A DNA stretch of 64,000 nt from Haloactinospora alba (GTDB taxonomy: Bacteria > Actinomycetota > Actinomycetes > Streptosporangiales > Streptosporangiaceae): NCBI RefSeq assembly GCF_006717075.1, contig NZ_VFQC01000001.1, forward strand, positions 2,279,501-2,343,500. Reading direction: 5' to 3'. Below the pieces are notes generated by a model. That model did not search any database. It saw only the letters and a list, made by a program, of their open reading frames with translations, and had not been told where the DNA came from. Made by a program: the position numbers and the translations under genes. Shown one piece after another: positions 1 to 64,000 of the stretch (the first letter of the stretch is position 1; each line of letters opens with the position of its first letter).

Positions 1-213
1 CCGGACACCTCGAGCGTCGAGCTGTCGCTCATCGTCATCGCCATCGCGTGCGGGTCCACCGTCCTCTCCCACGTCAACGACTCGGGGTTCTGGCTGGTGG
101 GCCGCTTCCTGCGGATGGACGCCTCGACCACACTGCGCACCTGGACCGTGATGGAGACGCTGGTCGGAACGGTGGGCTTCACCCTCGCCTTCGCGGTGAG
201 TCTGCTGGTCTGA
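1..213 (+). CDS. gntP: Gluconate permease, C-terminal end (partial)
   Basis: The window opens inside a reading frame that stops with TGA at 213 and gives the last 70 residues of a membrane protein. The segment HVNDSGFWL followed by a hydrophobic closing helix is characteristic of the GntP/GntT gluconate:H+ symporter family in the cytoplasmic membrane. The gluconate assignment is supported by the nearby FadR-type regulator and gluconokinase gene. The 5' part lies outside the window, so start, length and regulation cannot be judged. Confidence 0.8.
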   Translation, partial: PDTSSVELSLIVIAIACGSTVLSHVNDSGFWLVGRFLRMDASTTLRTWTVMETLVGTVGFTLAFAVSLLV

Positions 214-238
214 CCGCCCCGACAGGGCCCGCGCCGTG

Positions 239-961
239 TCACTCCCCCGCGTCGTCCAGGGCCGTGACGACCTCCTCGACGATCGCGCGCATGGACGCCT
301 CCGCCACGGCGGGGAGGCCGTCACGGACCGCGTTGACGACGTGAGTGTGCAGGGACAGGGCTTCCGGCCTGGGAGGGTGCGGCATGAGTTCGTAGTTGGT
401 GCGCCCGGCGAGGACCTCGGCGACGACACCGGACAGTCCCGCGAACATCTCGTTACCGGACAGTTCCAGGATCCGACGGTGGAACTCGATGTCGCACTCC
501 AGGAACGCGGCGGGGTCGCCGCCGGTGCCGGACCCGGCCTCCAGCATCCGCTGGTTGGTCTCCACGAGCCGTTCGCACTGGTGCGGCGAGGCGCGCCGCG
601 CCGCCGCGGCCGCCGCCGGGGGCTCGACGGCCGCCCGGAGTTCGGTGAGCGAACGCAGTTGTTCTATCCGGCCGGGGCCGGCCAGCCGCCAGCGGATGAG
701 CTGGGGGTCGTAGACGCTCCACTCCGCGGCCGGACGAACACGTACGCCGGTGCGGGGGCGGCTGACCACCATCCGCATGGATTCCAGTACCCGCACCGCC
801 TCCCGGGCCACGGTCCGGGAGACGTCGTAGTCGCGTTCCAGCCGGTCGAGGGTGAAGACGTGGCCGGGCGCGTACTCGCCCGCGGCGATCGCGGGGCCGA
901 TGTCGGCGAGTACCCGGTTGTGCAGGGTGCGTGGGTCGGCTTCGGCGGCCATGGGTGCCAT
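239..961 (-). CDS. gntR: GntR/FadR-subfamily repressor of gluconate genes
   Basis: This encodes about 240 residues. An N-terminal winged helix-turn-helix (LDRLERDYDVSRTVAREAVR) is followed by an all-helical FCD ligand domain containing the acidic ECDIEFHRRIL stretch that usually helps bind metal or a carboxylate ligand. The gene lies between gntP (ending 213) and the divergent gntK (starting 1080), so a gluconate-responsive repressor is the natural inference. The start is uncertain: ATG at 961 or 952 gives a normal N-terminus, while an ATG at 1015 has a better upstream GGTGAT and would add 18 residues. Confidence 0.8.
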   Translation of the reverse strand: MAPMAAEADPRTLHNRVLADIGPAIAAGEYAPGHVFTLDRLERDYDVSRTVAREAVRVLESMRMVVSRPRTGVRVRPAAEWSVYDPQLIRWRLAGPGRIEQLRSLTELRAAVEPPAAAAAARRASPHQCERLVETNQRMLEAGSGTGGDPAAFLECDIEFHRRILELSGNEMFAGLSGVVAEVLAGRTNYELMPHPPRPEALSLHTHVVNAVRDGLPAVAEASMRAIVEEVVTALDDAGE

Positions 962-1079
962 GGTCCCAGAGGGCGGGCCGGGTGCGGGTGGCGCGCACTG
1001 CGTTTCGGGATTCATTGATATCACCATTATGGGTAGGGTGCTTCCCATCCACGCGCGTCGCGAGAAGGAGCACGGGGGC
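962..1079. promoter_or_regulatory. Divergent gntR/gntK control region
   Basis: This 118-bp gap separates the divergent gntR and gntK starts. It contains an imperfect symmetry ATGGG-N10-CCCAT at 1029-1048 that could be part of an operator, and an AAGGAG ribosome-binding site just upstream of gntK. The operator is an inference from position only. Confidence 0.35.
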
Positions 1080-1586
1080 ATGCATTTCGTCTTCATGGGA
1101 GTGTCCGGCAGCGGCAAGAGCAGGGTCGCGCAGTGTGTCGCGCAACGGTTGGAGCTGCCCTGCGCGGAGGCCGACCGGTTCCACCCCGCGGCCAACATCA
1201 CCAAGATGGCGGCGGGGGAACCACTGACCGACGCGGACCGCCACCCCTGGCTGACGGCACTGGCGGAGTGGATCGCCGACCACGAGCGCCGCGGTCAGGA
1301 CACGCTCATGGCGTGCTCCGCCCTGAAACGCAGTTACCGTGATACTCTCCGTAGTGGATCCGCAGAGACGTGCTTCCTGCACTTGGACGGCCCCACGCCG
1401 GTCATCGCCCAACGGTTGGAACAGCGTTCGGACCATTTCATGCCGGCCGGGCTACTGCCCTCCCAGCAGGAGGAATTGGAGCCGCTCGAGAGTGACGAGG
1501 CTGGTGTCACACTCGACGTCTCCCCGAGTGTCGGGAAGATCGCCGAGCATGCGGTCCGGTTCATCACCACGGCCCGGGGCGCGTGA
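1080..1586 (+). CDS. gntK: Gluconokinase
   Basis: This 168-residue protein has the size of thermoresistant-type gluconokinases. It phosphorylates D-gluconate with ATP to 6-phosphogluconate, feeding the pentose phosphate pathway. It opens with a P-loop (GVSGSGKS, residues 7-14), followed by ADRFHP and the GEPLTDADRHPWL block typical of GntK, and ends with the FMPAGLLPSQ region. The ATG at 1080 follows AAGGAG at good spacing. It is divergent from gntR and works with the GntP permease upstream. Confidence 0.92.
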   Translation: MHFVFMGVSGSGKSRVAQCVAQRLELPCAEADRFHPAANITKMAAGEPLTDADRHPWLTALAEWIADHERRGQDTLMACSALKRSYRDTLRSGSAETCFLHLDGPTPVIAQRLEQRSDHFMPAGLLPSQQEELEPLESDEAGVTLDVSPSVGKIAEHAVRFITTARGA

Positions 1587-1606
1587 GTCCGGCGCCCCAC
1601 GGACGT

Positions 1607-2479
1607 TCAGGAAGCCACTTCCATGTGTCCCATACGAGTGGAGATCTCGACGGCGGCTTTCACAACAGCCTCACCGAGCGGCAACAGTTTGTCCTCCGTC
1701 ATCCGGTACGAGGGTCCGGACGCGCTGACAGCGGCGATCACCTCGCCGGTGATACCGCGGACGGGGGCGGCGACAGCGTTCAGGCCGTACTCGAGCTCCT
1801 CCACCGCAGTGGCGAATCCGCGTTCCAGGATGTCGTCGAGTTCGGCGCGTAGCGCATCGGGGTCGGTAATGGTGCTAGGGGTAAGAGCTTCCAGATGTCC
1901 TCGCAGCACCCGTCGTTGATCGGATTGGCGCATGAACGCCAGCAGCACCTTGCCGCTGGAGGTGGAGTGCGGAGGGTTCTGTCGACCGATCCAGTTCTGT
2001 GTGACCACGGCGGAAGCACCGCGAACCTGGTCGATGTTGACAACCATGTCGCCACTGGGGATCGCGATGTTGACCGTCTCACCGAGCTCGGCCGCCAGGT
2101 CCTCACAAACACGGCGGCTCTGCTGGGTCAGATCGAGCCCTGCCGCCATCGCGCCGGCCAGTCGGATTATGCCAAAGCCCAATTGGTACTTGCCACGCAA
2201 TCCTGGTTGTTCCACCAGACCGCGACGTTCCAGAGCTCCGACCAGTCGGAACGCGGTGGACTTGTGCACCCCGAGCTCAGCAGCGATCTCGGTAACCCCG
2301 GCGTCCTTCTGCTGGGCGAGAATCTCTAAGACGGTGATGGCACGGTCCACCGACTGGACCGGAGCCCCCTCCTTGCCGGAGGCTGCCCTGACAGACTCCG
2401 CTTCACCACCCGCCCGCTCAAACTGTTCGTCATCTGGCGTGCTCGGGCTGTTTCCTGTGCGGTGGTCGTTGGAAGCCAT
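1607..2479 (-). CDS. IclR-family regulator of the sarcosine/dimethylglycine locus
   Basis: This protein of about 290 residues has a variable 40-residue N-terminal tail, an IclR winged helix (ELGVHKSTAFRLVGALERRG) and a C-terminal effector domain with the family's SSGKVLLAF block. It is the last gene of the minus-strand cluster, 100 bp after soxG, so it probably controls that cluster and perhaps the facing purU and DmdA/MetV promoters, where GCAAC boxes recur. The ATG at 2479 follows GGAGA; a GTG three codons upstream (2488) is the alternative start. The ligand is unknown; a methylated glycine or glycine is an inference. Confidence 0.85.
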   Translation of the reverse strand: MASNDHRTGNSPSTPDDEQFERAGGEAESVRAASGKEGAPVQSVDRAITVLEILAQQKDAGVTEIAAELGVHKSTAFRLVGALERRGLVEQPGLRGKYQLGFGIIRLAGAMAAGLDLTQQSRRVCEDLAAELGETVNIAIPSGDMVVNIDQVRGASAVVTQNWIGRQNPPHSTSSGKVLLAFMRQSDQRRVLRGHLEALTPSTITDPDALRAELDDILERGFATAVEELEYGLNAVAAPVRGITGEVIAAVSASGPSYRMTEDKLLPLGEAVVKAAVEISTRMGHMEVAS

Positions 2480-2580
2480 GCTCTCCACGATAGTGGTGCA
2501 ATCTTAACGATCCCTGGACAGGCGCCTTCCACCTCCTGTTTTCACAGGTCAGCGTGGTCATATCGGCTCCCTTTACTCAC

Positions 2581-3228
2581 TCAGTCCACTGGCGTGCACC
2601 ACTCCGTCGCGTCTAGGAGCCAGCGGACCAAGTAGTCGGTGAAGGAGGATCGTACGAGGAGGCGGTAGACCGGACCGTCGTCGGTCTCGGCGGTCTGGTG
2701 GATACCGACGGTGGCTTTGGCCAACAGGGTCTGGGCGTAGTCTCCCGGGCCGAACGCGCGGGGGTGCAGGTCAAGGGTGCAGCCGTGCGCGAGCACGTCG
2801 CGGGCGGCGGGTCCGCTCAGCTCCAGGATGGCACGCTGCGCCGAGACGTCCACGACGCTGCCGCACAGCGAGCCGTACTCGCCTCCCAGGGCCGTGGACA
2901 ACGCGGTGTGCAGCCCTCGCCCAGTGGCGTTGGGGTCGACGATCAGGTACCAGCCGGGGCCGCACCACAGGGCGTACGGGCTCCCCCGGCCCGTCACGCG
3001 GCCGGGCGGGGGGAGCTCACAGCCGAGGAACTCGCCCGCCATCCGCGCGGCCGCCTGCTCGTCCTCCTCGTTGACTCTCAGCTCCACCTGGGCGAGGAAC
3101 TGCAGTTCACGCACCGTGGCACGGGCCGGCGAACTCGCGGCGGCACACGCTCCGGCAAGATGATCTGCCGGGCTTCTCGGTTCGATCCGGGGCAGTGGGT
3201 CCCTGGCGGTCTGCGTCTCATCCATCAC
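2581..3228 (-). CDS. soxG: Sarcosine oxidase gamma subunit
   Basis: This is a 215-residue SoxG-family protein. In heterotetrameric sarcosine oxidase the gamma subunit is structural and packs against the folate-binding part of alpha. The family pattern is visible in AQVELRVNEEDEQAAARMA, the LWCGPGWYLIVDP centre and the DVSAQRAILELSGP block near the C-terminus, which resembles a GcvT half-domain. The start overlaps the end of soxA by 11 bp, indicating translational coupling. It is the last structural gene of the operon. Confidence 0.9.
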   Translation of the reverse strand: MMDETQTARDPLPRIEPRSPADHLAGACAAASSPARATVRELQFLAQVELRVNEEDEQAAARMAGEFLGCELPPPGRVTGRGSPYALWCGPGWYLIVDPNATGRGLHTALSTALGGEYGSLCGSVVDVSAQRAILELSGPAARDVLAHGCTLDLHPRAFGPGDYAQTLLAKATVGIHQTAETDDGPVYRLLVRSSFTDYLVRWLLDATEWCTPVD

Positions 3229-6046
3229 GGCGGCTGCCCTCCTTGTCGTAGAACACCGGATCCGTCACCAGTACCGGCTCGGTCTGATCCAGGTGGACCG
3301 CGTACACCCGTTCGCCGTGCCGGTCGCGTCCGCCGCGCAACAGTCCCAGGGCAAACGAGCGTTCCATCGCCGCGCTGGCGTAGGAGGAGGTCACACGGCC
3401 CTGCGGCGGGTGCGGTCGTTCCCGGGTCACCGGTGTAGCGGGAGGAGTGTCCACCAGCTGCGCCCCCTCCGCGAGCACGTGCCCCGTGTCCTCGGGAAGC
3501 AGCCCGACCAGTTGCTCCCGGTCGTCACGCGCGAGGTCCGGGCGCCACAGCGAGCGTTTGCCGATGAAGTCCTTGCGTTTGGAGACGGCCCATCCCAGAC
3601 CGGCGTCCACCGGGGTGACGTTGCCGTCGGTCTCGTGCCCGACGACGATGAACCCCTTCTCCGCGCGCAGCACGTGCATGGTCTCGGTGCCGTAGGGGGT
3701 GATGCCGTAGGGCGCCCCCGCGGCCATGACGGCCTCCCACACCGCCTGCCCGTACCACGCTGGGACGTTGATCTCGAACGTGAGCTCTCCGGTGAAGCTG
3801 ACTCGCAGTATCCGGGCCGGAACCCCCAGCACGTGGGCCTCCCGCACGGTCATGAACTCGAACCCCTCGGCGGACACGTCCAGGTCGGGGGCGAGCTGGG
3901 CGACGACGTCCCGGGAGCGGGGGCCGACCACGCTGATGGTGGCCCAATGGTCGGTGACGTGCGTGACGTGCACGCACATGTGCGGCCACTCCGTCTGCAG
4001 CCACTCCTCCATCCAGGACAGCACCGTCTCGGCGTTGCCGGTGGTGGTGGTCGCCATGAAGCTGGACTCACCCAGCCGGACCGCTACCCCGTCGTCCAGC
4101 ACGATCCCGTCGGCCGTGCACATGACGCCGTAGCGGCACTTTCCGGTACGCAGCGTGGAGAAGTTCCCGGTGTAGATCCGGTCCAGGAACGCCCCGGCGT
4201 CGCGTCCCTCCACCATGATCTTGCCGAGTGTGGACGCGTCCAGCACTCCCACGCTTTCCCGGGTGGCGGCGCACTCCCGCAGGACGGCGGAGCGCATGTC
4301 CTCGGTGCCGCGCGGGTAGTACCGTGCCCGTCGCCACTGGCCCACGTCCTCGAACACGGCTCCGTGGGAGACGTGCCACTCGTGCATGGGGGTGCGTCGG
4401 GCGGGGACCAGCAGTTCCCCGCGGTCCAGCCCGGCCATGGCGGTGAACGGGACCGGAACGTACGGCGGGCGCGCGGTCGTCCCTCCCACTTCCCGTACCG
4501 TGCGTCCCGTCTCCTGGGCCACGATTCCGGACGTGAGCACTCCCGAGGTCCGCCCCTGGTCGGGGCCGGTGCCGATGGTGGTGTGCCGTTTGACGTGCTC
4601 GATGGAGAACATCCCTGCCGCGAGGGCCGAACGGATGTCCGCCAGCGTGGCGTCGCGCTGCATGTCCACGAACACCCGGGCCGGGTCGGTCTCCGGCCCC
4701 CGCACGGTCCACAACGCGGCCGGCGGGGTGTCTCCACTGCTGACAGGTGTTCCGAGGACCTCCTCCTCACTGCCCCGCGCCGCGGCCTGGCCGGCTTTGC
4801 GTCCCTCGTCCACAGCCGCCTGGACCTCGCGGGTACCGCGTGCCGCTCCCACGCAGTGGACCCCTGCGGGCAGGGTCTCGGGCAGAACCCCGGCAGCGGC
4901 GGGGTCCCAACGCGCCTGACCCCCGATATGGGTCGCCAGGGCGATCGCGGAGTCGTACCCGCCGGACACCGCGACCAGGTCGCAGGCGAGCTCCTCCTCA
5001 GCGCCGGTGGCCTCTCCCCCGGCGTCGATCGGGGCGACAGCGGCCCCGTCCACCCGACCCTCGGCGTCGGCGGTGGTGCGGGTGACGCCGCTCGAGGTGC
5101 GGACCGCGACCCCGCGCTCGTGCAGCGCCTCCACCGGGACAGCGCCCGGCGCGGGGCGCGCGTCGGCCACGGCCACGAGTGCCGCGCCGGCGTCGTGCAG
5201 TTCCACCGCCGACCACAACGCCTCGTCGTGGCAGGAGAGGACGACGGCGTTCTCCCCCGCCAGCACTCCGTGCCGGCGCGCGTAACGGGCGGCGGCTCCG
5301 GCGAGCATCGTTCCCGGCCGGTCGTTTCCGTCGAAAGCGACGGGCCGTTCCAGGGCGCCGGTCGCCAGGACGACGCGTGCCGCCCGGATGTGCCACAGGC
5401 GGTGCGTGTGGTCGCGGCGCTGCAGCGCGGTCACGTCGCCGTGGTAGTAATGGCCGGTGACGGTGGTGCGGGTGAGGATGCGTACCTCGGGTTCGCTCTC
5501 CAGGTCGGTGCGTGCGGCCTCGGTCCACTGCCCCGCCGTCAGCCCGTCCACGCTCCGCTGGCTTCCGACGAGGTCGCCCCCCAGCCGCGGCCCGTCCTCG
5601 GCGAGGACGACACGGCTCCCGGCACGTGCCGCGGCCATGGCGGCCGCGATCCCGGCGGGCCCGCCTCCCACGACGAGCACGTCGCAGTGCGCCCACATCC
5701 TGTCGCCCGGTGCGGCGTCCCGGTCCTCGGGTAGCCGCGCGTATCCGGCCAGGCCGGCCGCACGCAGCCCCGCGTGTGTCTCCACCCGGGTTGCCTGGGT
5801 CATGGAGTCGCCGGGGGACGAGTCCACCCGAACGTAGGCGTTGGGTTCCTCGAGGCCGATCCCGACGACGCCGCGCGGCCGTCCCGTGTAGGTTCCGCTT
5901 CCCACGGCGGCGACGCCGTTGGCCAGGAGTGTGGCGGAGAGCGGTTCGCCGTCCCGGCCGGTCAGCTCCTGACCGTTGACGACGACCGGAACGGTCTCGG
6001 TGTCCGTGTGAGCGCTGTTGTCCGTGGTGATGCGCCGTCCCGTCAT
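3218..6046 (-). CDS. soxA: Sarcosine oxidase alpha subunit
   Basis: This is the 942-residue alpha subunit of heterotetrameric sarcosine oxidase, which demethylates sarcosine to glycine with O2 and THF, giving H2O2 and 5,10-methylene-THF. An N-terminal ferredoxin-like segment is followed by a dinucleotide-binding domain (VLVVGGGPAGIAAAMAAARA, about residues 124-145). From about residue 560 the protein is a GcvT-type folate-binding domain with a C-terminal barrel. Length matches the family. The ATG at 6046 overlaps the soxD stop (ATGA), so the two are translationally coupled. The order B-D-A-G is the usual sox operon. Confidence 0.95.
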   Translation of the reverse strand: MTGRRITTDNSAHTDTETVPVVVNGQELTGRDGEPLSATLLANGVAAVGSGTYTGRPRGVVGIGLEEPNAYVRVDSSPGDSMTQATRVETHAGLRAAGLAGYARLPEDRDAAPGDRMWAHCDVLVVGGGPAGIAAAMAAARAGSRVVLAEDGPRLGGDLVGSQRSVDGLTAGQWTEAARTDLESEPEVRILTRTTVTGHYYHGDVTALQRRDHTHRLWHIRAARVVLATGALERPVAFDGNDRPGTMLAGAAARYARRHGVLAGENAVVLSCHDEALWSAVELHDAGAALVAVADARPAPGAVPVEALHERGVAVRTSSGVTRTTADAEGRVDGAAVAPIDAGGEATGAEEELACDLVAVSGGYDSAIALATHIGGQARWDPAAAGVLPETLPAGVHCVGAARGTREVQAAVDEGRKAGQAAARGSEEEVLGTPVSSGDTPPAALWTVRGPETDPARVFVDMQRDATLADIRSALAAGMFSIEHVKRHTTIGTGPDQGRTSGVLTSGIVAQETGRTVREVGGTTARPPYVPVPFTAMAGLDRGELLVPARRTPMHEWHVSHGAVFEDVGQWRRARYYPRGTEDMRSAVLRECAATRESVGVLDASTLGKIMVEGRDAGAFLDRIYTGNFSTLRTGKCRYGVMCTADGIVLDDGVAVRLGESSFMATTTTGNAETVLSWMEEWLQTEWPHMCVHVTHVTDHWATISVVGPRSRDVVAQLAPDLDVSAEGFEFMTVREAHVLGVPARILRVSFTGELTFEINVPAWYGQAVWEAVMAAGAPYGITPYGTETMHVLRAEKGFIVVGHETDGNVTPVDAGLGWAVSKRKDFIGKRSLWRPDLARDDREQLVGLLPEDTGHVLAEGAQLVDTPPATPVTRERPHPPQGRVTSSYASAAMERSFALGLLRGGRDRHGERVYAVHLDQTEPVLVTDPVFYDKEGSRRDG

Positions 6047-6324
6047 ACGGCCACCTCCGGGAGGGCGCCCCCGGGGCGGGAGGAGCCGGCGACGCGGTTG
6101 GTGGCGGTGTCACGGAGCACGTCGCACCAGCGCCGGCACCCGGAGGTGTGCACCCACCGTTCCGCGAACCATCCCTTCGGGTTGTCCCGGACGAACAGGA
6201 ACTCGGCCCACTCAGCGTCGTCCAGTTCCCACGGGTCGGGCGGATAGCTCACGCGGGCCTGCCCTCCGTAGCAGAACTCGCTCTCGTCCCGCTCTCCGCA
6301 CCATGGGCACGGAATGAGTAGCAT
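6043..6324 (-). CDS. soxD: Sarcosine oxidase delta subunit (zinc-binding)
   Basis: This 93-residue protein carries the zinc ligands of the delta subunit: Cys6 and Cys9 in CPWCG, then His59 and Cys63 in HTSGC. This is the pattern I recall from the heterotetrameric sarcosine oxidase structure. It is a small structural subunit. It starts 20 bp after soxB and its stop overlaps the soxA start. Confidence 0.95.
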   Translation of the reverse strand: MLLIPCPWCGERDESEFCYGGQARVSYPPDPWELDDAEWAEFLFVRDNPKGWFAERWVHTSGCRRWCDVLRDTATNRVAGSSRPGGALPEVAV

Positions 6325-6344
6325 CGTGTCCTCCCTGCTGTTGG

Positions 6345-7541
6345 TCAGTGCGCGACGGCGGCCGCTCCGTGTTCGTCAACCAGTGCCCCGGTGCGGAACC
6401 GGTCGAGTGAGTACGGCTCGGCGAGCGGGTGCGGCCGGTCGTTCGCGATGGTGTCGGCGAACACGTGGCCGGCACCGGGGGTGGCTTTGAAGCCTCCGGT
6501 TCCCCAACCGCAGTTGAGGTAGAGACCGTTGAACGGGGTCAGGCCGATGATCGGTGAGGCGTCGGGGGATACGTCCACGACTCCGCCCCACGTGCGCAGG
6601 GTGTGCGCGTGTCCGAAGACGGGGTAGAGCGCGACGGCGGCGGCGACCTGGTTCTCGATGGTGGCCGGGGAGCCGCGCTGGCTGTAGCCGTTGTAGGCGT
6701 CGATACCCGCGCCCAGCACGAGTTCTCCCTTGTCCGCCTGGTGCACGTAGACGTGCACCGTGTTGGACATGACGACGGTGTCGATCACCGGTTCCATGAC
6801 CTCGGACACCAGGGCCTGCAACGGGTGGCTCTGCACGGGCAGGCGCAGCCCCAGCGTCTCGGTGAGGACGGAGGTGTGGCCCGCGGCGGACAGCGCCACT
6901 CTGCCGGCGGAGATCGGGCCGCGGGTGGTCTCCACCCCGGTGATGGTGTCCCCGTTGCGGGTGAACCCGGTGACCTCGCAGTTCTCCACCAGGTGCACTC
7001 CCAGCCGGTCGGCACCGCTGGCCAGCGCCCAGGCGACGTAGTCGTGTTTGGCGACGCCGGCCCGGGGCTGGAAGGTCGCGCCCAGGACCGGGTAGCGCAG
7101 TTCGGGACTGATGTCGATGATCGGGACGAGTTTCTTGACCTCCTCCGGGGTGAGCCACTCCGCGTCGATGCCGTTCAGGCGGTTGGCGTTGACCCGGCGT
7201 ACGGACTCCCGCTCGTCATGGGTCGTGTGCGCGAGGTTGAGCACACCGCGCTGACTGAACAGCACGCTCTGTCCGAGGTCCTCCTCCAGTCCCTCCCAGA
7301 GCCGCAGTGCGTGCTCGTAGATACCGGCGCTGGCGCCCCACAGGTAGTTGGAACGGATGATGGTGGTGTTGCGGGCCATGTTTCCGCCCGCCAACCAGCC
7401 GCGTTCCAGAACGGCGACGTCGGTGATGCCGTGTTCGCGGGCAAGGTAGTAGGCGGTCGCCAGTCCGTGCCCGCCGGCACCGACGACGATCACGTCGTAG
7501 CTGCTCTTGGGTTCGCGTGATCTCCACAGCGGGGTTGTCAT
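6345..7541 (-). CDS. soxB: Sarcosine oxidase beta subunit
   Basis: This 398-residue DAO-family flavoprotein is the catalytic beta subunit. It has an N-terminal FAD-binding motif ([18 protein letters not shown], from about residue 17), and His166 in AGVAKHDYV fits the His that carries covalent FMN in this family. The C-terminal [14 protein letters not shown] block closes the FAD site. The ATG at 7541 lies 127 bp after the dimethylglycine dehydrogenase-like gene, which is in the same direction and probably the same operon. Confidence 0.95.
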
Positions 7542-7567
7542 CAGATGTTCGGGGCGAGCCTTCCGGT

Positions 7568-7667
7568 CCTTCCGGTACCGGGAAGGGAAAAGCCCCCTCC
7601 TCCCTCCGTGTGGTGGCTGGTGCTGGTAGCGGCGGGCTTGGGGACCCCGCCTTCCGGCGGGGAGCCC
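7568..7667 (-). other. Intercistronic hairpins between the dmg-like gene and soxB
   Basis: The gap between these genes holds a perfect 7-bp GC stem with a 4-nt loop (7645-7651 with 7656-7662), extended by GGGCT/AGCCC at 7634-7638 and 7663-7667. A second symmetric sequence of the CCTTCC/GGAAGG type lies near 7568-7588. Neither has a U-tract, so transcript processing, stabilisation or partial attenuation is likelier than full termination. I looked for a glycine riboswitch here and saw none. Confidence 0.45.
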
Positions 7668-7668
7668 G

Positions 7669-10146
7669 TCACACTTTCAGCCGTGTCATCTCCGGGTCGA
7701 ACAGGGGATCGCTCGCCACGGTCGCGGTAAAGCGCCGGTCGAAGTAGGCGATCTCCAGGTCGGTTCCGGGCGCGCTGTGCTGGTCGGGCACCCAGGCGTA
7801 GGCGATCCCGGTGCCGAGGGTGTAGCCGTAGCCCGCGCTGGTGACGTAGCCGACCGCGGTGTCGCCGCCGGGGAGGTACACGGGCTCGCCGCCCATGACC
7901 GTGTCCGCGGCGTCGGGGAACGTCAGGCAGCACAGTCGGCGCTCGACGTCCTGCGGGTCGCGGCCCTCCAGCGCCGCCCGGCCGATGTAGTCGCCCTTGT
8001 TCCAGCGCAGGGCGAAGCTGACCCCCGCCTCGTAGGGGTCGTGCTCGTCGGTCATGTCGCCGCCGAACGCCCGGTAGCCCTTCTCCAGCCGCAGGCTGTT
8101 GAAAGCGCCCCGCCCCGCCGCGATCACGCCCAGCGGCTGGCCGGCCCGCCACAGGGTGTCCCACAGCCGCAGCCCCATGTCGGGGGTCGTGTAGAGCTCC
8201 CAGCCGAGCTCCCCGACGTAGGAGACGCGCAGTGCCAGCACCGGGACCTCTCCGATGTACATCCGCGCGCAGCGGAAGTAGCGCAACCCCTCGTTGGAAA
8301 GGTCGTGGTCCGTCAGCGGCTGCACCAGGTCACGGGCGAGCGGCCCCCAGACGCCGATGCAGGTGGTCTGGCTGGTGACGTCCCGGACCTGGACGCTGCC
8401 GTCCTCGGGCACGTGGCGCTGCAGCCAGTCGACGTCGATCTGGCTGTTCACCCCCAGCTGGTAGTGGTTCTGGCTCACGCGGGCGACGGTGATGTCCCCC
8501 CGCAGGTGCCCGTCGGGGTCGAGGAGCAGGCAGTAGGCGACGAAGCCGGGAACGCGGGCGGCGCGCCCGGTGGTCATACGGTCGAGGAACGCTTCGGCCC
8601 CGGGGCCGGTCACCTCGGCCCGCATCAACGAGGACATGTCGTACATCGCTACGCGCTCCCGGGTTATCTGCGCCTCGGCGCCGATGATCGGGGACCAGTA
8701 GCGCGCGGCCCACGGTCCGGGCTCGGGTATGTTCCGGCCGTCGACCAGGTCGGCGTTGGCTTCGTACCAGTGCGGACGTTCCCACCCGGAGGCCTCCAGG
8801 TAGAAGGCGCCCAGTTCGTCCTGGCGGACGTGGAACGGCGCGAGCCGCAACGGGCGCGGTTCCTCGATCGGCTGCTGTGGGTGGATCGCGTCGTAGACCT
8901 CGACGAAGTTCTGGCAGTCGCGCTCCATCACGTAGCTGGGCGCGAGCTGGTGCGGCTGGAAACGGTTGAGGTCGCACCCGTGCGTGTCGAACGTCGAGGT
9001 TCCGTCGACGATCCGCTCCGCCGTGGCGCGTGCCACTCCCGCCGAGTGGGTGATCCACACGGCCTCGGCCACCCAGAATCCGGAGACGTCGGGGGACTCT
9101 CCCACCAGTGGCATGTTGTCCGGTGTGAACGAGAACAGCCCGTTGAAGCCCTCCTCGATCTTGGACTCGGCCAGTGCCGGCAGCAGTCCGACACTGTCGC
9201 TCCACGCCTCCTCGAAATCCTCCGGGGTGAACTGCAGCATGGAGGGCATCGGACGGTCCGGGGTGGTCTCCGGGGTTCCGATGGCGTCGGGGTCGATCGG
9301 CATGGGGCGGTGCCCGTAGTAGCCCACTCCGATGGTGTCGCCGTGTTCCCGGTAGTACAGGTCCCGTTCCTGGTAGCGCAGGATCGGGTGGCGGGCTTCG
9401 CCCGGTCCCGCCCCCGCGAGGGCCGGAACAGCCCCGGTCCAGCCGAACTGGTGCGCGAGCGGGGTCAGGGGGAGGGTCATCCCCACCATGCGCGTGATGC
9501 GCGGACCCCAGATACCGGCGCAGCAGACCACGAGGTCGGCCGGTACGTCCCCCTGGTCGGTGTTGACCGCGGTGACCCGGCCGCCGGTGGTCTCGATGTC
9601 GAGCACCTCGTGCCGCGCCAGGAAGCGCGCCCCGCGTGCCACCGCCGCCTCGCCCTGGGCCTGCGCGGCTCCCACCGAGTTGGCCAGTCCGTCATCGGGG
9701 GTGTACAGGCCGCCGAGGACCCGGTCGGCCTCCACCAGGGGATGCGCCTGTGCGCACTCGTGGGGGTCGATCACTCGGGCCCGCAGTCCCCAGGAGCGCG
9801 CCCAGTTGGCGCGGCGGTACAGCTCGTCGAGGCGCTCGGGTGTGGCTGCCAGCTCCAGTCCCCCGACCGTGTTGAAGCAGGGGCGACCGTCCGCGCGCAG
9901 CGAGGAGTACTTGCTCACGGTGTAACTGGCGAAGTCGGACATGGCCTTGGCGCCGCTGGTCTGGAACACGAGACCGGGGGCGTGCGACGAGGAGCCGCCC
10001 GTCGTGAACATGTCCCCCTGGTCGACCACTGTGACGTCGGTGTATCCGCGGGCGGTGAGCTCGTCGGCGAGAGCGCAGCCGACGATCCCCGCACCGATCA
10101 CGACGACTCTCGGGACTGACTGGGACGCGGGACGAGGAGCAGGCAT
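7669..10146 (-). CDS. Dimethylglycine/sarcosine dehydrogenase-like FAD-folate oxidoreductase
   Basis: This 825-residue two-domain enzyme has an N-terminal DAO domain with the dinucleotide motif [20 protein letters not shown] and a GGSSSHAPG segment whose His is the usual covalent FAD attachment site. From about residue 440 it has a GcvT-type folate-binding domain and C-terminal barrel. The family oxidatively demethylates dimethylglycine or sarcosine and passes the C1 unit to THF. As first gene before soxBDAG it probably performs the dimethylglycine-to-sarcosine step, but substrate preference cannot be read from sequence. The ATG at 10146 faces purU across a shared control region. Confidence 0.88.
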
Positions 10147-10393
10147 AGCACTCCTACCTTCACCGTCGAAGTTTTGATCAGCGCAACTAATATCGAGTTA
10201 CGCAACAGAATCCAGGTCGAACGAGAGCGTGTCAAGGGGGCGCGATCAGGCCATATGCGGCGTGGCGCCACTTCTTCGCGGTAGAGCACCTCCAAACCCG
10301 TTGTTGCGGATAAAAATACGAGTTGTTTATAGTGCAACCCACATTTCGGGCGAACGCCCCGGTTCGTGCTTCGTTTCCCCCCAAGGAGGCCCC
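10147..10393. promoter_or_regulatory. Divergent dmg-sox/purU control region with GCAAC boxes
   Basis: This 247-bp gap is AT-rich compared with its surroundings. A candidate promoter for purU is TTGCGG (10304-10309), 18 bp, then TATAGT (10328-10333). GTTGC/GCAAC boxes recur: GCGCAAC at 10181-10187, ACGCAACA at 10200-10207, GTTGTTGCGG at 10300-10309 and GTTG-N9-CAAC at 10322-10338. The last brackets the proposed -10. The same CGCAACA core occurs upstream of metV at 12656. I infer that these are sites for the IclR regulator at 1607. Confidence 0.55.
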
Positions 10394-11275
10394 ATGGCCG
10401 ACACCAGCACAGCCCCCGCCCCCACCAGGGAGTACGTCCTCACTCTCGACTGCCCGACACGCCCGGGAACCGTGCACGCGGTGACGGAGTTCCTGTCCCG
10501 GAACAACGGCGACATCGCGCAGTACCAGCAGTTCCACGACCACGAACGCGGCCGGTTCTTCATGCGGGTACACGTGGTGGCACGGGGCGGCGGCCCCACT
10601 CGCGGGGACCTGGCCCAGCGGTTCGGGCCGCTCGCCGAGGCCTACGCGATGTCCTGGCACCTGGCCGACGCGACGGAGCCCGTACGGGCCGCCGTCCTCG
10701 TCTCCAAACACGAGCACTGCCTCAACGACCTGCTGTTCCGGCGCCGTCTGGGCGCGCTGGGGGTCGATATCCCCCTCATCGTCTCCAACCATCCCGACAC
10801 CGGCCCCCTCGCCGCCTCGCACGGAGTGGACTTCCGGCACGTTCCGGTGACGCCGGAGACCAGAGCCGACGCGGAGGCGGAGCTGCTGCGGCTGGTTGAG
10901 GACTACCGCATCGACCTGGTGGTGCTCGCCCGCTACATGCAGGTCCTCTCGCCCGAGCTGTGTAAGCGGCTGGACGGGCGGGCGATCAACATCCACCACT
11001 CGTTCCTGCCGAGTTTCAAGGGGGCGCACCCCTACCGGCAGGCCCACGCTCGCGGGGTGAAACTCATCGGGGCGACCGCGCACTACGTGACAGCGGACCT
11101 GGACGAGGGCCCGATCATCGAACAGGACGTCGCCCGGGTGAACCACACGATGGACGGTCAGCGCCTGGCCGCCACGGGACGCGACGTCGAGGCCCAGGTG
11201 CTCGCACGGGCGGTGCGCTGGCACGGCGAACACCGCGTCCTGCTCAACGCCGGCCGGACCGTGGTGTTCAACTGA
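10394..11275 (+). CDS. purU: Formyltetrahydrofolate deformylase
   Basis: This 293-residue enzyme hydrolyses 10-formyl-THF to formate and THF. It has an N-terminal ACT domain (YVLTLDCPTRPGTVHAVTEF) and a formyltransferase-fold catalytic domain with the YMQVLS motif, NIHHSFLPSFKG, and the GATAHYVTADLDEGPIIEQ block containing the catalytic Asp. ATG 10394 follows AAGGAGG. In this locus it regenerates THF and disposes of excess C1 units from the demethylases as formate. Linkage to sarcosine oxidase genes supports a catabolic rather than purine-biosynthetic role. Confidence 0.95.
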   Translation: MADTSTAPAPTREYVLTLDCPTRPGTVHAVTEFLSRNNGDIAQYQQFHDHERGRFFMRVHVVARGGGPTRGDLAQRFGPLAEAYAMSWHLADATEPVRAAVLVSKHEHCLNDLLFRRRLGALGVDIPLIVSNHPDTGPLAASHGVDFRHVPVTPETRADAEAELLRLVEDYRIDLVVLARYMQVLSPELCKRLDGRAINIHHSFLPSFKGAHPYRQAHARGVKLIGATAHYVTADLDEGPIIEQDVARVNHTMDGQRLAATGRDVEAQVLARAVRWHGEHRVLLNAGRTVVFN

Positions 11276-11280
11276 CCAAG

Positions 11281-11318
11281 GCGCCGCGGCGCCGGACCGC
11301 GGTCCGGCGCCGCGGCGC
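11281..11318. terminator. Perfect 38-bp palindrome between convergent purU and dmdA-like gene
   Basis: The sequence is an exact inverted repeat of two 19-bp arms with no loop, almost all G and C, starting 5 bp after the purU stop and ending just before the stop of the convergent gene at 11323. It would form a very stable hairpin in either transcript and is best explained as a bidirectional terminator without U-tract. Confidence 0.7.
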
Positions 11319-11322
11319 TGCG

Positions 11323-12528
11323 CTACCCGTTGACCAGTTCGTGCAGGTTCTGCTTGGGAAGGGACTTCTGCGGGTCGATGAAGGGCTTCTCCACCACGGT
11401 GGCGGGGACGATCCCGCCGGGACGCTGGACCGCAAGTTCCGTTCCCACGGTGGAGAGTTCGATCGGCACCATGGCGAAACCGATGTTCTGCTCCAGCCGC
11501 GGCGAGAAGCAGGCCGAGGTGACCTTGCCGACCGAGTCCTCCTCCCCGGGCCGGTGCACCGGGAACACGTCGATCATGGAACCGTCGTTGTACGTTCCCA
11601 GCGGCGTGCCACCGATCTCCAACCCCACCAGCTTGCGGTCGATGCCGTTGTCGCGGATGCGGGTGAGGGCGTCCTTGCCGATGAAGTCGGCCTCCTGCTG
11701 CAGGTCGACCATCCAGCTCACCTCGTAGCCGTAGCCGACCTCGAACGGATTGGTGTCCAGCCCGATGTCGCTGCCCCAGGCGAGGATGCCGCCCTCGATC
11801 CGGCGGATGTGGCACGGCCCGATGACCTCGATACCGTGCGGCGTTCCGGCCTCGATCACCTTGTCCCACAGTGTGACGCCGTCCCGCGAGGCGTTCCGCA
11901 GGTAGATCTCGAAGCCGAGCTCGGAGGTGTAGCCGGTGCGGGAGACCACCACGTCCAGGCCGTCGAGGTCGTACTCGGCGCAGTAGTAGTAGCCGATGTC
12001 CAGCACGCCGGGGCCGAACAGGTCGACCATCACCTCGCGCGACTTGGGGCCCTGCACCTGTACCGGTCCGACGTCGGCGATCTGGATGTTGACGTCCAGC
12101 CCGCTGTTGTGCGCGAGCCCCTGTGCCCACAGCAGGACGTCGCTGTCGGCGAGGGAGAGCCAGAAGTGGTTCTCCCCGAGGCGCAGCAGCACGGGGTCGT
12201 TGATGATGCCGCCATCCGGGGACGTGATGAACACGTACTTGCATTGCCCGACCTTGCACTTGTGCAGGTCACGCGGAACCAACATGTTGGTGAAGGTGAA
12301 CGCGTCCGGCCCGGTGATCTCCACCTGGCGTTCCACCCCGACGTCCCACAGGGTGACCCCGTTGAGCAGGTGCCAGTACTCAGCGAGCGGGTCGCCGTAG
12401 TGCCGGGGGTGGTAGGTGTGGTTGTAGACGCTGTACTTGGCCACGCCGTGCCTGCGCGAGGCGTAGAAGAACGGCGACTTCTGGACTCGCGGGTAGAGCA
12501 GGATCTCCGGGTTCTCGATGACGGCCAT
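11323..12528 (-). CDS. DmdA/GcvT-family THF-dependent methyltransferase (demethylase)
   Basis: This 401-residue protein has the GcvT folate-binding fold and the C-terminal barrel. The central run (LWDVGVERQVEITGP, PRDLHKCKVGQCKY, NDPVLLRLGENHFWLSLADS) is very close to what I remember of DMSP demethylase DmdA, closer than to the glycine cleavage T-protein. DmdA moves one methyl from dimethylsulfoniopropionate to THF, giving 5-methyl-THF. The divergent metV-metF pair would handle exactly that product. The substrate could instead be another sulfonium, quaternary amine or aryl methyl ether. ATG 12528 follows GGAGG and is preferred to the in-frame ATG at 12540. Confidence 0.8.
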   Translation of the reverse strand: MAVIENPEILLYPRVQKSPFFYASRRHGVAKYSVYNHTYHPRHYGDPLAEYWHLLNGVTLWDVGVERQVEITGPDAFTFTNMLVPRDLHKCKVGQCKYVFITSPDGGIINDPVLLRLGENHFWLSLADSDVLLWAQGLAHNSGLDVNIQIADVGPVQVQGPKSREVMVDLFGPGVLDIGYYYCAEYDLDGLDVVVSRTGYTSELGFEIYLRNASRDGVTLWDKVIEAGTPHGIEVIGPCHIRRIEGGILAWGSDIGLDTNPFEVGYGYEVSWMVDLQQEADFIGKDALTRIRDNGIDRKLVGLEIGGTPLGTYNDGSMIDVFPVHRPGEEDSVGKVTSACFSPRLEQNIGFAMVPIELSTVGTELAVQRPGGIVPATVVEKPFIDPQKSLPKQNLHELVNG

Positions 12529-12899
12529 CTGGACCTCCATCTCTCAGTGCGCAACGAGGATCGCCATGTGCAACAGAGCGTCCCCCGTAACCACCCCCCC
12601 TGTCAAGGGACGACACCACCTATAAGTTTCGTGTAATGCAACGAGGATCTATTGACGCAACAAATAGGCGGGCTCTAGGCTGTACTCACAATATCAAGTT
12701 CCCCGATACGCACATCGTTTCTTAATAAGAAACGCTGGGGTCTGTGGGCCACTCGCTACCCCACTGTCGACGCGCTTCCGACTCCAAACGCGACATCGAG
12801 CGACAACACACCAAAGAGACACAGTTCGCTACCGCTCGCGTCCGACCAGTCGCGCACTGGCCGAGCGCGAACCCCGACGGGAAAGAACGGGGCGGGGCC
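12529..12899. promoter_or_regulatory. Divergent dmdA-like/metV control region
   Basis: This 371-bp region has a good plus-strand promoter candidate, TTGACG (12652-12657), 17 bp, TAGGCT (12675-12680), which leaves a leader of about 215 nt before metV. GCAACGAGGATC occurs twice as an exact 12-bp direct repeat (12551-12562 and 12638-12649). CGCAACAAAT at 12656-12665 overlaps the proposed -35, and GTGCAACAG lies at 12569-12577. These boxes match those at 10147-10393 and suggest a common regulator. Confidence 0.55.
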
Positions 12900-13274
12900 A
12901 TGGCCAAACTGCTCGAGACGATCGAACACGCGGTGAAGAAACCGGTCTGGGACTGCCGCATGTGCGGCCAGTGCGTGTTGCACTCCACCGGCCTCACGTG
13001 TCCGATGACCTGCCCGAAACAGCTGCGTAACGGTCCGTGCGGCGGAGTGCGCGAGGACGGGGGCTGCGAGGTCGACCCGAGCATGACCTGCGTGTGGCTG
13101 AAGGCCTACACGAGGTCGGAGCGCATGCCACAGCGTTTCCGGGAGGAGTTCGACGACCTCCGTCCTCCGGTGGACAACCAGCTGCAGGGAACGTCGTCGT
13201 GGATCAACCTGTTCACCGGCAGGGACAAACAGGTACCCGCCGGCTGGAACTCGGCGGACGCGGAAGAAGAGTAG
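12900..13274 (+). CDS. metV: MetV-like cysteine-rich partner of methylene-THF reductase
   Basis: This 124-residue protein matches the methylenetetrahydrofolate reductase C-terminal domain family (MetV, PF12225 type). Eight cysteines lie at positions 19, 22, 25, 34, 38, 47, 56 and 64 (including CRMCGQC and NGPCGG), suited to binding zinc or an iron-sulfur cluster. In acetogens MetV forms a complex with MetF. The gene is followed after 10 bp by metF, so the same pairing is expected. The in-frame upstream ATG at 12744 would add sequence without family resemblance and was rejected. Confidence 0.85.
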   Translation: MAKLLETIEHAVKKPVWDCRMCGQCVLHSTGLTCPMTCPKQLRNGPCGGVREDGGCEVDPSMTCVWLKAYTRSERMPQRFREEFDDLRPPVDNQLQGTSSWINLFTGRDKQVPAGWNSADAEEE

Positions 13275-13284
13275 GAGGAACCTG

Positions 13285-14223
13285 GTGCCCGGACTCAGGG
13301 AACTGCTTACCGACCCCGCACCGTCGCGCCCTGTCATCACCGCGGAGTGCCCGGTCATCGACGGTGGCGGCCTGGGCGAGATCGCCTCGCACGTCACCAG
13401 GATCGCTCCCTACGCGGACGCGATCAACGCCACCGACAACACGGCTGCGCGCGCGCACGCCTCCAACGTGGCCGTCGCCATCGCCCTGAAGCACCTGGGC
13501 GTGGAGCCCGTGCTCCAGGTCGTGTGCCGGGACAAGAACCGGTTGGCGCTGCAGGCCGACATCATGGGTGCCGCGATGCACGGCGTCACCACGGTCTCCT
13601 GCCTCACCGGCGACGACGTCACGGCCGGCGACGAGCCGGAGACACGCCGGGTGTTCGACATGGACGCCCCGCAGCTGATCCACGCCGCCTCCGGGCTCAA
13701 CCGTGGCACGTACCTGTCCGGGCGGAAGATCGACCCCGCACCGCAGCTGTTCATCGGGGCCGTGGAGAACCCCGGCGCCCCGCCGTTCGCCTACCGCGTG
13801 CGGCGCGGTCTGAAGAAAGCGGCCGCGGGGGCCCGCTTCCTTCAGCTGCAGATCTGCTACCACTCGGACCGGCTGGCCGAGTTCACCCAGTTGGCGGAGA
13901 GCACCGGGCTCAACCGCAAGACCGCGCTGCTTCCGAGTATCGCCCTTGTCGGCGGAGCCAAGGCGCTGCGTTACATGGACGCCAACGTTCCCGGCATCCA
14001 TGTTCCGCAGACGGTCGTGGAACGTGTGGAGAACTCCTCCGACCCACGCGAGGCCGCCTACCAGCTGGCGCTGGAACAGGCCAGGGAGGCCCTGACCATG
14101 CCCGGTGTGCGCGGACTGCACATCACCGACTTCCGGCGTGACGACACCCTCGGCCGACTGTGCTCCGACCTGGGACTTCCCACGGTGCGTAGCGCACCGG
14201 AGGAGAACGCCCTGGCTGTCTGA
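13285..14223 (+). CDS. metF: 5,10-methylenetetrahydrofolate reductase
   Basis: This 312-residue protein has the MTHFR TIM-barrel pattern: an early TAECP segment, DAINATDN, a DIMGAAMHGV helix and the ARFLQLQICY strand. It interconverts 5-methyl-THF and 5,10-methylene-THF. The GTG start at 13285 has AGGAGGA seven bases upstream. Pairing with a MetV-like subunit and linkage to a DmdA-like demethylase suggest it runs in the oxidative direction, taking methyl-THF to methylene-THF during methyl catabolism. That direction is an inference. Confidence 0.9.
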   Translation: MPGLRELLTDPAPSRPVITAECPVIDGGGLGEIASHVTRIAPYADAINATDNTAARAHASNVAVAIALKHLGVEPVLQVVCRDKNRLALQADIMGAAMHGVTTVSCLTGDDVTAGDEPETRRVFDMDAPQLIHAASGLNRGTYLSGRKIDPAPQLFIGAVENPGAPPFAYRVRRGLKKAAAGARFLQLQICYHSDRLAEFTQLAESTGLNRKTALLPSIALVGGAKALRYMDANVPGIHVPQTVVERVENSSDPREAAYQLALEQAREALTMPGVRGLHITDFRRDDTLGRLCSDLGLPTVRSAPEENALAV

Positions 14224-14256
14224 CGCAGCGGCCCCGCTCCCCCGCCGGGTCCGGGG

Positions 14257-14823
14257 CTACGTCCCGTGGCGGTGCTTCCGGGCGGAGGCGGCGTCGGACT
14301 GTTCCACCAGGCGCTCCGTGAGCTGGCGCACCGTATCCGGGTCCGGTTGGGGAAGCCCGGCGATCGTGGTGAGGTAGAGGCCGTCTCCGACGAGACGGAT
14401 CATCTCGGCCAACACCGGATCGCCGACCTCGTCGTGCAGTAACCGGGACCACTCCTGGAACAGGTGCCGGATCAGCTCCCGGGACTCCGGCGAGATGTCC
14501 TCCTTACTGCGCAGCGCCGCGATGATCGACCAGAAGAGTTCGGTCTCCTCGGCCGATTCCGGCACGGAGGTCCGCAGGAAGGCGCGTACCACACCCTCCT
14601 CCCCCTCGGCCGCCGCGCGGAACTCGTCCTCGGCCCGCTCCGCGAGACGGCGGACCAGGCCGGTCAGCATGTCCGACTTCGAGGGGAAGTGGTAGAGCAG
14701 GCCGCCCTTGGAAACGCCTGCGGCCGCGGCCACGCTCTCCAGCGTCACGCCGGAGTTTCCCTCTTCGATCAGGATGTCCTGCAACGCATCCAGGATGCGG
14801 TCGCGTGTCGGGGAAGTAATCAC
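14257..14823 (-). CDS. TetR-family repressor of the adjacent exporter
   Basis: This 188-residue regulator has an N-terminal TetR helix-turn-helix (TLESVAAAAGVSKGGLLYHFPSKSDML) and a helical C-terminal ligand domain of the TetR_C_6 type. A GTG start at 14823 places the helix-turn-helix at the normal distance. It is divergent from the MFS exporter at 14954, and two tandem palindromes between them are the probable operators. The inducing compound is unknown. Confidence 0.88.
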   Translation of the reverse strand: MITSPTRDRILDALQDILIEEGNSGVTLESVAAAAGVSKGGLLYHFPSKSDMLTGLVRRLAERAEDEFRAAAEGEEGVVRAFLRTSVPESAEETELFWSIIAALRSKEDISPESRELIRHLFQEWSRLLHDEVGDPVLAEMIRLVGDGLYLTTIAGLPQPDPDTVRQLTERLVEQSDAASARKHRHGT

Positions 14824-14834
14824 GGTTGAAACTA

Positions 14835-14869
14835 TACCGTCCGGACGGTACTGTACCGTCTGGACGGTA
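14835..14869. promoter_or_regulatory. Tandem TetR operator
   Basis: Two 16-bp palindromes, TACCGTCCGGACGGTA (14835-14850, perfect) and TACCGTCTGGACGGTA (14854-14869, one mismatch), lie 19 bp apart between the divergent TetR gene and the exporter gene. The spacing of nearly two helical turns puts both on the same DNA face, as in cooperative TetR-family binding. Confidence 0.75.
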
Positions 14870-14953
14870 AAGAATGGATACATGGGGAGAATAAGATCCG
14901 GTGATCCCATGTTCCACTGGGATGAGACACACCCTCGAGCGCGAGAGACGAGC

Positions 14954-16549
14954 ATGAGTTCCACTGACGACCGCGCAACAGCCGGAGAGACGGGCGAGCA
15001 CCGGGCCGGCCCACGCGCGTGGGCCGGGCTCGCGGTGCTGGTGCTACCGGTGCTGCTGATCTCCGTCGACATGACGGTGCTCGGCTTCGCCGTTCCCTAC
15101 CTCAGCGAGGACCTCTCCCCCAGCTCCGACCAGCTGCTGTGGATCGTGGACATCTACTCGTTCGTCCTCGCCGGGCTGCTGGTCACCATGGGCTCACTGG
15201 GCGACCGCATCGGCCGCCGTAAGCTACTGATGCTGGGGGCGGCCGGGTTCGGCGTAGCGTCACTCGCCGCCGCCTACGCCCCCACCCCCGAGCTCCTGAT
15301 CGCGGCCCGCGCCCTGCTCGGGTTCAGTGGCGCCACCCTCATGCCCTCCACGCTGTCCCTGCTGCGCAACATCTTCCTGGACCACCGGCAGCGCCTGTTC
15401 GCGATCGCGATATGGGCCTCCGGGTTCTCGGCGGGGTCCGCGCTCGGACCGATCGTCGGCGGCTGGGTGCTCGAACACTTCCACTGGGGCGCGGTCTTTC
15501 TCATGAACCTCCCCGTGATCGCGCTGATCCTGGTAACGACGCCGCTGCTCATCCGCGAGTCGCGCGCTCCGGCACCGGGCCGGCTCGACCTCACCAGCGT
15601 GGCCCTGTCCCTGGGGACGATGCTGCCGGCCGTCTACGGGGTGAAGAGGATCGCTGACAGCGGCCCCGCCATAGCACCGGCTGTGGCCATCGCCGCGGGG
15701 GTCGTGTTGGGGGTGTTCTTCCTCCGGCGCCAGCTCCGGTTGGCCGACCCGCTCATCGACGTACGGCTGTTCGGCGTCCGGGAGTTCAGTGTCGGGGTGG
15801 GCACCAACCTGATGATCGTGTTCGCGATGGCCGCGTCACTGTTCTTCCTCACCCAGTACCTCCAGCTCGTCCAGGGCATCAGTCCGCTACGCGCGGGCCT
15901 CCTCCTCGTCCCGGGACTGGTCATGTCCGTGGTGGCGAGCTTCATCGCGGTGCGGCTGTCGCGCGCCTTCCGGCTCGGTACGGTGCTGGCCGCCGGACTG
16001 GCACTGATCGCCACCGGTTTCCTCTCCCTCACCCAGGCGCCCCTCGACAACGGAGCTCTCCTGGTGGCGGTGGCCTTCACCCTGATCGGCAGCGGCATCG
16101 GCCTCACCGAGACACTCACCAACGACGCGATCATGACGGCCGCCCCTCCCACCCGCGCCGGAGCCGCCTCGGCGATCTCCGAGACCGCCTACGAGCTGGG
16201 CGCGGCCCTCGGTGTCGCCCTCCTCGGGAGCGTCCTCACCGCGACCTACCGGCTGCAGCTCGGTGACGTCCCCGGAGTTCCCGAGCGGACCATGGAAAAC
16301 GCGCGCGAGACACTGGGAGGCGCGGCCGAAGCGAGCCGGGCGCTTCCCGGCGAAAGCGCGCAGGCGCTGATGCACGCGGCCAGGGAGGCCTTCACCTCCG
16401 GTATGAACGTCACGAGCGCGATCGCGACACTCATCACCGCCTACGCCGCCGTCCAGGCCGCCGTACTGCTCCGGCGCTCCGGGAACGACGGTGGGAAAGA
16501 CAGCGGTTCGGACACGGGCCAGCGCACGGAAGTACGAGAGGCCCACTGA
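14954..16549 (+). CDS. DHA2-family MFS drug exporter (14 TM)
   Basis: This 531-residue membrane protein of the EmrB/QacA drug:H+ antiporter group has the N-terminal motif LLISVDMTVLGFAVPYL, motif A in GSLGDRIGRRKLL after TM2, and motif C around GFSAGSALGPIVGGWVLEHF. The gene begins at ATG 14954 downstream of the tandem TetR palindromes, so expression should be derepressed by an efflux substrate. The C-terminal 40 residues are hydrophilic. The substrate is unknown; a cationic antiseptic or an antibiotic is typical of the family. Confidence 0.88.
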   Translation: MSSTDDRATAGETGEHRAGPRAWAGLAVLVLPVLLISVDMTVLGFAVPYLSEDLSPSSDQLLWIVDIYSFVLAGLLVTMGSLGDRIGRRKLLMLGAAGFGVASLAAAYAPTPELLIAARALLGFSGATLMPSTLSLLRNIFLDHRQRLFAIAIWASGFSAGSALGPIVGGWVLEHFHWGAVFLMNLPVIALILVTTPLLIRESRAPAPGRLDLTSVALSLGTMLPAVYGVKRIADSGPAIAPAVAIAAGVVLGVFFLRRQLRLADPLIDVRLFGVREFSVGVGTNLMIVFAMAASLFFLTQYLQLVQGISPLRAGLLLVPGLVMSVVASFIAVRLSRAFRLGTVLAAGLALIATGFLSLTQAPLDNGALLVAVAFTLIGSGIGLTETLTNDAIMTAAPPTRAGAASAISETAYELGAALGVALLGSVLTATYRLQLGDVPGVPERTMENARETLGGAAEASRALPGESAQALMHAAREAFTSGMNVTSAIATLITAYAAVQAAVLLRRSGNDGGKDSGSDTGQRTEVREAH

Positions 16550-16563
16550 CCACCGCGGGGCAA

Positions 16564-16606
16564 AGCTGCCGGGGACGAACCCAGGGGTTGTCCGGCCCCG
16601 GCAGCT
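16564..16606 (+). terminator. Terminator hairpin after MFS exporter
   Basis: Perfect 11-bp arms AGCTGCCGGGG (16564-16574) and CCCCGGCAGCT (16596-16606) begin 15 bp after the exporter stop. There is no U-tract. The remaining 231 bp to moeA contain nothing I can support. Confidence 0.6.
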
Positions 16607-16837
16607 ACTGGCGGCCAACGAGAGCCCAGTCACACATTCTGGTGGTTCACAGCACGAACACGCCAGCCCCCGGGCGACATTGATCCAGAAACCGGTCCCT
16701 GCGGCCGCATCCCCGCTTCCGTCCCAGCACCGCGTGGCGTGGGCACGGGCCTCCGCAAGCGGCTGGGGGAACGCAGTGCCCGCCCGGCAGCAAGGCGGCC
16801 TCGGGCTCGTCGGACAGGCGGGGTGGGGTGCGGGGAC

Positions 16838-18040
16838 TCACCGCGGCAGCCACACGAGCGGTACGCCGGAACCCGCCCAGTCCGGCGGTAGGGCGGCCAA
16901 CGCGTCCGCAAGGGCCGCGCCCCGCAGGCTCCCTGGACGGTCGTGTCCCACCGGCTCGACCCACGAGCCCCTCTCCCGCACCGCGACCAGCCGGGTGTCG
17001 CGGTGGTGCGGCCGCACCTCTCCCGCCAGGGGCAGGCTCTCGGGAGGGGCGCAACTGGGGTCGCTCCGGCCCGCGAGCGCCGCGAGCAGCGGGACGAGCA
17101 GGGTGACAGCGCCCGCGAGCGCCGCGTTCGGGTTTCCCGGAAGCCCCACGACCACCGCACCCGGTTCCTGTTCGGTTCCCATACGGGCGAGGATCTGTGG
17201 ATGACCGGGACGGCACGCGACCCCGTCTACCAGCATCGTCGCGTCAACGTCCCGCAGCGCTCCACGCAGGTGGTCGGCGGCTCCCGCCGACGACGCGCCG
17301 CACACCACCACCACGTCGGTTCCGGCGTCGCTCGCTGCCTCCGCCAGCATTCCCGAGACCGCGGAGAAGCTGTCGGCGACGTGGCGTTCGCCCGCGACGA
17401 CGGCACCGCTCCACGTGACGATCCCGGGAAGCATCGGCCCCAGCGCGTCGCGTACCGTGCCGTTTCCCGGGATCCCGGAATGCACGATCTCGTCCCCGGT
17501 CGTCACAACGGCCACACGCGGCCGCCGCACGAGCAGCGTGTCCCGGCCGAGGCTGGCGGCCAGCCCCACGACGGCGGGGGTCACCCGCGTGCCTTCCGGG
17601 AGGACCGCCGCCCCAGCGGGCACATCCTCTCCCGCCCGCCGCACGTGCCGGCCCGGCGTGATATCGCCCACAATTCCATGCCCGTCGTGGTGCGCGAGCT
17701 CGTACGGCAACACCGCCGTGGTGCCCTCCGGGACGCGTGCGCCGGTGGCGATCTCCACGGCCTCTCCCGACGACAGCCGCGCGACGGGCAGCGGAGCCCC
17801 CGCCAAAGCACGGGCCGTCACCCGCCACGGCCCCGAGCCGGACACCGCGTAACCGTCCATCGCGGAGGAGTCGTAGGAGGGCACACCGATGTCGGCGGTG
17901 ACCCTCTCCGCCAGCACCGCCCCCCGTGCCTCCGCCAACGGGACTGCCGACGGCGAAACCCCAGCGCAGCGCCGCCCGAGTTCCCGGGCCTCGTTCCGTG
18001 CCTGTTCCCACAGCACCGGCGTGCCGTGCGCGTGGCCCAT
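16838..18040 (-). CDS. moeA: MoeA-like molybdopterin molybdenumtransferase
   Basis: This 400-residue protein inserts molybdate into adenylylated molybdopterin in molybdenum cofactor synthesis. The MoeA order is visible: SYDSSAMDGYAV near residue 55, the EIATGARVPEGTTAVLPYE block, the MoCF-fold motif VTTGDEIV, and a C-terminal VVGLPGNPNAAL (usually GLPGNPVS). ATG 18040 follows a GGGGGCGGA purine tract and is preferred to the ATG at 18133. It stands alone, without other moa/moe genes; a divergent paralogue with another role is possible because the PGNPVS loop is altered. Confidence 0.82.
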   Translation of the reverse strand: MGHAHGTPVLWEQARNEARELGRRCAGVSPSAVPLAEARGAVLAERVTADIGVPSYDSSAMDGYAVSGSGPWRVTARALAGAPLPVARLSSGEAVEIATGARVPEGTTAVLPYELAHHDGHGIVGDITPGRHVRRAGEDVPAGAAVLPEGTRVTPAVVGLAASLGRDTLLVRRPRVAVVTTGDEIVHSGIPGNGTVRDALGPMLPGIVTWSGAVVAGERHVADSFSAVSGMLAEAASDAGTDVVVVCGASSAGAADHLRGALRDVDATMLVDGVACRPGHPQILARMGTEQEPGAVVVGLPGNPNAALAGAVTLLVPLLAALAGRSDPSCAPPESLPLAGEVRPHHRDTRLVAVRERGSWVEPVGHDRPGSLRGAALADALAALPPDWAGSGVPLVWLPR

Positions 18041-18138
18041 TCCGCCCCCTGGAGGTTCCGATGGCACTACCGTTCCACACGCTTCCTGTATATCGCTGCC
18101 ACGCTCCGTAGGCTCCCGGTCCCGCATCCCCACTCGAT

Positions 18139-18166
18139 TTGCTCTGTGCTCAGATTCCGCTAGAGT
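18139..18166 (+). promoter_or_regulatory. Promoter for the tRNA cluster
   Basis: TTGCTC (18139-18144), a 16-bp spacer and TAGAGT (18161-18166) lie 60 bp upstream of tRNA-Gly and form a plausible vegetative promoter. Confidence 0.5.
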
Positions 18167-18225
18167 TCTTACTGCGGCAACGGCGAAGGGGCCGGGAACA
18201 GACCGGAACCGCAGCCGAGAAGCGC

Positions 18226-18297
18226 GCGGACGTGGCTCAGTGGTAGAGCATCACCTTGCCAAGGTGAGGGTCGCGGGTTCGAATCCCGTCGTCCGCT
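18226..18297 (+). tRNA. tRNA-Gly(GCC)
   Basis: A full cloverleaf can be drawn. The 7-bp acceptor stem GCGGACG pairs with CGTCCGC, and the anticodon loop TTGCCAA is flanked by CACC/GGTG. The T-loop GGTTCGAATCC is canonical. CCA is not encoded. It is first in a Gly-Cys-Val cluster. Confidence 0.95.
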
Positions 18298-18333
18298 CGG
18301 AGACGCAGGGATGTATAATCTCTGGTTGAATCC

Positions 18334-18404
18334 GGTGGAGTGGCCGAGAGGCGAGGCAGCGGCCTGCAAAGCCGTCGACACGGGTTCAAATCCCGTCTCC
18401 ACCT
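18334..18404 (+). tRNA. tRNA-Cys(GCA)
   Basis: The acceptor stem GGTGGAG pairs with CTCCACC, the anticodon loop CTGCAAA gives GCA, and the T-arm is CGGGTTCAAATCCCG. CCA is not encoded. A TATAAT hexamer at 18314-18319, just upstream, could serve as an internal promoter element. Confidence 0.95.
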
Positions 18405-18420
18405 CCCTGGAGAGGGTCTT

Positions 18421-18497
18421 GGGCGGTTAGCTCAGTTGGCTAGAGCGCTACCTTGACACGGTAGAGGTCACTGGTTCGAGTCCAGTATCGCCCACCA
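18421..18497 (+). tRNA. tRNA-Val(GAC), integration target
   Basis: The acceptor stem GGGCGGT pairs with ATCGCCC, the anticodon loop TTGACAC gives GAC, and the 3' CCA is encoded (18495-18497). Its 3' part is the left attachment site of the integrated element, so the functional tRNA gene has been preserved at the junction. Confidence 0.95.
18448..18497 (+). repeat. attL: 50-bp direct repeat in the tRNA-Val 3' end
   Basis: The 50 bases running from the anticodon stem of tRNA-Val to its CCA end are repeated without mismatch at 30534-30583. An integrase gene lies 96 bp away. This is the standard signature of tRNA-targeted integration, so these are attL and attR of a 12-kb element. Confidence 0.9.
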
Positions 18498-18592
18498 TTG
18501 AAATAGCAGGTCAGAGGCCGTTCATCGATCTGCTTCAGTTATTCAGGGCTCCGGTGTGGAGCCAATCTGGAGACAATCTCGCTCCGGCACTC

Positions 18593-19804
18593 TCACGAAG
18601 CCTGGTGCTCGTCGGGTGCACGGTAGTACTCACCGAGCCGCGGAACCGTCTCCAGGATCCACTGGCGCTCGGCCGGTTTCAGCGCCTGCAGGCTCTGGCG
18701 CCAACGCGTCTCCAGCACGCTGCGCACCTGCTCCTTCATCGCCGGGGTGACGTGCTCGTAGACGTTGCCCATCCCCCGCATCCGGTGTCCCAGCCGGGCG
18801 GCCCGGGCCACCTCGGGGATACCGTCCTCAGCCAACCACGTGCGGTGGGTGTGCCGACCTTCATTGAACGTGAAGCCCGGCAGGATAGGCGACCGCAGCC
18901 ACCCCTCCTCATTCCCCGGCTTCCCGTCCCAGGCCGGACGCCAGAACCGGTCTCGGAAATTACCGCGCCGCAACTGCCCACCGCGCGAACCGGTGAACAC
19001 CGCACTGCCCGGTTCGACCTCGGCGAGCAGGTCGACATAGACCGCGTCGAGGAAATCGGGCAGTTGGATCCAGCGCTTGCCCGCCGGCGTCTTCGCCCGT
19101 TTGGCTTTCTTCAGCCGCCCGGCGGTCTCCTGCAGCGGGGCGCGCACCGGGATGGCGTGGTTAACCTCGTCGTACTCATGGGGCTCCAAGGCCACCAGCT
19201 CCGACCAGCGCGCGCCGGTGTAGCCGTTGAGCAGACACAGCACGAAGCCTGCGCGACCGAACGTGTGGTGCAGCCGCATCGCTGCCCTGAGCATCTGCGC
19301 CGGGGTGGCCACCTGCCGCTCGGCCTCATAGTCGCCTGAGGTGACCCGAATGCCGTTGCAGGGGTTGGCCGGAATCCGGCGGGCGCGCACAGCAGTGTTG
19401 AGAATGGTGGAGAACAGTGCGAACACCGAGGCGATACTGGACTCGGACAGGTGTTCGTGCATCTCGGTAACCCAACCTTGGATGTCGACATGGCTGTTGA
19501 AAATGCTGATCAACGGCCACTCGCCCCACGCCGGGAGGATGTGGGTATCCAGGTAGCAGCGGTATTTAGCACGGGTGTTGTCCGACAGGCGCACGGTGTC
19601 CATCCACTGCTCGGCGAAGACGCCGAAGGCCACCTCACGGTCCTCAGGTGCGATCCAGGTCCGGGCCCTGACCTCGACTTCTTGTTCCTTGGCCCAGTGG
19701 AGTGCTGCGTCTTTGGTGGCGAATCCGGACTTGGATCCCCAGATCCCGTCGGGCTTTTTGAAGCGCGCTCGCCACGATTTGGAGAGCCGTTCGGCGTAAG
19801 CCAT
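18593..19804 (-). CDS. int: Tyrosine site-specific integrase
   Basis: This 403-residue phage/AICE-type integrase has an N-terminal arm-binding segment (residues 1-55), a SAM-like core-binding domain (about 55-150) and a catalytic domain. The expected tetrad is present: Arg199 in TGARWSEL, His318 and Arg321 in EGRHTHRTW, His340 in LGHRM and Tyr349 in VYEHV. It begins directly after the excisionase stop, with no gap, and its 3' end faces attL. It should catalyse recombination at the tRNA-Val 3' end. A decayed relative sits beyond attR and a third fragment lies at 56.4 kb. Confidence 0.95.
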   Translation of the reverse strand: MAYAERLSKSWRARFKKPDGIWGSKSGFATKDAALHWAKEQEVEVRARTWIAPEDREVAFGVFAEQWMDTVRLSDNTRAKYRCYLDTHILPAWGEWPLISIFNSHVDIQGWVTEMHEHLSESSIASVFALFSTILNTAVRARRIPANPCNGIRVTSGDYEAERQVATPAQMLRAAMRLHHTFGRAGFVLCLLNGYTGARWSELVALEPHEYDEVNHAIPVRAPLQETAGRLKKAKRAKTPAGKRWIQLPDFLDAVYVDLLAEVEPGSAVFTGSRGGQLRRGNFRDRFWRPAWDGKPGNEEGWLRSPILPGFTFNEGRHTHRTWLAEDGIPEVARAARLGHRMRGMGNVYEHVTPAMKEQVRSVLETRWRQSLQALKPAERQWILETVPRLGEYYRAPDEHQAS

Positions 19805-20161
19805 TCATCTCCTCCTCTTCCTATTCGTGGTGTGGCGGCCTCCGCTGTCGGAGTGCTTGTCCCGAACCGCTTCTTGCGCGCCCTCATGCACGATCTGGAC
19901 AAGATCCTCAGCGGTGAAGCGCAGATGCTTACCGATGAACGTGCACGGCACTGCGCGTTGGGTGGCTTTCTTGCGCAACCAGGACTCGGGCACTTTCAAC
20001 TTCTCGGCCGCTTCTGATGGGGTATAGACCTCCACATCGGTCTGTTCCTGTGCGTCCGTACGGACAGGACCCACCGATGAGGGCCCTGCAGGATATAGGC
20101 CCCGGGTGCGTGAGTGGCCGCGCTGGGCCGACTGGGATTCATCGTTTGACGGCGGGGTCAC
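19805..20161 (-). CDS. xis: Excisionase-like helix-turn-helix protein
   Basis: This 118-residue protein has an unstructured N-terminal half and a C-terminal MerR-like HTH of the excisionase family (VYTPSEAAEKLKVPESWLRKKA, then RFTAEDLVQIV). The GTG start at 20161 overlaps the methyltransferase stop (GTGA) and has GGAGG upstream, and its stop abuts the integrase ATG. This xis-int arrangement is common in actinomycete integrative elements. It probably directs excision; this is inferred from family and position. Confidence 0.85.
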   Translation of the reverse strand: MTPPSNDESQSAQRGHSRTRGLYPAGPSSVGPVRTDAQEQTDVEVYTPSEAAEKLKVPESWLRKKATQRAVPCTFIGKHLRFTAEDLVQIVHEGAQEAVRDKHSDSGGRHTTNRKRRR

Positions 20162-21121
20162 CGTTTCCTCCCTTCGGCATGGGCCTGCCGGAGCCGCGCG
20201 GTCGTCAGATCGGCGTAGGCGGTGTTGAGGTCGATACCGATTGCGTACCGGTCCAGCTGGTGGGCGGCGAGCAGGGTGGTGCCAGCTCCGACGAATGGAT
20301 CCAACACGGTGCCGCCTTCGCGACAGCCGGCAGCAATACACCGCAGCGGGATATCGGTCGGGAAGACGGCGAAATGCGCGTGGCGGTAGGGGCGGGTAGG
20401 AATGTCCCACACGTCGCCGGGATTGCGGCCCTGGGGGTGGGCGGCGGCATGCCGGCTGCCGGTGGGACGCATCTCAGTACCGTGTTCGGCCCCGTTGAAC
20501 GCCGCCGCGGCATCGGTGTACTTGCCGGACCGGCGGGCACTGGGGCCGGTACGGTCTTGCCCACTTTGGGTTCCGTCGGCTGGCGGCCAGGCGGTGGTGA
20601 TGGAGCTCGGGCGGGTACCGCCATTGCGGCTGCGCCGCGAGAGTGCGCGCTGTCCGCTGTAGGGCTGGCGGATCGCATCGAGGTCGAAGTGGTAGCGGCG
20701 CTGTTTGGCAAACAAGAAAATGTGCTCGTAGCGACACAAGAGCCGGTCGGTCACCGATTCGGGCATGGCGTTGGGTTTGTTCCAGACAGCGGCGTTACGC
20801 AGGATCCACCCCTGGGTTTGCAAGCTGAAGGCCAGTCGCCATGGCAATCCGAGCAGGTTCTTGGGGACCAGTTGCGCTGTGGGGCGAGTCAGAGGCTGCT
20901 GATCGTGAAAGCCTTGACCGCGCTGGAATCCGTCGGAGTTGGCGGCGTAGCGGTCTCCGATGTTGACCCAGACGGTGCCGTCCTCGGCCAGCACCCGGTG
21001 GACCTCGGCAAAGACCGCACACAGGTTGCGCAGGTAGTCCTCGGGATTGTTCTCAGCGCCGTACTGCCCGGGATGGTCGTAGTCACGCAACCCCCAGTAC
21101 GGAGGTGATGTGACCACGCAG
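20158..21121 (-). pseudogene. N4/N6 DNA methyltransferase, 5' end removed by IS3
   Basis: About 320 residues remain of a beta-class DNA methyltransferase. The catalytic motif VTSPPYW is at the very start and the AdoMet motif DPFVGAGTTLLAAHQL is near the C-terminus. Relatives normally carry about 25 more residues before the SPPY motif. Here the frame runs directly into the IS3 right end at 21122 (KAPHCVVTSPPYW reads across the junction). A GTG at 21117 could still start a shortened protein, so activity is uncertain. No restriction endonuclease gene is adjacent, so it may have been an orphan methylase of the element. Confidence 0.75.
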
Positions 21122-21164
21122 TGAGGGGCCTTGCTGATTCCGGACAGGGAGTGAGCCGGTGATT

Positions 21165-22034
21165 TTACGCAGCTAGGCGCTGTTTCTCATGTTCCGCATA
21201 GATCTCTGATGGAGTGTTGTATCCCAGTGCGGAATGAAGACGCCTGTGATTATACCAGTGCTCGATGTATCGTGTAATGTCCCGTCGTGCTCGTTCTCGC
21301 GTGGGATACACCATCTGGTTCACACGCTCATTCTTCAACACCCCGAAAAATGATTCCGCCATCGCGTTGTCGAAACAAATCCCGGTTCGCCCCACCGACC
21401 GTGTCATCCCGACCGAAGCAAGGTAATCACCGAACTCCCGGGACGTGTAATTACTCCCCCGATCCGAATGGAACACCGCCCCCGCACGAACCTTTCCCTT
21501 GCCTGTCGCATGAGCGACAGCCCGGATGATCAGCGGAGTCCGGTAGTTGTCATCCATCGCATAACCAACCACTTCTTTCGTGCAGCAATCAATGACGGTG
21601 GCCAGATACACCCACCCGCTCCATGTCGGGATATAGGTGATATCCCCGACGAGTTTCACACTGGGCATGGGTGCGGTGAAGTCGCGGCCCACGAGGTCGG
21701 GGATCGCACCGGTATCCGCTGGTGTGGTCAGCGAGCTGCGCCGGGGGCGGGGTTGGCAGGGATGCAGCCCCATCTCGCCCATCAACAGACGCACCAGCTC
21801 CACTCCCACCGCAACGCCCCAGCGTTGCAGCTGGGCGCGGATCCGCCGGTGGCCGTAGGTGCCGTCGGCGTGGTCTACGGCGGTGCGGATCAGTAGCCGC
21901 AACTGTTGGCGGCGCTGAGACGTGGCGGATTCGGGCCGGGACCGCCATTCGTAGTAACCCGACCGGGAGACGTTCACGCATGCACACATGAAATCAACGG
22001 GGAAAGCGTACTCCGCGTGTTCATCGAACCGCAT
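21165..22034 (-). CDS. IS3-family transposase OrfB (DDE integrase core)
   Basis: This 289-residue rve-type transposase begins with the HTH_21 segment around EYAFPVDFMCACVNVSRSGYY and contains the DDE catalytic residues: Asp in VGDITYIPTW, Asp in FHSDRGSNYTS and Glu in NAMAESFFGVLKNE. It is intact. It is probably made as an OrfAB fusion by -1 frameshifting at the A6G run near 22093-22099. Confidence 0.9.
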   Translation of the reverse strand: MRFDEHAEYAFPVDFMCACVNVSRSGYYEWRSRPESATSQRRQQLRLLIRTAVDHADGTYGHRRIRAQLQRWGVAVGVELVRLLMGEMGLHPCQPRPRRSSLTTPADTGAIPDLVGRDFTAPMPSVKLVGDITYIPTWSGWVYLATVIDCCTKEVVGYAMDDNYRTPLIIRAVAHATGKGKVRAGAVFHSDRGSNYTSREFGDYLASVGMTRSVGRTGICFDNAMAESFFGVLKNERVNQMVYPTRERARRDITRYIEHWYNHRRLHSALGYNTPSEIYAEHEKQRLAA

Positions 22035-22060
22035 CGTCTCGATGAACTCGTATATGTCGC

Positions 22061-22348
22061 TTACGGACGATCCTTCGCGAAGTACGCGGCCGCTTTTTTC
22101 AAAAAAGCGATCTCCATGTCCTTCTCGCGGTTGAGTCGTTCCAGTTCACGCAGCCGGGCCCGCTCGGTCGTATCCAGTGACGGTGCATCGTCGGGAGTTT
22201 CTTTCCTGTATTTGCGCACCCAGTTCCGTAGTGTTTCCGAGCTGATCCCGAGCTCGTTGGCAACCCGGTTGATAGAGCGTTGACTCTCGATGACATGTTT
22301 CACCGCTTCATCACGGAACTCCGGCGAATATGCGTTTGCCTTGCCCAA
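22061..22348 (-). CDS. IS3-family transposase OrfA
   Basis: This 95-residue HTH_Tnp_1 protein has a helix-turn-helix (INRVANELGISSETLRNWVRKY) that binds the terminal repeats, and a C-terminal leucine-zipper-like helix (RLRELERLNREKDMEIAFLKK). The AAAAAAG slippery sequence close to its end is where ribosomes would shift into orfB. An identical protein is encoded by copy 2. Confidence 0.9.
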   Translation of the reverse strand: MGKANAYSPEFRDEAVKHVIESQRSINRVANELGISSETLRNWVRKYRKETPDDAPSLDTTERARLRELERLNREKDMEIAFLKKAAAYFAKDRP

Positions 22349-22414
22349 TGCTTCCCTCGTTTCCTTTCAGAACCATCGTATTGGCACTCTGTCCGGAAAA
22401 CACGAGGCACCCCA

Positions 22415-23293
22415 TGCGGCGGTGATCGCTGATGCGGCCCGGGCAATGCCCCACACCTTGGGCGATGTGGCCCCTGATGACGAGACCACCGCCGCGCTGG
22501 CCATGATCGTAGGCCACGACGACGACCTGGCCGCCGAGGCCACCCGCACCCGCAACCGGCTGCGTGGGCTGCTCACCCAGCTCCACCCCGCCCTGGAGCG
22601 CGTCGTGGGCCCCGGATGGACCACCCCGCGGTGCTCACGCTCCTTCAGCGCCACCCCACACCTGCGCGTCTGCGCGAGGCCGAACGCGCTGGCCTGCTCG
22701 AGCTGATCCGCCCCGAGGCCCCTCGGATGGCCCAGCGCCTCATCGACGAGATCGTCGCGGCCCTGGACGAACAGACGGTCGTAGTGGCCGGTACCGAGGC
22801 TGCGGCCACCGTGATCACCAACCTCGCTTCCTCCCTGCACACCACCCTGCAGCAACGCAGCGCCCTGGCCACCGAGGTCGAGACCCTGCTGGAGGCCCAC
22901 CCTCTTGCGAGGGTCCTGACCTCGATGCCCGGAACCGGGGTCAGGACCGCAGCCAGGATCGTGATCGAGGTGGGCGACGGCTCGGCCTTTGCCAGTGCGT
23001 CCCACCTGGCCTCGTATGCCGGGCTTGCGCCCGCCACCCGCGCTTCGGGCACCTCGATCAAGGGCGAACAGCCATCGAAGAGGGGAAACAAGCAGCTCAA
23101 ACGCGCGCTCTTCCTCTCCGCGTTCGCCTCGCTGTCGCATCCGCCCTCACGGTCCTACTACGACCGAAAGATCGCCCAGGGCAAACGCCATAACCAGGCC
23201 CTGCTCTGCCTGGCACGTAGACGCTGCGACGTCCTGTTCGCGATGCTGCGCGACGGAACGTTCTACCAACCGCCCACCGCTCTCGCCGCTTGA
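22415..23293 (+). pseudogene. IS110-family transposase relic
   Basis: The remaining frame encodes most of an IS110/IS1111-type transposase: an N-terminal DEDD-domain portion (DAARAMPHTLGDVAPDDETTA), the central helices (RTRNRLRGLL) and the C-terminal Transposase_20 domain (TSMPGTGVRTAARIV, ASYAGLAPATRASG). The 5' end is replaced by IS3 copy 1, and a one-base frameshift near 22610-22620 separates the halves, so it is inactive. A run of 13 C follows its 3' end at 23310-23322. Confidence 0.85.
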
Positions 23294-23325
23294 CAAAACC
23301 ATAGAAGCACCCCCCCCCCCCCGAC

Positions 23326-23679
23326 GTGCGCCTAGTGTTCCACGTCTTCACCGCGCTGGCCGAATTGCCCGGAGAGATGATCGTGGAGGGCACCCGTAAA
23401 AGGCTGAAGGCGGCCCGCGCGTCCGGAAAGCGCCTCGGCCGATCTCCGGCGATGACCGAAGAGCAGGTCCGCCACACCCGCGACCTGCTCACCCAACCGG
23501 AGAACAGCGACTCCGCCATCGCCCGTCTACTCGGGATAAGCCGCTCCACGCTGTACAAACACGTACTTGAGCTGTCCGGTGGCCGCACGGCCCTTTCTCC
23601 GCATCATTGGATGGTCAACCGCGCGCCTGGTGTCCGATATTCAAGCGTGCCTCCAGGTCGCTACCGGCTACACGAGTGA
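23326..23679 (+). pseudogene. Serine recombinase (resolvase/invertase), C-terminal fragment
   Basis: The fragment contains the end of the recombinase catalytic domain (LVFHVFTALAELPGEMIVEGTRKRL) and the HTH_7 DNA-binding domain (SAIARLLGISRSTLYKHV). The N-terminal half with the catalytic Ser is missing upstream of the C-tract at 23310-23322. The segment after residue 90 is unlikely to be original. It probably came from a Tn3-like or inversion system. Confidence 0.75.
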
Positions 23680-23834
23680 GGAGATTCGCGTACAGCGGAT
23701 CGTCGTGCGCGGCCACGTCATGCCCCTGTATTGTCCTACAGCCGGACGTGGTTGGCGGCCGAGTCGAACAGGCGGCTGTAGTAGCGGCGCCCACCGGGCC
23801 GGGCGCCGTTCGGATACCTAGGGTCCGGGGCCGT
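23680..23834. other. Gap without recognisable gene
   Basis: I see no supported gene between the recombinase fragment and the CNNM-like gene that ends at 23835. Confidence 0.4.
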
Positions 23835-24824
23835 CTACACCGGTTCCGGCAGCAGCCGTTCCACGAGGTTGGATAGTGTGATGATCCCGACGAGCTGGCC
23901 GTCCTCCTCCACCAGCGCCAGGTGCGCGCGCTGGCCGCGCATCGTGTTGACCGCCGCATGGTATGGCGTGTCCGCCGCCAGGGTCAGCATCGGGCGCATC
24001 ATATCGCGGGCCCGGGTTTCGGGCTCTCGGGTGAGCGTGTCCCGCACGTGCACATACCCGACGGGGACGTCCCCGTCGCGTACGACCAGCCGCAGGTGGC
24101 CGGTGCGCCGCGCGGTGTCCTGGATGGCGCGGACGTCGTCGTCGGCGGACACCCCGGAGGGCTCGTGTGCCAGCTCGCGGATCGGGGTCCGCTCCAGTTC
24201 CAGCGCGGTGACCAGCTGGTCGCGCCGGGCCTGGTCGAGCATGCCGGTCTTCGCCGAGTGGTCGACAAGCTGACGCAGGTCGTCGGCGCTGCGGCCGTAA
24301 TCCATCTCGTCGACGGGCTCGACGCCGCACCAGCGCAGACAGCGGTTGGCCATGCCGTTGAGCAGCAGCAACAGCGGCCGCGCGACCACCATGAACGCGC
24401 GCATCGGGATCGCCAGCATGATCGCCGACTTCTCCGGGTGCGAGATCGCCCAGGACTTTGGGGCCATCTCGCCGACGACGAGGTGCAGGAAGGTCACGAC
24501 GGTCAGCGAGATGACGAACGACGCGACGGTCGCTACAACGACCGGCATCCCCCAGCCCTCCAGGACCGGCTGCAGCGCGTACTCGACGGCCGGCTTGGTG
24601 ACATGGCCGAGACCCAGCACGCACAGTGTGATGCCGAGCTGGGACCCGGCGAGCAGCACCGAGATGTCCTTGGCGCTGCGCAGGGCGGCCCGCGCGGACG
24701 CGGACGTCTGCGCGGCCTCCTCCAGGCGGTAGTTGCGGGCGGCGATCAGGGCGAACTCGATCGCCACGAAGAACGCGCTCGCCGCGAAGAGCAGGACGGA
24801 CACGACGATTTCGACGGCACTCAT
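23835..24824 (-). CDS. CNNM/CorC-type membrane protein with CBS pair (second of two)
   Basis: This 329-residue protein has an N-terminal DUF21/CNNM transmembrane domain with three or four helices (SAVEIVVSVLLFAASAFFVAIEFALI and following, up to about residue 170), then two CBS domains (about residues 195-325, ending VGIITLSNLVERLL). It lacks the C-terminal CorC_HlyC domain of its partner. Family members have been linked to Mg2+/Co2+ transport and were formerly called hemolysins. ATG 24824 overlaps the stop of the upstream paralogue (ATGA), so the two are co-translated and may heteromerise. Confidence 0.85.
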   Translation of the reverse strand: MSAVEIVVSVLLFAASAFFVAIEFALIAARNYRLEEAAQTSASARAALRSAKDISVLLAGSQLGITLCVLGLGHVTKPAVEYALQPVLEGWGMPVVVATVASFVISLTVVTFLHLVVGEMAPKSWAISHPEKSAIMLAIPMRAFMVVARPLLLLLNGMANRCLRWCGVEPVDEMDYGRSADDLRQLVDHSAKTGMLDQARRDQLVTALELERTPIRELAHEPSGVSADDDVRAIQDTARRTGHLRLVVRDGDVPVGYVHVRDTLTREPETRARDMMRPMLTLAADTPYHAAVNTMRGQRAHLALVEEDGQLVGIITLSNLVERLLPEPV

Positions 24825-26239
24825 GTCCACTCCTTCTGTTTTTGGGCCGCACCGGACGCGATCGGCTCGGCCCACACCACGTGCACCGCGGCGGGCACCC
24901 GCCGGTCGGTCTCCTGCACCGTCAGATGGAGGGAACGGTCCTGTCCGTCGGGGTTGTCCGCGGGGATGACGACGACCGCGCTGTCGCCGGTCTCGGGCAG
25001 TCGTTGCAGCTCGGCCATCACCAAGCCGCCGACGGTCTGGTACTCGCCCTCGGGCAGCTCGGCATCGATCAGCCGGCCGACCTCGTCGATGTGCCGGTCA
25101 CCCGGCACGACCCAGCCGTCCTCGGACTCCCGGACCTGGTCAGTGCTGGCCTGGTCGTGCTCGTCGGTGATCTCGCCGACCAGCTCCTCCGCGATGTCCT
25201 CGACGGTGATGACACCGGCCAGGCCACCGTATTCGTCCAGCACGCAGGCGAGCTCCTCGCCCTCCTCGCGCATCCGGGCCAGCACCTGCGGCAGCGGCAG
25301 CGACGACGGCACCAGCACCGGCGCGCGCATCAACTCCGACACCCGCACGTCGCCGAACGACTGGTCGTCCAGCCGCTCGGACAGCGCCAGCACGTCCTGC
25401 AGACAGACGACGCCGATCAGCTCCAACGCGGTCTCCGGGTTGTCCGCGTCGCTCCCTTCCGCCGCCGGCGGGGACCCGAGCACTGGGTAGCGCGAGTGCT
25501 GCGCTGCCATCTGCCCGCTCAGGCTCTCGACGGTGGCATCGGACCGAACCCAGGACACCCGCGGCCGCGGGATCATCGCGGCCCGCGCGGTCCGGTCGGT
25601 GAAGTCCACCGTCCGGTCCAGCAGGATCGCCAGCTCCGGGGCGAGGTCACCGGAGCCCTTCGAGTCGTCGATGATCGCCTCGAGATCACGCGGTGTGGCC
25701 GAGTATTCGACGTCGTGCACCGGCTCGATGCGCAGCGCCCGCAGCAGGGCGTTGGACGCGGCGTCGAAGATCCGGATGATCCAACCGAACAGAGCCAGGT
25801 AGGTCTTGGTGGACAGCGCCAGCCAGCGCGCCACCGGCTCCGGCCGGGCGATCGCGAGGTTCTTCGGGAACAGCTCGCCGAACACCATCTGGACGACGGT
25901 GGCGAACAGCAGAGCCAGCGCGATGCCGAGGCCCTGCGGGACGTCGACGAGGCTGAGCAGCTCGCCGATGCCGTTGCCGATCAGCGGCTCGGCGACGTAA
26001 CCGACGAGCAGACCGGTGACGGTGATGCCGAGCTGGGAGCCGGATAGTACGAACGACGTCCGGCGGGTGATGTCGAGGGCGCGGGCCGCTCCGGTGTCGC
26101 CCCCTTCCGCCCGGGCCTTCAGCCGGGATCGGTCGACGGCCATGTAGCCGAACTCCTGGGCCACGAAGTAGCCGGTCAGCGCGGTGATCACAAGGACCAC
26201 CAGGACACCGAGGAGGATTCCGAGGATCGTGCCGATCAC
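24821..26239 (-). CDS. CNNM/CorC-type membrane protein with CBS and CorC_HlyC domains
   Basis: This 472-residue protein has an N-terminal DUF21 transmembrane domain (residues 1-190, including the GYFVAQEFGYMAVDRSRLKA start), a CBS pair (about 215-345, with LACVLDEYGGLAGVITVEDI) and a C-terminal CorC_HlyC domain (about 365-455). It is probably a divalent-cation transporter component in the cytoplasmic membrane. It forms a two-gene operon with the shorter paralogue downstream. The pair sits within the tRNA-Val island among mobile elements and is the island's only intact non-mobility operon. Confidence 0.88.
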   Translation of the reverse strand: MIGTILGILLGVLVVLVITALTGYFVAQEFGYMAVDRSRLKARAEGGDTGAARALDITRRTSFVLSGSQLGITVTGLLVGYVAEPLIGNGIGELLSLVDVPQGLGIALALLFATVVQMVFGELFPKNLAIARPEPVARWLALSTKTYLALFGWIIRIFDAASNALLRALRIEPVHDVEYSATPRDLEAIIDDSKGSGDLAPELAILLDRTVDFTDRTARAAMIPRPRVSWVRSDATVESLSGQMAAQHSRYPVLGSPPAAEGSDADNPETALELIGVVCLQDVLALSERLDDQSFGDVRVSELMRAPVLVPSSLPLPQVLARMREEGEELACVLDEYGGLAGVITVEDIAEELVGEITDEHDQASTDQVRESEDGWVVPGDRHIDEVGRLIDAELPEGEYQTVGGLVMAELQRLPETGDSAVVVIPADNPDGQDRSLHLTVQETDRRVPAAVHVVWAEPIASGAAQKQKEWT

Positions 26240-26755
26240 CGGGGCGTCACCGCCCGGTCATCGGGATGGGTGGGTTGTCACTCTCGGGCGGGGACGTGGG
26301 CAGTGCGAGGTCGCCGTCCACCGGGCGGGGGACGGCGCCGGGACTGTCGGTGGGGTCCATGACTCCTGACTCACGGGTCTGATGGGGATACGACGCGTTC
26401 AACGCGTGCCGGAATCATACCGTTCTGGGACGGTCTTGTCGTCCCGGTCGCCCGACTCTTGAGTGGCCGGCGGTGCGGGAGCCCACTCACCCAGGGGCAA
26501 CGGCGTCGTCCGCGAGATCGGTGGCGGCGGGGCATCGACATAGGAATGAGTCCGATCTTGCGGATCTCATCGCTCTTCAGCACTGTGCTGTGACGGACTG
26601 ATACGGCGAAGTCAGCCGATCGTGCTGCTGCCTATGGCCAACCGCCGGTGGATAGTTTAAGCGAGGATGCCGTAGTTCTCGAGGTCCTATCGACGACAGT
26701 CGATACGAGGAAGGCGAGGATAAGCTCCGCTTATGTGCCGCAGCCATACGGATCT
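26240..26755. other. Intergenic stretch, no gene seen
   Basis: These 516 bp precede the CNNM operon and follow the truncated ABC gene. The right-hand part is less GC-rich than the rest of the window, in line with the adjacent foreign ABC fragment. No frame shows a recognisable protein, and I could not identify a convincing promoter for the CNNM operon, although one must lie here. Confidence 0.4.
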
Positions 26756-27482
26756 TCACTCTGCCACTCGCTCACGTCTGCCATCGCTAGCGATGCGCAG
26801 TGCATCGACTAAACTCGCGTACAAGGCGTCATTCGTAAGCAGTTCGTTGTGAGTACCGGTCGCGCGAACGCGTCCAGCATCCAGAACAATAATTTGGTCG
26901 GCGTCCATAACGGTTGAAAGTCGGTGTGCGATTGTCACGACGGCACCGCGAGCGGCTTGCCGACGAATACCTTCGCTAACAGCAACTTCGGATAGGCCGT
27001 CAAGTTGAGCAGTCACTTCATCTAGAAGCAGGAGTTCCGGGTCTGCGATAATTGCTCTCGCCACGGCGATACGCTGCCTCTCGCCACCAGAGAGGGTGTT
27101 TTCCGATATATCAGCATCAACCCCATCCCGAAGTGAACGAATCCGGTCGTCGAGTCGAACAACCTCCAGTGCGTACCATAGGCTTGCGTCGGATGCCTCC
27201 GGCGCGCCGTAGGCAAGATTATCGCGCACCGTTCCCGGAATTATGGGCGTATCTTGTTCGACGTAGGCTAGACGTGACCGGATATCCGCAATTGTCCATT
27301 TCTCGAAAGGACGCCCATCAAGTATGATAGAACCATGATTTGGCTTCATAAATTTTAGTAGAATTGCGAAAATTGTCGTTTTACCCGCCCCCGACGGGCC
27401 GACGATGGCGGTGTGCCCGTATCGGGGAATTGTGATGTTGACACCGTCGAGAACCCATGGGCTGTCAACCTCGTAGCGGAAG
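26756..27482 (-). pseudogene. ABC exporter ATP-binding domain, 5' end lost to IS3
   Basis: The remaining 240 residues are a complete nucleotide-binding domain of an ABCB/MsbA-like fused exporter: Walker A IVGPSGAGKTT, Q-loop YVEQD, signature LSGGERQRIAV, Walker B LLLLDEVTAQLD and H-loop IAHRLST. The transmembrane half that should precede it is missing, because IS3 copy 2 starts at 27483 and supplies an artificial 5' frame. Base composition and codon use (for example AAA, TTT, ATA codons) are clearly less GC-rich than neighbouring genes, which points to transfer from a lower-GC donor before the IS insertion. Confidence 0.85.
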
Positions 27483-27548
27483 TGGGGTGCCTCGTGTTTT
27501 CCGGACAGAGTGCCAATACGATGGTTCTGAAAGGAAACGAGGGAAGCA

Positions 27549-27836
27549 TTGGGCAAGGCAAACGCATATTCGCCGGAGTTCCGTGATGAAGCGGTGAAAC
27601 ATGTCATCGAGAGTCAACGCTCTATCAACCGGGTTGCCAACGAGCTCGGGATCAGCTCGGAAACACTACGGAACTGGGTGCGCAAATACAGGAAAGAAAC
27701 TCCCGACGATGCACCGTCACTGGATACGACCGAGCGGGCCCGGCTGCGTGAACTGGAACGACTCAACCGCGAGAAGGACATGGAGATCGCTTTTTTGAAA
27801 AAAGCGGCCGCGTACTTCGCGAAGGATCGTCCGTAA
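27549..27836 (+). CDS. IS3-family OrfA (copy 2)
   Basis: This 95-residue HTH protein is identical to OrfA of copy 1 at 22061-22348. It is intact but lacks a functional OrfB partner in this copy. Confidence 0.88.
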   Translation: MGKANAYSPEFRDEAVKHVIESQRSINRVANELGISSETLRNWVRKYRKETPDDAPSLDTTERARLRELERLNREKDMEIAFLKKAAAYFAKDRP

Positions 27837-27862
27837 GCGACATATACGAGTTCATCGAGACG

Positions 27863-28314
27863 ATGCGGTTCGATGAACACGCGGAGTACGCTTTCCCCGT
27901 TGATTTCATGTGTGCATGCGTGAACGTCTCCCGGTCGGGTTACTACGAATGGCGGTCCCGGCCCGAATCCGCCACGTCTCAGCGCCGCCAACAGTTGCGG
28001 CTACTGATCCGCACCGCCGTAGACCACGCCGACGGCACCTACGGCCACCGGCGGATCCGCGCCCAGCTGCAACGCTGGGGCGTTGCGGTGGGAGTGGAGC
28101 TGGTGCGTCTAACGCGATGGCGGAATCATTTTTCGGGGTGTTGAAGAATGAGCGTGTGAACCAGATGGTGTATCCCACGCGAGAACGAGCACGACGGGAC
28201 ATTACACGATACATCGAGCACTGGTATAATCACAGGCGTCTTCATTCCGCACTGGGATACAACACTCCATCAGAGATCTATGCGGAACATGAGAAACAGC
28301 GCCTAGCTGCGTAA
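27863..28314 (+). pseudogene. IS3-family OrfB with internal deletion and frameshift (copy 2)
   Basis: The first 80 or so residues and the last 58 residues match OrfB of copy 1. The central 139 residues, including both catalytic Asp residues of the DDE triad, are deleted. The junction at about 28109-28111 changes frame, so the second part (NAMAESFFGVLKNE onward) is out of frame with the first. Confidence 0.88.
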
Positions 28315-28358
28315 AATCACCGGCTCACTCCCTGTCCGGAATCAGCAAGGCCCCTCAC

Positions 28359-29041
28359 CAGCGGCCGCACCAGGCCCTGGACATGGCCGCCCCGACCACC
28401 CGGTTCCGGCCCAACGGCCCCACACGTATCGCCCTGGGCGCCCCCCTCGCCCGTCTCCGAACATGACGAGGAGCAGGTTGGGGAGCCCACAGGCGCCGAA
28501 TTCGTGGTCGAGGTGATCGAACCGCTGGCCCTTACCGCTACGGAGGAGAGCGAAGGGGCTGCGGTGGAGTTCGAGGCCCGCGTTCCGCCCAGCGGCGAGT
28601 TCAGCATCGTCTCCGGTCGGCAGAGCATCGCCCTGCACCGGAGCACGGCGGGCAGAACGGTGACCGTATGGGCGGACCTGCGCAGTATCCACGTGCTCGT
28701 GGACGGCCACGTGGCGCGCACTGTCGCCTCGCGGCTGATCCCGGACGACCCTCACCCTGCTGGCGATGAAGGGCGCCCGGCCCGCCGGTCCTCCACCGGC
28801 CCGGCCCGCGCTGCGCCGCCGGAACGGAACCCCGCCCCTTCCTGAGAGCAGGGCCGTGGAGATCGAGCGTGTGGTCATCCGGAACGGCACGGTCAGTATC
28901 GCCGGTGAGCGGCATTTGGTGGGCTTCGCCTGGGCCGGCCGGAGGGTGGTGCTGCGCCTGGATGGGCATCTCATGCATGCCATCGCCGATGGGGCGCTGG
29001 TCGGGACCTGGCCGTGCCCGGTCGGTGCAGGAACGGATCTT
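28359..29041 (+). pseudogene. IS481-like transposase, C-terminal relic
   Basis: Directly after the IS3 end, the frame QRPHQALDMAAPTTRFRPNG is the conserved end of an IS481/rve transposase core. In other frames it continues with the domain common after it in actinomycetes (TVTVWADLRSIHVLVDGHVA, then HLVGFAWAGRRVVLRLDGHL and ALVGTWPCPV). At least two frameshifts separate these blocks, and the N-terminal catalytic part is gone. Confidence 0.75.
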
Positions 29042-29553
29042 ACGTAGGACACGCCAGTTCTTCAGCTCGGCGTTGACCCGCTCACCCGGTCCCCGCTGCC
29101 GGGCATGGGCGGTGTTGACCTCCTTCTGCGCCCGCGACAGCCGCCGGTAGCGACCGGCGTCGGGATCGCGGCGGCGGCGACGCTGGGGAACCCGGATCGC
29201 CGGACCGCCGCCCTGGTAGGCGGTGTCGGCGATCGCCCGCACCCCGGCCGCGGTGAAGGCGTCGACGACGCCGTGCTCGCGGGCGGCACCCATATCGTGA
29301 CGCGCCCCGGGCAGCGCCGGCGAGATCCACACCGGCCGACCGAACGGATCGGCCACGCCCTGCACGTTCACCCCGTGGCATTTGTGCTTGCCGCTGTAGA
29401 ACGCGCGGTCGTCCCGCTGGTCATGGCGACGCGGTCGATGCGCAGCAGGGTCCCGTCGAGGATCACGAAGGCCTTGCGGTGGGCCCGCAGCGCGTCGGCG
29501 AGCACGCCGAGCGCGCGGCTGGACACATTCATCCCGGAGGGGTAGGACAGCAT
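29035..29553 (-). pseudogene. IS5-family transposase relic
   Basis: On the minus strand the blocks ILDGTLLRIDRVA, then NVQGVADPFGRPVWISPALPGARHD, then IADTAYQGGG and ELKNWRVLRKIRSC follow the order of a DDE_Tnp_4-type IS5 transposase. A frameshift near 29370 and a missing N-terminal helix-turn-helix part show that it is dead. The C-terminal end stops at the IS481-like relic. Confidence 0.75.
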
Positions 29554-29863
29554 GTGGAGCTCCTGGTTGGACGGTTTGGTCTAGGCAATCGCCCGTCTAC
29601 CAGGAGCTTCACGTGTTCGTGGCCACGCCACGCCGTACACCCTCCGAGTAGCCCGAACACCAGGTTGGCAAAGGCTCAGTGGCTGCGTCTGGCCCTGGTG
29701 GCCCGGGCCGAGGGAGGGCTGTAATGCTCATCGGTGTCTGCTCGCTTGGCGGCGCTCCCCGGGGTGAGCATGCTCAGAGGTGCCCCGGGGAGGGGAATGC
29801 CGGGTCACAAGCCGTTCTCTTCGTGCTTGACCCCGACGTGACGTCAGAGTCTTCTCTGACCAC
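29554..29863. other. Gap, probable mobile-element debris
   Basis: About 310 bp. A short plus-strand frame ends with RLAKAQWLRLALVARAEGGL at 29724, which looks like a leftover protein C-terminus that I cannot assign. Nothing else is supported. Confidence 0.3.
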
Positions 29864-30063
29864 ATGCCACTCGTCGCACTTGCCTACTACGCCTCTCACC
29901 TGCTGAGCCTGCTCGGCAACGGCATCGCCTCGGTGGCGCTGCCGCTGATCGTCTTGCAGACCACGGGCAGCCCGCTGGGCATGTCCGCCCTGGCGACCGC
30001 GACGGCGGTGCCCTCTGTTGTGGTCGGGCTCCTTGGCGGGGTGATCATCGACCGGATCAACAG
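29864..30063 (+). pseudogene. MFS transporter, N-terminal fragment
   Basis: From ATG 29864 the frame gives about 66 residues with two hydrophobic segments and a motif-A-like GGVIIDRINR after TM2, as in MFS exporters. Right after this the sequence switches to the end of a DUF2637 gene on the other strand, so at most one sixth of the transporter remains. Confidence 0.65.
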
Positions 30064-30067
30064 GGTC

Positions 30068-30297
30068 CAGGGCAGCACTCCCCCACGTCTCCCCTGCCGG
30101 GCGTCGCTGAGCAGAGACATGGAGGCGGCCACGATCATGCCGTCGACCGACAGCGGGAACAGACCAGCCCGCCAGGCGGGCTCGCCATGGCCCAGGGCCA
30201 GCTCGAACATGTGGGCATAGGAGACCACGGCCGCGATGGCGGCCAGCAGCAGGACGGTAGCGACGGTGATCCAGCGCGACCACATCGGACTCGACAT
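30068..30297 (-). pseudogene. DUF2637 membrane protein, N-terminal fragment
   Basis: ATG 30297 begins MSSPMWSRWITVATVLLL, followed by ALGHGEPAWRAGLFPLSVDG and GGVLPWTLL. This is the N-terminal two thirds of the DUF2637 membrane proteins found in actinomycete integrative elements near spread/transfer genes. The end is replaced by an MFS fragment at about 30065. The missing C-terminal type of sequence (LPWGLLILGSLASLAANIAV) occurs in the opposite orientation at 32528. Confidence 0.7.
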
Positions 30298-30533
30298 GGG
30301 TATGTACTCCTCCTTGCAGGCCATCGACCATACGTGGGAGCCGAACACCGGTGAGTACTACCGCCGACACGGGCACCGGGTGATCGTGGAGACGGCCGCT
30401 CCACGCGGACGGCGTGGAGACGAAATGGAGACAGGAAGATGTCTCAACGGGGCTCAACGGCGCCGAACGGCTCCCAATGAGGGCCTCTGACCTGCGAGTC
30501 CGCATATCGGTCCAGGTCGGCTAGAGCACCGTA

Positions 30534-30583
30534 CTACCTTGACACGGTAGAGGTCACTGGTTCGAGTCCAGTATCGCCCACCA
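30534..30583 (+). repeat. attR: 50-bp tRNA-Val 3'-end repeat
   Basis: This is identical over 50 bases to 18448-18497. The 5' half of a tRNA is missing here (only a vague GGCTAGAGC remains upstream), so this is an attachment-site copy and not a second tRNA gene. It marks the right end of the element that begins at attL. Confidence 0.9.
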
Positions 30584-30669
30584 GCAACATCGCAGGGCAG
30601 AGGCCGCTTCGGTGGCCTTTTCCTTTTTTGGGACGATCGCCGTGGAGGCGATCCTGCTCCTTTGCCACC

Positions 30670-31206
30670 ACGGGGACTTCCACGCACACGGCGCTCGGTA
30701 GTACTCACCGAGCCGCAGAGCCGTCTCCAGGATCCACTGGCACTCGGCCGGTTTCAGCGCCTGCAGGCTCTGGCGCCAACGCGCCTCCAGCGCGCTGCGC
30801 ATCTGCTCCTTCATCGCCGGCGTGACGTGCTCGTAGACATTGGCCATACCGGGCATCCGGTGTCCCAGCCGGGCGGCGCGGCCCACCTCGGGGATACCGT
30901 CATCAGCCAGCCACGCGCGGTGGGTGTGCCGACCTTCGTTGAACGTGAAGCCCGGGAGGATAGGCGAAGGATATAGGTATCCAGGTAAGAGCGGTATTCG
31001 GCCGCAGTATTGTCGGCCAAGCGGACCTGTGCCCACCACTGGTTGGCGAACTCCCCGAAGGTGATCTCCTGTTCCCTGGGCTCTGTCCAGGTCCCGGCGC
31101 GGACTTGGGCCTCCTGTTCCTGTCCCCAATCCAGTGCGGCAGTTTTCGTCTCGAAGCCGCCCCGAAGCCCAAGTGCCGTCAAGGCACCAAACCAGCTGTG
31201 AGGCAC
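30670..31206 (-). pseudogene. Second tRNA-Val integrase, decayed
   Basis: Immediately past attR lies a close relative of the integrase at 18593. The C-terminal part (LPGFTFNEGRHTHRAWL, LGHRMPGMANVYEHV, SLQALKPAECQW) retains His, Arg and Tyr catalytic residues. The N-terminal part (WGQEQEAQVRAGTW, WWAQVRLADNTAAEYRSYLDT) is in another frame, and about 215 residues between them, including the first catalytic Arg, are deleted. Its position relative to attR is the same as int to attL, so it belongs to a second element inserted at the same site. Confidence 0.85.
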
Positions 31207-31369
31207 GCTCTAGCCGCCCCCACAAACCTCGGGTCTGGCACCCCCACAAACCCCGGAGGGAAGCGGGCGGATCCCAGGGGTTGGGCTAGGGCATTCCCGG
31301 ATGCGCCCGCTTCCTCCGCTTCGTCAGGCTGGCCGCGACGGATCGTCCACGAAGATCGAGGAGGTCGGG
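31207..31369. other. Gap upstream of the serine hydrolase gene
   Basis: A near-perfect direct repeat of the form CCCCCACAAACCYCGG occurs twice around 31215-31255. No gene is supported. The promoter of the gene at 31370 must lie here but is not obvious. Confidence 0.35.
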
Positions 31370-32485
31370 ATGAAGCGTGTGTCCCGGGTGCTGGTGACCG
31401 CGACGACGGTGTTGGCCGTGGCCGCGGCGCCGGCCGTTGCCACCGCCGAGTCAGAGAGTAAGGATCGTCCGGAGCTGCAGAGCCGACTGGACGACCTCGT
31501 GGCCGCTGGGGCGGTGGGCGCGCTGGCGGAGGTGCGTGACGAGCATGGCGTGTGGCGCGGCACCAGCGGTGTCGCCGAGCGGGACACGACGCAGGAGATC
31601 CCGGTCCAGGGCCGGTTCCGGGCGGGCAGCGTGACGAAGACGTTCCTCGCCACCGCCATTCTGCAGCTCGTCGACGAGGGGCAGCTGCGGCTGGACGACA
31701 CAGTCGAAGAGTGGCTGCCCGGAGCCGTACCGAATGGTGACGGCATCACCGTGCGCCAGCTTCTCAACCACACCAGCGGGTTGTACGACTACCGGAGAAC
31801 CCTCACGTTGCCACCGGATCCGGAGTTCCTGAACAACCGGTGGCGAACCTGGACCGCGAACGAGCTGGTCGGACGCGCCGTGGCGAACCCCCCGACGTTC
31901 GAACCGCCGGGTTCGGAGTACGAGTACTCCAACACCGGCTACGTCTTGCTCGGCCAGATCGTCGAGAAGGCCACCGGCCGGTCGTACGGCGAGGAGATCG
32001 AGCGGCGGATCATCCAACCGTTGCGGTTGAATGGCACCACGATGCCGGGAGAGTCGCCACGGATGGACGAGCCGCATCCGCACGGCTACGTGCCAGCAGA
32101 GTGGGGCGGCGAAACGCACCTCGTCGACTTCACCGAGATGAACCCGTCGGTGTTGGGAGCGGGTGGCGAAGTGATCTCCACGACGAAGGACCTCAACCAG
32201 TTCGTCGCCGCACTGCTCGACGGCCGCCTGCTGTCGGATGACCAGCTCGACGAGATGACGACACCGGCTGTGGAGGGCGAGACGTACGGGCTCGGGCTGG
32301 CCTGGCGGGACACCTCGTGTGGGGTCCGTGTGTACGGCAACGACGGCGATGCCCTGGCGTACCAGTCCTGGTCGTACTCGACGGAGGACCAGCAGCAACA
32401 GGTCACGATCGCGCTCACACCAGACTTCAGCGGTGACCCCGACGACGCAGCGGACGCGTTCCTGGAAGAGGCCATCTGCGGCTGA
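31370..32485 (+). CDS. Secreted beta-lactamase/DD-peptidase-family serine hydrolase
   Basis: This 371-residue protein has a Sec signal peptide (KR followed by a hydrophobic core and AVATA, cleaved near residue 26). The catalytic SxxK is S87-V-T-K90 and the second motif is Y186-S-N188, as in class C beta-lactamases and D-alanyl-D-alanine carboxypeptidases of the R61 type. The usual third motif H/K-x-G is replaced by N324-D-G326. It acts outside the cell, probably on peptidoglycan or a related amide/ester. Start ATG 31370 follows GAGGAGG. Antibiotic hydrolysis is possible but cannot be shown. Confidence 0.85.
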   Translation: MKRVSRVLVTATTVLAVAAAPAVATAESESKDRPELQSRLDDLVAAGAVGALAEVRDEHGVWRGTSGVAERDTTQEIPVQGRFRAGSVTKTFLATAILQLVDEGQLRLDDTVEEWLPGAVPNGDGITVRQLLNHTSGLYDYRRTLTLPPDPEFLNNRWRTWTANELVGRAVANPPTFEPPGSEYEYSNTGYVLLGQIVEKATGRSYGEEIERRIIQPLRLNGTTMPGESPRMDEPHPHGYVPAEWGGETHLVDFTEMNPSVLGAGGEVISTTKDLNQFVAALLDGRLLSDDQLDEMTTPAVEGETYGLGLAWRDTSCGVRVYGNDGDALAYQSWSYSTEDQQQQVTIALTPDFSGDPDDAADAFLEEAICG

Positions 32486-32527
32486 CCGCGGCCGGGGTGG
32501 TGTAGGAGAGGGGGACGCGGCGGCATC

Positions 32528-32650
32528 TTGCCATGGGGCCTGCTGATCCTGGGCAGCCTCGCGTCCCTCGCGGCCAACATCGCCGTGGCCGACCCAGCGG
32601 TCTGGTCCCGGGGGATCCACGCGTGGCCGAGCTTCGCCCTGAAGAAACGC
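32528..32650 (+). pseudogene. DUF2637 membrane protein, C-terminal relic
   Basis: The plus-strand frame LPWGLLILGSLASLAANIAV followed by HAWPSFALKK is the conserved C-terminal transmembrane part of DUF2637 proteins. Nothing upstream belongs to it. It may be a remnant of the second tRNA-Val element whose integrase relic lies at 30670-31206. Confidence 0.6.
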
Positions 32651-32983
32651 CTGCGAAGGCGAAGAATGCACGGATGCGGACGCTGGTACAGAAGACGTAC
32701 AGGACCGTGATTGGGGAGACTGCACGTGGTGGATGGGGGCGGTGTAGCTCCGGCGCTCGGCATTGCAGGCCCTGGGGAGTTGGTGTTCCGCGCATCCAGT
32801 CGTGTCGAAGAACGCCGAGAACATCCGCTCCACGTTCAAACGCCTGCCCAGCCGTGGCATCCTCCTCGGGACCGAGCCGGGTTTGTTCACCCAGCCGCGC
32901 CCCTAGCCCAGCACAGATTCCCTGACCAGCCCGCCCTGTCCAACCCCTCCGACGAAGGGGACATCAACCCACGAAACGCCCTC
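32651..32983. other. Gap with a short unassigned frame
   Basis: A plus-strand frame at 32802-32906 encodes VSKNAENIRSTFKRLPSRGI and ends GTEPGLFTQPRP before a stop. It resembles the C-terminus of a winged-helix-like protein seen with actinomycete mobile elements, but I cannot name the family. The rest is featureless. Confidence 0.3.
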
Positions 32984-34240
32984 TCAGCGGTCGGACAGGG
33001 CGCGGAATGCCGGAAGCGCCACGGCGATGCTGACGAAGGCGATGCCGGTGGCCGCGAGGATGCCGATGAAGGACCCGCTGGCACCGGCCACGGCCCCGCC
33101 GAGGGCGATCCCGGCGGCGGATCCGGCCGTATTGGCCGCGCCGCCCCAGCTCTGTGTCTGCGCCCAGTTCTCCGGTGGGCTCATTCTGTCGAGGAGGAGG
33201 AAGGTGAGAGACATGAGCGGCACGACGAACAGTCCCACTGCCGCGAGCAGAGCCGTGATGGCCAAGAAACCGGGCTCTGGCAGGAGGAGGAGCAGGAGGC
33301 CAGCCTGGAGCAGGGACAACGCCACGAACTGCACGCTGGGTCGGGCCCGCCAGGAGACGGCCGCATAGACCAGGCCGCCGACCAGGCTGCCGGCGCTGAG
33401 AACGGATAGGGCGACGCCCACCGGGGCGATGCTCGTCTGGCGCTCCACGGTCAGCTGGATCAGACTGGACTCGATCATTCCTAGCGGAAGTGCCGACAGC
33501 GCGATGGCCGCCACGAACCAGATCACCGGCATCCTCCGGCGTCGCAGGGGAGAGGCGTAGTCGGCATCGCGCCCGGCCGTGTCCCGCTCGGAGGGCCCGT
33601 CCTCCGCACCGGTTCCGCCCTCCGCGGTCCCGGCCAGGGGTTCCCTCAGCCGTTCGCCCGCTGTCGCCAGGAAGCCCCCGGTCCCGACGAGGACGAGCGC
33701 GGCGCTTCCCGCGAAGATGACGGCCGGGTCCCAGAGCACCGTGCCCAGCGCAGTCAGGGTCGGACCGGCGATGAAGATGATCTCCAGCGAGGTGGCGTCC
33801 AGGCTGTAGGCCGTGTTCAAGGAGGTCGACGGAAGGGTTCGTTTGAGCGTCAGGCGGGTCATCGCGGTCACCGAGGGGATGGTTCCGCCGGCCGCCGCCG
33901 CCAGGACGATCAGCAGCACCGCCGGCGCGTCCCCGGCGTACACCACCCCGGCCAGCACCAGCAGCGTCAGGACCTGAGCCGCCGCGAAGCAGGTGATGAT
34001 CCGGGGTTTGGGTGTCCGGTCGAGCAGCCTCCCCTGTAGCGGTGCGGCCATTGCCGTGCATAGCGAGGCCACCCCCGTCACGGTCCCGGCCAGCGCCAGT
34101 GACCCGGTCGTCTTCTGCACGCCGAACAGCAGGGCCTCGAACACCAGCCCCAATGGAAGCCGTGCCACGAACGACCAGAACAGGACCGGCCTGATCGCGC
34201 GTTCGGCGGCGATTACGCGGAGGGGGTGCATGTCGGTCAT
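32984..34240 (-). CDS. MFS transporter (12 TM)
   Basis: This 418-residue major facilitator has about twelve hydrophobic segments and a central hydrophilic loop rich in Gly, Glu and Asp (about residues 200-235). The motif-A-like QGRLLDRTPKPRII lies after TM2. It probably exports a small molecule. Its ATG at 34240 overlaps the stop of the NRPS relic upstream (34237), suggesting it was the exporter of a peptide-type metabolite made by that lost pathway. The substrate is unknown. Confidence 0.8.
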   Translation of the reverse strand: MTDMHPLRVIAAERAIRPVLFWSFVARLPLGLVFEALLFGVQKTTGSLALAGTVTGVASLCTAMAAPLQGRLLDRTPKPRIITCFAAAQVLTLLVLAGVVYAGDAPAVLLIVLAAAAGGTIPSVTAMTRLTLKRTLPSTSLNTAYSLDATSLEIIFIAGPTLTALGTVLWDPAVIFAGSAALVLVGTGGFLATAGERLREPLAGTAEGGTGAEDGPSERDTAGRDADYASPLRRRRMPVIWFVAAIALSALPLGMIESSLIQLTVERQTSIAPVGVALSVLSAGSLVGGLVYAAVSWRARPSVQFVALSLLQAGLLLLLLPEPGFLAITALLAAVGLFVVPLMSLTFLLLDRMSPPENWAQTQSWGGAANTAGSAAGIALGGAVAGASGSFIGILAATGIAFVSIAVALPAFRALSDR

Positions 34241-34860
34241 TCTTCGCCCTTCGCGGACGTGGGCGACGCCTCCGGGCCGAGGACGGCCGCCAATTCGGCA
34301 AGCGACTTCGCGTCGAACAGCGTACGCATCGACGGCCGTACCCCGAGCCGCTCGCCGAACCGGTTTGCTAGGACAGCCGCCGACAGCGAATTGCCCCCAG
34401 GGGCAGGAAGTCGTCGCCGGCTCCGAGGCCGTCGATGTTCAGCACGTCCCGGCAGTCCTGGATCACCTCCCGTTCCGCCCGGGTGCGACCCTCGGCGCCC
34501 TTCGCGGGTCCCTTGCCGGACCGGGACAGGGCGGCAGGAGGTCGGCGGCGCCGCGGGCCAGATCCGACGGGGCGGCCTCGTCGGCGAAGTAGGCGGCCAG
34601 GAGGATCCCCGACGCCTCGTCGTCCTCGACCACGACGGCCGCCTGGTCCACCGCGGCTGCCGCGCCAGGACCGCCCCGATCTCGTCCAGCTCGATGCGAT
34701 GTCCGCATACCTTCACCTGGTGTTCGTCACGCCCCAGCACCTCGAAAGCGGCTGTCCCGACGGAGGCGGGCGAGGCCGCCGGTCAGGTAGAGGCGCCCGC
34801 GTCCGCCGACGGCGTCGGGCTCCCGAACGTTCAGGAATGTCACAATTTCACCTGGGCCGC
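34237..34860 (-). pseudogene. NRPS adenylation-end plus carrier-domain relic
   Basis: Broken frames on the minus strand give, in order, FLNVREPDAVGGRGRLYLTG (end of the large adenylation subdomain), VLGRDEHQVKVCGHRIEL (the A8 motif, normally GR.D.QVK..G.RIE) and GGNSLSAAVLANRFGERLGV (the carrier-protein site GG.S, whose Ser takes phosphopantetheine), ending in TSAKGEE. Several frameshifts interrupt it and everything upstream is missing. The intact MFS gene follows with a 4-bp overlap. Confidence 0.75.
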
Positions 34861-35100
34861 CGAGGAGCCCTCCGAAGGGATCTGAGCCCGGGCGATCCTG
34901 GGTTCACACGAGGGGCGGATTCCCCTGTGGCCTTTCATCGTGGCCGACAGGAATCTGTACACGGGGCAGAACCCGCAGTCCTCGGGGAGACTGGCCGAGC
35001 GACTCGTCGCCGGTGTCGCTGCCTCGTCCTCGACGTGACCCTCCCTCCCGTGAGTCGTCGACGCCTCTTCGGACACGGCCCACCGCTGAACGCGGTGCCG
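34861..35100. other. Gap without supported gene
   Basis: A minus-strand frame reads CGFCPVYRFL, a zinc-ribbon-like spacing of two cysteines, but has no recognisable family context. I do not call a gene here. Confidence 0.3.
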
Positions 35101-35152
35101 CGGCTCTGGCACTCGGCCATCGCCCGACAGTGATGGCCGAGTGCCAGAGCCG
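35101..35152. terminator. Long hairpin downstream of the OYE gene
   Basis: Two perfectly complementary 21-base arms (35101-35121 and 35132-35152) enclose a 10-base loop. It lies 36 bp after the stop of the minus-strand flavin oxidoreductase gene and is probably its terminator. There is no U-tract. Confidence 0.65.
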
Positions 35153-35187
35153 GTTCGTGGAGACAGGGACATACTCGGTGCTCCCTG

Positions 35188-36480
35188 TCAGGAGGTCCTT
35201 GACACCCGGTGGCGCGACCGCGCGGGTCGGTTCGCTGTCGCGGCGCCTCGTGACGTGAGCAGCCAGGCGCGGTAGCGGCGCAGGGCTCGCCGCTGGCGGA
35301 GCTGTTCGGAGAGTAGGGCGTACGCCGGGTGGGTGCCGGGTCTGGGAGACCGTCCGCGGGAGAGGCGCCGCATCTGGTGGCGGACCAGCGCCATGCTGGC
35401 GGCCGAGGCCAGGGCCTTGTTGGACCAGGTCACCGGCCGCATCGACCGGTCGGCTTCGCGGCGGTCCCGCCAGCGCAGAGGCAGGTCCGGGGTGACGGCA
35501 AGAGAGGTGCCCATCCCGATGAGATCCACGCCGTTGGCGAGGACCCTGTCGGCGGTGGCGCGCCGGGTGATGCCTCCGGTGAGCATCAGCGGCAGCGGGC
35601 TGGTCTCGACCATGTCCCGGGCCAGGTCCAGGAAGTAGGCTTCCCGGGCCTGCGTGCGCTCGTCGGCGGAGCGCCCGGTCATCGCCGGGCTCTCGTAACT
35701 GCCGCCGGACAGTTCCACCAGGTCGACGCCGAGCGGTTCGAGCATCGCGATCACCCGGCGTGCGTCGTCCACGTCGAACCCGCCGCGCTGGAAGTCGGCT
35801 GAATTGAGCTTCACCGCGACAGCGAAGGACGGAGCGACGGCGGTGCGGACCGCACGGACCACGTCCAGCAGCATCCGCGCCCGGTTCTCCAGCGACCCGC
35901 CCCAGGCGTCGGTGCGCTGGTTGACCAGCGGGGACAGAAACTGCGACAGCAGGTAGCCGTGCGCGGCGTGAATCTCCACCCCGTCGAATCCGGCCTGCTC
36001 GGCTCGGGAGGCCGTGACCGCGAACCGCTCCACGGTGTCCCCGATCTGCTCGGGGGTCATGGCGACCGGGCGTCCGAAGTTCTTGCTGAGCCGGCCCAGG
36101 TCGACGCCCACCGCGGACGGGCCCCACGCGACGCCGGGCATGTTGGCCTGGACCTGGCGGCCTGGGTGATTGATCTGCATCCACACCGCCGCGCCGCCGG
36201 AGCTGGCTTCCTGCGCCCATGCGGCGAACGGTTCCAACGGGGCGGCCTCGTCGAGCACCACACCGGCGGGCCCGGTCAGCGCCTCGGCGTGCACCATGAC
36301 GTTACCGGTGATGAGCAGCCCCGCTCCGCCCGCCGACCAGCGCCGGTACAGCTCCAGCAGTCGATGGTCGGGCAGCTGGCCCTCGCCCGCCATGTTCTCC
36401 TCCATGGCCGCCTTGGCGATCCGGTTGCCCAGAACCGTCCCCGAGCGCAGGTGCAGGGGTGAGTACAATCCGCCAGTCAT
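35188..36480 (-). CDS. Old-yellow-enzyme family NADH:flavin oxidoreductase
   Basis: This 430-residue FMN-binding TIM barrel of the OYE/2,4-dienoyl-CoA-reductase-like group has the N-terminal NRIAKAAMEENMA, the HPGRQ segment, the substrate-site EIHAAHGYLLSQFLSP with its conserved His, and the FMN-phosphate-binding LTGGI and GMGTSLAV near the C-terminus. It has a basic C-terminal tail of about 60 residues. It probably reduces an activated C=C bond with NAD(P)H. It is divergent from the TetR gene at 36575, and a palindromic operator lies between them. ATG 36480 is chosen; the in-frame ATG at 36555 lies beyond the operator. Confidence 0.85.
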   Translation of the reverse strand: MTGGLYSPLHLRSGTVLGNRIAKAAMEENMAGEGQLPDHRLLELYRRWSAGGAGLLITGNVMVHAEALTGPAGVVLDEAAPLEPFAAWAQEASSGGAAVWMQINHPGRQVQANMPGVAWGPSAVGVDLGRLSKNFGRPVAMTPEQIGDTVERFAVTASRAEQAGFDGVEIHAAHGYLLSQFLSPLVNQRTDAWGGSLENRARMLLDVVRAVRTAVAPSFAVAVKLNSADFQRGGFDVDDARRVIAMLEPLGVDLVELSGGSYESPAMTGRSADERTQAREAYFLDLARDMVETSPLPLMLTGGITRRATADRVLANGVDLIGMGTSLAVTPDLPLRWRDRREADRSMRPVTWSNKALASAASMALVRHQMRRLSRGRSPRPGTHPAYALLSEQLRQRRALRRYRAWLLTSRGAATANRPARSRHRVSRTS

Positions 36481-36510
36481 CGGAACCGCTTTCTCTCTCA
36501 GGTCCGTTAC

Positions 36511-36531
36511 AATGTACGCATTGCTTACATT
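36511..36531. promoter_or_regulatory. TetR operator, site 1
   Basis: The 20-base sequence AATGTACGCATTGCTTACAT (36511-36530) has the dyad ATGTANGC-N3-GCNTACAT. The same pattern occurs at 39891-39911, upstream of the decarboxylase-like gene. It lies between the OYE gene and the TetR gene, overlapping where their promoters should be. Confidence 0.75.
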
Positions 36532-36574
36532 AGAGGGAGGATGTGAGCACTGCAAACATTAGGGAGTGTGATCC

Positions 36575-37165
36575 GTGCCGCAAGCGAAGAGCAGTTACCA
36601 CCACGGCGACCTGCACGCCGCCTGCCTGCGCGCGGCCCGGGACCTGCTCGAAGAGGACGGCGGAGCCGCGCTGTCCCTGCGGGCGGTGGCGCGGCGGGCC
36701 GGGGTGTCGGCGACGGCCCCCTACCGCCACTTCTCGGACCGTGAGGCGCTCGTCTCCGCGGTCGCGGCCGAAGGGTACCGAGAGCTCGCCGAACACCTGG
36801 CCTTGGCGAACGCATCGCCTGAGACCCCCGACGATCTGGCCGGAATCGCCGTCGCCTATGTCCGCTTCGCGCTGGAGCGACCGGCGCTGTTCCGGACGAT
36901 GTTCGCCGAACCCTGCGACCCGGAGCACGAGGAGCGGGTCGCCGCTACCGCCGCCATCTGGGAGTACGTCCACGGCATCGTCCACGGTGTCTTCCCCGAC
37001 TCCGAGCCCGAGACGCTCTCCACCGCGGTGTGGTCCCTGGTCCACGGCCTGGCCTTCCTGCACCTAGACGGCAAGCTCGACGCCGCAGACCCCGACAGGG
37101 TCGCCGACCGGGTCCGCTCCACCGTCCACGCGCTGTTCGCCGCCACGGCGGTGCCGCGGGCGTAG
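36575..37165 (+). CDS. TetR-family regulator of the OYE/ALDH/ADC-like genes
   Basis: This 196-residue protein has an N-terminal TetR helix-turn-helix (LSLRAVARRAGVSATAPYRHFSDREALVSAVA) and a TetR_C_13/WHG-type C-terminal domain. The GTG start at 36575 has AGGGAG upstream. Autoregulation and control of the divergent OYE gene are likely through the operator at 36511. Control of the operon whose promoter is at 39.9 kb is likely because the operator is repeated there. Confidence 0.88.
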   Translation: MPQAKSSYHHGDLHAACLRAARDLLEEDGGAALSLRAVARRAGVSATAPYRHFSDREALVSAVAAEGYRELAEHLALANASPETPDDLAGIAVAYVRFALERPALFRTMFAEPCDPEHEERVAATAAIWEYVHGIVHGVFPDSEPETLSTAVWSLVHGLAFLHLDGKLDAADPDRVADRVRSTVHALFAATAVPRA

Positions 37166-37175
37166 GGACGCCCGC

Positions 37176-37211
37176 GGGCGACACCGGCCGGCCTCCGGCC
37201 CGGTGCCGCCC
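37176..37211. terminator. Bidirectional hairpin between convergent tetR and ALDH genes
   Basis: Arms GGGCG-A-CACCGG (from 37176) and CCGGTG-C-CGCCC (to 37211) pair with one mismatch around a loop that can fold further. It lies 10 bp after the TetR stop and 26 bp before the ALDH stop. Confidence 0.55.
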
Positions 37212-37236
37212 GTCCTCCGTGGTCACCGCCCCCGGC

Positions 37237-38934
37237 TCAACGCATGCCCATGCCCTTCATCCGCTTCAGCGCGACGGTCAGGGCCTGCGCCCACGTGCGG
37301 TACGAGACCCCGGCGGGCGGTGTGAACCCCAACAGGCGCTGGTGGGCGACCGTCTGCGGCTCGGTGTACTTCAGGATGCCGTCGGCGCCGTGGCGGCGGC
37401 CCAGCCCTGAGTCGCCCATGCCGCCCATAGGCGCGTCGATACTGCCCCAGGCGGCCGCGAAGGCCTCGTTGACGTTGACCGTACCGGCATGCAGCCGGGC
37501 GGCCACCGCACGCCCCCGGGCGCCGCTACGACTCCACACGCTGGCGTTGAGCCCGTACGGCGTCGCGTTGGCCCGGGCGATCGCCTCGTCGACGTCCCGG
37601 TACCGGTAGACCGACACGACCGGCCCGAAGGTCTCGTGGTCGTACAGCGTCATGTCCGGGGTAACACCCGTGAGAATGGTCGGTTCGTAGAACAGTGGCC
37701 CCAGGTCCGGCCTCACCCGGCCGCCCGCCAGGACGGTCGCGCCCTTGTCGACGGCGTCCTCCACGTGCGCGGTCACCGTATTCAGCTGGGACGGGTGGGT
37801 CAGACTGCCGACGTCGTAGCCGTAGTCGTACCCGGCTCCCACCCGCAGTTCCCTGGTGCGGGCGGCGAACGCGGCGACGAAGCGGTCGTAGACCGCATCG
37901 GCCACGTACATCCGCTCGATGGACACGCACAGCTGCCCGGCCGAGGGGAACGCCGCGGCGATCGCCCCCTCCACCGCGCGGTCGACGTCGGCGTCGTCCA
38001 GGACGACCATGGCGTTCTTGCCGCCCAGCTCCAGGGAGGCCCCGATCAGGCGCTCACCTGCGTCGCGGGCGATCTGGCGCCCGCTCGCGGTGGAGCCGGT
38101 GAACATCATGTAGTCGGCGTTGTCCATGAGTGCACCGCCGAGGGAACTCCCGCGACCGATCCCCATCTGCCACACGTCGGTGGGCAGTCCCGCCTCGTGC
38201 ATCAGGTCCAGGGCCCACAGCGCGGTGAGAGCGGTCTGGGTGTCGGGCTTCTGGACGACGGCGTTGCCCGCCATGAGCGCGGGGATCGCGTCGCCCGCGG
38301 CCATGCTGAGCGGGTAGTTCCACGGTGAGATGACGGCGACGACGCCCTTGGGATGGCGCAGTTCGGTGGTGTGGGTCAGCAGCGGGATCGCGCCGCGGCG
38401 GCGCCGGGGCGATAGCATCCCGGCGGCGCCGCGCGCGTAGTACCGGGCGGTCAGCGCGATGTCGGTGACCTCCAGGAACGCGTCGCGGCGGGTCTTGCCG
38501 CTCTCGGCCTGCATCAGGTCCAGAGCCTCGTCGCGGCGTTCGATGACCAGGTCGTGGAAGCGCAGCATGATCCGCTTGCGTTCGCGCAGCGGGGTGGCGG
38601 CCCAGGCCTTCTGGGCTGCGCGGGCCCGCGTGAACGCCGCTTCGACGTTCTCGGGCGTCGAGACCGGCAGGTCGGCCAGCGGGCCACCGGTGTACGGCGC
38701 GGTGGTGGTGACCCGCACGGCGTCCGGAGTAGCCGCGACCCGTGCGGTCAGCCGTCGGAGCAGGACCGGGGTCAGCGTCGGCGGCAATCCGGGGGCGCGG
38801 ACGGCCTGCGCTGTTCGGGTGCTGGGTTCGGTGGTCATGGCAGTGCTCCGCGGTGTCTTTTCGGGCGCTGGAGCGTCCGTGGTCGTCACGGACCGGGGCG
38901 TCCCGGTTCCGGTCGCCGGCTCGGTGTCGGTCAT
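37237..38934 (-). CDS. Aldehyde dehydrogenase (succinate-semialdehyde dehydrogenase GabD2-like)
   Basis: This 565-residue NAD(P)-dependent aldehyde dehydrogenase has an extra N-terminal tail of about 45 residues rich in Thr and Pro. Catalytic residues are Asn205 in SPWNYP, Glu302 in LELGGKN and Cys336 in GQLCVS. The overall sequence resembles actinobacterial GabD2-type succinate-semialdehyde dehydrogenases, but the operon suggests a different aldehyde. It lies 24 bp downstream of the acetoacetate-decarboxylase-like gene and is probably cotranscribed with it. Confidence 0.85.
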   Translation of the reverse strand: MTDTEPATGTGTPRSVTTTDAPAPEKTPRSTAMTTEPSTRTAQAVRAPGLPPTLTPVLLRRLTARVAATPDAVRVTTTAPYTGGPLADLPVSTPENVEAAFTRARAAQKAWAATPLRERKRIMLRFHDLVIERRDEALDLMQAESGKTRRDAFLEVTDIALTARYYARGAAGMLSPRRRRGAIPLLTHTTELRHPKGVVAVISPWNYPLSMAAGDAIPALMAGNAVVQKPDTQTALTALWALDLMHEAGLPTDVWQMGIGRGSSLGGALMDNADYMMFTGSTASGRQIARDAGERLIGASLELGGKNAMVVLDDADVDRAVEGAIAAAFPSAGQLCVSIERMYVADAVYDRFVAAFAARTRELRVGAGYDYGYDVGSLTHPSQLNTVTAHVEDAVDKGATVLAGGRVRPDLGPLFYEPTILTGVTPDMTLYDHETFGPVVSVYRYRDVDEAIARANATPYGLNASVWSRSGARGRAVAARLHAGTVNVNEAFAAAWGSIDAPMGGMGDSGLGRRHGADGILKYTEPQTVAHQRLLGFTPPAGVSYRTWAQALTVALKRMKGMGMR

Positions 38935-38958
38935 CGCTGCCTCCTTCGGTTTCCCGCG

Positions 38959-39873
38959 CTAGCGGTTCCGGATCGAGACCGGGACCGGCATGTGCAGTGC
39001 GGCCTGGCTCTCGGTGGTGACGTCGAGCTGGATGGTCCGGATCGGGTCGAGCGAGCGCAGGTCGTCGGTCAGGCGGCCGTTTCCGGACTTGAGAACCAGG
39101 TCGCGCGGTGAGCGCGTTCCTCCCGTCGAGAGCACGTTGGTCTGGTTCAGGATCGAGTGCCAGGCGCCCTCGATCGACGTGTAGGAGGTGAGCGTCGAGA
39201 CTCGTTCACCGGACGGATACGTGGTCTGAGCGGGTGTGGACACCGACAGGCTCAGGTCGTCGCCACCGGAGTCGTTGGCCACACGTGCGGTGGCTCTGTT
39301 GGAGTCGATATCGACGTCGAGTTCGGTGACCCATTTGGGGAAGCCGTAGCCGTCGTGGCCGCGGACCTGGGCGATGTCACTGTTGACCGGCAGGGACAGT
39401 ACGTAGGCGTGGAGGTCGTCGTTCTTGAGGCCGGAGGCGAGGTCGACGAACCTGAGCCGACCGTGCCGGGCGGGCCGGACCGGAATCGCGACGGCGGCCT
39501 CGGTGTAGAAGTCGATGTCGCACACGTCGTAGCGGAAGAACATGATCGAGGCCAGCCCGAGGCCGGGCGCGATTTCCAGCGGGTCCAGCTCCGCGGGCAG
39601 GCGGGAGCGGAGCGCGCGGGACCGGGCGAGCATCGTGACCCGGGCAGTCGAGACCCGATAGTAGAAGTTCGGCGTGAGCGTCGGACCGATCGGTGATTCG
39701 ACCCTGGTCTTGGGCAGCCGACGGAAGAAGTCGACGCTGCTGACGCGGGGATCGCGGGCGACCTCGTCGAGATCGGTGTCCATGCGGTAACGGTCGTACA
39801 GGCCGCCCTTCGGGACCGCGAGCTTGCGGCCGCCCAGATCGACCTCGACCGTGTCCTGCTGGGTCGATGGCAT
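38959..39873 (-). CDS. Acetoacetate decarboxylase-like protein
   Basis: This 304-residue protein resembles the acetoacetate decarboxylase superfamily (ADC domain): GLGLASIMFFRYDVCDIDFY, then a RGHDGYGFPKWVTELDVDI segment that matches the GYGFPK-type core carrying the Schiff-base Lys in true ADC. It is longer than classical ADC (about 245 residues). The chemistry may be decarboxylase, hydratase or aldolase, as in other members. ATG 39873 lies 17 bp from the operator at 39891. It is first gene of an operon with the aldehyde dehydrogenase. Confidence 0.75.
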   Translation of the reverse strand: MPSTQQDTVEVDLGGRKLAVPKGGLYDRYRMDTDLDEVARDPRVSSVDFFRRLPKTRVESPIGPTLTPNFYYRVSTARVTMLARSRALRSRLPAELDPLEIAPGLGLASIMFFRYDVCDIDFYTEAAVAIPVRPARHGRLRFVDLASGLKNDDLHAYVLSLPVNSDIAQVRGHDGYGFPKWVTELDVDIDSNRATARVANDSGGDDLSLSVSTPAQTTYPSGERVSTLTSYTSIEGAWHSILNQTNVLSTGGTRSPRDLVLKSGNGRLTDDLRSLDPIRTIQLDVTTESQAALHMPVPVSIRNR

Positions 39874-39890
39874 TGGTGTCTCCCTCGCAA

Positions 39891-39911
39891 AATGTATGCG
39901 GCGCTTACATG
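39891..39911. promoter_or_regulatory. TetR operator, site 2
   Basis: AATGTATGCGGCGCTTACAT (39891-39910) matches site 1 at 36511 in 16 of 20 positions and keeps the same dyad. It lies just upstream of the decarboxylase-like gene, so the TetR protein at 36575 probably controls this operon too. Confidence 0.75.
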
Positions 39912-39989
39912 AGACTAAGATGGTCATGTGTACACTGTCAACAATGAGGAGGGTCACATGCTGCGACGCAACGTCCCAGCTCGGGAGCC

Positions 39990-40606
39990 GAGCAGACAAA
40001 AGCCACTGTTCGAGCGGCCGAGCTTCTCCGTGATCCCGATCGCTCTGGACGCGGCCGACGTGCGGCTCTCGGCCCGCAAGGGCAGCGTGCGTGCTCGGGG
40101 CAGGGGACGTCTGGGCGGCAAGGACCGCACCGTTCCCCTACACGCCCAAGCCCGCACCACCCTGGAGGAACTCCTGGGCGAGCCCGGCCGGCCCGCCAAG
40201 GCCGCTGATCCGCAACCGCGGGCGGCGCCCTGTCCACCCGGGCGGGCAACGCGGCGGTGAGCGTGCTGGGGCTGCGGCAGGGATCGGCCCAGCCGACGAC
40301 GGCCACGTACTCATTCGCCTCGGCGATCCACCGATACCGGCCCCTGAACCGTTCGCCGAGCTGCAGCGAAGCCCTCTGGCCTTTCCCCGGAACCCGATCA
40401 GGGCGCCCCCGCATCCCTACAGCCTTGCTGAGCTGGTCCGCGAACTCGGAATCCCGGGGATACGGGTGCGTACCGCGGCTCTGCACCAGCTCGTGCTCCA
40501 AGTTCCCGCGCCAGTGACCGCACAGGCTTTGGGGTTCCACGACAAGACCACGACACAGGTCCTCACGGAAGTCGGCCACTTCCTGCATCTAGAGGCCCCG
40601 AGGTAA
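39990..40606 (+). pseudogene. Tyrosine recombinase relic(s)
   Basis: Two blocks remain in shifted frames. VRLSARKGSVRARG and GGKDRTVPLHAQARTTLEEL, then GALSTRAGNAAVSVLGL, match the XerC/D catalytic core around the first Arg. Further on, SLAELVRELGIPGIRVRTAA and VTAQALGFHDKTTTQ look like the C-terminal part of an actinobacterial recombinase. Stops and frameshifts make this non-functional. It borders the TetR-regulated cluster. Confidence 0.6.
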
Positions 40607-40701
40607 TCATCCCGTCCCTGCGAAACAGGGGCCACTGCTCGTCGGTGAGATCGCCTCGTGCCATGGACGATGCTCTACCAAGACCGGACTCCGGACAGGA
40701 T

Positions 40702-40847
40702 CTAGCCCAGGGCCTGCAGCCGCTCAACGTCGTGGCCTACGGTGCGCTCGCTGACGTCGAAACGTTCGGAGAGTTCGCGGCCGGCCGCTCCCGGCGGACC
40801 TGCAGCAGTGCCAGCAAACGGAGGAGCCTCGCCGAGGTGTCCATCAT
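40702..40847 (-). pseudogene. WYL/YafY-type (HTH_11) regulator, N-terminal relic
   Basis: ATG 40847 begins MMDTSARLLRLLALLQVRR, and after a one-base frameshift the HTH continues as GRELSERFDVSERTVGHDVERLQALG before a stop. This is the start of a DeoR/WYL regulator; the remaining 250 or so residues are absent. It is divergent from the NmrA-like gene at 41009, as such regulators often are. Confidence 0.65.
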
Positions 40848-41008
40848 AGAACCATTCTCCGCGCTCTAGCGGACAGGATCCGACCGCAATTCTCGCTAGC
40901 TTCGGCAGCGCCAGATCGCGAACCGAGATGGAAACACCCCATCATCCCTACCTGGACCGCGAGGCGCTAGGACCCGGTTCCGGACACCGACAACCCTAGG
41001 GAGAAACC

Positions 41009-41833
41009 ATGACCATCCTCGTAACCGGCGCTACCGGTAATGTTGGGCGCCCACTGGTAGAGCAGCTGCTGGCCGAGGGGCACAGCGTCCGTGCCCTGAC
41101 CCGCGACCCCGCACAGGCCGGCCTGCCGGCAGCGGCCGAAACTGTGGCGAGCGATATCGCTGACACCTCGACCTTGGGCGAGGTGTTCACCGGGATCACC
41201 GCGGCCCACCTCATCAGCTTCGGCGGCGACGACTACGCGCCGCTGCCTAACGGACCGGAGATCATGGAGCTGGCCAAAAAGGCGGGCGTCCGCAAGGTCA
41301 CCGTGCTGAAAGGGGACATGGACCACACCGAGCTGGACCAAGCGGTCGAAGCGAGCGGTGCGGAGGGCACCTACCTGCTTCCCAGCGAGTTCATGTCCAA
41401 CATCCTGGAGTGGGCGGACACCATCCGCGAGGAGGGCGTGGTGCGCGAAGGGTTCGCCTCCGCCAAGAGCGCAATGATCCACGACTCCGACGTCGCCTCG
41501 GTGGCAGCGGCTGTACTCACCGGTGACGGCCACGCGGGCGAGGAATACCGGATGACCGGCCCCGAGGCGCTCACCCCTCCGGACAAGGTGCGCATCATCG
41601 GTGAGGTCTTGGGTCGCGAGGTGCGCTACATCGAGCTCAGTCAGGACGAGATGGTCGCGCAGTGGCGCGAGGAGGGCTTCGGCGACTCCGATATCGAGTT
41701 CTTCCTGATGATGAGGACTAACCCGCCCGAGGCCGGATACACGGTACTGCCTACGATCCAGGAGGTAACCGGCCGCCCGGCCCGCACCCTGACCGACTGG
41801 GTGCGGGAGAACGCGGCGCGGTTCGGCGGCTAG
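41009..41833 (+). CDS. NmrA-like NAD(P)H-binding reductase
   Basis: This 274-residue atypical short-chain dehydrogenase has the N-terminal Rossmann motif ILVTGATGNVGRPLVEQLL and no classical YxxxK catalytic pair, as in NmrA/HSCARG-type quinone reductases or sensors. The central SEFMSNILEWADTIREEG and the C-terminal RTLTDWVRENAARFGG fit this group. Start ATG 41009 follows GGGAGA. It is probably a stand-alone redox enzyme whose original WYL regulator has decayed next door, and an ABM-like gene (also broken) follows. Confidence 0.85.
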   Translation: MTILVTGATGNVGRPLVEQLLAEGHSVRALTRDPAQAGLPAAAETVASDIADTSTLGEVFTGITAAHLISFGGDDYAPLPNGPEIMELAKKAGVRKVTVLKGDMDHTELDQAVEASGAEGTYLLPSEFMSNILEWADTIREEGVVREGFASAKSAMIHDSDVASVAAAVLTGDGHAGEEYRMTGPEALTPPDKVRIIGEVLGREVRYIELSQDEMVAQWREEGFGDSDIEFFLMMRTNPPEAGYTVLPTIQEVTGRPARTLTDWVRENAARFGG

Positions 41834-41885
41834 GACGCCCTGGCGGACACCGCCCTCGAGCGGCTCTCCAACATGGTGCACGAGG

Positions 41886-42247
41886 ATGGGGGCGCGGATA
41901 GTGACCGGAGGGCCGCTCGCGGAGGAGGAGACCGATACGCAGCAGAACGCCGCGCCCACCGTCACGTTCGTCAACAGGGCCGCTGTGAAGGGGCCCGGGG
42001 AATTCGAGCGCGCTCTCGGGCAGGTCGCGGACTTCATGGCGGCGCAGTCCGGCATTCTTGACTACACGCTCTCCCAGGATGTCGGAAACCGAACCGCTAT
42101 GTGAACGTCGCGCTGTGGGCGAGTGTCGAGGCGCTACGCACCGCTGTGAGGCACCCGGACTTCACAGCGCACGTATCCGAATTACGGCGGCTCGCCGACA
42201 GCGACTCCGAAGCCTACGTCGAGCGCGTGCGCCGGGATCCCGAGTAG
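41886..42247 (+). pseudogene. Antibiotic biosynthesis monooxygenase-like gene with frameshift
   Basis: Frame 1 gives TVTFVNRAAVKGPGEFERAL and ILDYTLSQDVGNR. A one-base shift near 42095 leads to YVNVALWASVEALRTAVRHP and ends with ERVRRDPE and a stop at 42247. Joined, the two parts make a typical ABM ferredoxin-like domain of about 110 residues. It may be a genuine frameshift or a sequencing error. Confidence 0.65.
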
Positions 42248-42303
42248 CGATTTCCGGAGCGACGCGCGGTCTGCCCCGCAGGCGAGTACTACAGCCGACT
42301 TTG

Positions 42304-42497
42304 CTATGTGACCTGGACGGATACGCCCAGCTGAGCCCGCATGTGGAACCAGCGGGCACGTGCTTGATGGCGACGTCGCCATAGCGACCGCGCCAGGCCG
42401 TGCAACAGCGGCCTGCGCACTGGCCACACCTCGCTGAGCAGAGATTTGACCCCGGCAGCAGTCAGGGGAATCACTCCGATCTCACGCGGGGCCCTTC
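42304..42497 (-). pseudogene. IS701-like transposase, C-terminal relic
   Basis: The minus-strand frame GVIPLTAAGVKSLLSEVWPV followed by LWRRRHQARARWFHMRAQ is the conserved tail of actinobacterial IS701-type transposases. It directly abuts the 3' end of the winged-helix gene and may have altered its last codons. Confidence 0.6.
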
Positions 42498-43652
42498 TCA
42501 CCGAGGAGGCGCAGGGCGAGCTGAACGCTTCGGCCAGCAGCTCCACGGCGTTCCCGGCGGCCAGGCCTCCTCCAGCGGCTGGAAGTGGATGTCGTGCGCG
42601 TGTGCCTTCGCCGCCAAGAACCGCAACAGCCGCACGCCCTCGTCGACCGCCTGCTCCTCCTCGTCGGGGGCCAGCGGGTCGAAGAGCCGGACGATCAGGG
42701 TCGCGCGGTCATCGTCGTGGCGAATCCGCCAGAGCCCGCGTACGAACCCGTCGACCGACACGGCGGCCTCGAGGAAGGTGTGCTTGCGCTGCTCCTCGGT
42801 GACGATGCGGCGACGGTCGTGATAAGCCAGCAGCACATTGTCCAGTGGCGCCAGGAACCGGACGGGCGCCGGGACGTCGGGCCCCGGGCGCGGGGCGTCA
42901 GGAAGGTCGAACAACTCCCGTCCGCTGTCGTCGCGGAATACGCGCAGCTGCGACCGCAGACCGTCGACCACCTGCCGGAGACGGGTCAGCCCGCTCCACG
43001 CCTGGATGTCGCGGGTCGTGGCCGGCCCGAACGCGGCGAGGTAGCGCAGGACCAACCGCTCCGCCGAGGGTTCCTCCACCAGCGGCCGACCGATCCACTC
43101 GCTGGCGAGGAGGAACGGGGTCTTGCCTCGCCACTCCCAGGTGCCGTCGGGCGGCGGGTGCACGACCGGCATCAGGAACTGGACCGAGCGGGCCAGCGCC
43201 ACAGGGTCGCGTCCGGGCCACCGCGCGGCGAGTGCCCGCCCCAGCTCCGGCCGCGTCATCGTCTCAGTGCCGATGAGGTTCTCAGCGGCCGCCATGAGGT
43301 CGGCCAAACCCAGTTCCGCAGTGGTCTTTCCGAAGGCGCTGCGCTGGAGCCGCTCCAGCATTGGACGCAGGAGCGGACGCAACCAGAGATAGTCGTCGGT
43401 CGTCACGATGTGCTGGGTGCCGCGCAGCAGCGAGCCACACACCGCCTCCCGCTCGTGCAGCAACCGTTCCAGATCGCCGCTGCCGAAATCGATAATGCGC
43501 GACCAGAGCCCGATATAAGGTGGTTCGGGATCCTGAGCGTTCAATCCGACCAGATGGTCGATCACCTCGAGCGCGGTGGTGTGGCGCCTTTCCAACAGCA
43601 GTTGCCGCTCCAGGGTCGCGCGGTTGAGGCTGCGTAGACTCAAGGTTTCCAT
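42498..43652 (-). CDS. Winged-helix DNA-binding domain protein (HTH_42 family)
   Basis: This 384-residue protein belongs to the winged helix DNA-binding (YcaQ/AlkX-related) family. It starts with LSLRSLNRATLERQLLLERR, has LLRGTQHIVTTDDYLWLRPL, and ends with FLAPLDNVLLAYHDRRRIV and the FVRGLWRI block. Members include DNA glycosylases acting on crosslinks, but the catalytic Gln-x-Asp/Gln of AlkX cannot be pinned down here. The last 20 residues after HIHFQPLE are atypical and probably read through the junction with the IS701-like relic. Confidence 0.8.
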   Translation of the reverse strand: METLSLRSLNRATLERQLLLERRHTTALEVIDHLVGLNAQDPEPPYIGLWSRIIDFGSGDLERLLHEREAVCGSLLRGTQHIVTTDDYLWLRPLLRPMLERLQRSAFGKTTAELGLADLMAAAENLIGTETMTRPELGRALAARWPGRDPVALARSVQFLMPVVHPPPDGTWEWRGKTPFLLASEWIGRPLVEEPSAERLVLRYLAAFGPATTRDIQAWSGLTRLRQVVDGLRSQLRVFRDDSGRELFDLPDAPRPGPDVPAPVRFLAPLDNVLLAYHDRRRIVTEEQRKHTFLEAAVSVDGFVRGLWRIRHDDDRATLIVRLFDPLAPDEEEQAVDEGVRLLRFLAAKAHAHDIHFQPLEEAWPPGTPWSCWPKRSARPAPPR

Positions 43653-43708
43653 AGGCGCCTTTCACCGATGCGCATCGGTCTCGTCCAGCCTTCCCGGCCT
43701 CAAGGAAC

Positions 43709-44260
43709 CTACCGCGTGCTCGGTGCCGTGGTGCGCTGACGCCGACGGTAATTGGCTGCGTTGATCCGGTTGCCGCACTCGGCCATCCCGCACCAGCGGC
43801 GCGGTTTTCCACGGGAGGAGTCCACGAAGAGCCGGGTGCATTCCGGACGCGCGCACTCGCGCACCCGTTCAATGTCCGAGCCGCCGAGGAGTTCGATCGC
43901 GTCCCTGGCGACGGCCGACAGCACCGCCTCGAGCGGGCCGCTCCTGCGGACTCGGTACCGCTGGTCGAGATCGACCCTGGGGGGAGCAGCAGCCGCGGCC
44001 GTGCTGAGCAGTTCCACGTCCTGTCGGTCAGCCGTAGCCGACCAGCCACTGGCCAGCCGGTAGATCGTTTCGCGCAGCTCCTTGCCCTGCCGCAGACCGG
44101 AGTCAACCACCTCGGGTGGTTCGTCCACCAGCGCTGCCTCTACCGCCCACCGCCCCAGATCCGCGGGCTCCGCCAGCAACTCCTCGGGTTCACCACGCCG
44201 CCACTTCAGTGTCCCTGCCAGGTCCAACGATGACCGGCCGCTCACGAAGACGGATCCCAT
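43709..44260 (-). CDS. CGNR zinc-finger (ABATE-domain) regulator
   Basis: This 183-residue protein has an N-terminal ABATE stress-response-type domain (LDLAGTLKWRRGEPEELLAEPADL) and a C-terminal CGNR zinc finger: two cysteines in ECARPECTRLFVDSS and two in RRWCGMAECGNRINAANYRRR. Such proteins are putative transcription factors. ATG 44260 follows a GGTGAT. It is divergent from the DUF664/C-S lyase operon at 44342 and may regulate it. Confidence 0.88.
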   Translation of the reverse strand: MGSVFVSGRSSLDLAGTLKWRRGEPEELLAEPADLGRWAVEAALVDEPPEVVDSGLRQGKELRETIYRLASGWSATADRQDVELLSTAAAAAPPRVDLDQRYRVRRSGPLEAVLSAVARDAIELLGGSDIERVRECARPECTRLFVDSSRGKPRRWCGMAECGNRINAANYRRRQRTTAPSTR

Positions 44261-44341
44261 ATCACCATCTTGACAGGTGACGATGCGAGCGAACAAACTG
44301 CAGTCACTGTCTAAACGGTTACGGCACTGAATGGGCTGCGA

Positions 44342-44917
44342 ATGCCTCAGACCTCTCCAGAACACGACGCCGTCGGAGCGGCGGACACGGACGACGCCGG
44401 GTCCCGCCAGAACGAAGACACCGCCATGGAGGAGTTCCTCTACTTCGTCGACCGCGCGCTTGCGGGAATGGTCGAGATCGCCAGGCAGCTCGGTGATGAC
44501 CTCGTCAACCGCCGACCCGCCCTCAAAGGGGCCAACTCGGCGTTCGGGCTGACCACCCACTGCCTTGGCGTGGTCGACTACTGGGTGGGAGCGCTGGCCG
44601 CTGGCCGCGTCGTGCACCGCGACCGGGAAGCGGAGTTCCACGCGACGGGCACGGTGGCGGAGCTCGTTTCCCGGGTCCAGGAAAGTCAGCGCCAGCTTCG
44701 CCTGGACCTGGAGCACGTCGCACCATCGGCGCCCGCCCGCGGGGATCCGCCCTCGGGGTTCCTCGGACCGCAACGAGCTCTCACCCAGGGAGGAGTGCTG
44801 CTACACGTGCTGGAGGAACTCAGCCAACACCACGGACAGTTGGAGGTCCTCCGCGATCTGCTCACCGCTCACTCCCAGGGCACGCCCCACTCGTTCGGCC
44901 CCGAGGCAACCCGATGA
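44342..44917 (+). CDS. DinB/DUF664-family protein
   Basis: This 191-residue four-helix-bundle protein of the DinB/DUF664 superfamily is recognised from the helix EEFLYFVDRALAGMVEIARQL, the THCLGVVDYW segment with a potential metal-binding His, and LLHVLEELSQHHGQLEVLRDLL near the C-terminus, which supplies two more. In actinobacteria members include mycothiol-dependent transferases and isomerases, and this context with a C-S lyase would fit thiol metabolism. The stop overlaps the next start (ATGA). Confidence 0.8.
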   Translation: MPQTSPEHDAVGAADTDDAGSRQNEDTAMEEFLYFVDRALAGMVEIARQLGDDLVNRRPALKGANSAFGLTTHCLGVVDYWVGALAAGRVVHRDREAEFHATGTVAELVSRVQESQRQLRLDLEHVAPSAPARGDPPSGFLGPQRALTQGGVLLHVLEELSQHHGQLEVLRDLLTAHSQGTPHSFGPEATR

Positions 44918-46131
44918 ATGCGACCGGCCCGCACACCAACCGTCCCGGCAGCCTCGACGCGCTCGACTGGGACTGGCTTCGCGCCAGACCGGGGGCCAAA
45001 TGGCACCGCGTCGAACCTGACGTGCTTCCCGCATGGGTAGCGGACATGGACTTTCCCGTCGCCCAGCCCGTTCGCGACGCGCTGCACCGGTTCATCGACG
45101 GTGCGGATATCGGCTACCCGGACTGGCCGCATGGCAGTCCGCTACGCGCCGCGTTCACCCGGCGTATGCACGAGCGTTACCACTGGAGTCCCGACCCTGG
45201 GCAGGTCCGCGAATTCACCGATCTCATCCAGGCGCTCCAGGTGGTGCTCCATCTGGTGACGGAACCTGGCGACGCCGTGGCGGTCCACACTCCGAACTAC
45301 CCGCCTTTCCTCGGCACCGTCACGCGCATGGAGCGTCGCCTGGTCCCGATCCCGATGCTTGACACGCCCTCGGGATGGCGCTTCGACCCGGAGCACCTCG
45401 CCCGGGAGGCCGCCGCCACTCGGTGCCGGACGCTGCTGCTGGTCAACCCGCACAACCCGACCGGGCGCGTGTTCACGCGCACCGAGCTGCAGGAGATCGC
45501 GGATACCGCGAGACGCAACGACATGCTGGTTATTTCGGACGAGATCCACGCTGATCTCACCTACCCCCCGAACCAGCACATCCCGTTCGCTTCTCTGGAC
45601 ACCGACACCGCCTCCCGTACGGTGACCCTCACCTCCGCGACCAAGGCGTTCAACCTCGCCGGAACCCGCTGCGCTCTGGCCCATCTCGGGGCCGAGAGCG
45701 TGCGCGCCGCCTACGACGCACAGCCGCCCGACATCTTCGGTGCCGTCAACACGGTCGGCGTCGAAGCGGCACTGGCCGCGTGGGAGAGAGGGGGGCCGTG
45801 GCTCGACGCCGTGGTGTCCCACCTCGACGACAACCGCCGCCTCGTCGCGGACGTGTTCGCCGAACAGCTTCCCGAGCTCGGTTACCACCTGCCCGAGGCG
45901 GGCTACCTGGCCTGGCTGGACTTCCGCGCCCTCGGACTGGGGCGTGACCCGGCCGCCAAGCTCCGCGAGTACGGCCGCGTAGCACTCAGTCCCGGCCCGG
46001 AGTTCGGACCTGGCGGAGAAGGGTTCGCCCGCCTCAATTTCGCCACATCGCGCACGGTTCTCCAGAACATCCTCGAACGCCTGGTCGCCAGCATTCCGAG
46101 AATCCAGCACGAAACGGCGACAAACCCATGA
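44914..46131 (+). CDS. PatB/MalY-type PLP-dependent C-S lyase
   Basis: This 405-residue fold-type I aminotransferase-like enzyme is of the cystathionine beta-lyase PatB/MalY group. It contains LPAWVADMDFPVAQPV near the N-terminus (substrate-binding), VNPHNPTGRVFTRTEL, SDEIHADLTYP and the PLP-binding Lys in TSATKAFNLAGTRCA. It would cleave the C-S bond of cystathionine, cysteine conjugates or related thioethers to a thiol, pyruvate and ammonia. It is translationally coupled to the DUF664 gene, so the two may handle the same thiol conjugate. The GNxxxA substrate is not resolvable. Confidence 0.88.
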   Translation: MNATGPHTNRPGSLDALDWDWLRARPGAKWHRVEPDVLPAWVADMDFPVAQPVRDALHRFIDGADIGYPDWPHGSPLRAAFTRRMHERYHWSPDPGQVREFTDLIQALQVVLHLVTEPGDAVAVHTPNYPPFLGTVTRMERRLVPIPMLDTPSGWRFDPEHLAREAAATRCRTLLLVNPHNPTGRVFTRTELQEIADTARRNDMLVISDEIHADLTYPPNQHIPFASLDTDTASRTVTLTSATKAFNLAGTRCALAHLGAESVRAAYDAQPPDIFGAVNTVGVEAALAAWERGGPWLDAVVSHLDDNRRLVADVFAEQLPELGYHLPEAGYLAWLDFRALGLGRDPAAKLREYGRVALSPGPEFGPGGEGFARLNFATSRTVLQNILERLVASIPRIQHETATNP

Positions 46132-46279
46132 ACCTCGGTGCCTCCGGCGCGGGAAGAGAAGACGACGGTTGTGGTGACCCCAGCGAGTTCACTGTTCGAG
46201 TTCGCGTAGGACCAGGACGGATTTGGCATGGGACCACAGATGAGCGCGTGGAGCTCTTAGGCCGGTAGGGAACCGTCGT
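46132..46279. other. Gap after the C-S lyase gene
   Basis: I see no gene or clear terminator in this 148-bp stretch. Confidence 0.35.
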
Positions 46280-46560
46280 CACCGCGGTATTCCAAAACCC
46301 TGTGCCAGGGCTCGACCGAGATGGATCGGTCCGGTGTTCGCCCGCACGGACGCAGGTGGCCGGCACCGATCCTGCGCGTCAACGGCGAACGTCCAGCCGG
46401 GCACGCCGGAGAAGAACGCCGCGGTTCCGGGCAGACCGCGGGACTTGAGGTCCATCCAGCAAAACGCGTTCGGACGGTGGGCTGCGATCGTCACCCGCTG
46501 GCGCTCCTCGAGCGTGCGGAACGGTGATACGCGGCCGCTATCCGTCTCGGCACTCCGTTT
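46280..46560 (-). pseudogene. VOC/glyoxalase-like relic
   Basis: The minus-strand frame contains NAFCWMDLKSRGLPGTAAFF and VPGWTFAVD, which is the first beta-alpha-beta module of VOC-family proteins. The homology ends after about 45 residues and the second module is missing. The sequence up to 46700 holds nothing else. Confidence 0.45.
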
Positions 46561-46702
46561 CCCAGCGCTTCCCCGTGGCGCACCGTCCGGCTGCCGTCCG
46601 TTCCCCTCCGCTGCGGACGCGCGCAACGTCCGACCGGCGGGATGTGGGCAGGCTCTCGCACGCGAAGGGTGATCCCAACCCTCACGTAACTGTAAGCTTT
46701 GA

Positions 46703-46736
46703 GGGCGCCGAGCCCACGCGGCTCGCGCCCCTTTTT
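46703..46736 (+). terminator. Rho-independent terminator with U-tract
   Basis: GGGCG-C-CGAGCC pairs with GGCTCG-CGCCC around CACGC, followed by CTTTTT. It is the only hairpin here with a proper plus-strand U-tract. No intact plus-strand gene lies directly upstream; the closest is the C-S lyase ending 570 bp before. Confidence 0.7.
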
Positions 46737-46960
46737 CTGCCCCGATACCCCCGTCCCACGGTGCATCGCCGCCGTGGGCCCGCGGCAACGGCGCCGCTGA
46801 CAAGGGGACGGCTCGCATGCGTATGCGGCCGACCCGGGGGCGGCCGGGGACCCCGAATCATCGGCATCCGTTCGTCGCGCGCTGATGCGTGCCCGGAGCG
46901 GGGGTGCAGTGCCCTCGCCCGGCCACAGTGTGCGCACGCAGCTCCTACGAGATTGGTTTC

Positions 46961-48454
46961 ATGACTGCCCAGCAGACCAAACCCCGCCGGCGCCTTCCGA
47001 TTCCGCCGCTGTCCGTTTCGAGGTTGCGCACCGAGAGCCTCGCCGGCCTCGTCGTCGCCCTCGCCCTGATCCCCGAGGCCATCTCGTTCTCGATCATCGC
47101 CGGCGTCGACCCCCGCGTCGGACTGTTCGCCTCCTTCGTCATGGCGGTGTCCATCGCCTTCCTCGGTGGGCGCCCGGCCATGGTCTCGGCAGCGACCGGG
47201 GCCATGGCGCTGGTCGTCGCGCCGCTGGCGCGCGAGCACGGCGTCGACTACCTGCTGGCCGCCACCATCCTGGCCGGCGTCTTCCAGGTCGTCCTGGGGC
47301 TGCTGGGGGTGGCCAAGCTGATGCGGTTCGTCCCGCCCAGCGTCATGACCGGGTTCGTCAACGCCCTGGCCATCCTCATCTTCATGGCCCAGGTGCCGCA
47401 CTTCGCAGGCGAGGGCTGGCCGGTCTACGCCCTCATCGCGGGCGGACTGGCGATCATCTTCCTGCTGCCGCGCCTGACCACAGCGGTGCCCGCGCCGCTG
47501 GTGGCCATCATCGTGCTGACCGGCGTCGCCGTCGCCTCCGGGGTCAAGGTGCCCACCGTCGGCGACATGGGTGACCTGCCCTCCAGCTTCCCGGTCCCGT
47601 TCCTTCCGGACGTGCCGCTGAGCATGGACACGCTGCGCACCGTCGCCCCCTACTCCCTGACGCTGGCGCTGGTGGGGCTGATGGAGTCGCTGATGACCGC
47701 CAAGCTGGTCGACGACGTCACCGAGACCCGTTCGTCCAAGGGCCGCGAGGCCCGCGGCCAGGGGCTGGCCAACATCATCACCGGCTTCTTCGGCGGAATG
47801 GCCTCCTGCGCGATGATCGGCCAGACGATGATCAACGTGCGCTCCGGCGCCCGCACCCGGCTCTCCACGCTCATGGCTGGGGTGTTCCTGCTGATCCTGG
47901 TGGTGGTGCTGGGCGACGTCGTCGCCGTCATCCCCATGGCCGCCCTCGTCGCGGTTATGGTGTTCGTGTCCATCACCACCATGGACTGGCACAGCATCTC
48001 CCCTGCCACGCTGCGGCGGATGCCCTGGACCGAGACAGCCATCATGGTGATCACCGTCGCGGTCGTGGTCGCCACGCACAACCTCGCCATCGGCGTGGTC
48101 GTGGGCGTGCTGGCCTCCACGGCCCTGTTCGCCCGCGGGGTCGCCGACCTCTCCAGGGTGACCAGCGTGCTCGACCCCGAGGGCGGGGTGCGGTTCTACT
48201 CCGTGCGCGGCGACCTCTTCTTCGCCTCCAGCAACGAGCTGACCGCCCAGTTCAACTACAGCGAGCAGGGCGTGGACCGGGTGGTCATCGACCTTTCGTA
48301 CGCGCACATGTGGGACTCCTCGGCGGTGGCGGCGCTGGACCACGCCGTGGACAAGTTCGCCAAGCACGGCATCACCGCCGAGATCGCCGGTCTGAACGTC
48401 CCCAGTGAGGAACTGCACAACGACCTCTCCGGCACCCTCAACTCCGCGCACTGA
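46961..48454 (+). CDS. SulP-family anion transporter with STAS domain
   Basis: This 497-residue transporter has ten to twelve hydrophobic segments beginning with the SulP signature region ([32 protein letters not shown]) and a C-terminal STAS domain (from about residue 405; [20 protein letters not shown]). It is an inner-membrane uptake system for sulfate, bicarbonate or another anion; the sequence does not decide which. No carbonic anhydrase or sulfur gene is adjacent, although the C-S lyase nearby might hint at sulfur metabolism. ATG 46961 is chosen over an upstream in-frame start because SulP homology begins there. Confidence 0.88.
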
Positions 48455-48464
48455 TTCGCCCCCG

Positions 48465-48501
48465 CCCGGTTGCGGCGCCCTCCGCGACCGCCGCAACCGG
48501 G
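48465..48501 (+). terminator. Hairpin after SulP gene
   Basis: Perfect 13-base arms (48465-48477 and 48489-48501) start 11 bp after the SulP stop and enclose an 11-base loop. There is no U-tract. Confidence 0.6.
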
Positions 48502-48539
48502 TGCGCGCGTTCCTCAGCGCGAGAGAACCAGGGCGTCCG

Positions 48540-48765
48540 TCGCATCGTCACCGTCGCGGCGCTTGCGCACAGCGGCACGTAGCTCTGCCCGACGGCGGAG
48601 AGCTGCGTGTCCCGGGAGTACTGGGCGAGTGCCTGGGGACCCGTGGGGATGTCGGCGCCGCCACAGGCCGCGCAGGTGACGTGATGCCCGCGCCGTTGCG
48701 CCGTCCTTCGAGGTTCCCGGCTTCTCGCAGGAGGGGCATGTCATCCGGCGGGGCATCGTGGCTCT
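48540..48765 (-). pseudogene. Zinc-ribbon protein relic
   Basis: The minus-strand frame starts MPRRMTCPSCEKPG and, after a frameshift, continues VTCAACGGADIPTGPQALAQ. Two CxxC pairs suggest a zinc ribbon, as in some transposase accessory proteins. I cannot assign a family, and the frame is broken. Confidence 0.35.
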
Positions 48766-48924
48766 CCCCACCGCGGCAGCTACACAGAGCGCCGCCGACC
48801 GATCTCGCCTCTCACGTCAGGGCAAAACCCGGGATCCGGCCCACGGCCATCCGATACCCGAGGACCACCCGCATCACTCTAAACATTCCCCTACCTCAGG
48901 GCAGGGTTCCGGAGCGCCCCAGCC

Positions 48925-49305
48925 GTGCACCGGCTGGTGGTCCGGCATCACACGACCACGGCGCACCACCGCCGGATTGTTGTCCACCAGCCAGGGCCAG
49001 CGCGGCGACACTCCCATGTTCGCCCCCGTCGCGGCTCAGCTAGGTCCTACCCCTCGGCTGCGGTCCGGGCCTGTTTGCGGCGACAACGCCGCAAACGCCA
49101 CGGTCCAGCGGGTGAGAGGCCTCCGGCGTTCGACCGGCGGGCCTACCGCGGCCGTGGCACCGTCGATCGGACGGTCAACCCGCCCAAGCAGAACCGGACG
49201 GTAGTCACCCGCTATGACAAGCGGGCCGCGACCTACGACGGAACCGTCCAACCCGCCGCGATCCGGATCTAGCTACGCGACCTCATCCGTCCAAAAACAG
49301 AACCC
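48925..49305 (+). pseudogene. IS5-family transposase, C-terminal relic with one IS end
   Basis: Shifted plus-strand frames read DTPMFAPVAAQLGPTPRLRS, then PAFDRRAYRGRGTVDRTVNP, then VVTRYDKRAATYDGTV, the usual order at the C-terminus of an IS5-family DDE transposase, with an in-frame stop before LRDLIR. Just after it, GTCCAAAAACAGAACCC (49289-49305) resembles the terminal repeat found at 58650 and 58796. Confidence 0.7.
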
Positions 49306-49824
49306 GGTTGTTCTGTCCTCTGAGGTAAGAGCAGCTTGCAGCGGCAGCCCCTGCGGCTGCGACGCGCGGGGCCGCCTCCGGGCCTTCGCGGGTACCCCAC
49401 GCTGAACCCGCGGATGAGCACCGACCAAGGAGGACCAGGCGCCGCGCCCAGAGTTCCGCCGGGGGCAGATAGGGCAGGCACGCTTTCAACTCGTGGCGTC
49501 GGGCTCCTTGCCGGACTGCTTACCGGCGAAGACCTTGCGGCGCCCGACCGCGTCCAGGGCGTGCTGACCGATTGATAGATCCCCTCGGACCACGCGGCGG
49601 CGCGCATACCGGCGGCAAGCTCCTCGGCAAGCGACGTGTCCGACCGGTCAGCGCGACAGTCCGGCCACGGTGCCGGGGAAGGATCGGCCGGGACTACACA
49701 TGAGGTGAGGGTCGTTCCCTGCCACTTTCATTTTATATCAGATTCGCACGCCTCATGAGGAACTGAAAATTGCTCCATACTTGCTGTCTTACGAATCGGA
49801 CCGACGAAATACGGGGCAGCGGAA
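49306..49824. promoter_or_regulatory. Upstream region of the rifamycin phosphotransferase gene
   Basis: About 520 bp without a supported gene. The last 110 bp are AT-rich (for example TTTTATATCAGATT at 49732-49745) and must hold the promoter of the gene at 49825. The 19-bp inverted repeat known as the rifamycin-associated element, often found before actinobacterial rifamycin-resistance genes, is not evident by eye. Confidence 0.4.
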
Positions 49825-52431
49825 TTGCGCTATGTGATGGATTTCGAGCAGATCGACGCGACGAATGTCGCAGACGTGGGTGGAAAGGGGGCGTTTCTGG
49901 GCGAGCTCTCACGGATCCCCGGTACCGGCGTTCCGGGCGGCTTCTGCATCACGACGGACGCCTTCCGACGGATCGTCGCCGAGGCGCCGTCGATCGGTAC
50001 CCGGTTGGACCAGCTGTCCCGCGCGGAACCGGACGACCACGCGGCCGTCCGCACCCTGAGTGCCGATGTGCGCCGCAGCGTCGAGGACGTCGCGGTGCCC
50101 GACGCACTCGCGACGGCTATCAGCGAAGCACTCACCCGGTTCGGGGAGCACACCCCCTACGCGGTGCGATCCAGCGCGACCGCCGAGGACCTGCCGACCG
50201 CGTCCTTCGCCGGCCAGCAGGACTCGTACCTGAACATCACGGGTCCCGCGGAGATCCTTCGGCACGTCCGACGGTGCTGGGCCTCGCTGTTCACCGAATG
50301 GGCGGTGACCTACCGTCTCCGCAACGGCTTCGACCACCGGAAGACGGGTATGGCCGTGGTCGTACAGCGGATGGTGTTCCCGGACGCGGCCGGGACCCTG
50401 TTCACCGCGGACCCGGTGACCTCGAACCGCAAGACCGCCACCGTGGAAGCCGGGTGGGGGCTCGGCGAGGCACTCGTCTCCGGTCTGGTCTCCGGTGACG
50501 TCTACACGGTGCGCGACGACCAGGTCGCCTCCGCAGCGATCGCTGCCAAGACCCGGGTCGCTCAGGCGTCGCCGGAAGGCGGCACCCATGACGCACCGAC
50601 CGATCCGCAGCGGCAGGCGCAGTCGGCTCTGACCGAAGCACAGGTCGTGCGCCTGGTGCGGCTGGACCGGCGCATCGAAACGCACTTCGGCCGGCCCCAG
50701 GACATCGAGTGGTGTCGGGTCGGCGACGACTTCCACATCGTCCAGAGCCGACCGATCACCACCCTGTTCCCCGTCCCCACGACCGATGACCAGGAGAACC
50801 ACGTCTACGTCTCCGTCGGTCACCAGCAGATGATGACCGACGCGATGAAGCCGTTGGGGCTCTCCCTGTGGCAACTGACGACCCCGCGAGCGATGCACGA
50901 GGCGGGCGGACGGTTGTTCGTCGACGTCGCCCCCGCCCTGGCGACGCCCGCGGGCCGTGCGAACCTCATGGAGACTCTGGGGAGCTCCGACCCGCTGATC
51001 GGGGACGCGCTGCAAGCCGTCCTCGACCGCGGCGACTTCCTCCGCACACTTCCGGAAGAAGACTCCACCGCCGCCCCCGCCGATGACGCACCCGCCCCGA
51101 TCGCGACCGATCCCGAAACCGTCAGCGAACTGATCCGACACAGTGAGGCCTCGGTCGCCGCCCTGCAGCGCGAGATCCGGAATCTGTCCGGGCCGGCGCT
51201 GCTCGACTTCATCCGGTCCGACATCGCGGAGTTGAAGCGCATCCTGTTCGACCCGCAGAGCCTCCGGGTGATCATGGCGGCGATGGAGGCGAGCCAGTGG
51301 CTCAATGAGCACATGGAGGCGTGGCTGGGCGAGAGGAACGCGGCCGATGCACTCACGCAATCCGTCCCCCGCAACGTCACCTCGGAGATGGGGCTGGCGC
51401 TTCTCGACGTGGCGGACGCCATCCGGCCGCACTCCGACGTCGTGGAGTTCCTGCACCGTGTCGCGGACGAAGGCCGGCAGGGCGACGGCTTTCTGGACGA
51501 GATGGCCGGGCTGGCCGGCGGGCCGGAAGCACGTGACGCCATCCGGGGTTACCTCGACACGTACGGGATGCGCTGTGTGGGCGAGATCGACATCACCAGA
51601 GCGCGCTGGAGCGAGCAGCCCGCCGCGCTCGTGCCCGTCATCCTCGGCAACATCAAGAACTTCGAGCCGGGCGAAGGCGAGCGACGCTTCGAGCGGGGAC
51701 GCCGGGAGTCACACCGGAAGGAACAGGACCTGCTGGCGCGCTTGCGCGCCCTTCCCGACGGCGAGCGCAAGGCCGAGGAGACCAAGCGGATGATCGACCG
51801 CGTCCGCACCTTCGCCGGGTATCGGGAGTACCCCAAGTACGGCATGGTCAGCCGTTACTTCGTCTACAAGCAGGCGTTGCTGCGGGAAGCCGACCGCCTC
51901 GTCCGGTCCGGCGCCCTGCGCGAGGACGAAGACATCTTCTTCCTCCGGTTCCAGGAGTTGGAAGAAGCCGTGCGATCCGACGAGGTGGACGCCGAGCTCA
52001 TTCGGGAAAGGCGGGAGGCGTTCCGGGCGCACGAGGCGCTCATCCCGCCCCGGGTCCTCACATCGGACGGCGAAGCCCTCACCGGCCAGTATCGGCGTGA
52101 CAGCGCCCCGTCCGACGCGCTGGCCGGCCTCCCGGTCTCGGCAGGGGCCGTCGAGGGCCGTGCCCGTGTCGTCACGGATATGGCTCAGGCCGACCTTGAG
52201 GCGGGCGACATCCTGGTCACCGCCTACACCGACCCCAGCTGGACCCCTGTGTTCGTCACCGTCGCCGGACTGGTGACGGAGGTAGGCGGGCTCATGACGC
52301 ACGGGGCGGTGGTCGCGCGGGAGTACGGTCTGCCGGCCGTCGTGGGTGTGGAGCAGGCCACCCGGAGGATCCGGGACGGGCAGCGGATCCGCGTGCACGG
52401 GACCGACGGGTACGTCCAGATCCTCGCCTGA
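49825..52431 (+). CDS. rph: Rifamycin phosphotransferase (PEP-synthase-like)
   Basis: This 868-residue protein has the three-domain layout of rifampin phosphotransferase: an N-terminal ATP-grasp domain (VGGKGAFLGELSRI, PYAVRSSATAEDLPTASFAG), a central rifamycin-binding region, and a C-terminal swivelling His domain with the catalytic His near residue 826 in GGLMTHGAVVAREYG. It transfers the beta-phosphate of ATP to rifamycins (releasing AMP and phosphate) and so inactivates them. The TTG start at 49825 gives MRYVMDFEQID, matching the usual N-terminus; an ATG at 49837 is the alternative. It is a single gene flanked by IS debris. Confidence 0.88.
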   Translation: MRYVMDFEQIDATNVADVGGKGAFLGELSRIPGTGVPGGFCITTDAFRRIVAEAPSIGTRLDQLSRAEPDDHAAVRTLSADVRRSVEDVAVPDALATAISEALTRFGEHTPYAVRSSATAEDLPTASFAGQQDSYLNITGPAEILRHVRRCWASLFTEWAVTYRLRNGFDHRKTGMAVVVQRMVFPDAAGTLFTADPVTSNRKTATVEAGWGLGEALVSGLVSGDVYTVRDDQVASAAIAAKTRVAQASPEGGTHDAPTDPQRQAQSALTEAQVVRLVRLDRRIETHFGRPQDIEWCRVGDDFHIVQSRPITTLFPVPTTDDQENHVYVSVGHQQMMTDAMKPLGLSLWQLTTPRAMHEAGGRLFVDVAPALATPAGRANLMETLGSSDPLIGDALQAVLDRGDFLRTLPEEDSTAAPADDAPAPIATDPETVSELIRHSEASVAALQREIRNLSGPALLDFIRSDIAELKRILFDPQSLRVIMAAMEASQWLNEHMEAWLGERNAADALTQSVPRNVTSEMGLALLDVADAIRPHSDVVEFLHRVADEGRQGDGFLDEMAGLAGGPEARDAIRGYLDTYGMRCVGEIDITRARWSEQPAALVPVILGNIKNFEPGEGERRFERGRRESHRKEQDLLARLRALPDGERKAEETKRMIDRVRTFAGYREYPKYGMVSRYFVYKQALLREADRLVRSGALREDEDIFFLRFQELEEAVRSDEVDAELIRERREAFRAHEALIPPRVLTSDGEALTGQYRRDSAPSDALAGLPVSAGAVEGRARVVTDMAQADLEAGDILVTAYTDPSWTPVFVTVAGLVTEVGGLMTHGAVVAREYGLPAVVGVEQATRRIRDGQRIRVHGTDGYVQILA

Positions 52432-52463
52432 ACCGTCGGAGCGGTCCCGGGAGTGACCGCGAA

Positions 52464-52512
52464 GGCCTTCCAGTGCGGTGCGTACACGGCTACTCCACCG
52501 CGCTGGAAGGCC
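52464..52512 (+). terminator. Terminator hairpin after rph
   Basis: Arms of 17 bases (52464-52480 and 52496-52512) pair with one mismatch around a 15-base loop, 32 bp after the rph stop. Confidence 0.6.
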
Positions 52513-52889
52513 CTCTTCACGGATCAACGGTCCGGCACCGTGTGCCAGCAACCTGATGGCCAGGTACGACTCGTGCGCTGGGGTCCTCGGCCGACCTCCG
52601 CGCGACCCACGCGACCATCACCTGCTCCCCTATATGACCTGCCGACCCGCGGATCGCAGGGTAGGCGTGTGCTCCGTCGGTGCTCTGTGGTTGCCGACAC
52701 GACCGGCACGCGACGGGGCAGGACGGCGCTCCCGTGCCCCATCGGGCCGATGGAATCGTGCGTGACGGCGTTTCCCGGACTTCCACGGAACCCATGGCTC
52801 GTGCCTTTAATCCGCTGACCCGAAACACCAGGTGGTGAACGGACCGCTAGAGACGTCCACACGAGCAGAGGCCCCACGATGGGGAGCCG
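52513..52889. other. Gap without recognisable gene
   Basis: No supported feature is visible between the rph terminator and the IS5 relic. Confidence 0.35.
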
Positions 52890-53420
52890 CTTCTGCCGCG
52901 CTCGATGTTCCATGCCCGGTTGTGCGGTACCTGACCCGGCTGCGGCTACCCACCGCAGCCGCATCGCCACCCCGCGGGGATGACCGGGTGTTGGGCTCGT
53001 CCGGCCACGCGGTGTTCTGGTTCCGCGTGCTGCCCGTCCGACCGCCGATGCGGGCATCTCCCCGGTCACAGGCTTATCGCTACACGGATGAGGCCACCGG
53101 TCTCCTGTCCGGACAGGTTCCCGAGCGGTCCGAGGTCGTGTCCCGCTGCCGCAGGCAGCAGATGACCCGCCTCATTCTGGACACGCCCCTCATCGCCTGC
53201 GACCGGTTCGAGGACAGCAATGAGGCGTGGCGCTCCGGCACGGCCAGGCACGGTACCGGCACTGTGTTGTTCCTTGCCGCCCCGGAGGGCATGCCGCTGC
53301 GGGGCTGGCCACCCTGGCCGCCAGCATGACCGGCGTGGGCTATGTCGGTGCTGGTGCCGGCGCGCACCCCCACGTGCGCCCACACTCCCCCACCGCGCTC
53401 AGTCCCAGCCGTGTCGGGCT
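52890..53420 (+). pseudogene. IS5-family transposase, N-terminal relic
   Basis: Shifted frames read LDVPCPVVRYLTRL, then SSGHAVFWFRVLPVRPPMRA, SQAYRYTDEATGLLSGQ, then LILDTPLIACDRF and VLFLAAPEGMPLRG. This is the helix-turn-helix domain and start of the DDE domain of an IS5-family (IS112-like) transposase, with substitutions and frameshifts. The C-terminal half is lost. Confidence 0.6.
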
Positions 53421-53723
53421 ATCACCCAGGCTGCGCTCGCCTCCAACAACGCATGGAAAAGTTTCGCTGAGAGAACCTCACCATCCGCCCACAACTCCAC
53501 AAAAGAGCATTTTCCGCCATGTCAAGTTAAACGATAAATCACAAGGAAGGACAGGAATCCGGCACCCCTCATTTCAGAACTCCAAAACCAGAACCGAATT
53601 CCGGTGCACCGATTTCCTTTCCCGCAGCCCGGGGTAATTGCAGCGTGGGTTCCTGAGCGCACGCGATCCGCCAGGAACCGGCCTTTTCCCCTTCGCATAA
53701 CGGACTTTCATGGAGGTAATCAG
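53421..53723. promoter_or_regulatory. Upstream region of the guanine deaminase fusion gene
   Basis: About 300 bp, partly AT-richer (for example GTTAAACGATAAATCACAAG at 53525-53544). A GGAGG at 53712-53716 precedes the GTG at 53724. No purine riboswitch core or clear promoter was recognised. Confidence 0.35.
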
Positions 53724-56039
53724 GTGACCCCCCTGGAGACTCTCGACAGTGCCCGTGCCAACGCCGACGCATCCCGTTCCGGAAACCCGGCGGCCCGCGA
53801 AACGCCCGCCCCCGAATCGACCGTCGCTGTGCGGGGACAACTGCTCTGGTTCCACGACGATCCCTTCCTGGTCCCCAACAAGTACGCGATGCGCTACGAG
53901 CACGACGGCCTCCTCATCTGCTCGAACGGGAAGATCCAGCACTGCGGCCCCTACGAAAGCGTCCGCGAGCACCTGCCTCCGCAGGCCACTTTCGTCGACC
54001 ATCGGGACAAGATCATCACGCCCGGGTTCGTCGACACGCACGTGCACTACTCGCAGACCGCCATGATCGGGGCCTACGGCGAGAAGCTGATCGAGTGGCT
54101 GCAGAAGTACGTGTACCCGGAGGAGATGAAGTTCTCCGACCGGGAATACGCCGATGAGATCGCGCAGCTCTTCTGCGAGCAGCTGCTGCGCAACGGCACC
54201 ACCACCGCGCTGGTCTTCTGCACGAGCCACCCGGAATCGGTCGACGCGCTGTTCGAGGAGACCAACCGGCGCGGGATGCGGATGGCGGCCGGAAAGGTGC
54301 TCATGGACCGCAACGCCCCCGCGGAACTACTCGACTCCTCCGTCCAGGAAGCCTACGAGCAGTCCCGCCGACTGATCGAACGCTGGCACCACGCCCCGGG
54401 AACCCGCGGCGTCTACGCCGTCACCCCCCGGTTCGCAGTGGCCTGTACCGGGGAGATGCTCCAAGCCGCCGACGACCTCTGGAGGAGCGCCGATGGCCTG
54501 ATCATGCACACGCACGTCTCCGAGAACCCCGACGAGGTCTACCAAGTGCGCGGGCTGTTCCCGGAGCGCTCAGGCTATCTGGACGTCTACCACCACTACG
54601 GCCTGCTCGGTCCCCGGGCGGTTCTGGCCCACGGTGTCCAGCTGACAGCCGGTGAGCTGGACACCTGCAGCACCACCCGGGCGGCGATCGCTCACTGCCC
54701 CACGTCGAACCTGTTCCTGGGCAGCGGACGCTTCCAGCTCCGCGACGCCAAGAACCCGCGACGTCAGATCACGGTAGGGCTGGGCACCGACGTGGGCGGC
54801 GGGACGAGCTTCTCGCCCCTGAGCACGATGAGCGAGGCATACAAGGTGGCGGCCCTCGGCGACTACCCTCTCGACGCGGCGCGCATGTTCTACCTGGCCA
54901 CCAAGGGCGGCGCCGTCGCGCTGGGCATGGACCACCAGATCGGTTCACTGGAACCCGGGTACGAGGCCGACTTCACCGTTCTCGACCCGAAGGCCACCCC
55001 TCTGCTGGCCAGGCGCACCCGCAACAGCCCCAACATCACCGACGTGCTGTTCGCGCTGTCGATCCTGGGCGACGACCAGGCCGTCGCAGAGACCTATGTG
55101 GCGGGACGACGGTCCTATGCTCGGGAGGCCAAGCCGGACCCGCAGCCCAAACGCAACTGGACCCTCACCTGGAGCCGCTACGACTGGGAGAGCGACACCT
55201 GGCTGCCCGACCAGCCGACCCCGGCCGTCGGATGGCGTGCCCCGGCGATCGACTCCTACGCCGGCAACCTGCACTGCGTCTACAACTCGACCCGCGACGA
55301 ACTCCACTGGACCGTTTTCGACGGGACGGAATGGAGCACCCCCGTCAGCCTGGGCCGCCAGGCCGGGACCAACCCGAGCCTCGCTGCCTACAACGGCAAA
55401 CTGTACTGCTGCTACGTCTCCCAATCACATAAAACGTTCCTGATCAGCTACGACGACGAGACAGGCGGATGGAGCCCGCCCCAGCACATCGCCTCCGCCC
55501 CTGACAGCGGCCAGCCGCCGACCCTGGCCGCCTACCACGGGCTGCTGTACGTGTTCCTGCGCGACCGTGAGTACAAGCCCGGATACATCCACTGCGCCAC
55601 CTACGACGCCGAACAGGACCTGTGGAGCGCATGGAGGCAGCTCTGGCGCGTCGACACCTACGACCCCGTAGCAGCGGCCCCCTTCGCCGGACGGCTGTAC
55701 GTCATGTACTCCCCTCGCCTCGCCGAAGACAGCTACGAGACGCAGGAACTGCGATGGACCTCCTACGACTCCGAGACCGACAGGTGGGACGGGCACCGGG
55801 TCCTCGCCGGAACGTTCGATACGGCCCGCCCCGCGCTCACTCCCTACAACGGTCTGCTGTACGCCTCCGGTAACCAGTGGGCGGGCACGGAGTTGCACAA
55901 CTGGACCGCCAGGCTGGGACCCGACGTTCCGACCTGGAGCACCCCTGAGTGGAATGCGCAGATCCATCCGGGCACGTCGTTCGGCCTGGGTCTGACCGCC
56001 TACCACGGGCATCTCTACGCGGTCTACTTCACCCGCTGA
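53724..56039 (+). CDS. Guanine deaminase fused to a C-terminal propeller-like repeat domain
   Basis: This is a 771-residue protein. Residues about 30-470 form a complete guanine deaminase (guanine to xanthine and ammonia): zinc ligands His106 and His108 in PGFVDTHVHYSQ, TTALVFCTSHPESVDALFEE, KVLMDRNAP, HTHVSEN, LAHGVQLT and the acid in GLGTDVGGGTSF. Residues about 477-771 contain six units of 45-55 residues with the pattern P-L-AAY-G-LY-x-Y and repeated W-S or W-T motifs, which suggests a beta-propeller of the lectin or sialidase-like type. GuaD proteins normally end near residue 450. There is no signal peptide. The GTG at 53724 has GGAGG upstream. No other purine gene is adjacent, and IS remnants flank it. 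Confidence 0.85.
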   Translation: MTPLETLDSARANADASRSGNPAARETPAPESTVAVRGQLLWFHDDPFLVPNKYAMRYEHDGLLICSNGKIQHCGPYESVREHLPPQATFVDHRDKIITPGFVDTHVHYSQTAMIGAYGEKLIEWLQKYVYPEEMKFSDREYADEIAQLFCEQLLRNGTTTALVFCTSHPESVDALFEETNRRGMRMAAGKVLMDRNAPAELLDSSVQEAYEQSRRLIERWHHAPGTRGVYAVTPRFAVACTGEMLQAADDLWRSADGLIMHTHVSENPDEVYQVRGLFPERSGYLDVYHHYGLLGPRAVLAHGVQLTAGELDTCSTTRAAIAHCPTSNLFLGSGRFQLRDAKNPRRQITVGLGTDVGGGTSFSPLSTMSEAYKVAALGDYPLDAARMFYLATKGGAVALGMDHQIGSLEPGYEADFTVLDPKATPLLARRTRNSPNITDVLFALSILGDDQAVAETYVAGRRSYAREAKPDPQPKRNWTLTWSRYDWESDTWLPDQPTPAVGWRAPAIDSYAGNLHCVYNSTRDELHWTVFDGTEWSTPVSLGRQAGTNPSLAAYNGKLYCCYVSQSHKTFLISYDDETGGWSPPQHIASAPDSGQPPTLAAYHGLLYVFLRDREYKPGYIHCATYDAEQDLWSAWRQLWRVDTYDPVAAAPFAGRLYVMYSPRLAEDSYETQELRWTSYDSETDRWDGHRVLAGTFDTARPALTPYNGLLYASGNQWAGTELHNWTARLGPDVPTWSTPEWNAQIHPGTSFGLGLTAYHGHLYAVYFTR

Positions 56040-56384
56040 CCCGCTTCCGGTGAACGAGGGGAGCAGCCGGACGCGGCGAACACTGCGCCGGCTGCACTGA
56101 CGGAACCGCGGCGCTCGTCGGGGACGCCGGCGTCCGGCAACGCGACGAGCGCGCACCCCGCATTGCGCGGTGTGGACGCGGCTCGGTCAGCGGAAGACCA
56201 CCAGGGGGCGCCATGCCCGTGGCGCCCCCTACCCGGACACTGCCTCGGACCATCACTCCCGACGTCCCAGCCGAAGAGGCCGTTCTTCTCCACCGGTCGG
56301 CAGCGAACCGCGATCGGAGAAAACGCCACCGTTGACTTCACGTGCGTGGCGTCACACAACTCCGTCGCACCCCACCACAGGCGT
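56040..56384. other. Gap after the deaminase fusion gene
   Basis: No supported gene. A symmetrical CAGGGGGCGCCATG/CGTGGCGCCCCCT-type inverted repeat at about 56201-56230 could terminate the upstream transcript. Confidence 0.4.
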
Positions 56385-56540
56385 CTTGCTTTCTTCAGCC
56401 GCCCGGCGGCCTCCCGCAGTGGGGCGCGCACCAGGATGGCGTGGTTAATCTCGCCGTACTCATGAGGCTCGAAGGCCGCCAACTCCGACCAGCGCGACCG
56501 AAGGTGTGGTGCAGCCGCATCGCCGCCCTGTGGGGGTGCC
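56385..56540 (-). pseudogene. Third fragment of the tRNA-Val-type integrase
   Basis: The minus-strand frame RSRWSELAAFEPHEYGEINHAI, then VRAPLREAAGRLKKARR, matches residues 199-236 of the integrase at 18593, including the catalytic Arg. Just before it, in another frame, AMRLHHTFGRAG matches residues 175-186. Sequence on both sides is unrelated to the integrase. It shows that an element of the same family once visited this region or that a piece was moved here. Confidence 0.75.
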
Positions 56541-56630
56541 CCCACCCCTGGAGTACGTCGGCCTCGTCGTATCCGGGCCGGACGGGCGAGAGGGAATCCC
56601 CTGTCACATCCGGCCCCTACAGTCCCTCCC

Positions 56631-57546
56631 ATGACACAGCCAACTCCCCCCGGCATCCACAACAACGACAGGGACGGAGGTGCCGACACCGCACCCCGAC
56701 TCGACCAGTTAAGAGCACTGCTGGAGACCGCAAAGCCCGGCGAGGCGCGCGAGGCCGTCCGGGAACTCGTGCAGCTGTCCGCACCGGGCGACGGCGGGGA
56801 GGCACTGAAACTGGCCGCCCGGTTCACCAACAAGGACAAGTACGCTTCCAAGCTGCTTCTTCGGCTGTGGTCGACGGCCCGCGACTCGGACGGGTTCGCT
56901 GAGCACCTGCTCGCCCCGGTGTTCCGTCACGAGGGTAGGACCGAGCTGCGGCTGTCTGAGATCACCTCGCTCACGGGCCTGCGGCATCTCACCATGCTCA
57001 CCAAGCTCCACCTCGACTGGTGCAGGAGGATTACGGACGTCACTGAGGTCGACGAGCTCACCGGCCTCAGCGGTCTCGGCCGGCTCCCCGCTGAGCACAT
57101 TGACCCTCCTCCACATGGAGACCCTGGACTCGCTCAGCTCCCTTCAGGAATGCCCCGAGTTGACGGAACTAACCCTTAGCAACTGTCCGCGTGTGGAGGA
57201 GATACCTGCCGGTTCCCTCGACTCGCTCTCCCTGTCCGGCGCGGGCTGGAGGGACATGTCACCCTTGGCCAGCCAGCGGAGTCTTCGCACTCTCAAACTC
57301 GAGGTGGACAATCTGGAGGACATCACCGCCCTCGCCCGGCTGCCCCACCTCGCCGAGCTCGACCTGAGCGAGTGCCGCTCGGTGAACGGCCTCCGGCCTC
57401 TGCTCGACATGCCGTCGCTGACACACCTCCAGGTGCCCGACGAGTCTTGGACCTTCACCGAGTCAGGAACCCTCACCCCCGCGCTGACCGAGCTCAAGGC
57501 ACGCGGGGCGAACGTCACCGTTCTCGACGCCCGCGACATCAGCTGA
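56631..57546 (+). pseudogene. Leucine-rich-repeat protein gene with frameshift
   Basis: From ATG 56631 the first frame gives an alpha-helical N-terminus (PRLDQLRALLETAKPGEARE) and then leucine-rich repeats (LRLSEITSLTGLRHLTMLTK). Near 57080 the frame shifts and continues with LTLLHMETLDSLSSLQ and more repeats (LRTLKLEVDNLEDITAL, LAELDLSECRSVNGL) to a stop at 57546. Together the parts encode about 304 residues. It lies 15 bp before the YwqG-family gene. It may be a true pseudogene or a sequencing error; the reading after the shift is well preserved. Confidence 0.7.
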
Positions 57547-57561
57547 CCTTAGGAGTTCACC

Positions 57562-58440
57562 ATGGCACTGACCCCCGAAATGCTGGACAGGCTCAGCCAG
57601 TTCCGCACGAAGGCCCTCGCAACGGGCATCCCCCCGGACGATCTCGAACGGTGGATCGGTACCGCCCGTCCGTGCGCGAAGTTGGATCCGACAGGGGACG
57701 GGCCGGTCGTGGGTCGGCTCGGCGGCCCTCTGATGCTGCCCACCGATGCTCCCGACCCGTGGTGCAAGCTCGCCGCCACCATCGACCTCGCCGCAATACC
57801 CGAGGGCACGACGAACCTCACCCTGCCATCCGACGGCCACCTGTTGCTGTTCGCTAGGCCCAATCCCGCGTTGATGGGCTACGAAACACTGGGTAGTGCG
57901 CTCCACATCCCTGCCGGTACGCCCGTCGAGGAACGCCAGGTGGATCTCGACCCGGAACCGGGCAACGAACTGTACGGGGTGGAGTTTCCGGAGAGGCGGC
58001 TGCACCTGAGAACCGGGATCTCCCTACCGGAACACTCCCAGGTCCACGACCCTGGCCCCCCTCCTGCCACCATGCGGTTCTCGGATCATCACTACACCAA
58101 GGAACAGCTTGCGGCCTGGGAAGAAGTGCTTGAGGTCTGGGATGAGATGGCAGACGACATTGTCCGTCCCGGGCTCCAGCTCGGCGGATACGCCCTGGAC
58201 GAATACTGCGAGGAGGATCCCGCCGTGTTGGCCGGAAAGGAGGCGGCACGAGCGGAGCAGAAGGGCACGTTACCGAAAGCCGATGCGGACATACGCCCCG
58301 AGGACTGGGTGTGTCTCGCCCAGTGGTGGCATGGGCTTAAGGGCCTGGAGATGGCGCTGTACTCCTGGTCGATCGCTCGGCAGGACCTGGCCGCAGGACG
58401 CTTCGACCGGGTCTATGCCACCATGACCTGGAACCCGTAA
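57562..58440 (+). CDS. YwqG/DUF1963-family protein
   Basis: This 292-residue protein resembles YwqG (DUF1963): VGRLGGPLMLPTDAPDPWCK, then LAATIDLAAIP, LLLFARPNP, and the C-terminal half with LQLGGYALDEYCEEDP and CLAQW. The molecular function of the family is unknown; members occur near toxin-immunity loci and in the cytoplasm. Start ATG 57562 follows TTAGGAG. Short spacing to the LRR gene suggests one operon. Confidence 0.75.
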   Translation: MALTPEMLDRLSQFRTKALATGIPPDDLERWIGTARPCAKLDPTGDGPVVGRLGGPLMLPTDAPDPWCKLAATIDLAAIPEGTTNLTLPSDGHLLLFARPNPALMGYETLGSALHIPAGTPVEERQVDLDPEPGNELYGVEFPERRLHLRTGISLPEHSQVHDPGPPPATMRFSDHHYTKEQLAAWEEVLEVWDEMADDIVRPGLQLGGYALDEYCEEDPAVLAGKEAARAEQKGTLPKADADIRPEDWVCLAQWWHGLKGLEMALYSWSIARQDLAAGRFDRVYATMTWNP

Positions 58441-58648
58441 CATCCGCCGGTATTGATTGTCAGCGCTGGAACGCACCGCACCCATCGAGTGCACCACTTC
58501 CATCCACGCGTGGAGTTCGGTGGACTCGTCTGAGGTGTACGGGGCGCCGTGGTCAGGATGCAACACCGCCCCGACCAGGTACCCGCGCTGCCTCCAGCGC
58601 GTCGGGGACCAGTTCGGTGCGCATGCGTGCGGCGAGCGGCCAGCCCAC
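58441..58648 (-). pseudogene. IS3/rve-type transposase relic
   Basis: Broken minus-strand frames give AARMRTELVPDALEAA, then LHPDHGAPYTSDESTELHAW and MEVVHSMGAVRSSADN, the stretch around the second catalytic Asp of an rve-type OrfB. Both ends are missing. Confidence 0.6.
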
Positions 58649-58649
58649 T

Positions 58650-58812
58650 AGATCCTGTTTTTGGACGCTGTTCGTCGCGAGCGGCGTCTCCAGTACCGCC
58701 TGGCACGGCCGAGGAGCCAGGCAGAGCACAGGCTCTGTCGAGGAGACGGAAACGCCGCCAGGCGGTGCGCTGGGACAACGCGAAGCAGGACAAGAGTCCG
58801 AAAACAGGACCT
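58650..58812. mobile_element. 163-bp element with inverted terminal repeats (MITE-like)
   Basis: The outer 17 bases, AGATCCTGTTTTTGGAC (58650-58666) and GTCCGAAAACAGGACCT (58796-58812), are inverted repeats with two mismatches. The same end occurs at 49289-49305 beside an IS5-family transposase relic. The interior has no gene. This is best read as an internally deleted IS5-family element that a related transposase could mobilise. Confidence 0.55.
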
Positions 58813-58865
58813 AGCTGCGTAGAATCATCGGCTCACTCCCTGCCCGGAATCAGCAAGTCCCCTCA
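58811..58865 (-). mobile_element. IS3-family right-end remnant (third occurrence)
   Basis: The sequence from CTAGCTGCGT to the terminal CCCCTCA matches the right ends of the IS3 copies at 21122 and 28357 with several substitutions. The rest of the element is missing, as the MITE-like element abuts it. The end has cut into the 3' part of the MFS gene at 58866. Confidence 0.75.
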
Positions 58866-60264
58866 CCCCCGAGATCCGCGAAGGCCATCCCTGGCCCAGC
58901 CGCAGGCTGATCACGGCCGTGAGCGCGAAGACCCCGGCCTGATACAGCATCGCGTGCCAGAACGCGTCGCCGGAGTCGGCAGCAGGTGCGAAGTAGGCGA
59001 GGGCGGCCAATGTGATACCGACAGACCCGCCGAGCTGCTGGGCGGTGGGCAGCAGTCCCGATAGCGACCCAGCGGTATCGGTGTTCGCGCGCGCCAGTAC
59101 CAGCGAGAACACCGAGGCGGTGAACGCGCCGAACGCCGCGCCGCCCAGCGCCAGCAACGGCGCCGCCATCCACGGGACCGCGCTACCCACGAGCGGGGCG
59201 AGTCCTACCATGACCACGACCAGTGCCAACGCGGCGGCGGTCAGCAGGCGCGGACCGTGGCGGCGGGCCAGGCCGGCAGCACATCGGCTGCCGACGATGG
59301 CCGCGGCTGCGAACGGGGACGACAGCGCGGCGGCGGCCAGCGCGGAGTAGCCGGCGGCCTGCTCCAGGTGCAGGAACAGCAGGTAGGTGAACGACGGAAC
59401 CCCGGTGTTGAAGACGAAGACCAGCAGGATGCCGGAGCGCGCGGTCCGGTCACGCAGAGCCGCAGGATGGATCAGCGGGTCCGAGCTGCGACGCTGCGTT
59501 GCGGCGAAGCCGCCCAACACAACCGCGGAGCCAGCGAGGCTGCCCAGGGTCCACGGCGGCCATCCCGCGTTTGGCCCGAGAGCGAGCGGGAGGATCAGCA
59601 TCCCGAACCCGATTGTGGCGAGCACCGCGCCGAGCGCGTCGATCCGCTGCCCGTCGGCGGGACGTGAGCGCGGCAGTACCCGTGCCCCCGCCAGTGCCGC
59701 CAGCGCCACTGGAACGGTCACCAGGAAGATCGAGCGCCAGCCCATCCCGAGCGGGTCCGCGCCGATCAACAGCCCGCCCAGCAGCGGTCCGACCAGCGAG
59801 GCGACCCCCATTGTCGCCCCGTACAGCCCCAGTGCGTGGGCGCGCCGCGATGCAGGCAGCGCCGTTTGGATAATCGAGAGGACTTGGGGGGCGACGAGGC
59901 TGCTTCCCGCGCCTTGGACCAGCCGGGCCGCGATCAGCATGGCCGGCGTCGACGCGAACGAGCACACCGCGGAGGCGAGTGCGAACACGGCGGTGCCGAT
60001 GGTGAACAGGCGCCGGTAACCGTAGCGGTCGCCCAAGCGTGCCGCGGTGATGAGCAGGCACGCGTAGGAGAGGGTGTAAGCGGCGAGCATAAGCTGCACC
60101 TCACCCGGACTGGCGTGCAGGTCGTGCTGGATCTCCGGTGCAGCCACCTGCGCAATGGTCACGCTGAGCAGCTGCACGAAGGTAGCGCTGAGCACCACGG
60201 GCAGCACGAGCTTGGATGCGGCCGGACGCGCCACGGACGTCATGGGTGGATTCCCAGCGGTCAT
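58825..60264 (-). CDS. DHA2-family MFS exporter, C-terminus replaced by IS3 end
   Basis: This 479-residue exporter has about 14 transmembrane segments. Motif A is LGDRYGYRRLF after TM2, and motif C is in the GATMGVASLVGPLLGGLLIG region. Natural sequence runs to about PSRISG (58866), and the last dozen residues (VRGLADSGQGVSR) are read from the IS3 right end, so a short native tail is lost, though all membrane segments seem present. ATG 60264 overlaps the stop of the hydrolase gene (ATGA). Function may be retained. The substrate is unknown. Confidence 0.8.
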   Translation of the reverse strand: MTAGNPPMTSVARPAASKLVLPVVLSATFVQLLSVTIAQVAAPEIQHDLHASPGEVQLMLAAYTLSYACLLITAARLGDRYGYRRLFTIGTAVFALASAVCSFASTPAMLIAARLVQGAGSSLVAPQVLSIIQTALPASRRAHALGLYGATMGVASLVGPLLGGLLIGADPLGMGWRSIFLVTVPVALAALAGARVLPRSRPADGQRIDALGAVLATIGFGMLILPLALGPNAGWPPWTLGSLAGSAVVLGGFAATQRRSSDPLIHPAALRDRTARSGILLVFVFNTGVPSFTYLLFLHLEQAAGYSALAAAALSSPFAAAAIVGSRCAAGLARRHGPRLLTAAALALVVVMVGLAPLVGSAVPWMAAPLLALGGAAFGAFTASVFSLVLARANTDTAGSLSGLLPTAQQLGGSVGITLAALAYFAPAADSGDAFWHAMLYQAGVFALTAVISLRLGQGWPSRISGVRGLADSGQGVSR

Positions 60265-61139
60265 GAGCGCCAGGCAGCGGAGGTGAGCGCAGCCGCCAGT
60301 TCGGCGGGGCGCGCGGCGAAAGGGGTGTGACTGCCCGGCAGCGTGTGCACCGTGAACGGGTTGCCGGGGAATGCTGTGTCGGCCTCGGCGATCATCAGGT
60401 CCTGGACCGCGGTGGGCAGCGACCGGTCCTCAGCGCAGCGCAGGAACGTGTGCGGGATGCGACCCCAGCCCTGGGCGGTTAGGGGGACCGGGCTCGATGC
60501 AATGGCCATGGGCAGGTCGGGGCTTAGGGCCATCCGCCATCGGTCGAACCGGTCGGCAGGTGTGTCGTGGTAATGGGTCTGGCGCAGTTCTTCGACGTAG
60601 TCCGGGTCGGTGGAGACAGGGTTGATCCGCAGGGCACCGACCTCGTCGGGACCGGCGACCGGTAGGCCGCCACCGAGAGCGGAGGCGTTCTCGGGCGCGG
60701 AGAGGTAGTCGTAGAAGCGCGGACGCCCCGCCGGGACGAACGCGGACAGGTAGGCGATGCGGTCAACGAGTTCGGGGGCACGTTCCGCGGCCAGAGACGC
60801 GGGGCCACCGCCTGCGCTGTGGGCGACGAGGACGACGGTGCGGGCGCGGGGGCGGACCGAGCGCAGGGTCTCTAGCACCGTGTCGGCGCACTCATCTATT
60901 GTCACCCCGGCCAGCTCCGACTTTTCCGTGCGCATCCCGAGCTGGGATGCGGTGAGGTAGCCGCTGGGCAGCGGGGCGGCGAGCCCGTGGCCGGGCAGGT
61001 CGACGGCGACGCTGGCTGCGCCGAGGGCGGCGAGCGAGCGCTGGGTGGGTCCCCAGTGCGCGGAGCTGTGCCAGGCGCCGTGGACGAGGACGAACAGTGT
61101 GTCTATCGGGGTGGAAACCATGGCCTCAATTCCACACAT
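60261..61139 (-). CDS. Alpha/beta hydrolase (esterase-like)
   Basis: This protein of about 292 residues has the alpha/beta hydrolase pattern of the salicylate/methyl-esterase-like (Abhydrolase_6) group: an FVLVHGAWHSSAHW oxyanion segment, VAVDLPGHG, nucleophile Ser in VLVAHSAGGGP, and a C-terminal His in LPGSHTPFAARP. It is divergent from a LysR gene and coupled to an MFS exporter downstream, so the trio may process and expel one ester compound. ATG 61139 or 61121 may be the start. Confidence 0.85.
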   Translation of the reverse strand: MCGIEAMVSTPIDTLFVLVHGAWHSSAHWGPTQRSLAALGAASVAVDLPGHGLAAPLPSGYLTASQLGMRTEKSELAGVTIDECADTVLETLRSVRPRARTVVLVAHSAGGGPASLAAERAPELVDRIAYLSAFVPAGRPRFYDYLSAPENASALGGGLPVAGPDEVGALRINPVSTDPDYVEELRQTHYHDTPADRFDRWRMALSPDLPMAIASSPVPLTAQGWGRIPHTFLRCAEDRSLPTAVQDLMIAEADTAFPGNPFTVHTLPGSHTPFAARPAELAAALTSAAWRS

Positions 61140-61183
61140 GGCGGCGTCGGATGTGTTGCGGTATGTCTTACAGGAGGGCGCGT

Positions 61184-61200
61184 GATATCCCTGAGATATC
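61184..61200. promoter_or_regulatory. LysR-type box
   Basis: GATATC-CCTGA-GATATC contains the dyad ATATC-N5-GATAT, which fits the T-N11-A rule for LysR-family sites. It lies between the divergent hydrolase gene (start 61139 or 61121) and LysR gene (start 61227). Confidence 0.55.
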
Positions 61201-61226
61201 AAATCGGATGAAGGGAGGGAGCCGGT

Positions 61227-62156
61227 ATGGAGGCGCGGCACCTGCGTTACGCGATTGTGCTCGCCGACCACCAGAACTTCCGCCGAGCCGCGGCGGCCAT
61301 CGGGATAGCCCAGCCGCCGTTGTCCAAGCAGATCGCGGCCCTGGAACACGAGGTCGGCGCCCGGTTGTTCGACCGGACCGCGCACGGGGTCATCCCTACG
61401 TCCGCGGGTGAGGCGTTCCTGGCCAGAGCACGCAGGTCGCTGGCCGAGGCGTCCGCCGCCTCAGTGGACGCCGCGCGGGCTGCCCGCGGCGAGACGGGGC
61501 AACTGAGTCTGGGATTCGTCGCCTCCGCACTGCTGGACCCGCTGCCCGTTGTACTGGGCCGGTTCGGGGCGCAACGGCCGGGCGTACGTCTGATGTTGCA
61601 CGAGATGGCGACGAGCAGGAGTACCGCCGCGCTAGTCGCGGGCGAGTTAGACGCCGCTATCGGGCTGGGACCGCCGCGCGGAACCGGAGCGGAGGCGCTG
61701 GTCTCCGTCACCATAGGGCGCGACCACCTGGTTGCTGTCGTGGCCCACTCCCACCCATACGCGGGGCAGCAAACGGTTGCGCTGGACCAGTTGCGCCACC
61801 AGCAGCTCATCGTCGCCCCCGGCGAGGACGAGCCCGCCATCGCCATCGGGCTGCGCGCGCTACTCGGCGACGAAGCGCACACATTGGAAGGCGCCACGGT
61901 CGCCCGGGACGTCCATACCATCACCGGCCTGGCCGCATGCGGGGTCGGTGTCGGCCTGGGCCCCTCCCGGATGCGGCTGAACGCACGGCCCGACGTCTGG
62001 TTCTGCGACGTGACGCCACGGACCCGGCTGCCGGACCTGAACCTGTCGTTTCGCGCCGGAGACCGCTCGCCGGCGCTGGAAGCCTTCCTGGACACTATCC
62101 GCGGCAACTGCCCGGATGTCGGCAATGCGCTCGACCAACGGCTGGGGCCGCGCTGA
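61227..62156 (+). CDS. LysR-family regulator
   Basis: This 309-residue regulator has the N-terminal LysR winged helix (NFRRAAAAIGIAQPPLSKQIAALEHEVGARLFDR) and a periplasmic-binding-fold effector domain. It is divergent from the hydrolase-exporter operon, which it probably activates or represses in response to an inducer. ATG 61227 follows GGGAG. Confidence 0.9.
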   Translation: MEARHLRYAIVLADHQNFRRAAAAIGIAQPPLSKQIAALEHEVGARLFDRTAHGVIPTSAGEAFLARARRSLAEASAASVDAARAARGETGQLSLGFVASALLDPLPVVLGRFGAQRPGVRLMLHEMATSRSTAALVAGELDAAIGLGPPRGTGAEALVSVTIGRDHLVAVVAHSHPYAGQQTVALDQLRHQQLIVAPGEDEPAIAIGLRALLGDEAHTLEGATVARDVHTITGLAACGVGVGLGPSRMRLNARPDVWFCDVTPRTRLPDLNLSFRAGDRSPALEAFLDTIRGNCPDVGNALDQRLGPR

Positions 62157-62367
62157 GGCTGGCACACCGACCGTGACACCGGAAGAGGGGATGAGAGCCG
62201 GGCGGTGGCGGGTGCGGCGGTATCTCCGCCGGAGGCTACGGGCTCTCAGGCCAGTGTCCGCGGAGGAGTCCGATCACGGCCTCGCGCGATCGCCAGGTCC
62301 GTAGCTGGGGGCAGGTCGGCTGCGGTCCTGTGCCGCAGGCACCCGTCAGCGTGCGATCCCCGTCCGC
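62157..62367. other. Gap between convergent LysR and HTH genes
   Basis: I see no gene here and no strong terminator. Confidence 0.35.
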
Positions 62368-62937
62368 TCAGGAATCGTCGCCTCGGCTTTCCGCGGTGTC
62401 CTTGGCGGATTTGTCCGGAACGAAGGCGAGGCTGAGGAGGTGGCGGTTACGGCCGTCGCCCGGGGTAGAGCGGGTGCGGCGGGCGATGGCAGCTTCGATG
62501 TCGTCGACCAGTGCGGCGAACTCGTCGTCGGTCACCCATACCGCGCCCTGTCGGTAGAGGACGTTCTCGCGGGAGGGTTCGGCGTCGTCGCGCGAGAGGT
62601 AGCGCTCGAAGTCGGCCAGGAAGGCCCCGGCGAAGGCGGCGATGGCCCTCCGATGGTCGTCCTCGGTCATGGTGGTGCGGGCGTCGTCGTCGATAAGGCC
62701 CGCGTCCGGGCGAATACGGTAGCTGCGTTCGACCGTGCCGCGGACGGGCCGTTCGGCCGCCACTTCCAGAATCCCGGCTCGGGTGAGGGTGGTGACGTGC
62801 CGGTACATGGTGGCGTGCGGTATGTCGGGCAGGCGTTCGCGTAGTTGTGCGGTGGTCAGTTCGTCGGCGCCTCCCAGGGTCTGCAGGATGCGCAGCCGCA
62901 CGGGATGCAGCAGGAGGTTCGCGGTTGCGTTCGCCAT
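62368..62937 (-). CDS. ArsR-like helix-turn-helix regulator (HTH_20)
   Basis: This 189-residue protein begins with a winged helix of the ArsR/PadR-like type (LLHPVRLRILQTLGGADELTTAQLRERLP, HATMYRHVTTLTRAGILEV), followed by a helical domain with FLADFERYLS. It has no metal-binding cysteines. It is divergent from the hydrolase at 62998, and a 22-bp inverted repeat lies 7 bp from its start. It probably represses both genes. Confidence 0.85.
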   Translation of the reverse strand: MANATANLLLHPVRLRILQTLGGADELTTAQLRERLPDIPHATMYRHVTTLTRAGILEVAAERPVRGTVERSYRIRPDAGLIDDDARTTMTEDDHRRAIAAFAGAFLADFERYLSRDDAEPSRENVLYRQGAVWVTDDEFAALVDDIEAAIARRTRSTPGDGRNRHLLSLAFVPDKSAKDTAESRGDDS

Positions 62938-62943
62938 GACTTT

Positions 62944-62965
62944 ATATTCTCATATTCGAGAATAT
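62944..62965. promoter_or_regulatory. 22-bp inverted repeat operator
   Basis: ATATTCTC (62944-62951), a 6-bp spacer and GAGAATAT (62958-62965) form a perfect dyad in the AT-rich gap between the HTH gene and the hydrolase gene. Confidence 0.65.
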
Positions 62966-62997
62966 TCTCGTAATTGATACCGATGAGAGGCGAAGTC

Positions 62998-63945
62998 GTG
63001 CCCGATACCGACATGACGGTCACCACGGACGACGGGACCCGCCTGGCCGGCACCCTGACCCTGCCGCCCAGCGCCGGCCCGCACCCCGCAGTCCTGCTCT
63101 TGCACGGCTCGGGACCCATGGATCGGGACGGTAACTCCCCCAAACTCGCGATGAACCTCGGCCGTCCAATGGCGGCGGCCCTAGCGGAGCAAGGCATCGC
63201 CACGCTGCGTTACGACCGGCGCGGGGCCGGCGCCACCCCGGGCCAATGGCAGACCGCTGGGGTCGCCGACAACCGCCGCGACGCTGCCAGCGCCCTGCGC
63301 GCCCTGGCCGAGCACCCCGCTGTCCGTGCCGACGCCGTCGGCGCCATCGGCCACAGCGAAGGCGCCCTGCACGCCATGTCCCTCGGCGCACACGACGATG
63401 CGCGGGCGGTGGTGTTACTGGCCGGATACGCCCGCTTGGGTGAAGACGCCTTCCGCCGGCAGTCCCGCGCGATCGTGCAGAGTCTGCCCGGCCCCATCCG
63501 CCTCCTGCGGCGGCCTCTGTGGGCGCTGTTCGACCGGACCCTCGCCCGCATCAAGAAGACCCGTACGGACGTGGCACGCATCGCGGGACTCCCGGTCAAC
63601 GCCCGCTGGATGCGCGAAATGCTCGCCCACGACACCCGGGACGACCTCGCCGCCATCGAAGCCCCTGTCCTGGCCGTCACGGGCGCCAAGGACATTCAGG
63701 TCGATCCCGCTGATCTGGACGAAATCCAGCGGTTAGTACCGGGCGGGGCCGAGACCCATCGCACCCCCACCCTCACCCACGTGCTGCGCCATGACCACGG
63801 GCACCACAGCCTGCGCTCCTACCGCCGCCTCCTGCGCGAGCCCGTTTCCTCCGAACTTCTGACGCTCGTCGCTACCTGGATCTCCTCTCGATTGGACGCG
63901 TCCCCCGGGGAGACGACCGCCGCAGCGGAACCGACCCACTCCTGA
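62998..63945 (+). CDS. Alpha/beta hydrolase (serine aminopeptidase-like)
   Basis: This 315-residue protein has VTTDDGTRLAGTLTLP at its start, LLLHGSGPMDRDGNSPKLAM (oxyanion hole), LRYDRRGAGAT, the nucleophile Ser in IGHSEGALHA, an Asp in VTGAKDIQVDPADL and a His in RHDHGHHSLRSY. It fits the hydrolase_4/dienelactone-hydrolase-like group. Start choice is open: GTG 62998 has GAGAGG upstream; ATG 62983 and ATG 63013 are alternatives. It is probably controlled by the divergent HTH regulator. The substrate is unknown. Confidence 0.85.
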   Translation: MPDTDMTVTTDDGTRLAGTLTLPPSAGPHPAVLLLHGSGPMDRDGNSPKLAMNLGRPMAAALAEQGIATLRYDRRGAGATPGQWQTAGVADNRRDAASALRALAEHPAVRADAVGAIGHSEGALHAMSLGAHDDARAVVLLAGYARLGEDAFRRQSRAIVQSLPGPIRLLRRPLWALFDRTLARIKKTRTDVARIAGLPVNARWMREMLAHDTRDDLAAIEAPVLAVTGAKDIQVDPADLDEIQRLVPGGAETHRTPTLTHVLRHDHGHHSLRSYRRLLREPVSSELLTLVATWISSRLDASPGETTAAAEPTHS

Positions 63946-64000
63946 CCCCCTGTGCGTGTCGGCCCGGGGATGTAGGACTTCTCGCTGATTACCGGTACGC
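63946..64000. other. End of window, no feature seen
   Basis: The last 55 bp follow the hydrolase stop and contain nothing I can call. Confidence 0.3.

Follow-up and report, generated by a model that had tools for sequence, protein, structure and literature searches.

The nearest described relatives of the protein analysed here are a guanine deaminase, which matches its first part, and several propeller families that resemble its second. Guanine deaminase 6ohb, the closest PDB chain (E 1.8e-133), comprises 439 residues, aligns to residues 54-467 and has no counterpart of the 300-residue propeller that follows. Among the propellers, likeness is found to the PLL/PHL lectins of Photorhabdus (PDB 5c9o and 5mxe), to the fucose lectins AAL and AFL (PDB 1ofz and 4d52), and to the Kelch propellers (KLHL20, Keap1) and the designed, Kelch-derived SAKe6 proteins. 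The PLL lectins have seven blades, and the sugar site of AAL/AFL is made up of Arg, Glu and Trp. In PHL, a protein of 369 residues that has no enzyme part, the fucose site consists of Thr194, Trp199 and Trp214, and the galactose site of Arg186, Glu188 and Trp202 (PMC5584973; PMC6943638). Each half of the present protein is of a known kind; their combination was not found described in the open-licence literature, judged by titles and abstract openings, in keeping with an initial sequence-only reading that knew of no such enzyme.

The window, a 64,000-nucleotide stretch of the Haloactinospora alba genome, carries on its forward strand a single frame (53724..56039) that runs from a GTG start to a stop codon and encodes 771 amino acids. 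The sequence GGAGGT lies six bases 5' of the GTG at 53724, and the starts of two fused orthologues, from Nocardiopsis potens DSM 45234 (74% identity) and Nocardiopsaceae bacterium YIM 96095 (79%), fall at the same position. The product comprises a guanine deaminase domain (residues 33-467, 53820..55124, delimited by the matches to NF006679 and 6ohb), a proline-rich linker (residues 468-478, 55125..55157, placed by the alignment and by the low confidence of the first residues of the propeller model), and a six-bladed beta-propeller (residues 479-771, 55158..56036, recognised by an AlphaFold2 model, fold matches and a repeat test), all on the forward strand. The start, stop and frame agree with the in-frame fusion proposed in the sequence-only reading. 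A scan of 53200-56500 on the strand of the gene for promoter and terminator patterns gave no sigma-70-type match and no terminator match, from which little can be inferred.

The deaminase domain shares the whole of GuaD, scoring 530.9 bits with TIGR02967 (cut-off 375.4) and, over residues 33-467, 601.0 bits with NF006679 (cut-off 351). An alignment of 28 deaminase rows locates on the forward strand the HxH residues H106 and H108 (54039..54047), H264 (54513) and D356 (54789), which serve as metal ligands in the amidohydrolase family, and H303 (54630), the active-site His; all five, together with Glu267, are conserved in 28 of the 28 rows. The active site is intact in the fusion protein, as had been claimed in describing GuaD as complete with all zinc ligands, and the protein would be expected to convert guanine to xanthine and ammonia. 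A signal peptide is unlikely, as was also proposed at the outset: averaged over 15 residues, Kyte-Doolittle hydropathy peaks at 0.43 within the first 60 residues, and no fused protein is strongly hydrophobic near its N-terminus (peak 15-residue mean, 1.15). The gene product would be a cytosolic guanine deaminase.

The C-terminal part, at residues ~471-771, consists of six units of roughly 45-55 residues each. Their mean pairwise score is 44.5, compared with 22.0 +/- 1.2 in 1000 shuffles (Z 19.4), so that the ~295 repeated residues noticed in the sequence-only reading are borne out. The AlphaFold2 model of the propeller (me24ac257fe18; three input rows; mean pLDDT 83.3, pTM 0.86) contains beta-strands and no helices and is read as six blades, in accordance with the repeat-based fold expected from the sequence. 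The strands are six pairs resembling P-x-L-x-x-Y-x-G-x-L-Y and six resembling L-x-W-x-x-Y-D...W, and in our reading of the model and the units the last blade is completed by the strand pair that opens the domain, as is usual where propellers close. In a full-length AlphaFold2 model, also built from three rows, the pLDDT is 47, so the placement of the two domains is not defined by the model. Strand D carries an invariant Trp in every one of the six blades across all ten fused proteins described below, and the invariant propeller residues are mostly core positions of this kind.

No established family claims the domain. Scanned alone, the C-terminal part gave only sub-cut-off Pfam matches (End_beta_propel, E 0.008; BNR_4, 0.015; Kelch_6, 0.6), and its ~300 residues matched no NCBIfam family. 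PHROGs and PADLOC likewise offered no family, and none of 50,697 phage records contained a propeller match at E 0.1; a phage or defence origin was rejected on these results. In Foldseek the SAKe6 proteins came first (E 8e-12) and the PLL/PHL lectins next (4e-9), with sialidases from rank 32 downward. The top row of VIA-align was the fucose lectin AFL (Z 25.9, 254 residues, 2.6 A), tied with the Kelch protein KLHL20 (Z 25.1, 264 residues, 2.7 A). A profile of the ten fused propellers searched against PDB with hmmsearch matched SAKe6DR (4e-19), PHL (2.7e-17), PLL (1.9e-15) and KLHL20 (1.5e-12), these E values being sums over several weak stretches, of which the four in PHL each reach 9e-5 to 0.1 alone.

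These likenesses bear on the suggestion that the domain is a lectin that docks the deaminase on a bound glycan. The units resemble those of PLL and PHL, as the profile and Foldseek matches indicate, and the fucose lectins AFL and AOL are the top structural rows. AAL and AFL also share the six blades (Z 24.8-25.9 over ~254 residues), but their identity to the window propeller is 10-12%, and the fungal-lectin family is not among the Pfam matches of the propeller up to E 1. The PLL/PHL lectins are seven-bladed, whereas model and sequence agree on six blades here. By hand mapping on the sequence, equivalents of the fucose-site pair Trp199 and Trp214 (identified in PMC5584973) occur together in none of the six blades, a Trp214 counterpart being present in blade 3 only, and the galactose-site Glu188 has no Glu counterpart in any of the ten fused proteins. 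A PLL-type lectin role is not supported, because the Trp pair is missing from every blade; nor is there a sign of export, and we regard glycan docking in general as unlikely. The sequence-only reading, which compared the domain with lectin or sialidase-type propellers, was right about the fold as one of the lectin-propeller class, but Kelch proteins match it equally and the PHL sugar-site Trp residues are missing. The sialidase comparison fared worse: the Asp box [ST].D.G.[TS]W has no match in the window propeller, End_beta_propel and BNR_4 stay below cut-off, and sialidases rank low in Foldseek.

Kelch propellers and SAKe6 have six blades and reach Z 24-25, but membership of the Kelch family is not indicated (Kelch_6, 10.6 bits against a cut-off of 25.3), and the whole domain contains one GG doublet. 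A shared fold by itself shows no function. By exclusion, and by analogy with Kelch proteins, protein binding or self-assembly would be the likeliest role of the propeller. The account that we favour, and consider somewhat probable, is that of a cytosolic guanine deaminase with a non-catalytic propeller for binding or assembly, joined once and later lost in some lineages. The C-terminal propeller would take no part in catalysis and would most likely bind a protein partner or the enzyme itself, thereby placing or assembling the deaminase in the cell. A bolder and more tentative version, to which we give limited credence, is that a purine enzyme has been turned into a hub, its Kelch- or lectin-like propeller binding a specific partner and tying guanine breakdown to another process, with loss of the propeller switching this link off in some species. 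Mammalian guanine deaminase (cypin) doubles as a scaffold protein, and the hub might be likened to that role.

Propellers of the same layout occur in actinobacteria without a deaminase. Stand-alone proteins (e.g. those of loci L026, L031 and L089) have the unit layout and strand-closure register of the fused propeller and can be aligned with it end to end; most of those read have six units, and that of L016 has five. In place of GuaD they contain ~150-200 residues without an above-cut-off Pfam match. Several of them (L026, L031, L020, L089 and others) are frames of ~450-520 amino acids whose N-terminal region is conserved (motif resembling ARWWGFEIxLNE) and whose units are nearly identical. 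Two stand-alone proteins scanned against Pfam gave sub-threshold DUF6242 and SpaA_3 only, and at 0.001 a profile of eight stand-alone propellers with their N-terminal region matched nothing in the PDB, in contrast to the fused-propeller profile. PLL-like units also follow two other frames, which we take to be alpha-galactosidase-like in G535 (L106) and SpoIID-like in G424 (L105). The fused propeller belongs with these actinobacterial propellers, a group marked out here that no Pfam model covers above its cut-off.

The search for the fusion covered 345 genomes of the order. A propeller match at 0.001 was found in 46 of the 345 and a TIGR02967-type deaminase at 1e-70 in 26, of which 23 are above the family cut-off. 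Both parts share one frame in ten genomes from seven genera (10 of the 26 with the deaminase); the other 16 deaminase genomes lack the attached propeller, and in two genomes (G242 and G027) both parts are present on different contigs. The fusion sought in other actinomycetes was in this way found. The same junction in ten genomes rules out an assembly chimera, and the contig (C1) measures 3.87 Mb; a chimera, which the sequence-only reading had named among the findings that would undo its claim, or a chance read-through is practically inconceivable. One scan of genome contigs yielded 11 stretches, two of which encode relatives, both fused. G108 has two identical fused guaD copies with the same neighbours on two contigs (L075 and L076), one of them near a contig end, and the second copy may be an assembly duplicate.

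Wider sampling, in which at most ~6 candidates per genome were scored and rare fusions may therefore have escaped, added no fusion outside the family among the frames read. Of 394 genomes sampled evenly across the class, 25 had propeller matches at 1e-6, of which seven are fused genes already in the order survey, all of the family of the window genome; among the other 18, one frame each was read in 17 (G162 was left out) and no deaminase was seen, the frame of G412 (L099) not being found and several frames running beyond the flank of ~1.5 kb on each side. In a sample of 396 genomes of the phylum, only the window gene itself and G434 reached the 1e-12 threshold, and the G434 frame has no deaminase. 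Plasmids were rejected as carriers of the fusion, as none of the 644 plasmid records that match the query covers 80% of it at one place.

In the 28-row deaminase tree, six fused genes form one clade (support 98/98), and in the clade of genus g34 fused and unfused genes are intermixed, four of its eight rows being without the propeller. In the propeller tree, a branch with support 98/95 separates the ten fused propellers from 24 that have no deaminase. The unfused rows are 21 stand-alone loci plus G504, G133 and G684; L030, of a different build, was left out, the G180 and G152 rows were trimmed short, and the long branches of G063, G132, G684 and G133 weaken the tree. Within the fused rows, the branching of the propeller tree is similar to that of the GuaD tree. 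The 14-row GuaD clade needed for a single origin is present in the best tree with support of only 69/27, and a constraint uniting only the ten fused GuaD rows was rejected (p-AU 0.00015), as expected with losses but equally with repeated gain. A single fusion followed by losses would explain both trees, the propeller probably having joined guaD once, in the ancestor of the Nocardiopsis group. Independent gain in the two fused clades is not needed, given the grouping of the fused propellers and the 14-row clade, though the long branches make this less certain.

One loss can be followed directly. G100 and G125 are sisters in the deaminase tree (100/99) and largely share their neighbours; their DNA is 90.8% identical over 1452 bases on one side of the propeller and 85.6% over 347 bases on the other. 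In G100 a net 900 nt is absent, in frame, at the propeller, with the deaminase and neighbours intact, and behind a new, earlier stop there remain the five last propeller codons (CVHRS) and the stop; this remnant rests on a blastn piece that starts exactly there and runs into the next gene, and is too short for tblastn (E 16). The alignment on both sides, the gap and the remnant therefore establish that G100 lost its propeller by a net 900-nt in-frame deletion. Among the unfused g34 genes, loss is shown for G100 alone: when the G125 propeller was compared by tblastn with the DNA behind guaD in G109, G092 and G096, no convincing remnant appeared (best E 0.55, 1.1 and 0.15, respectively), the best matches in G109 and G092 being to the linker. 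Since the same join recurs in related soil bacteria and was lost in one, the propeller is a real but accessory addition; it would modulate the enzyme and not be required for it, because it was later lost in some lineages. A core purine enzyme here carries a conserved combination of domains not found described in the literature searched. Of two close species, G125 has the propeller and G100 lacks it, a natural pair in which the function of the added domain can be tested directly.

Such losses would also suit a near-neutral passenger, a propeller picked up by chance, which folds and is harmless and is in time deleted or left to decay. Its absence from 16 of the 26 deaminase genomes and from half of the g34 rows, and the G100 deletion that spared the deaminase and its neighbours, are in line with this, as is its faster evolution. 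Across six pairs, dN/dS by NG86 spans 0.21-0.39 in GuaD and 0.28-0.55 in the propeller, and is higher in the propeller in five of the six, so that by this measure the propeller appears less constrained than the enzyme in those five; YN00 gave, for two of the six pairs, 0.06 for GuaD and 0.08-0.15 for the propeller. The same ratios, however, indicate that the propeller is under purifying selection, and its retention in seven genera, the invariant strand-D Trp of every blade and the concordant branching of the two trees also argue against a passenger, which we consider rather improbable.

Upstream of the fusion gene, the next confident gene, 1.3 kb away, encodes a rifamycin-inactivating phosphotransferase (49831-52428, forward strand; NF041857, 1493 bits, cut-off 999); downstream lie a short frame read as leucine-rich-repeat-like and a DHA2-type MFS efflux permease (58825-60243, reverse strand; best model TIGR00711, below cut-off). 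Neighbours vary among the fused loci of the clade to which the window gene belongs. In five g34 genomes (cluster 1) a single-chain xanthine dehydrogenase-like gene, its family checked in one member, adjoins guaD, which could suggest that the propeller tethers the deaminase to xanthine dehydrogenase and so hands xanthine on. But this neighbour accompanies fused genes (G125, G108) and unfused ones (G100, G109, G092) alike, and the stretches around G124 and G098, both fused, and around the unfused gene of G096 lack it, so the presence of the propeller does not track it. Nor does it occur near the window gene or any of the five further fused genes in the same clade as the window gene (~8 kb on each side; shorter in G063 and partly in G130). 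In the window genome the xdh cluster, recognised by a MoCoBD_1 match and otherwise read from sequence, is near 1.61 Mb, 0.7 Mb from the fusion gene, and such a tether is very improbable. The same xdh genes are accompanied by an 8-oxoguanine deaminase (NF006055, 608.1 bits, cut-off 532).

Two further observations concern individual genomes. G092 encodes two different unfused guanine deaminases (L043 and L067), of which one falls in the g34 clade and the other in that of G122/G102. In G108, 5' of the fused guaD, a CRISPR-like array of at least 16 units with 61-nt spacing occupies positions 9830-10842 of L075.
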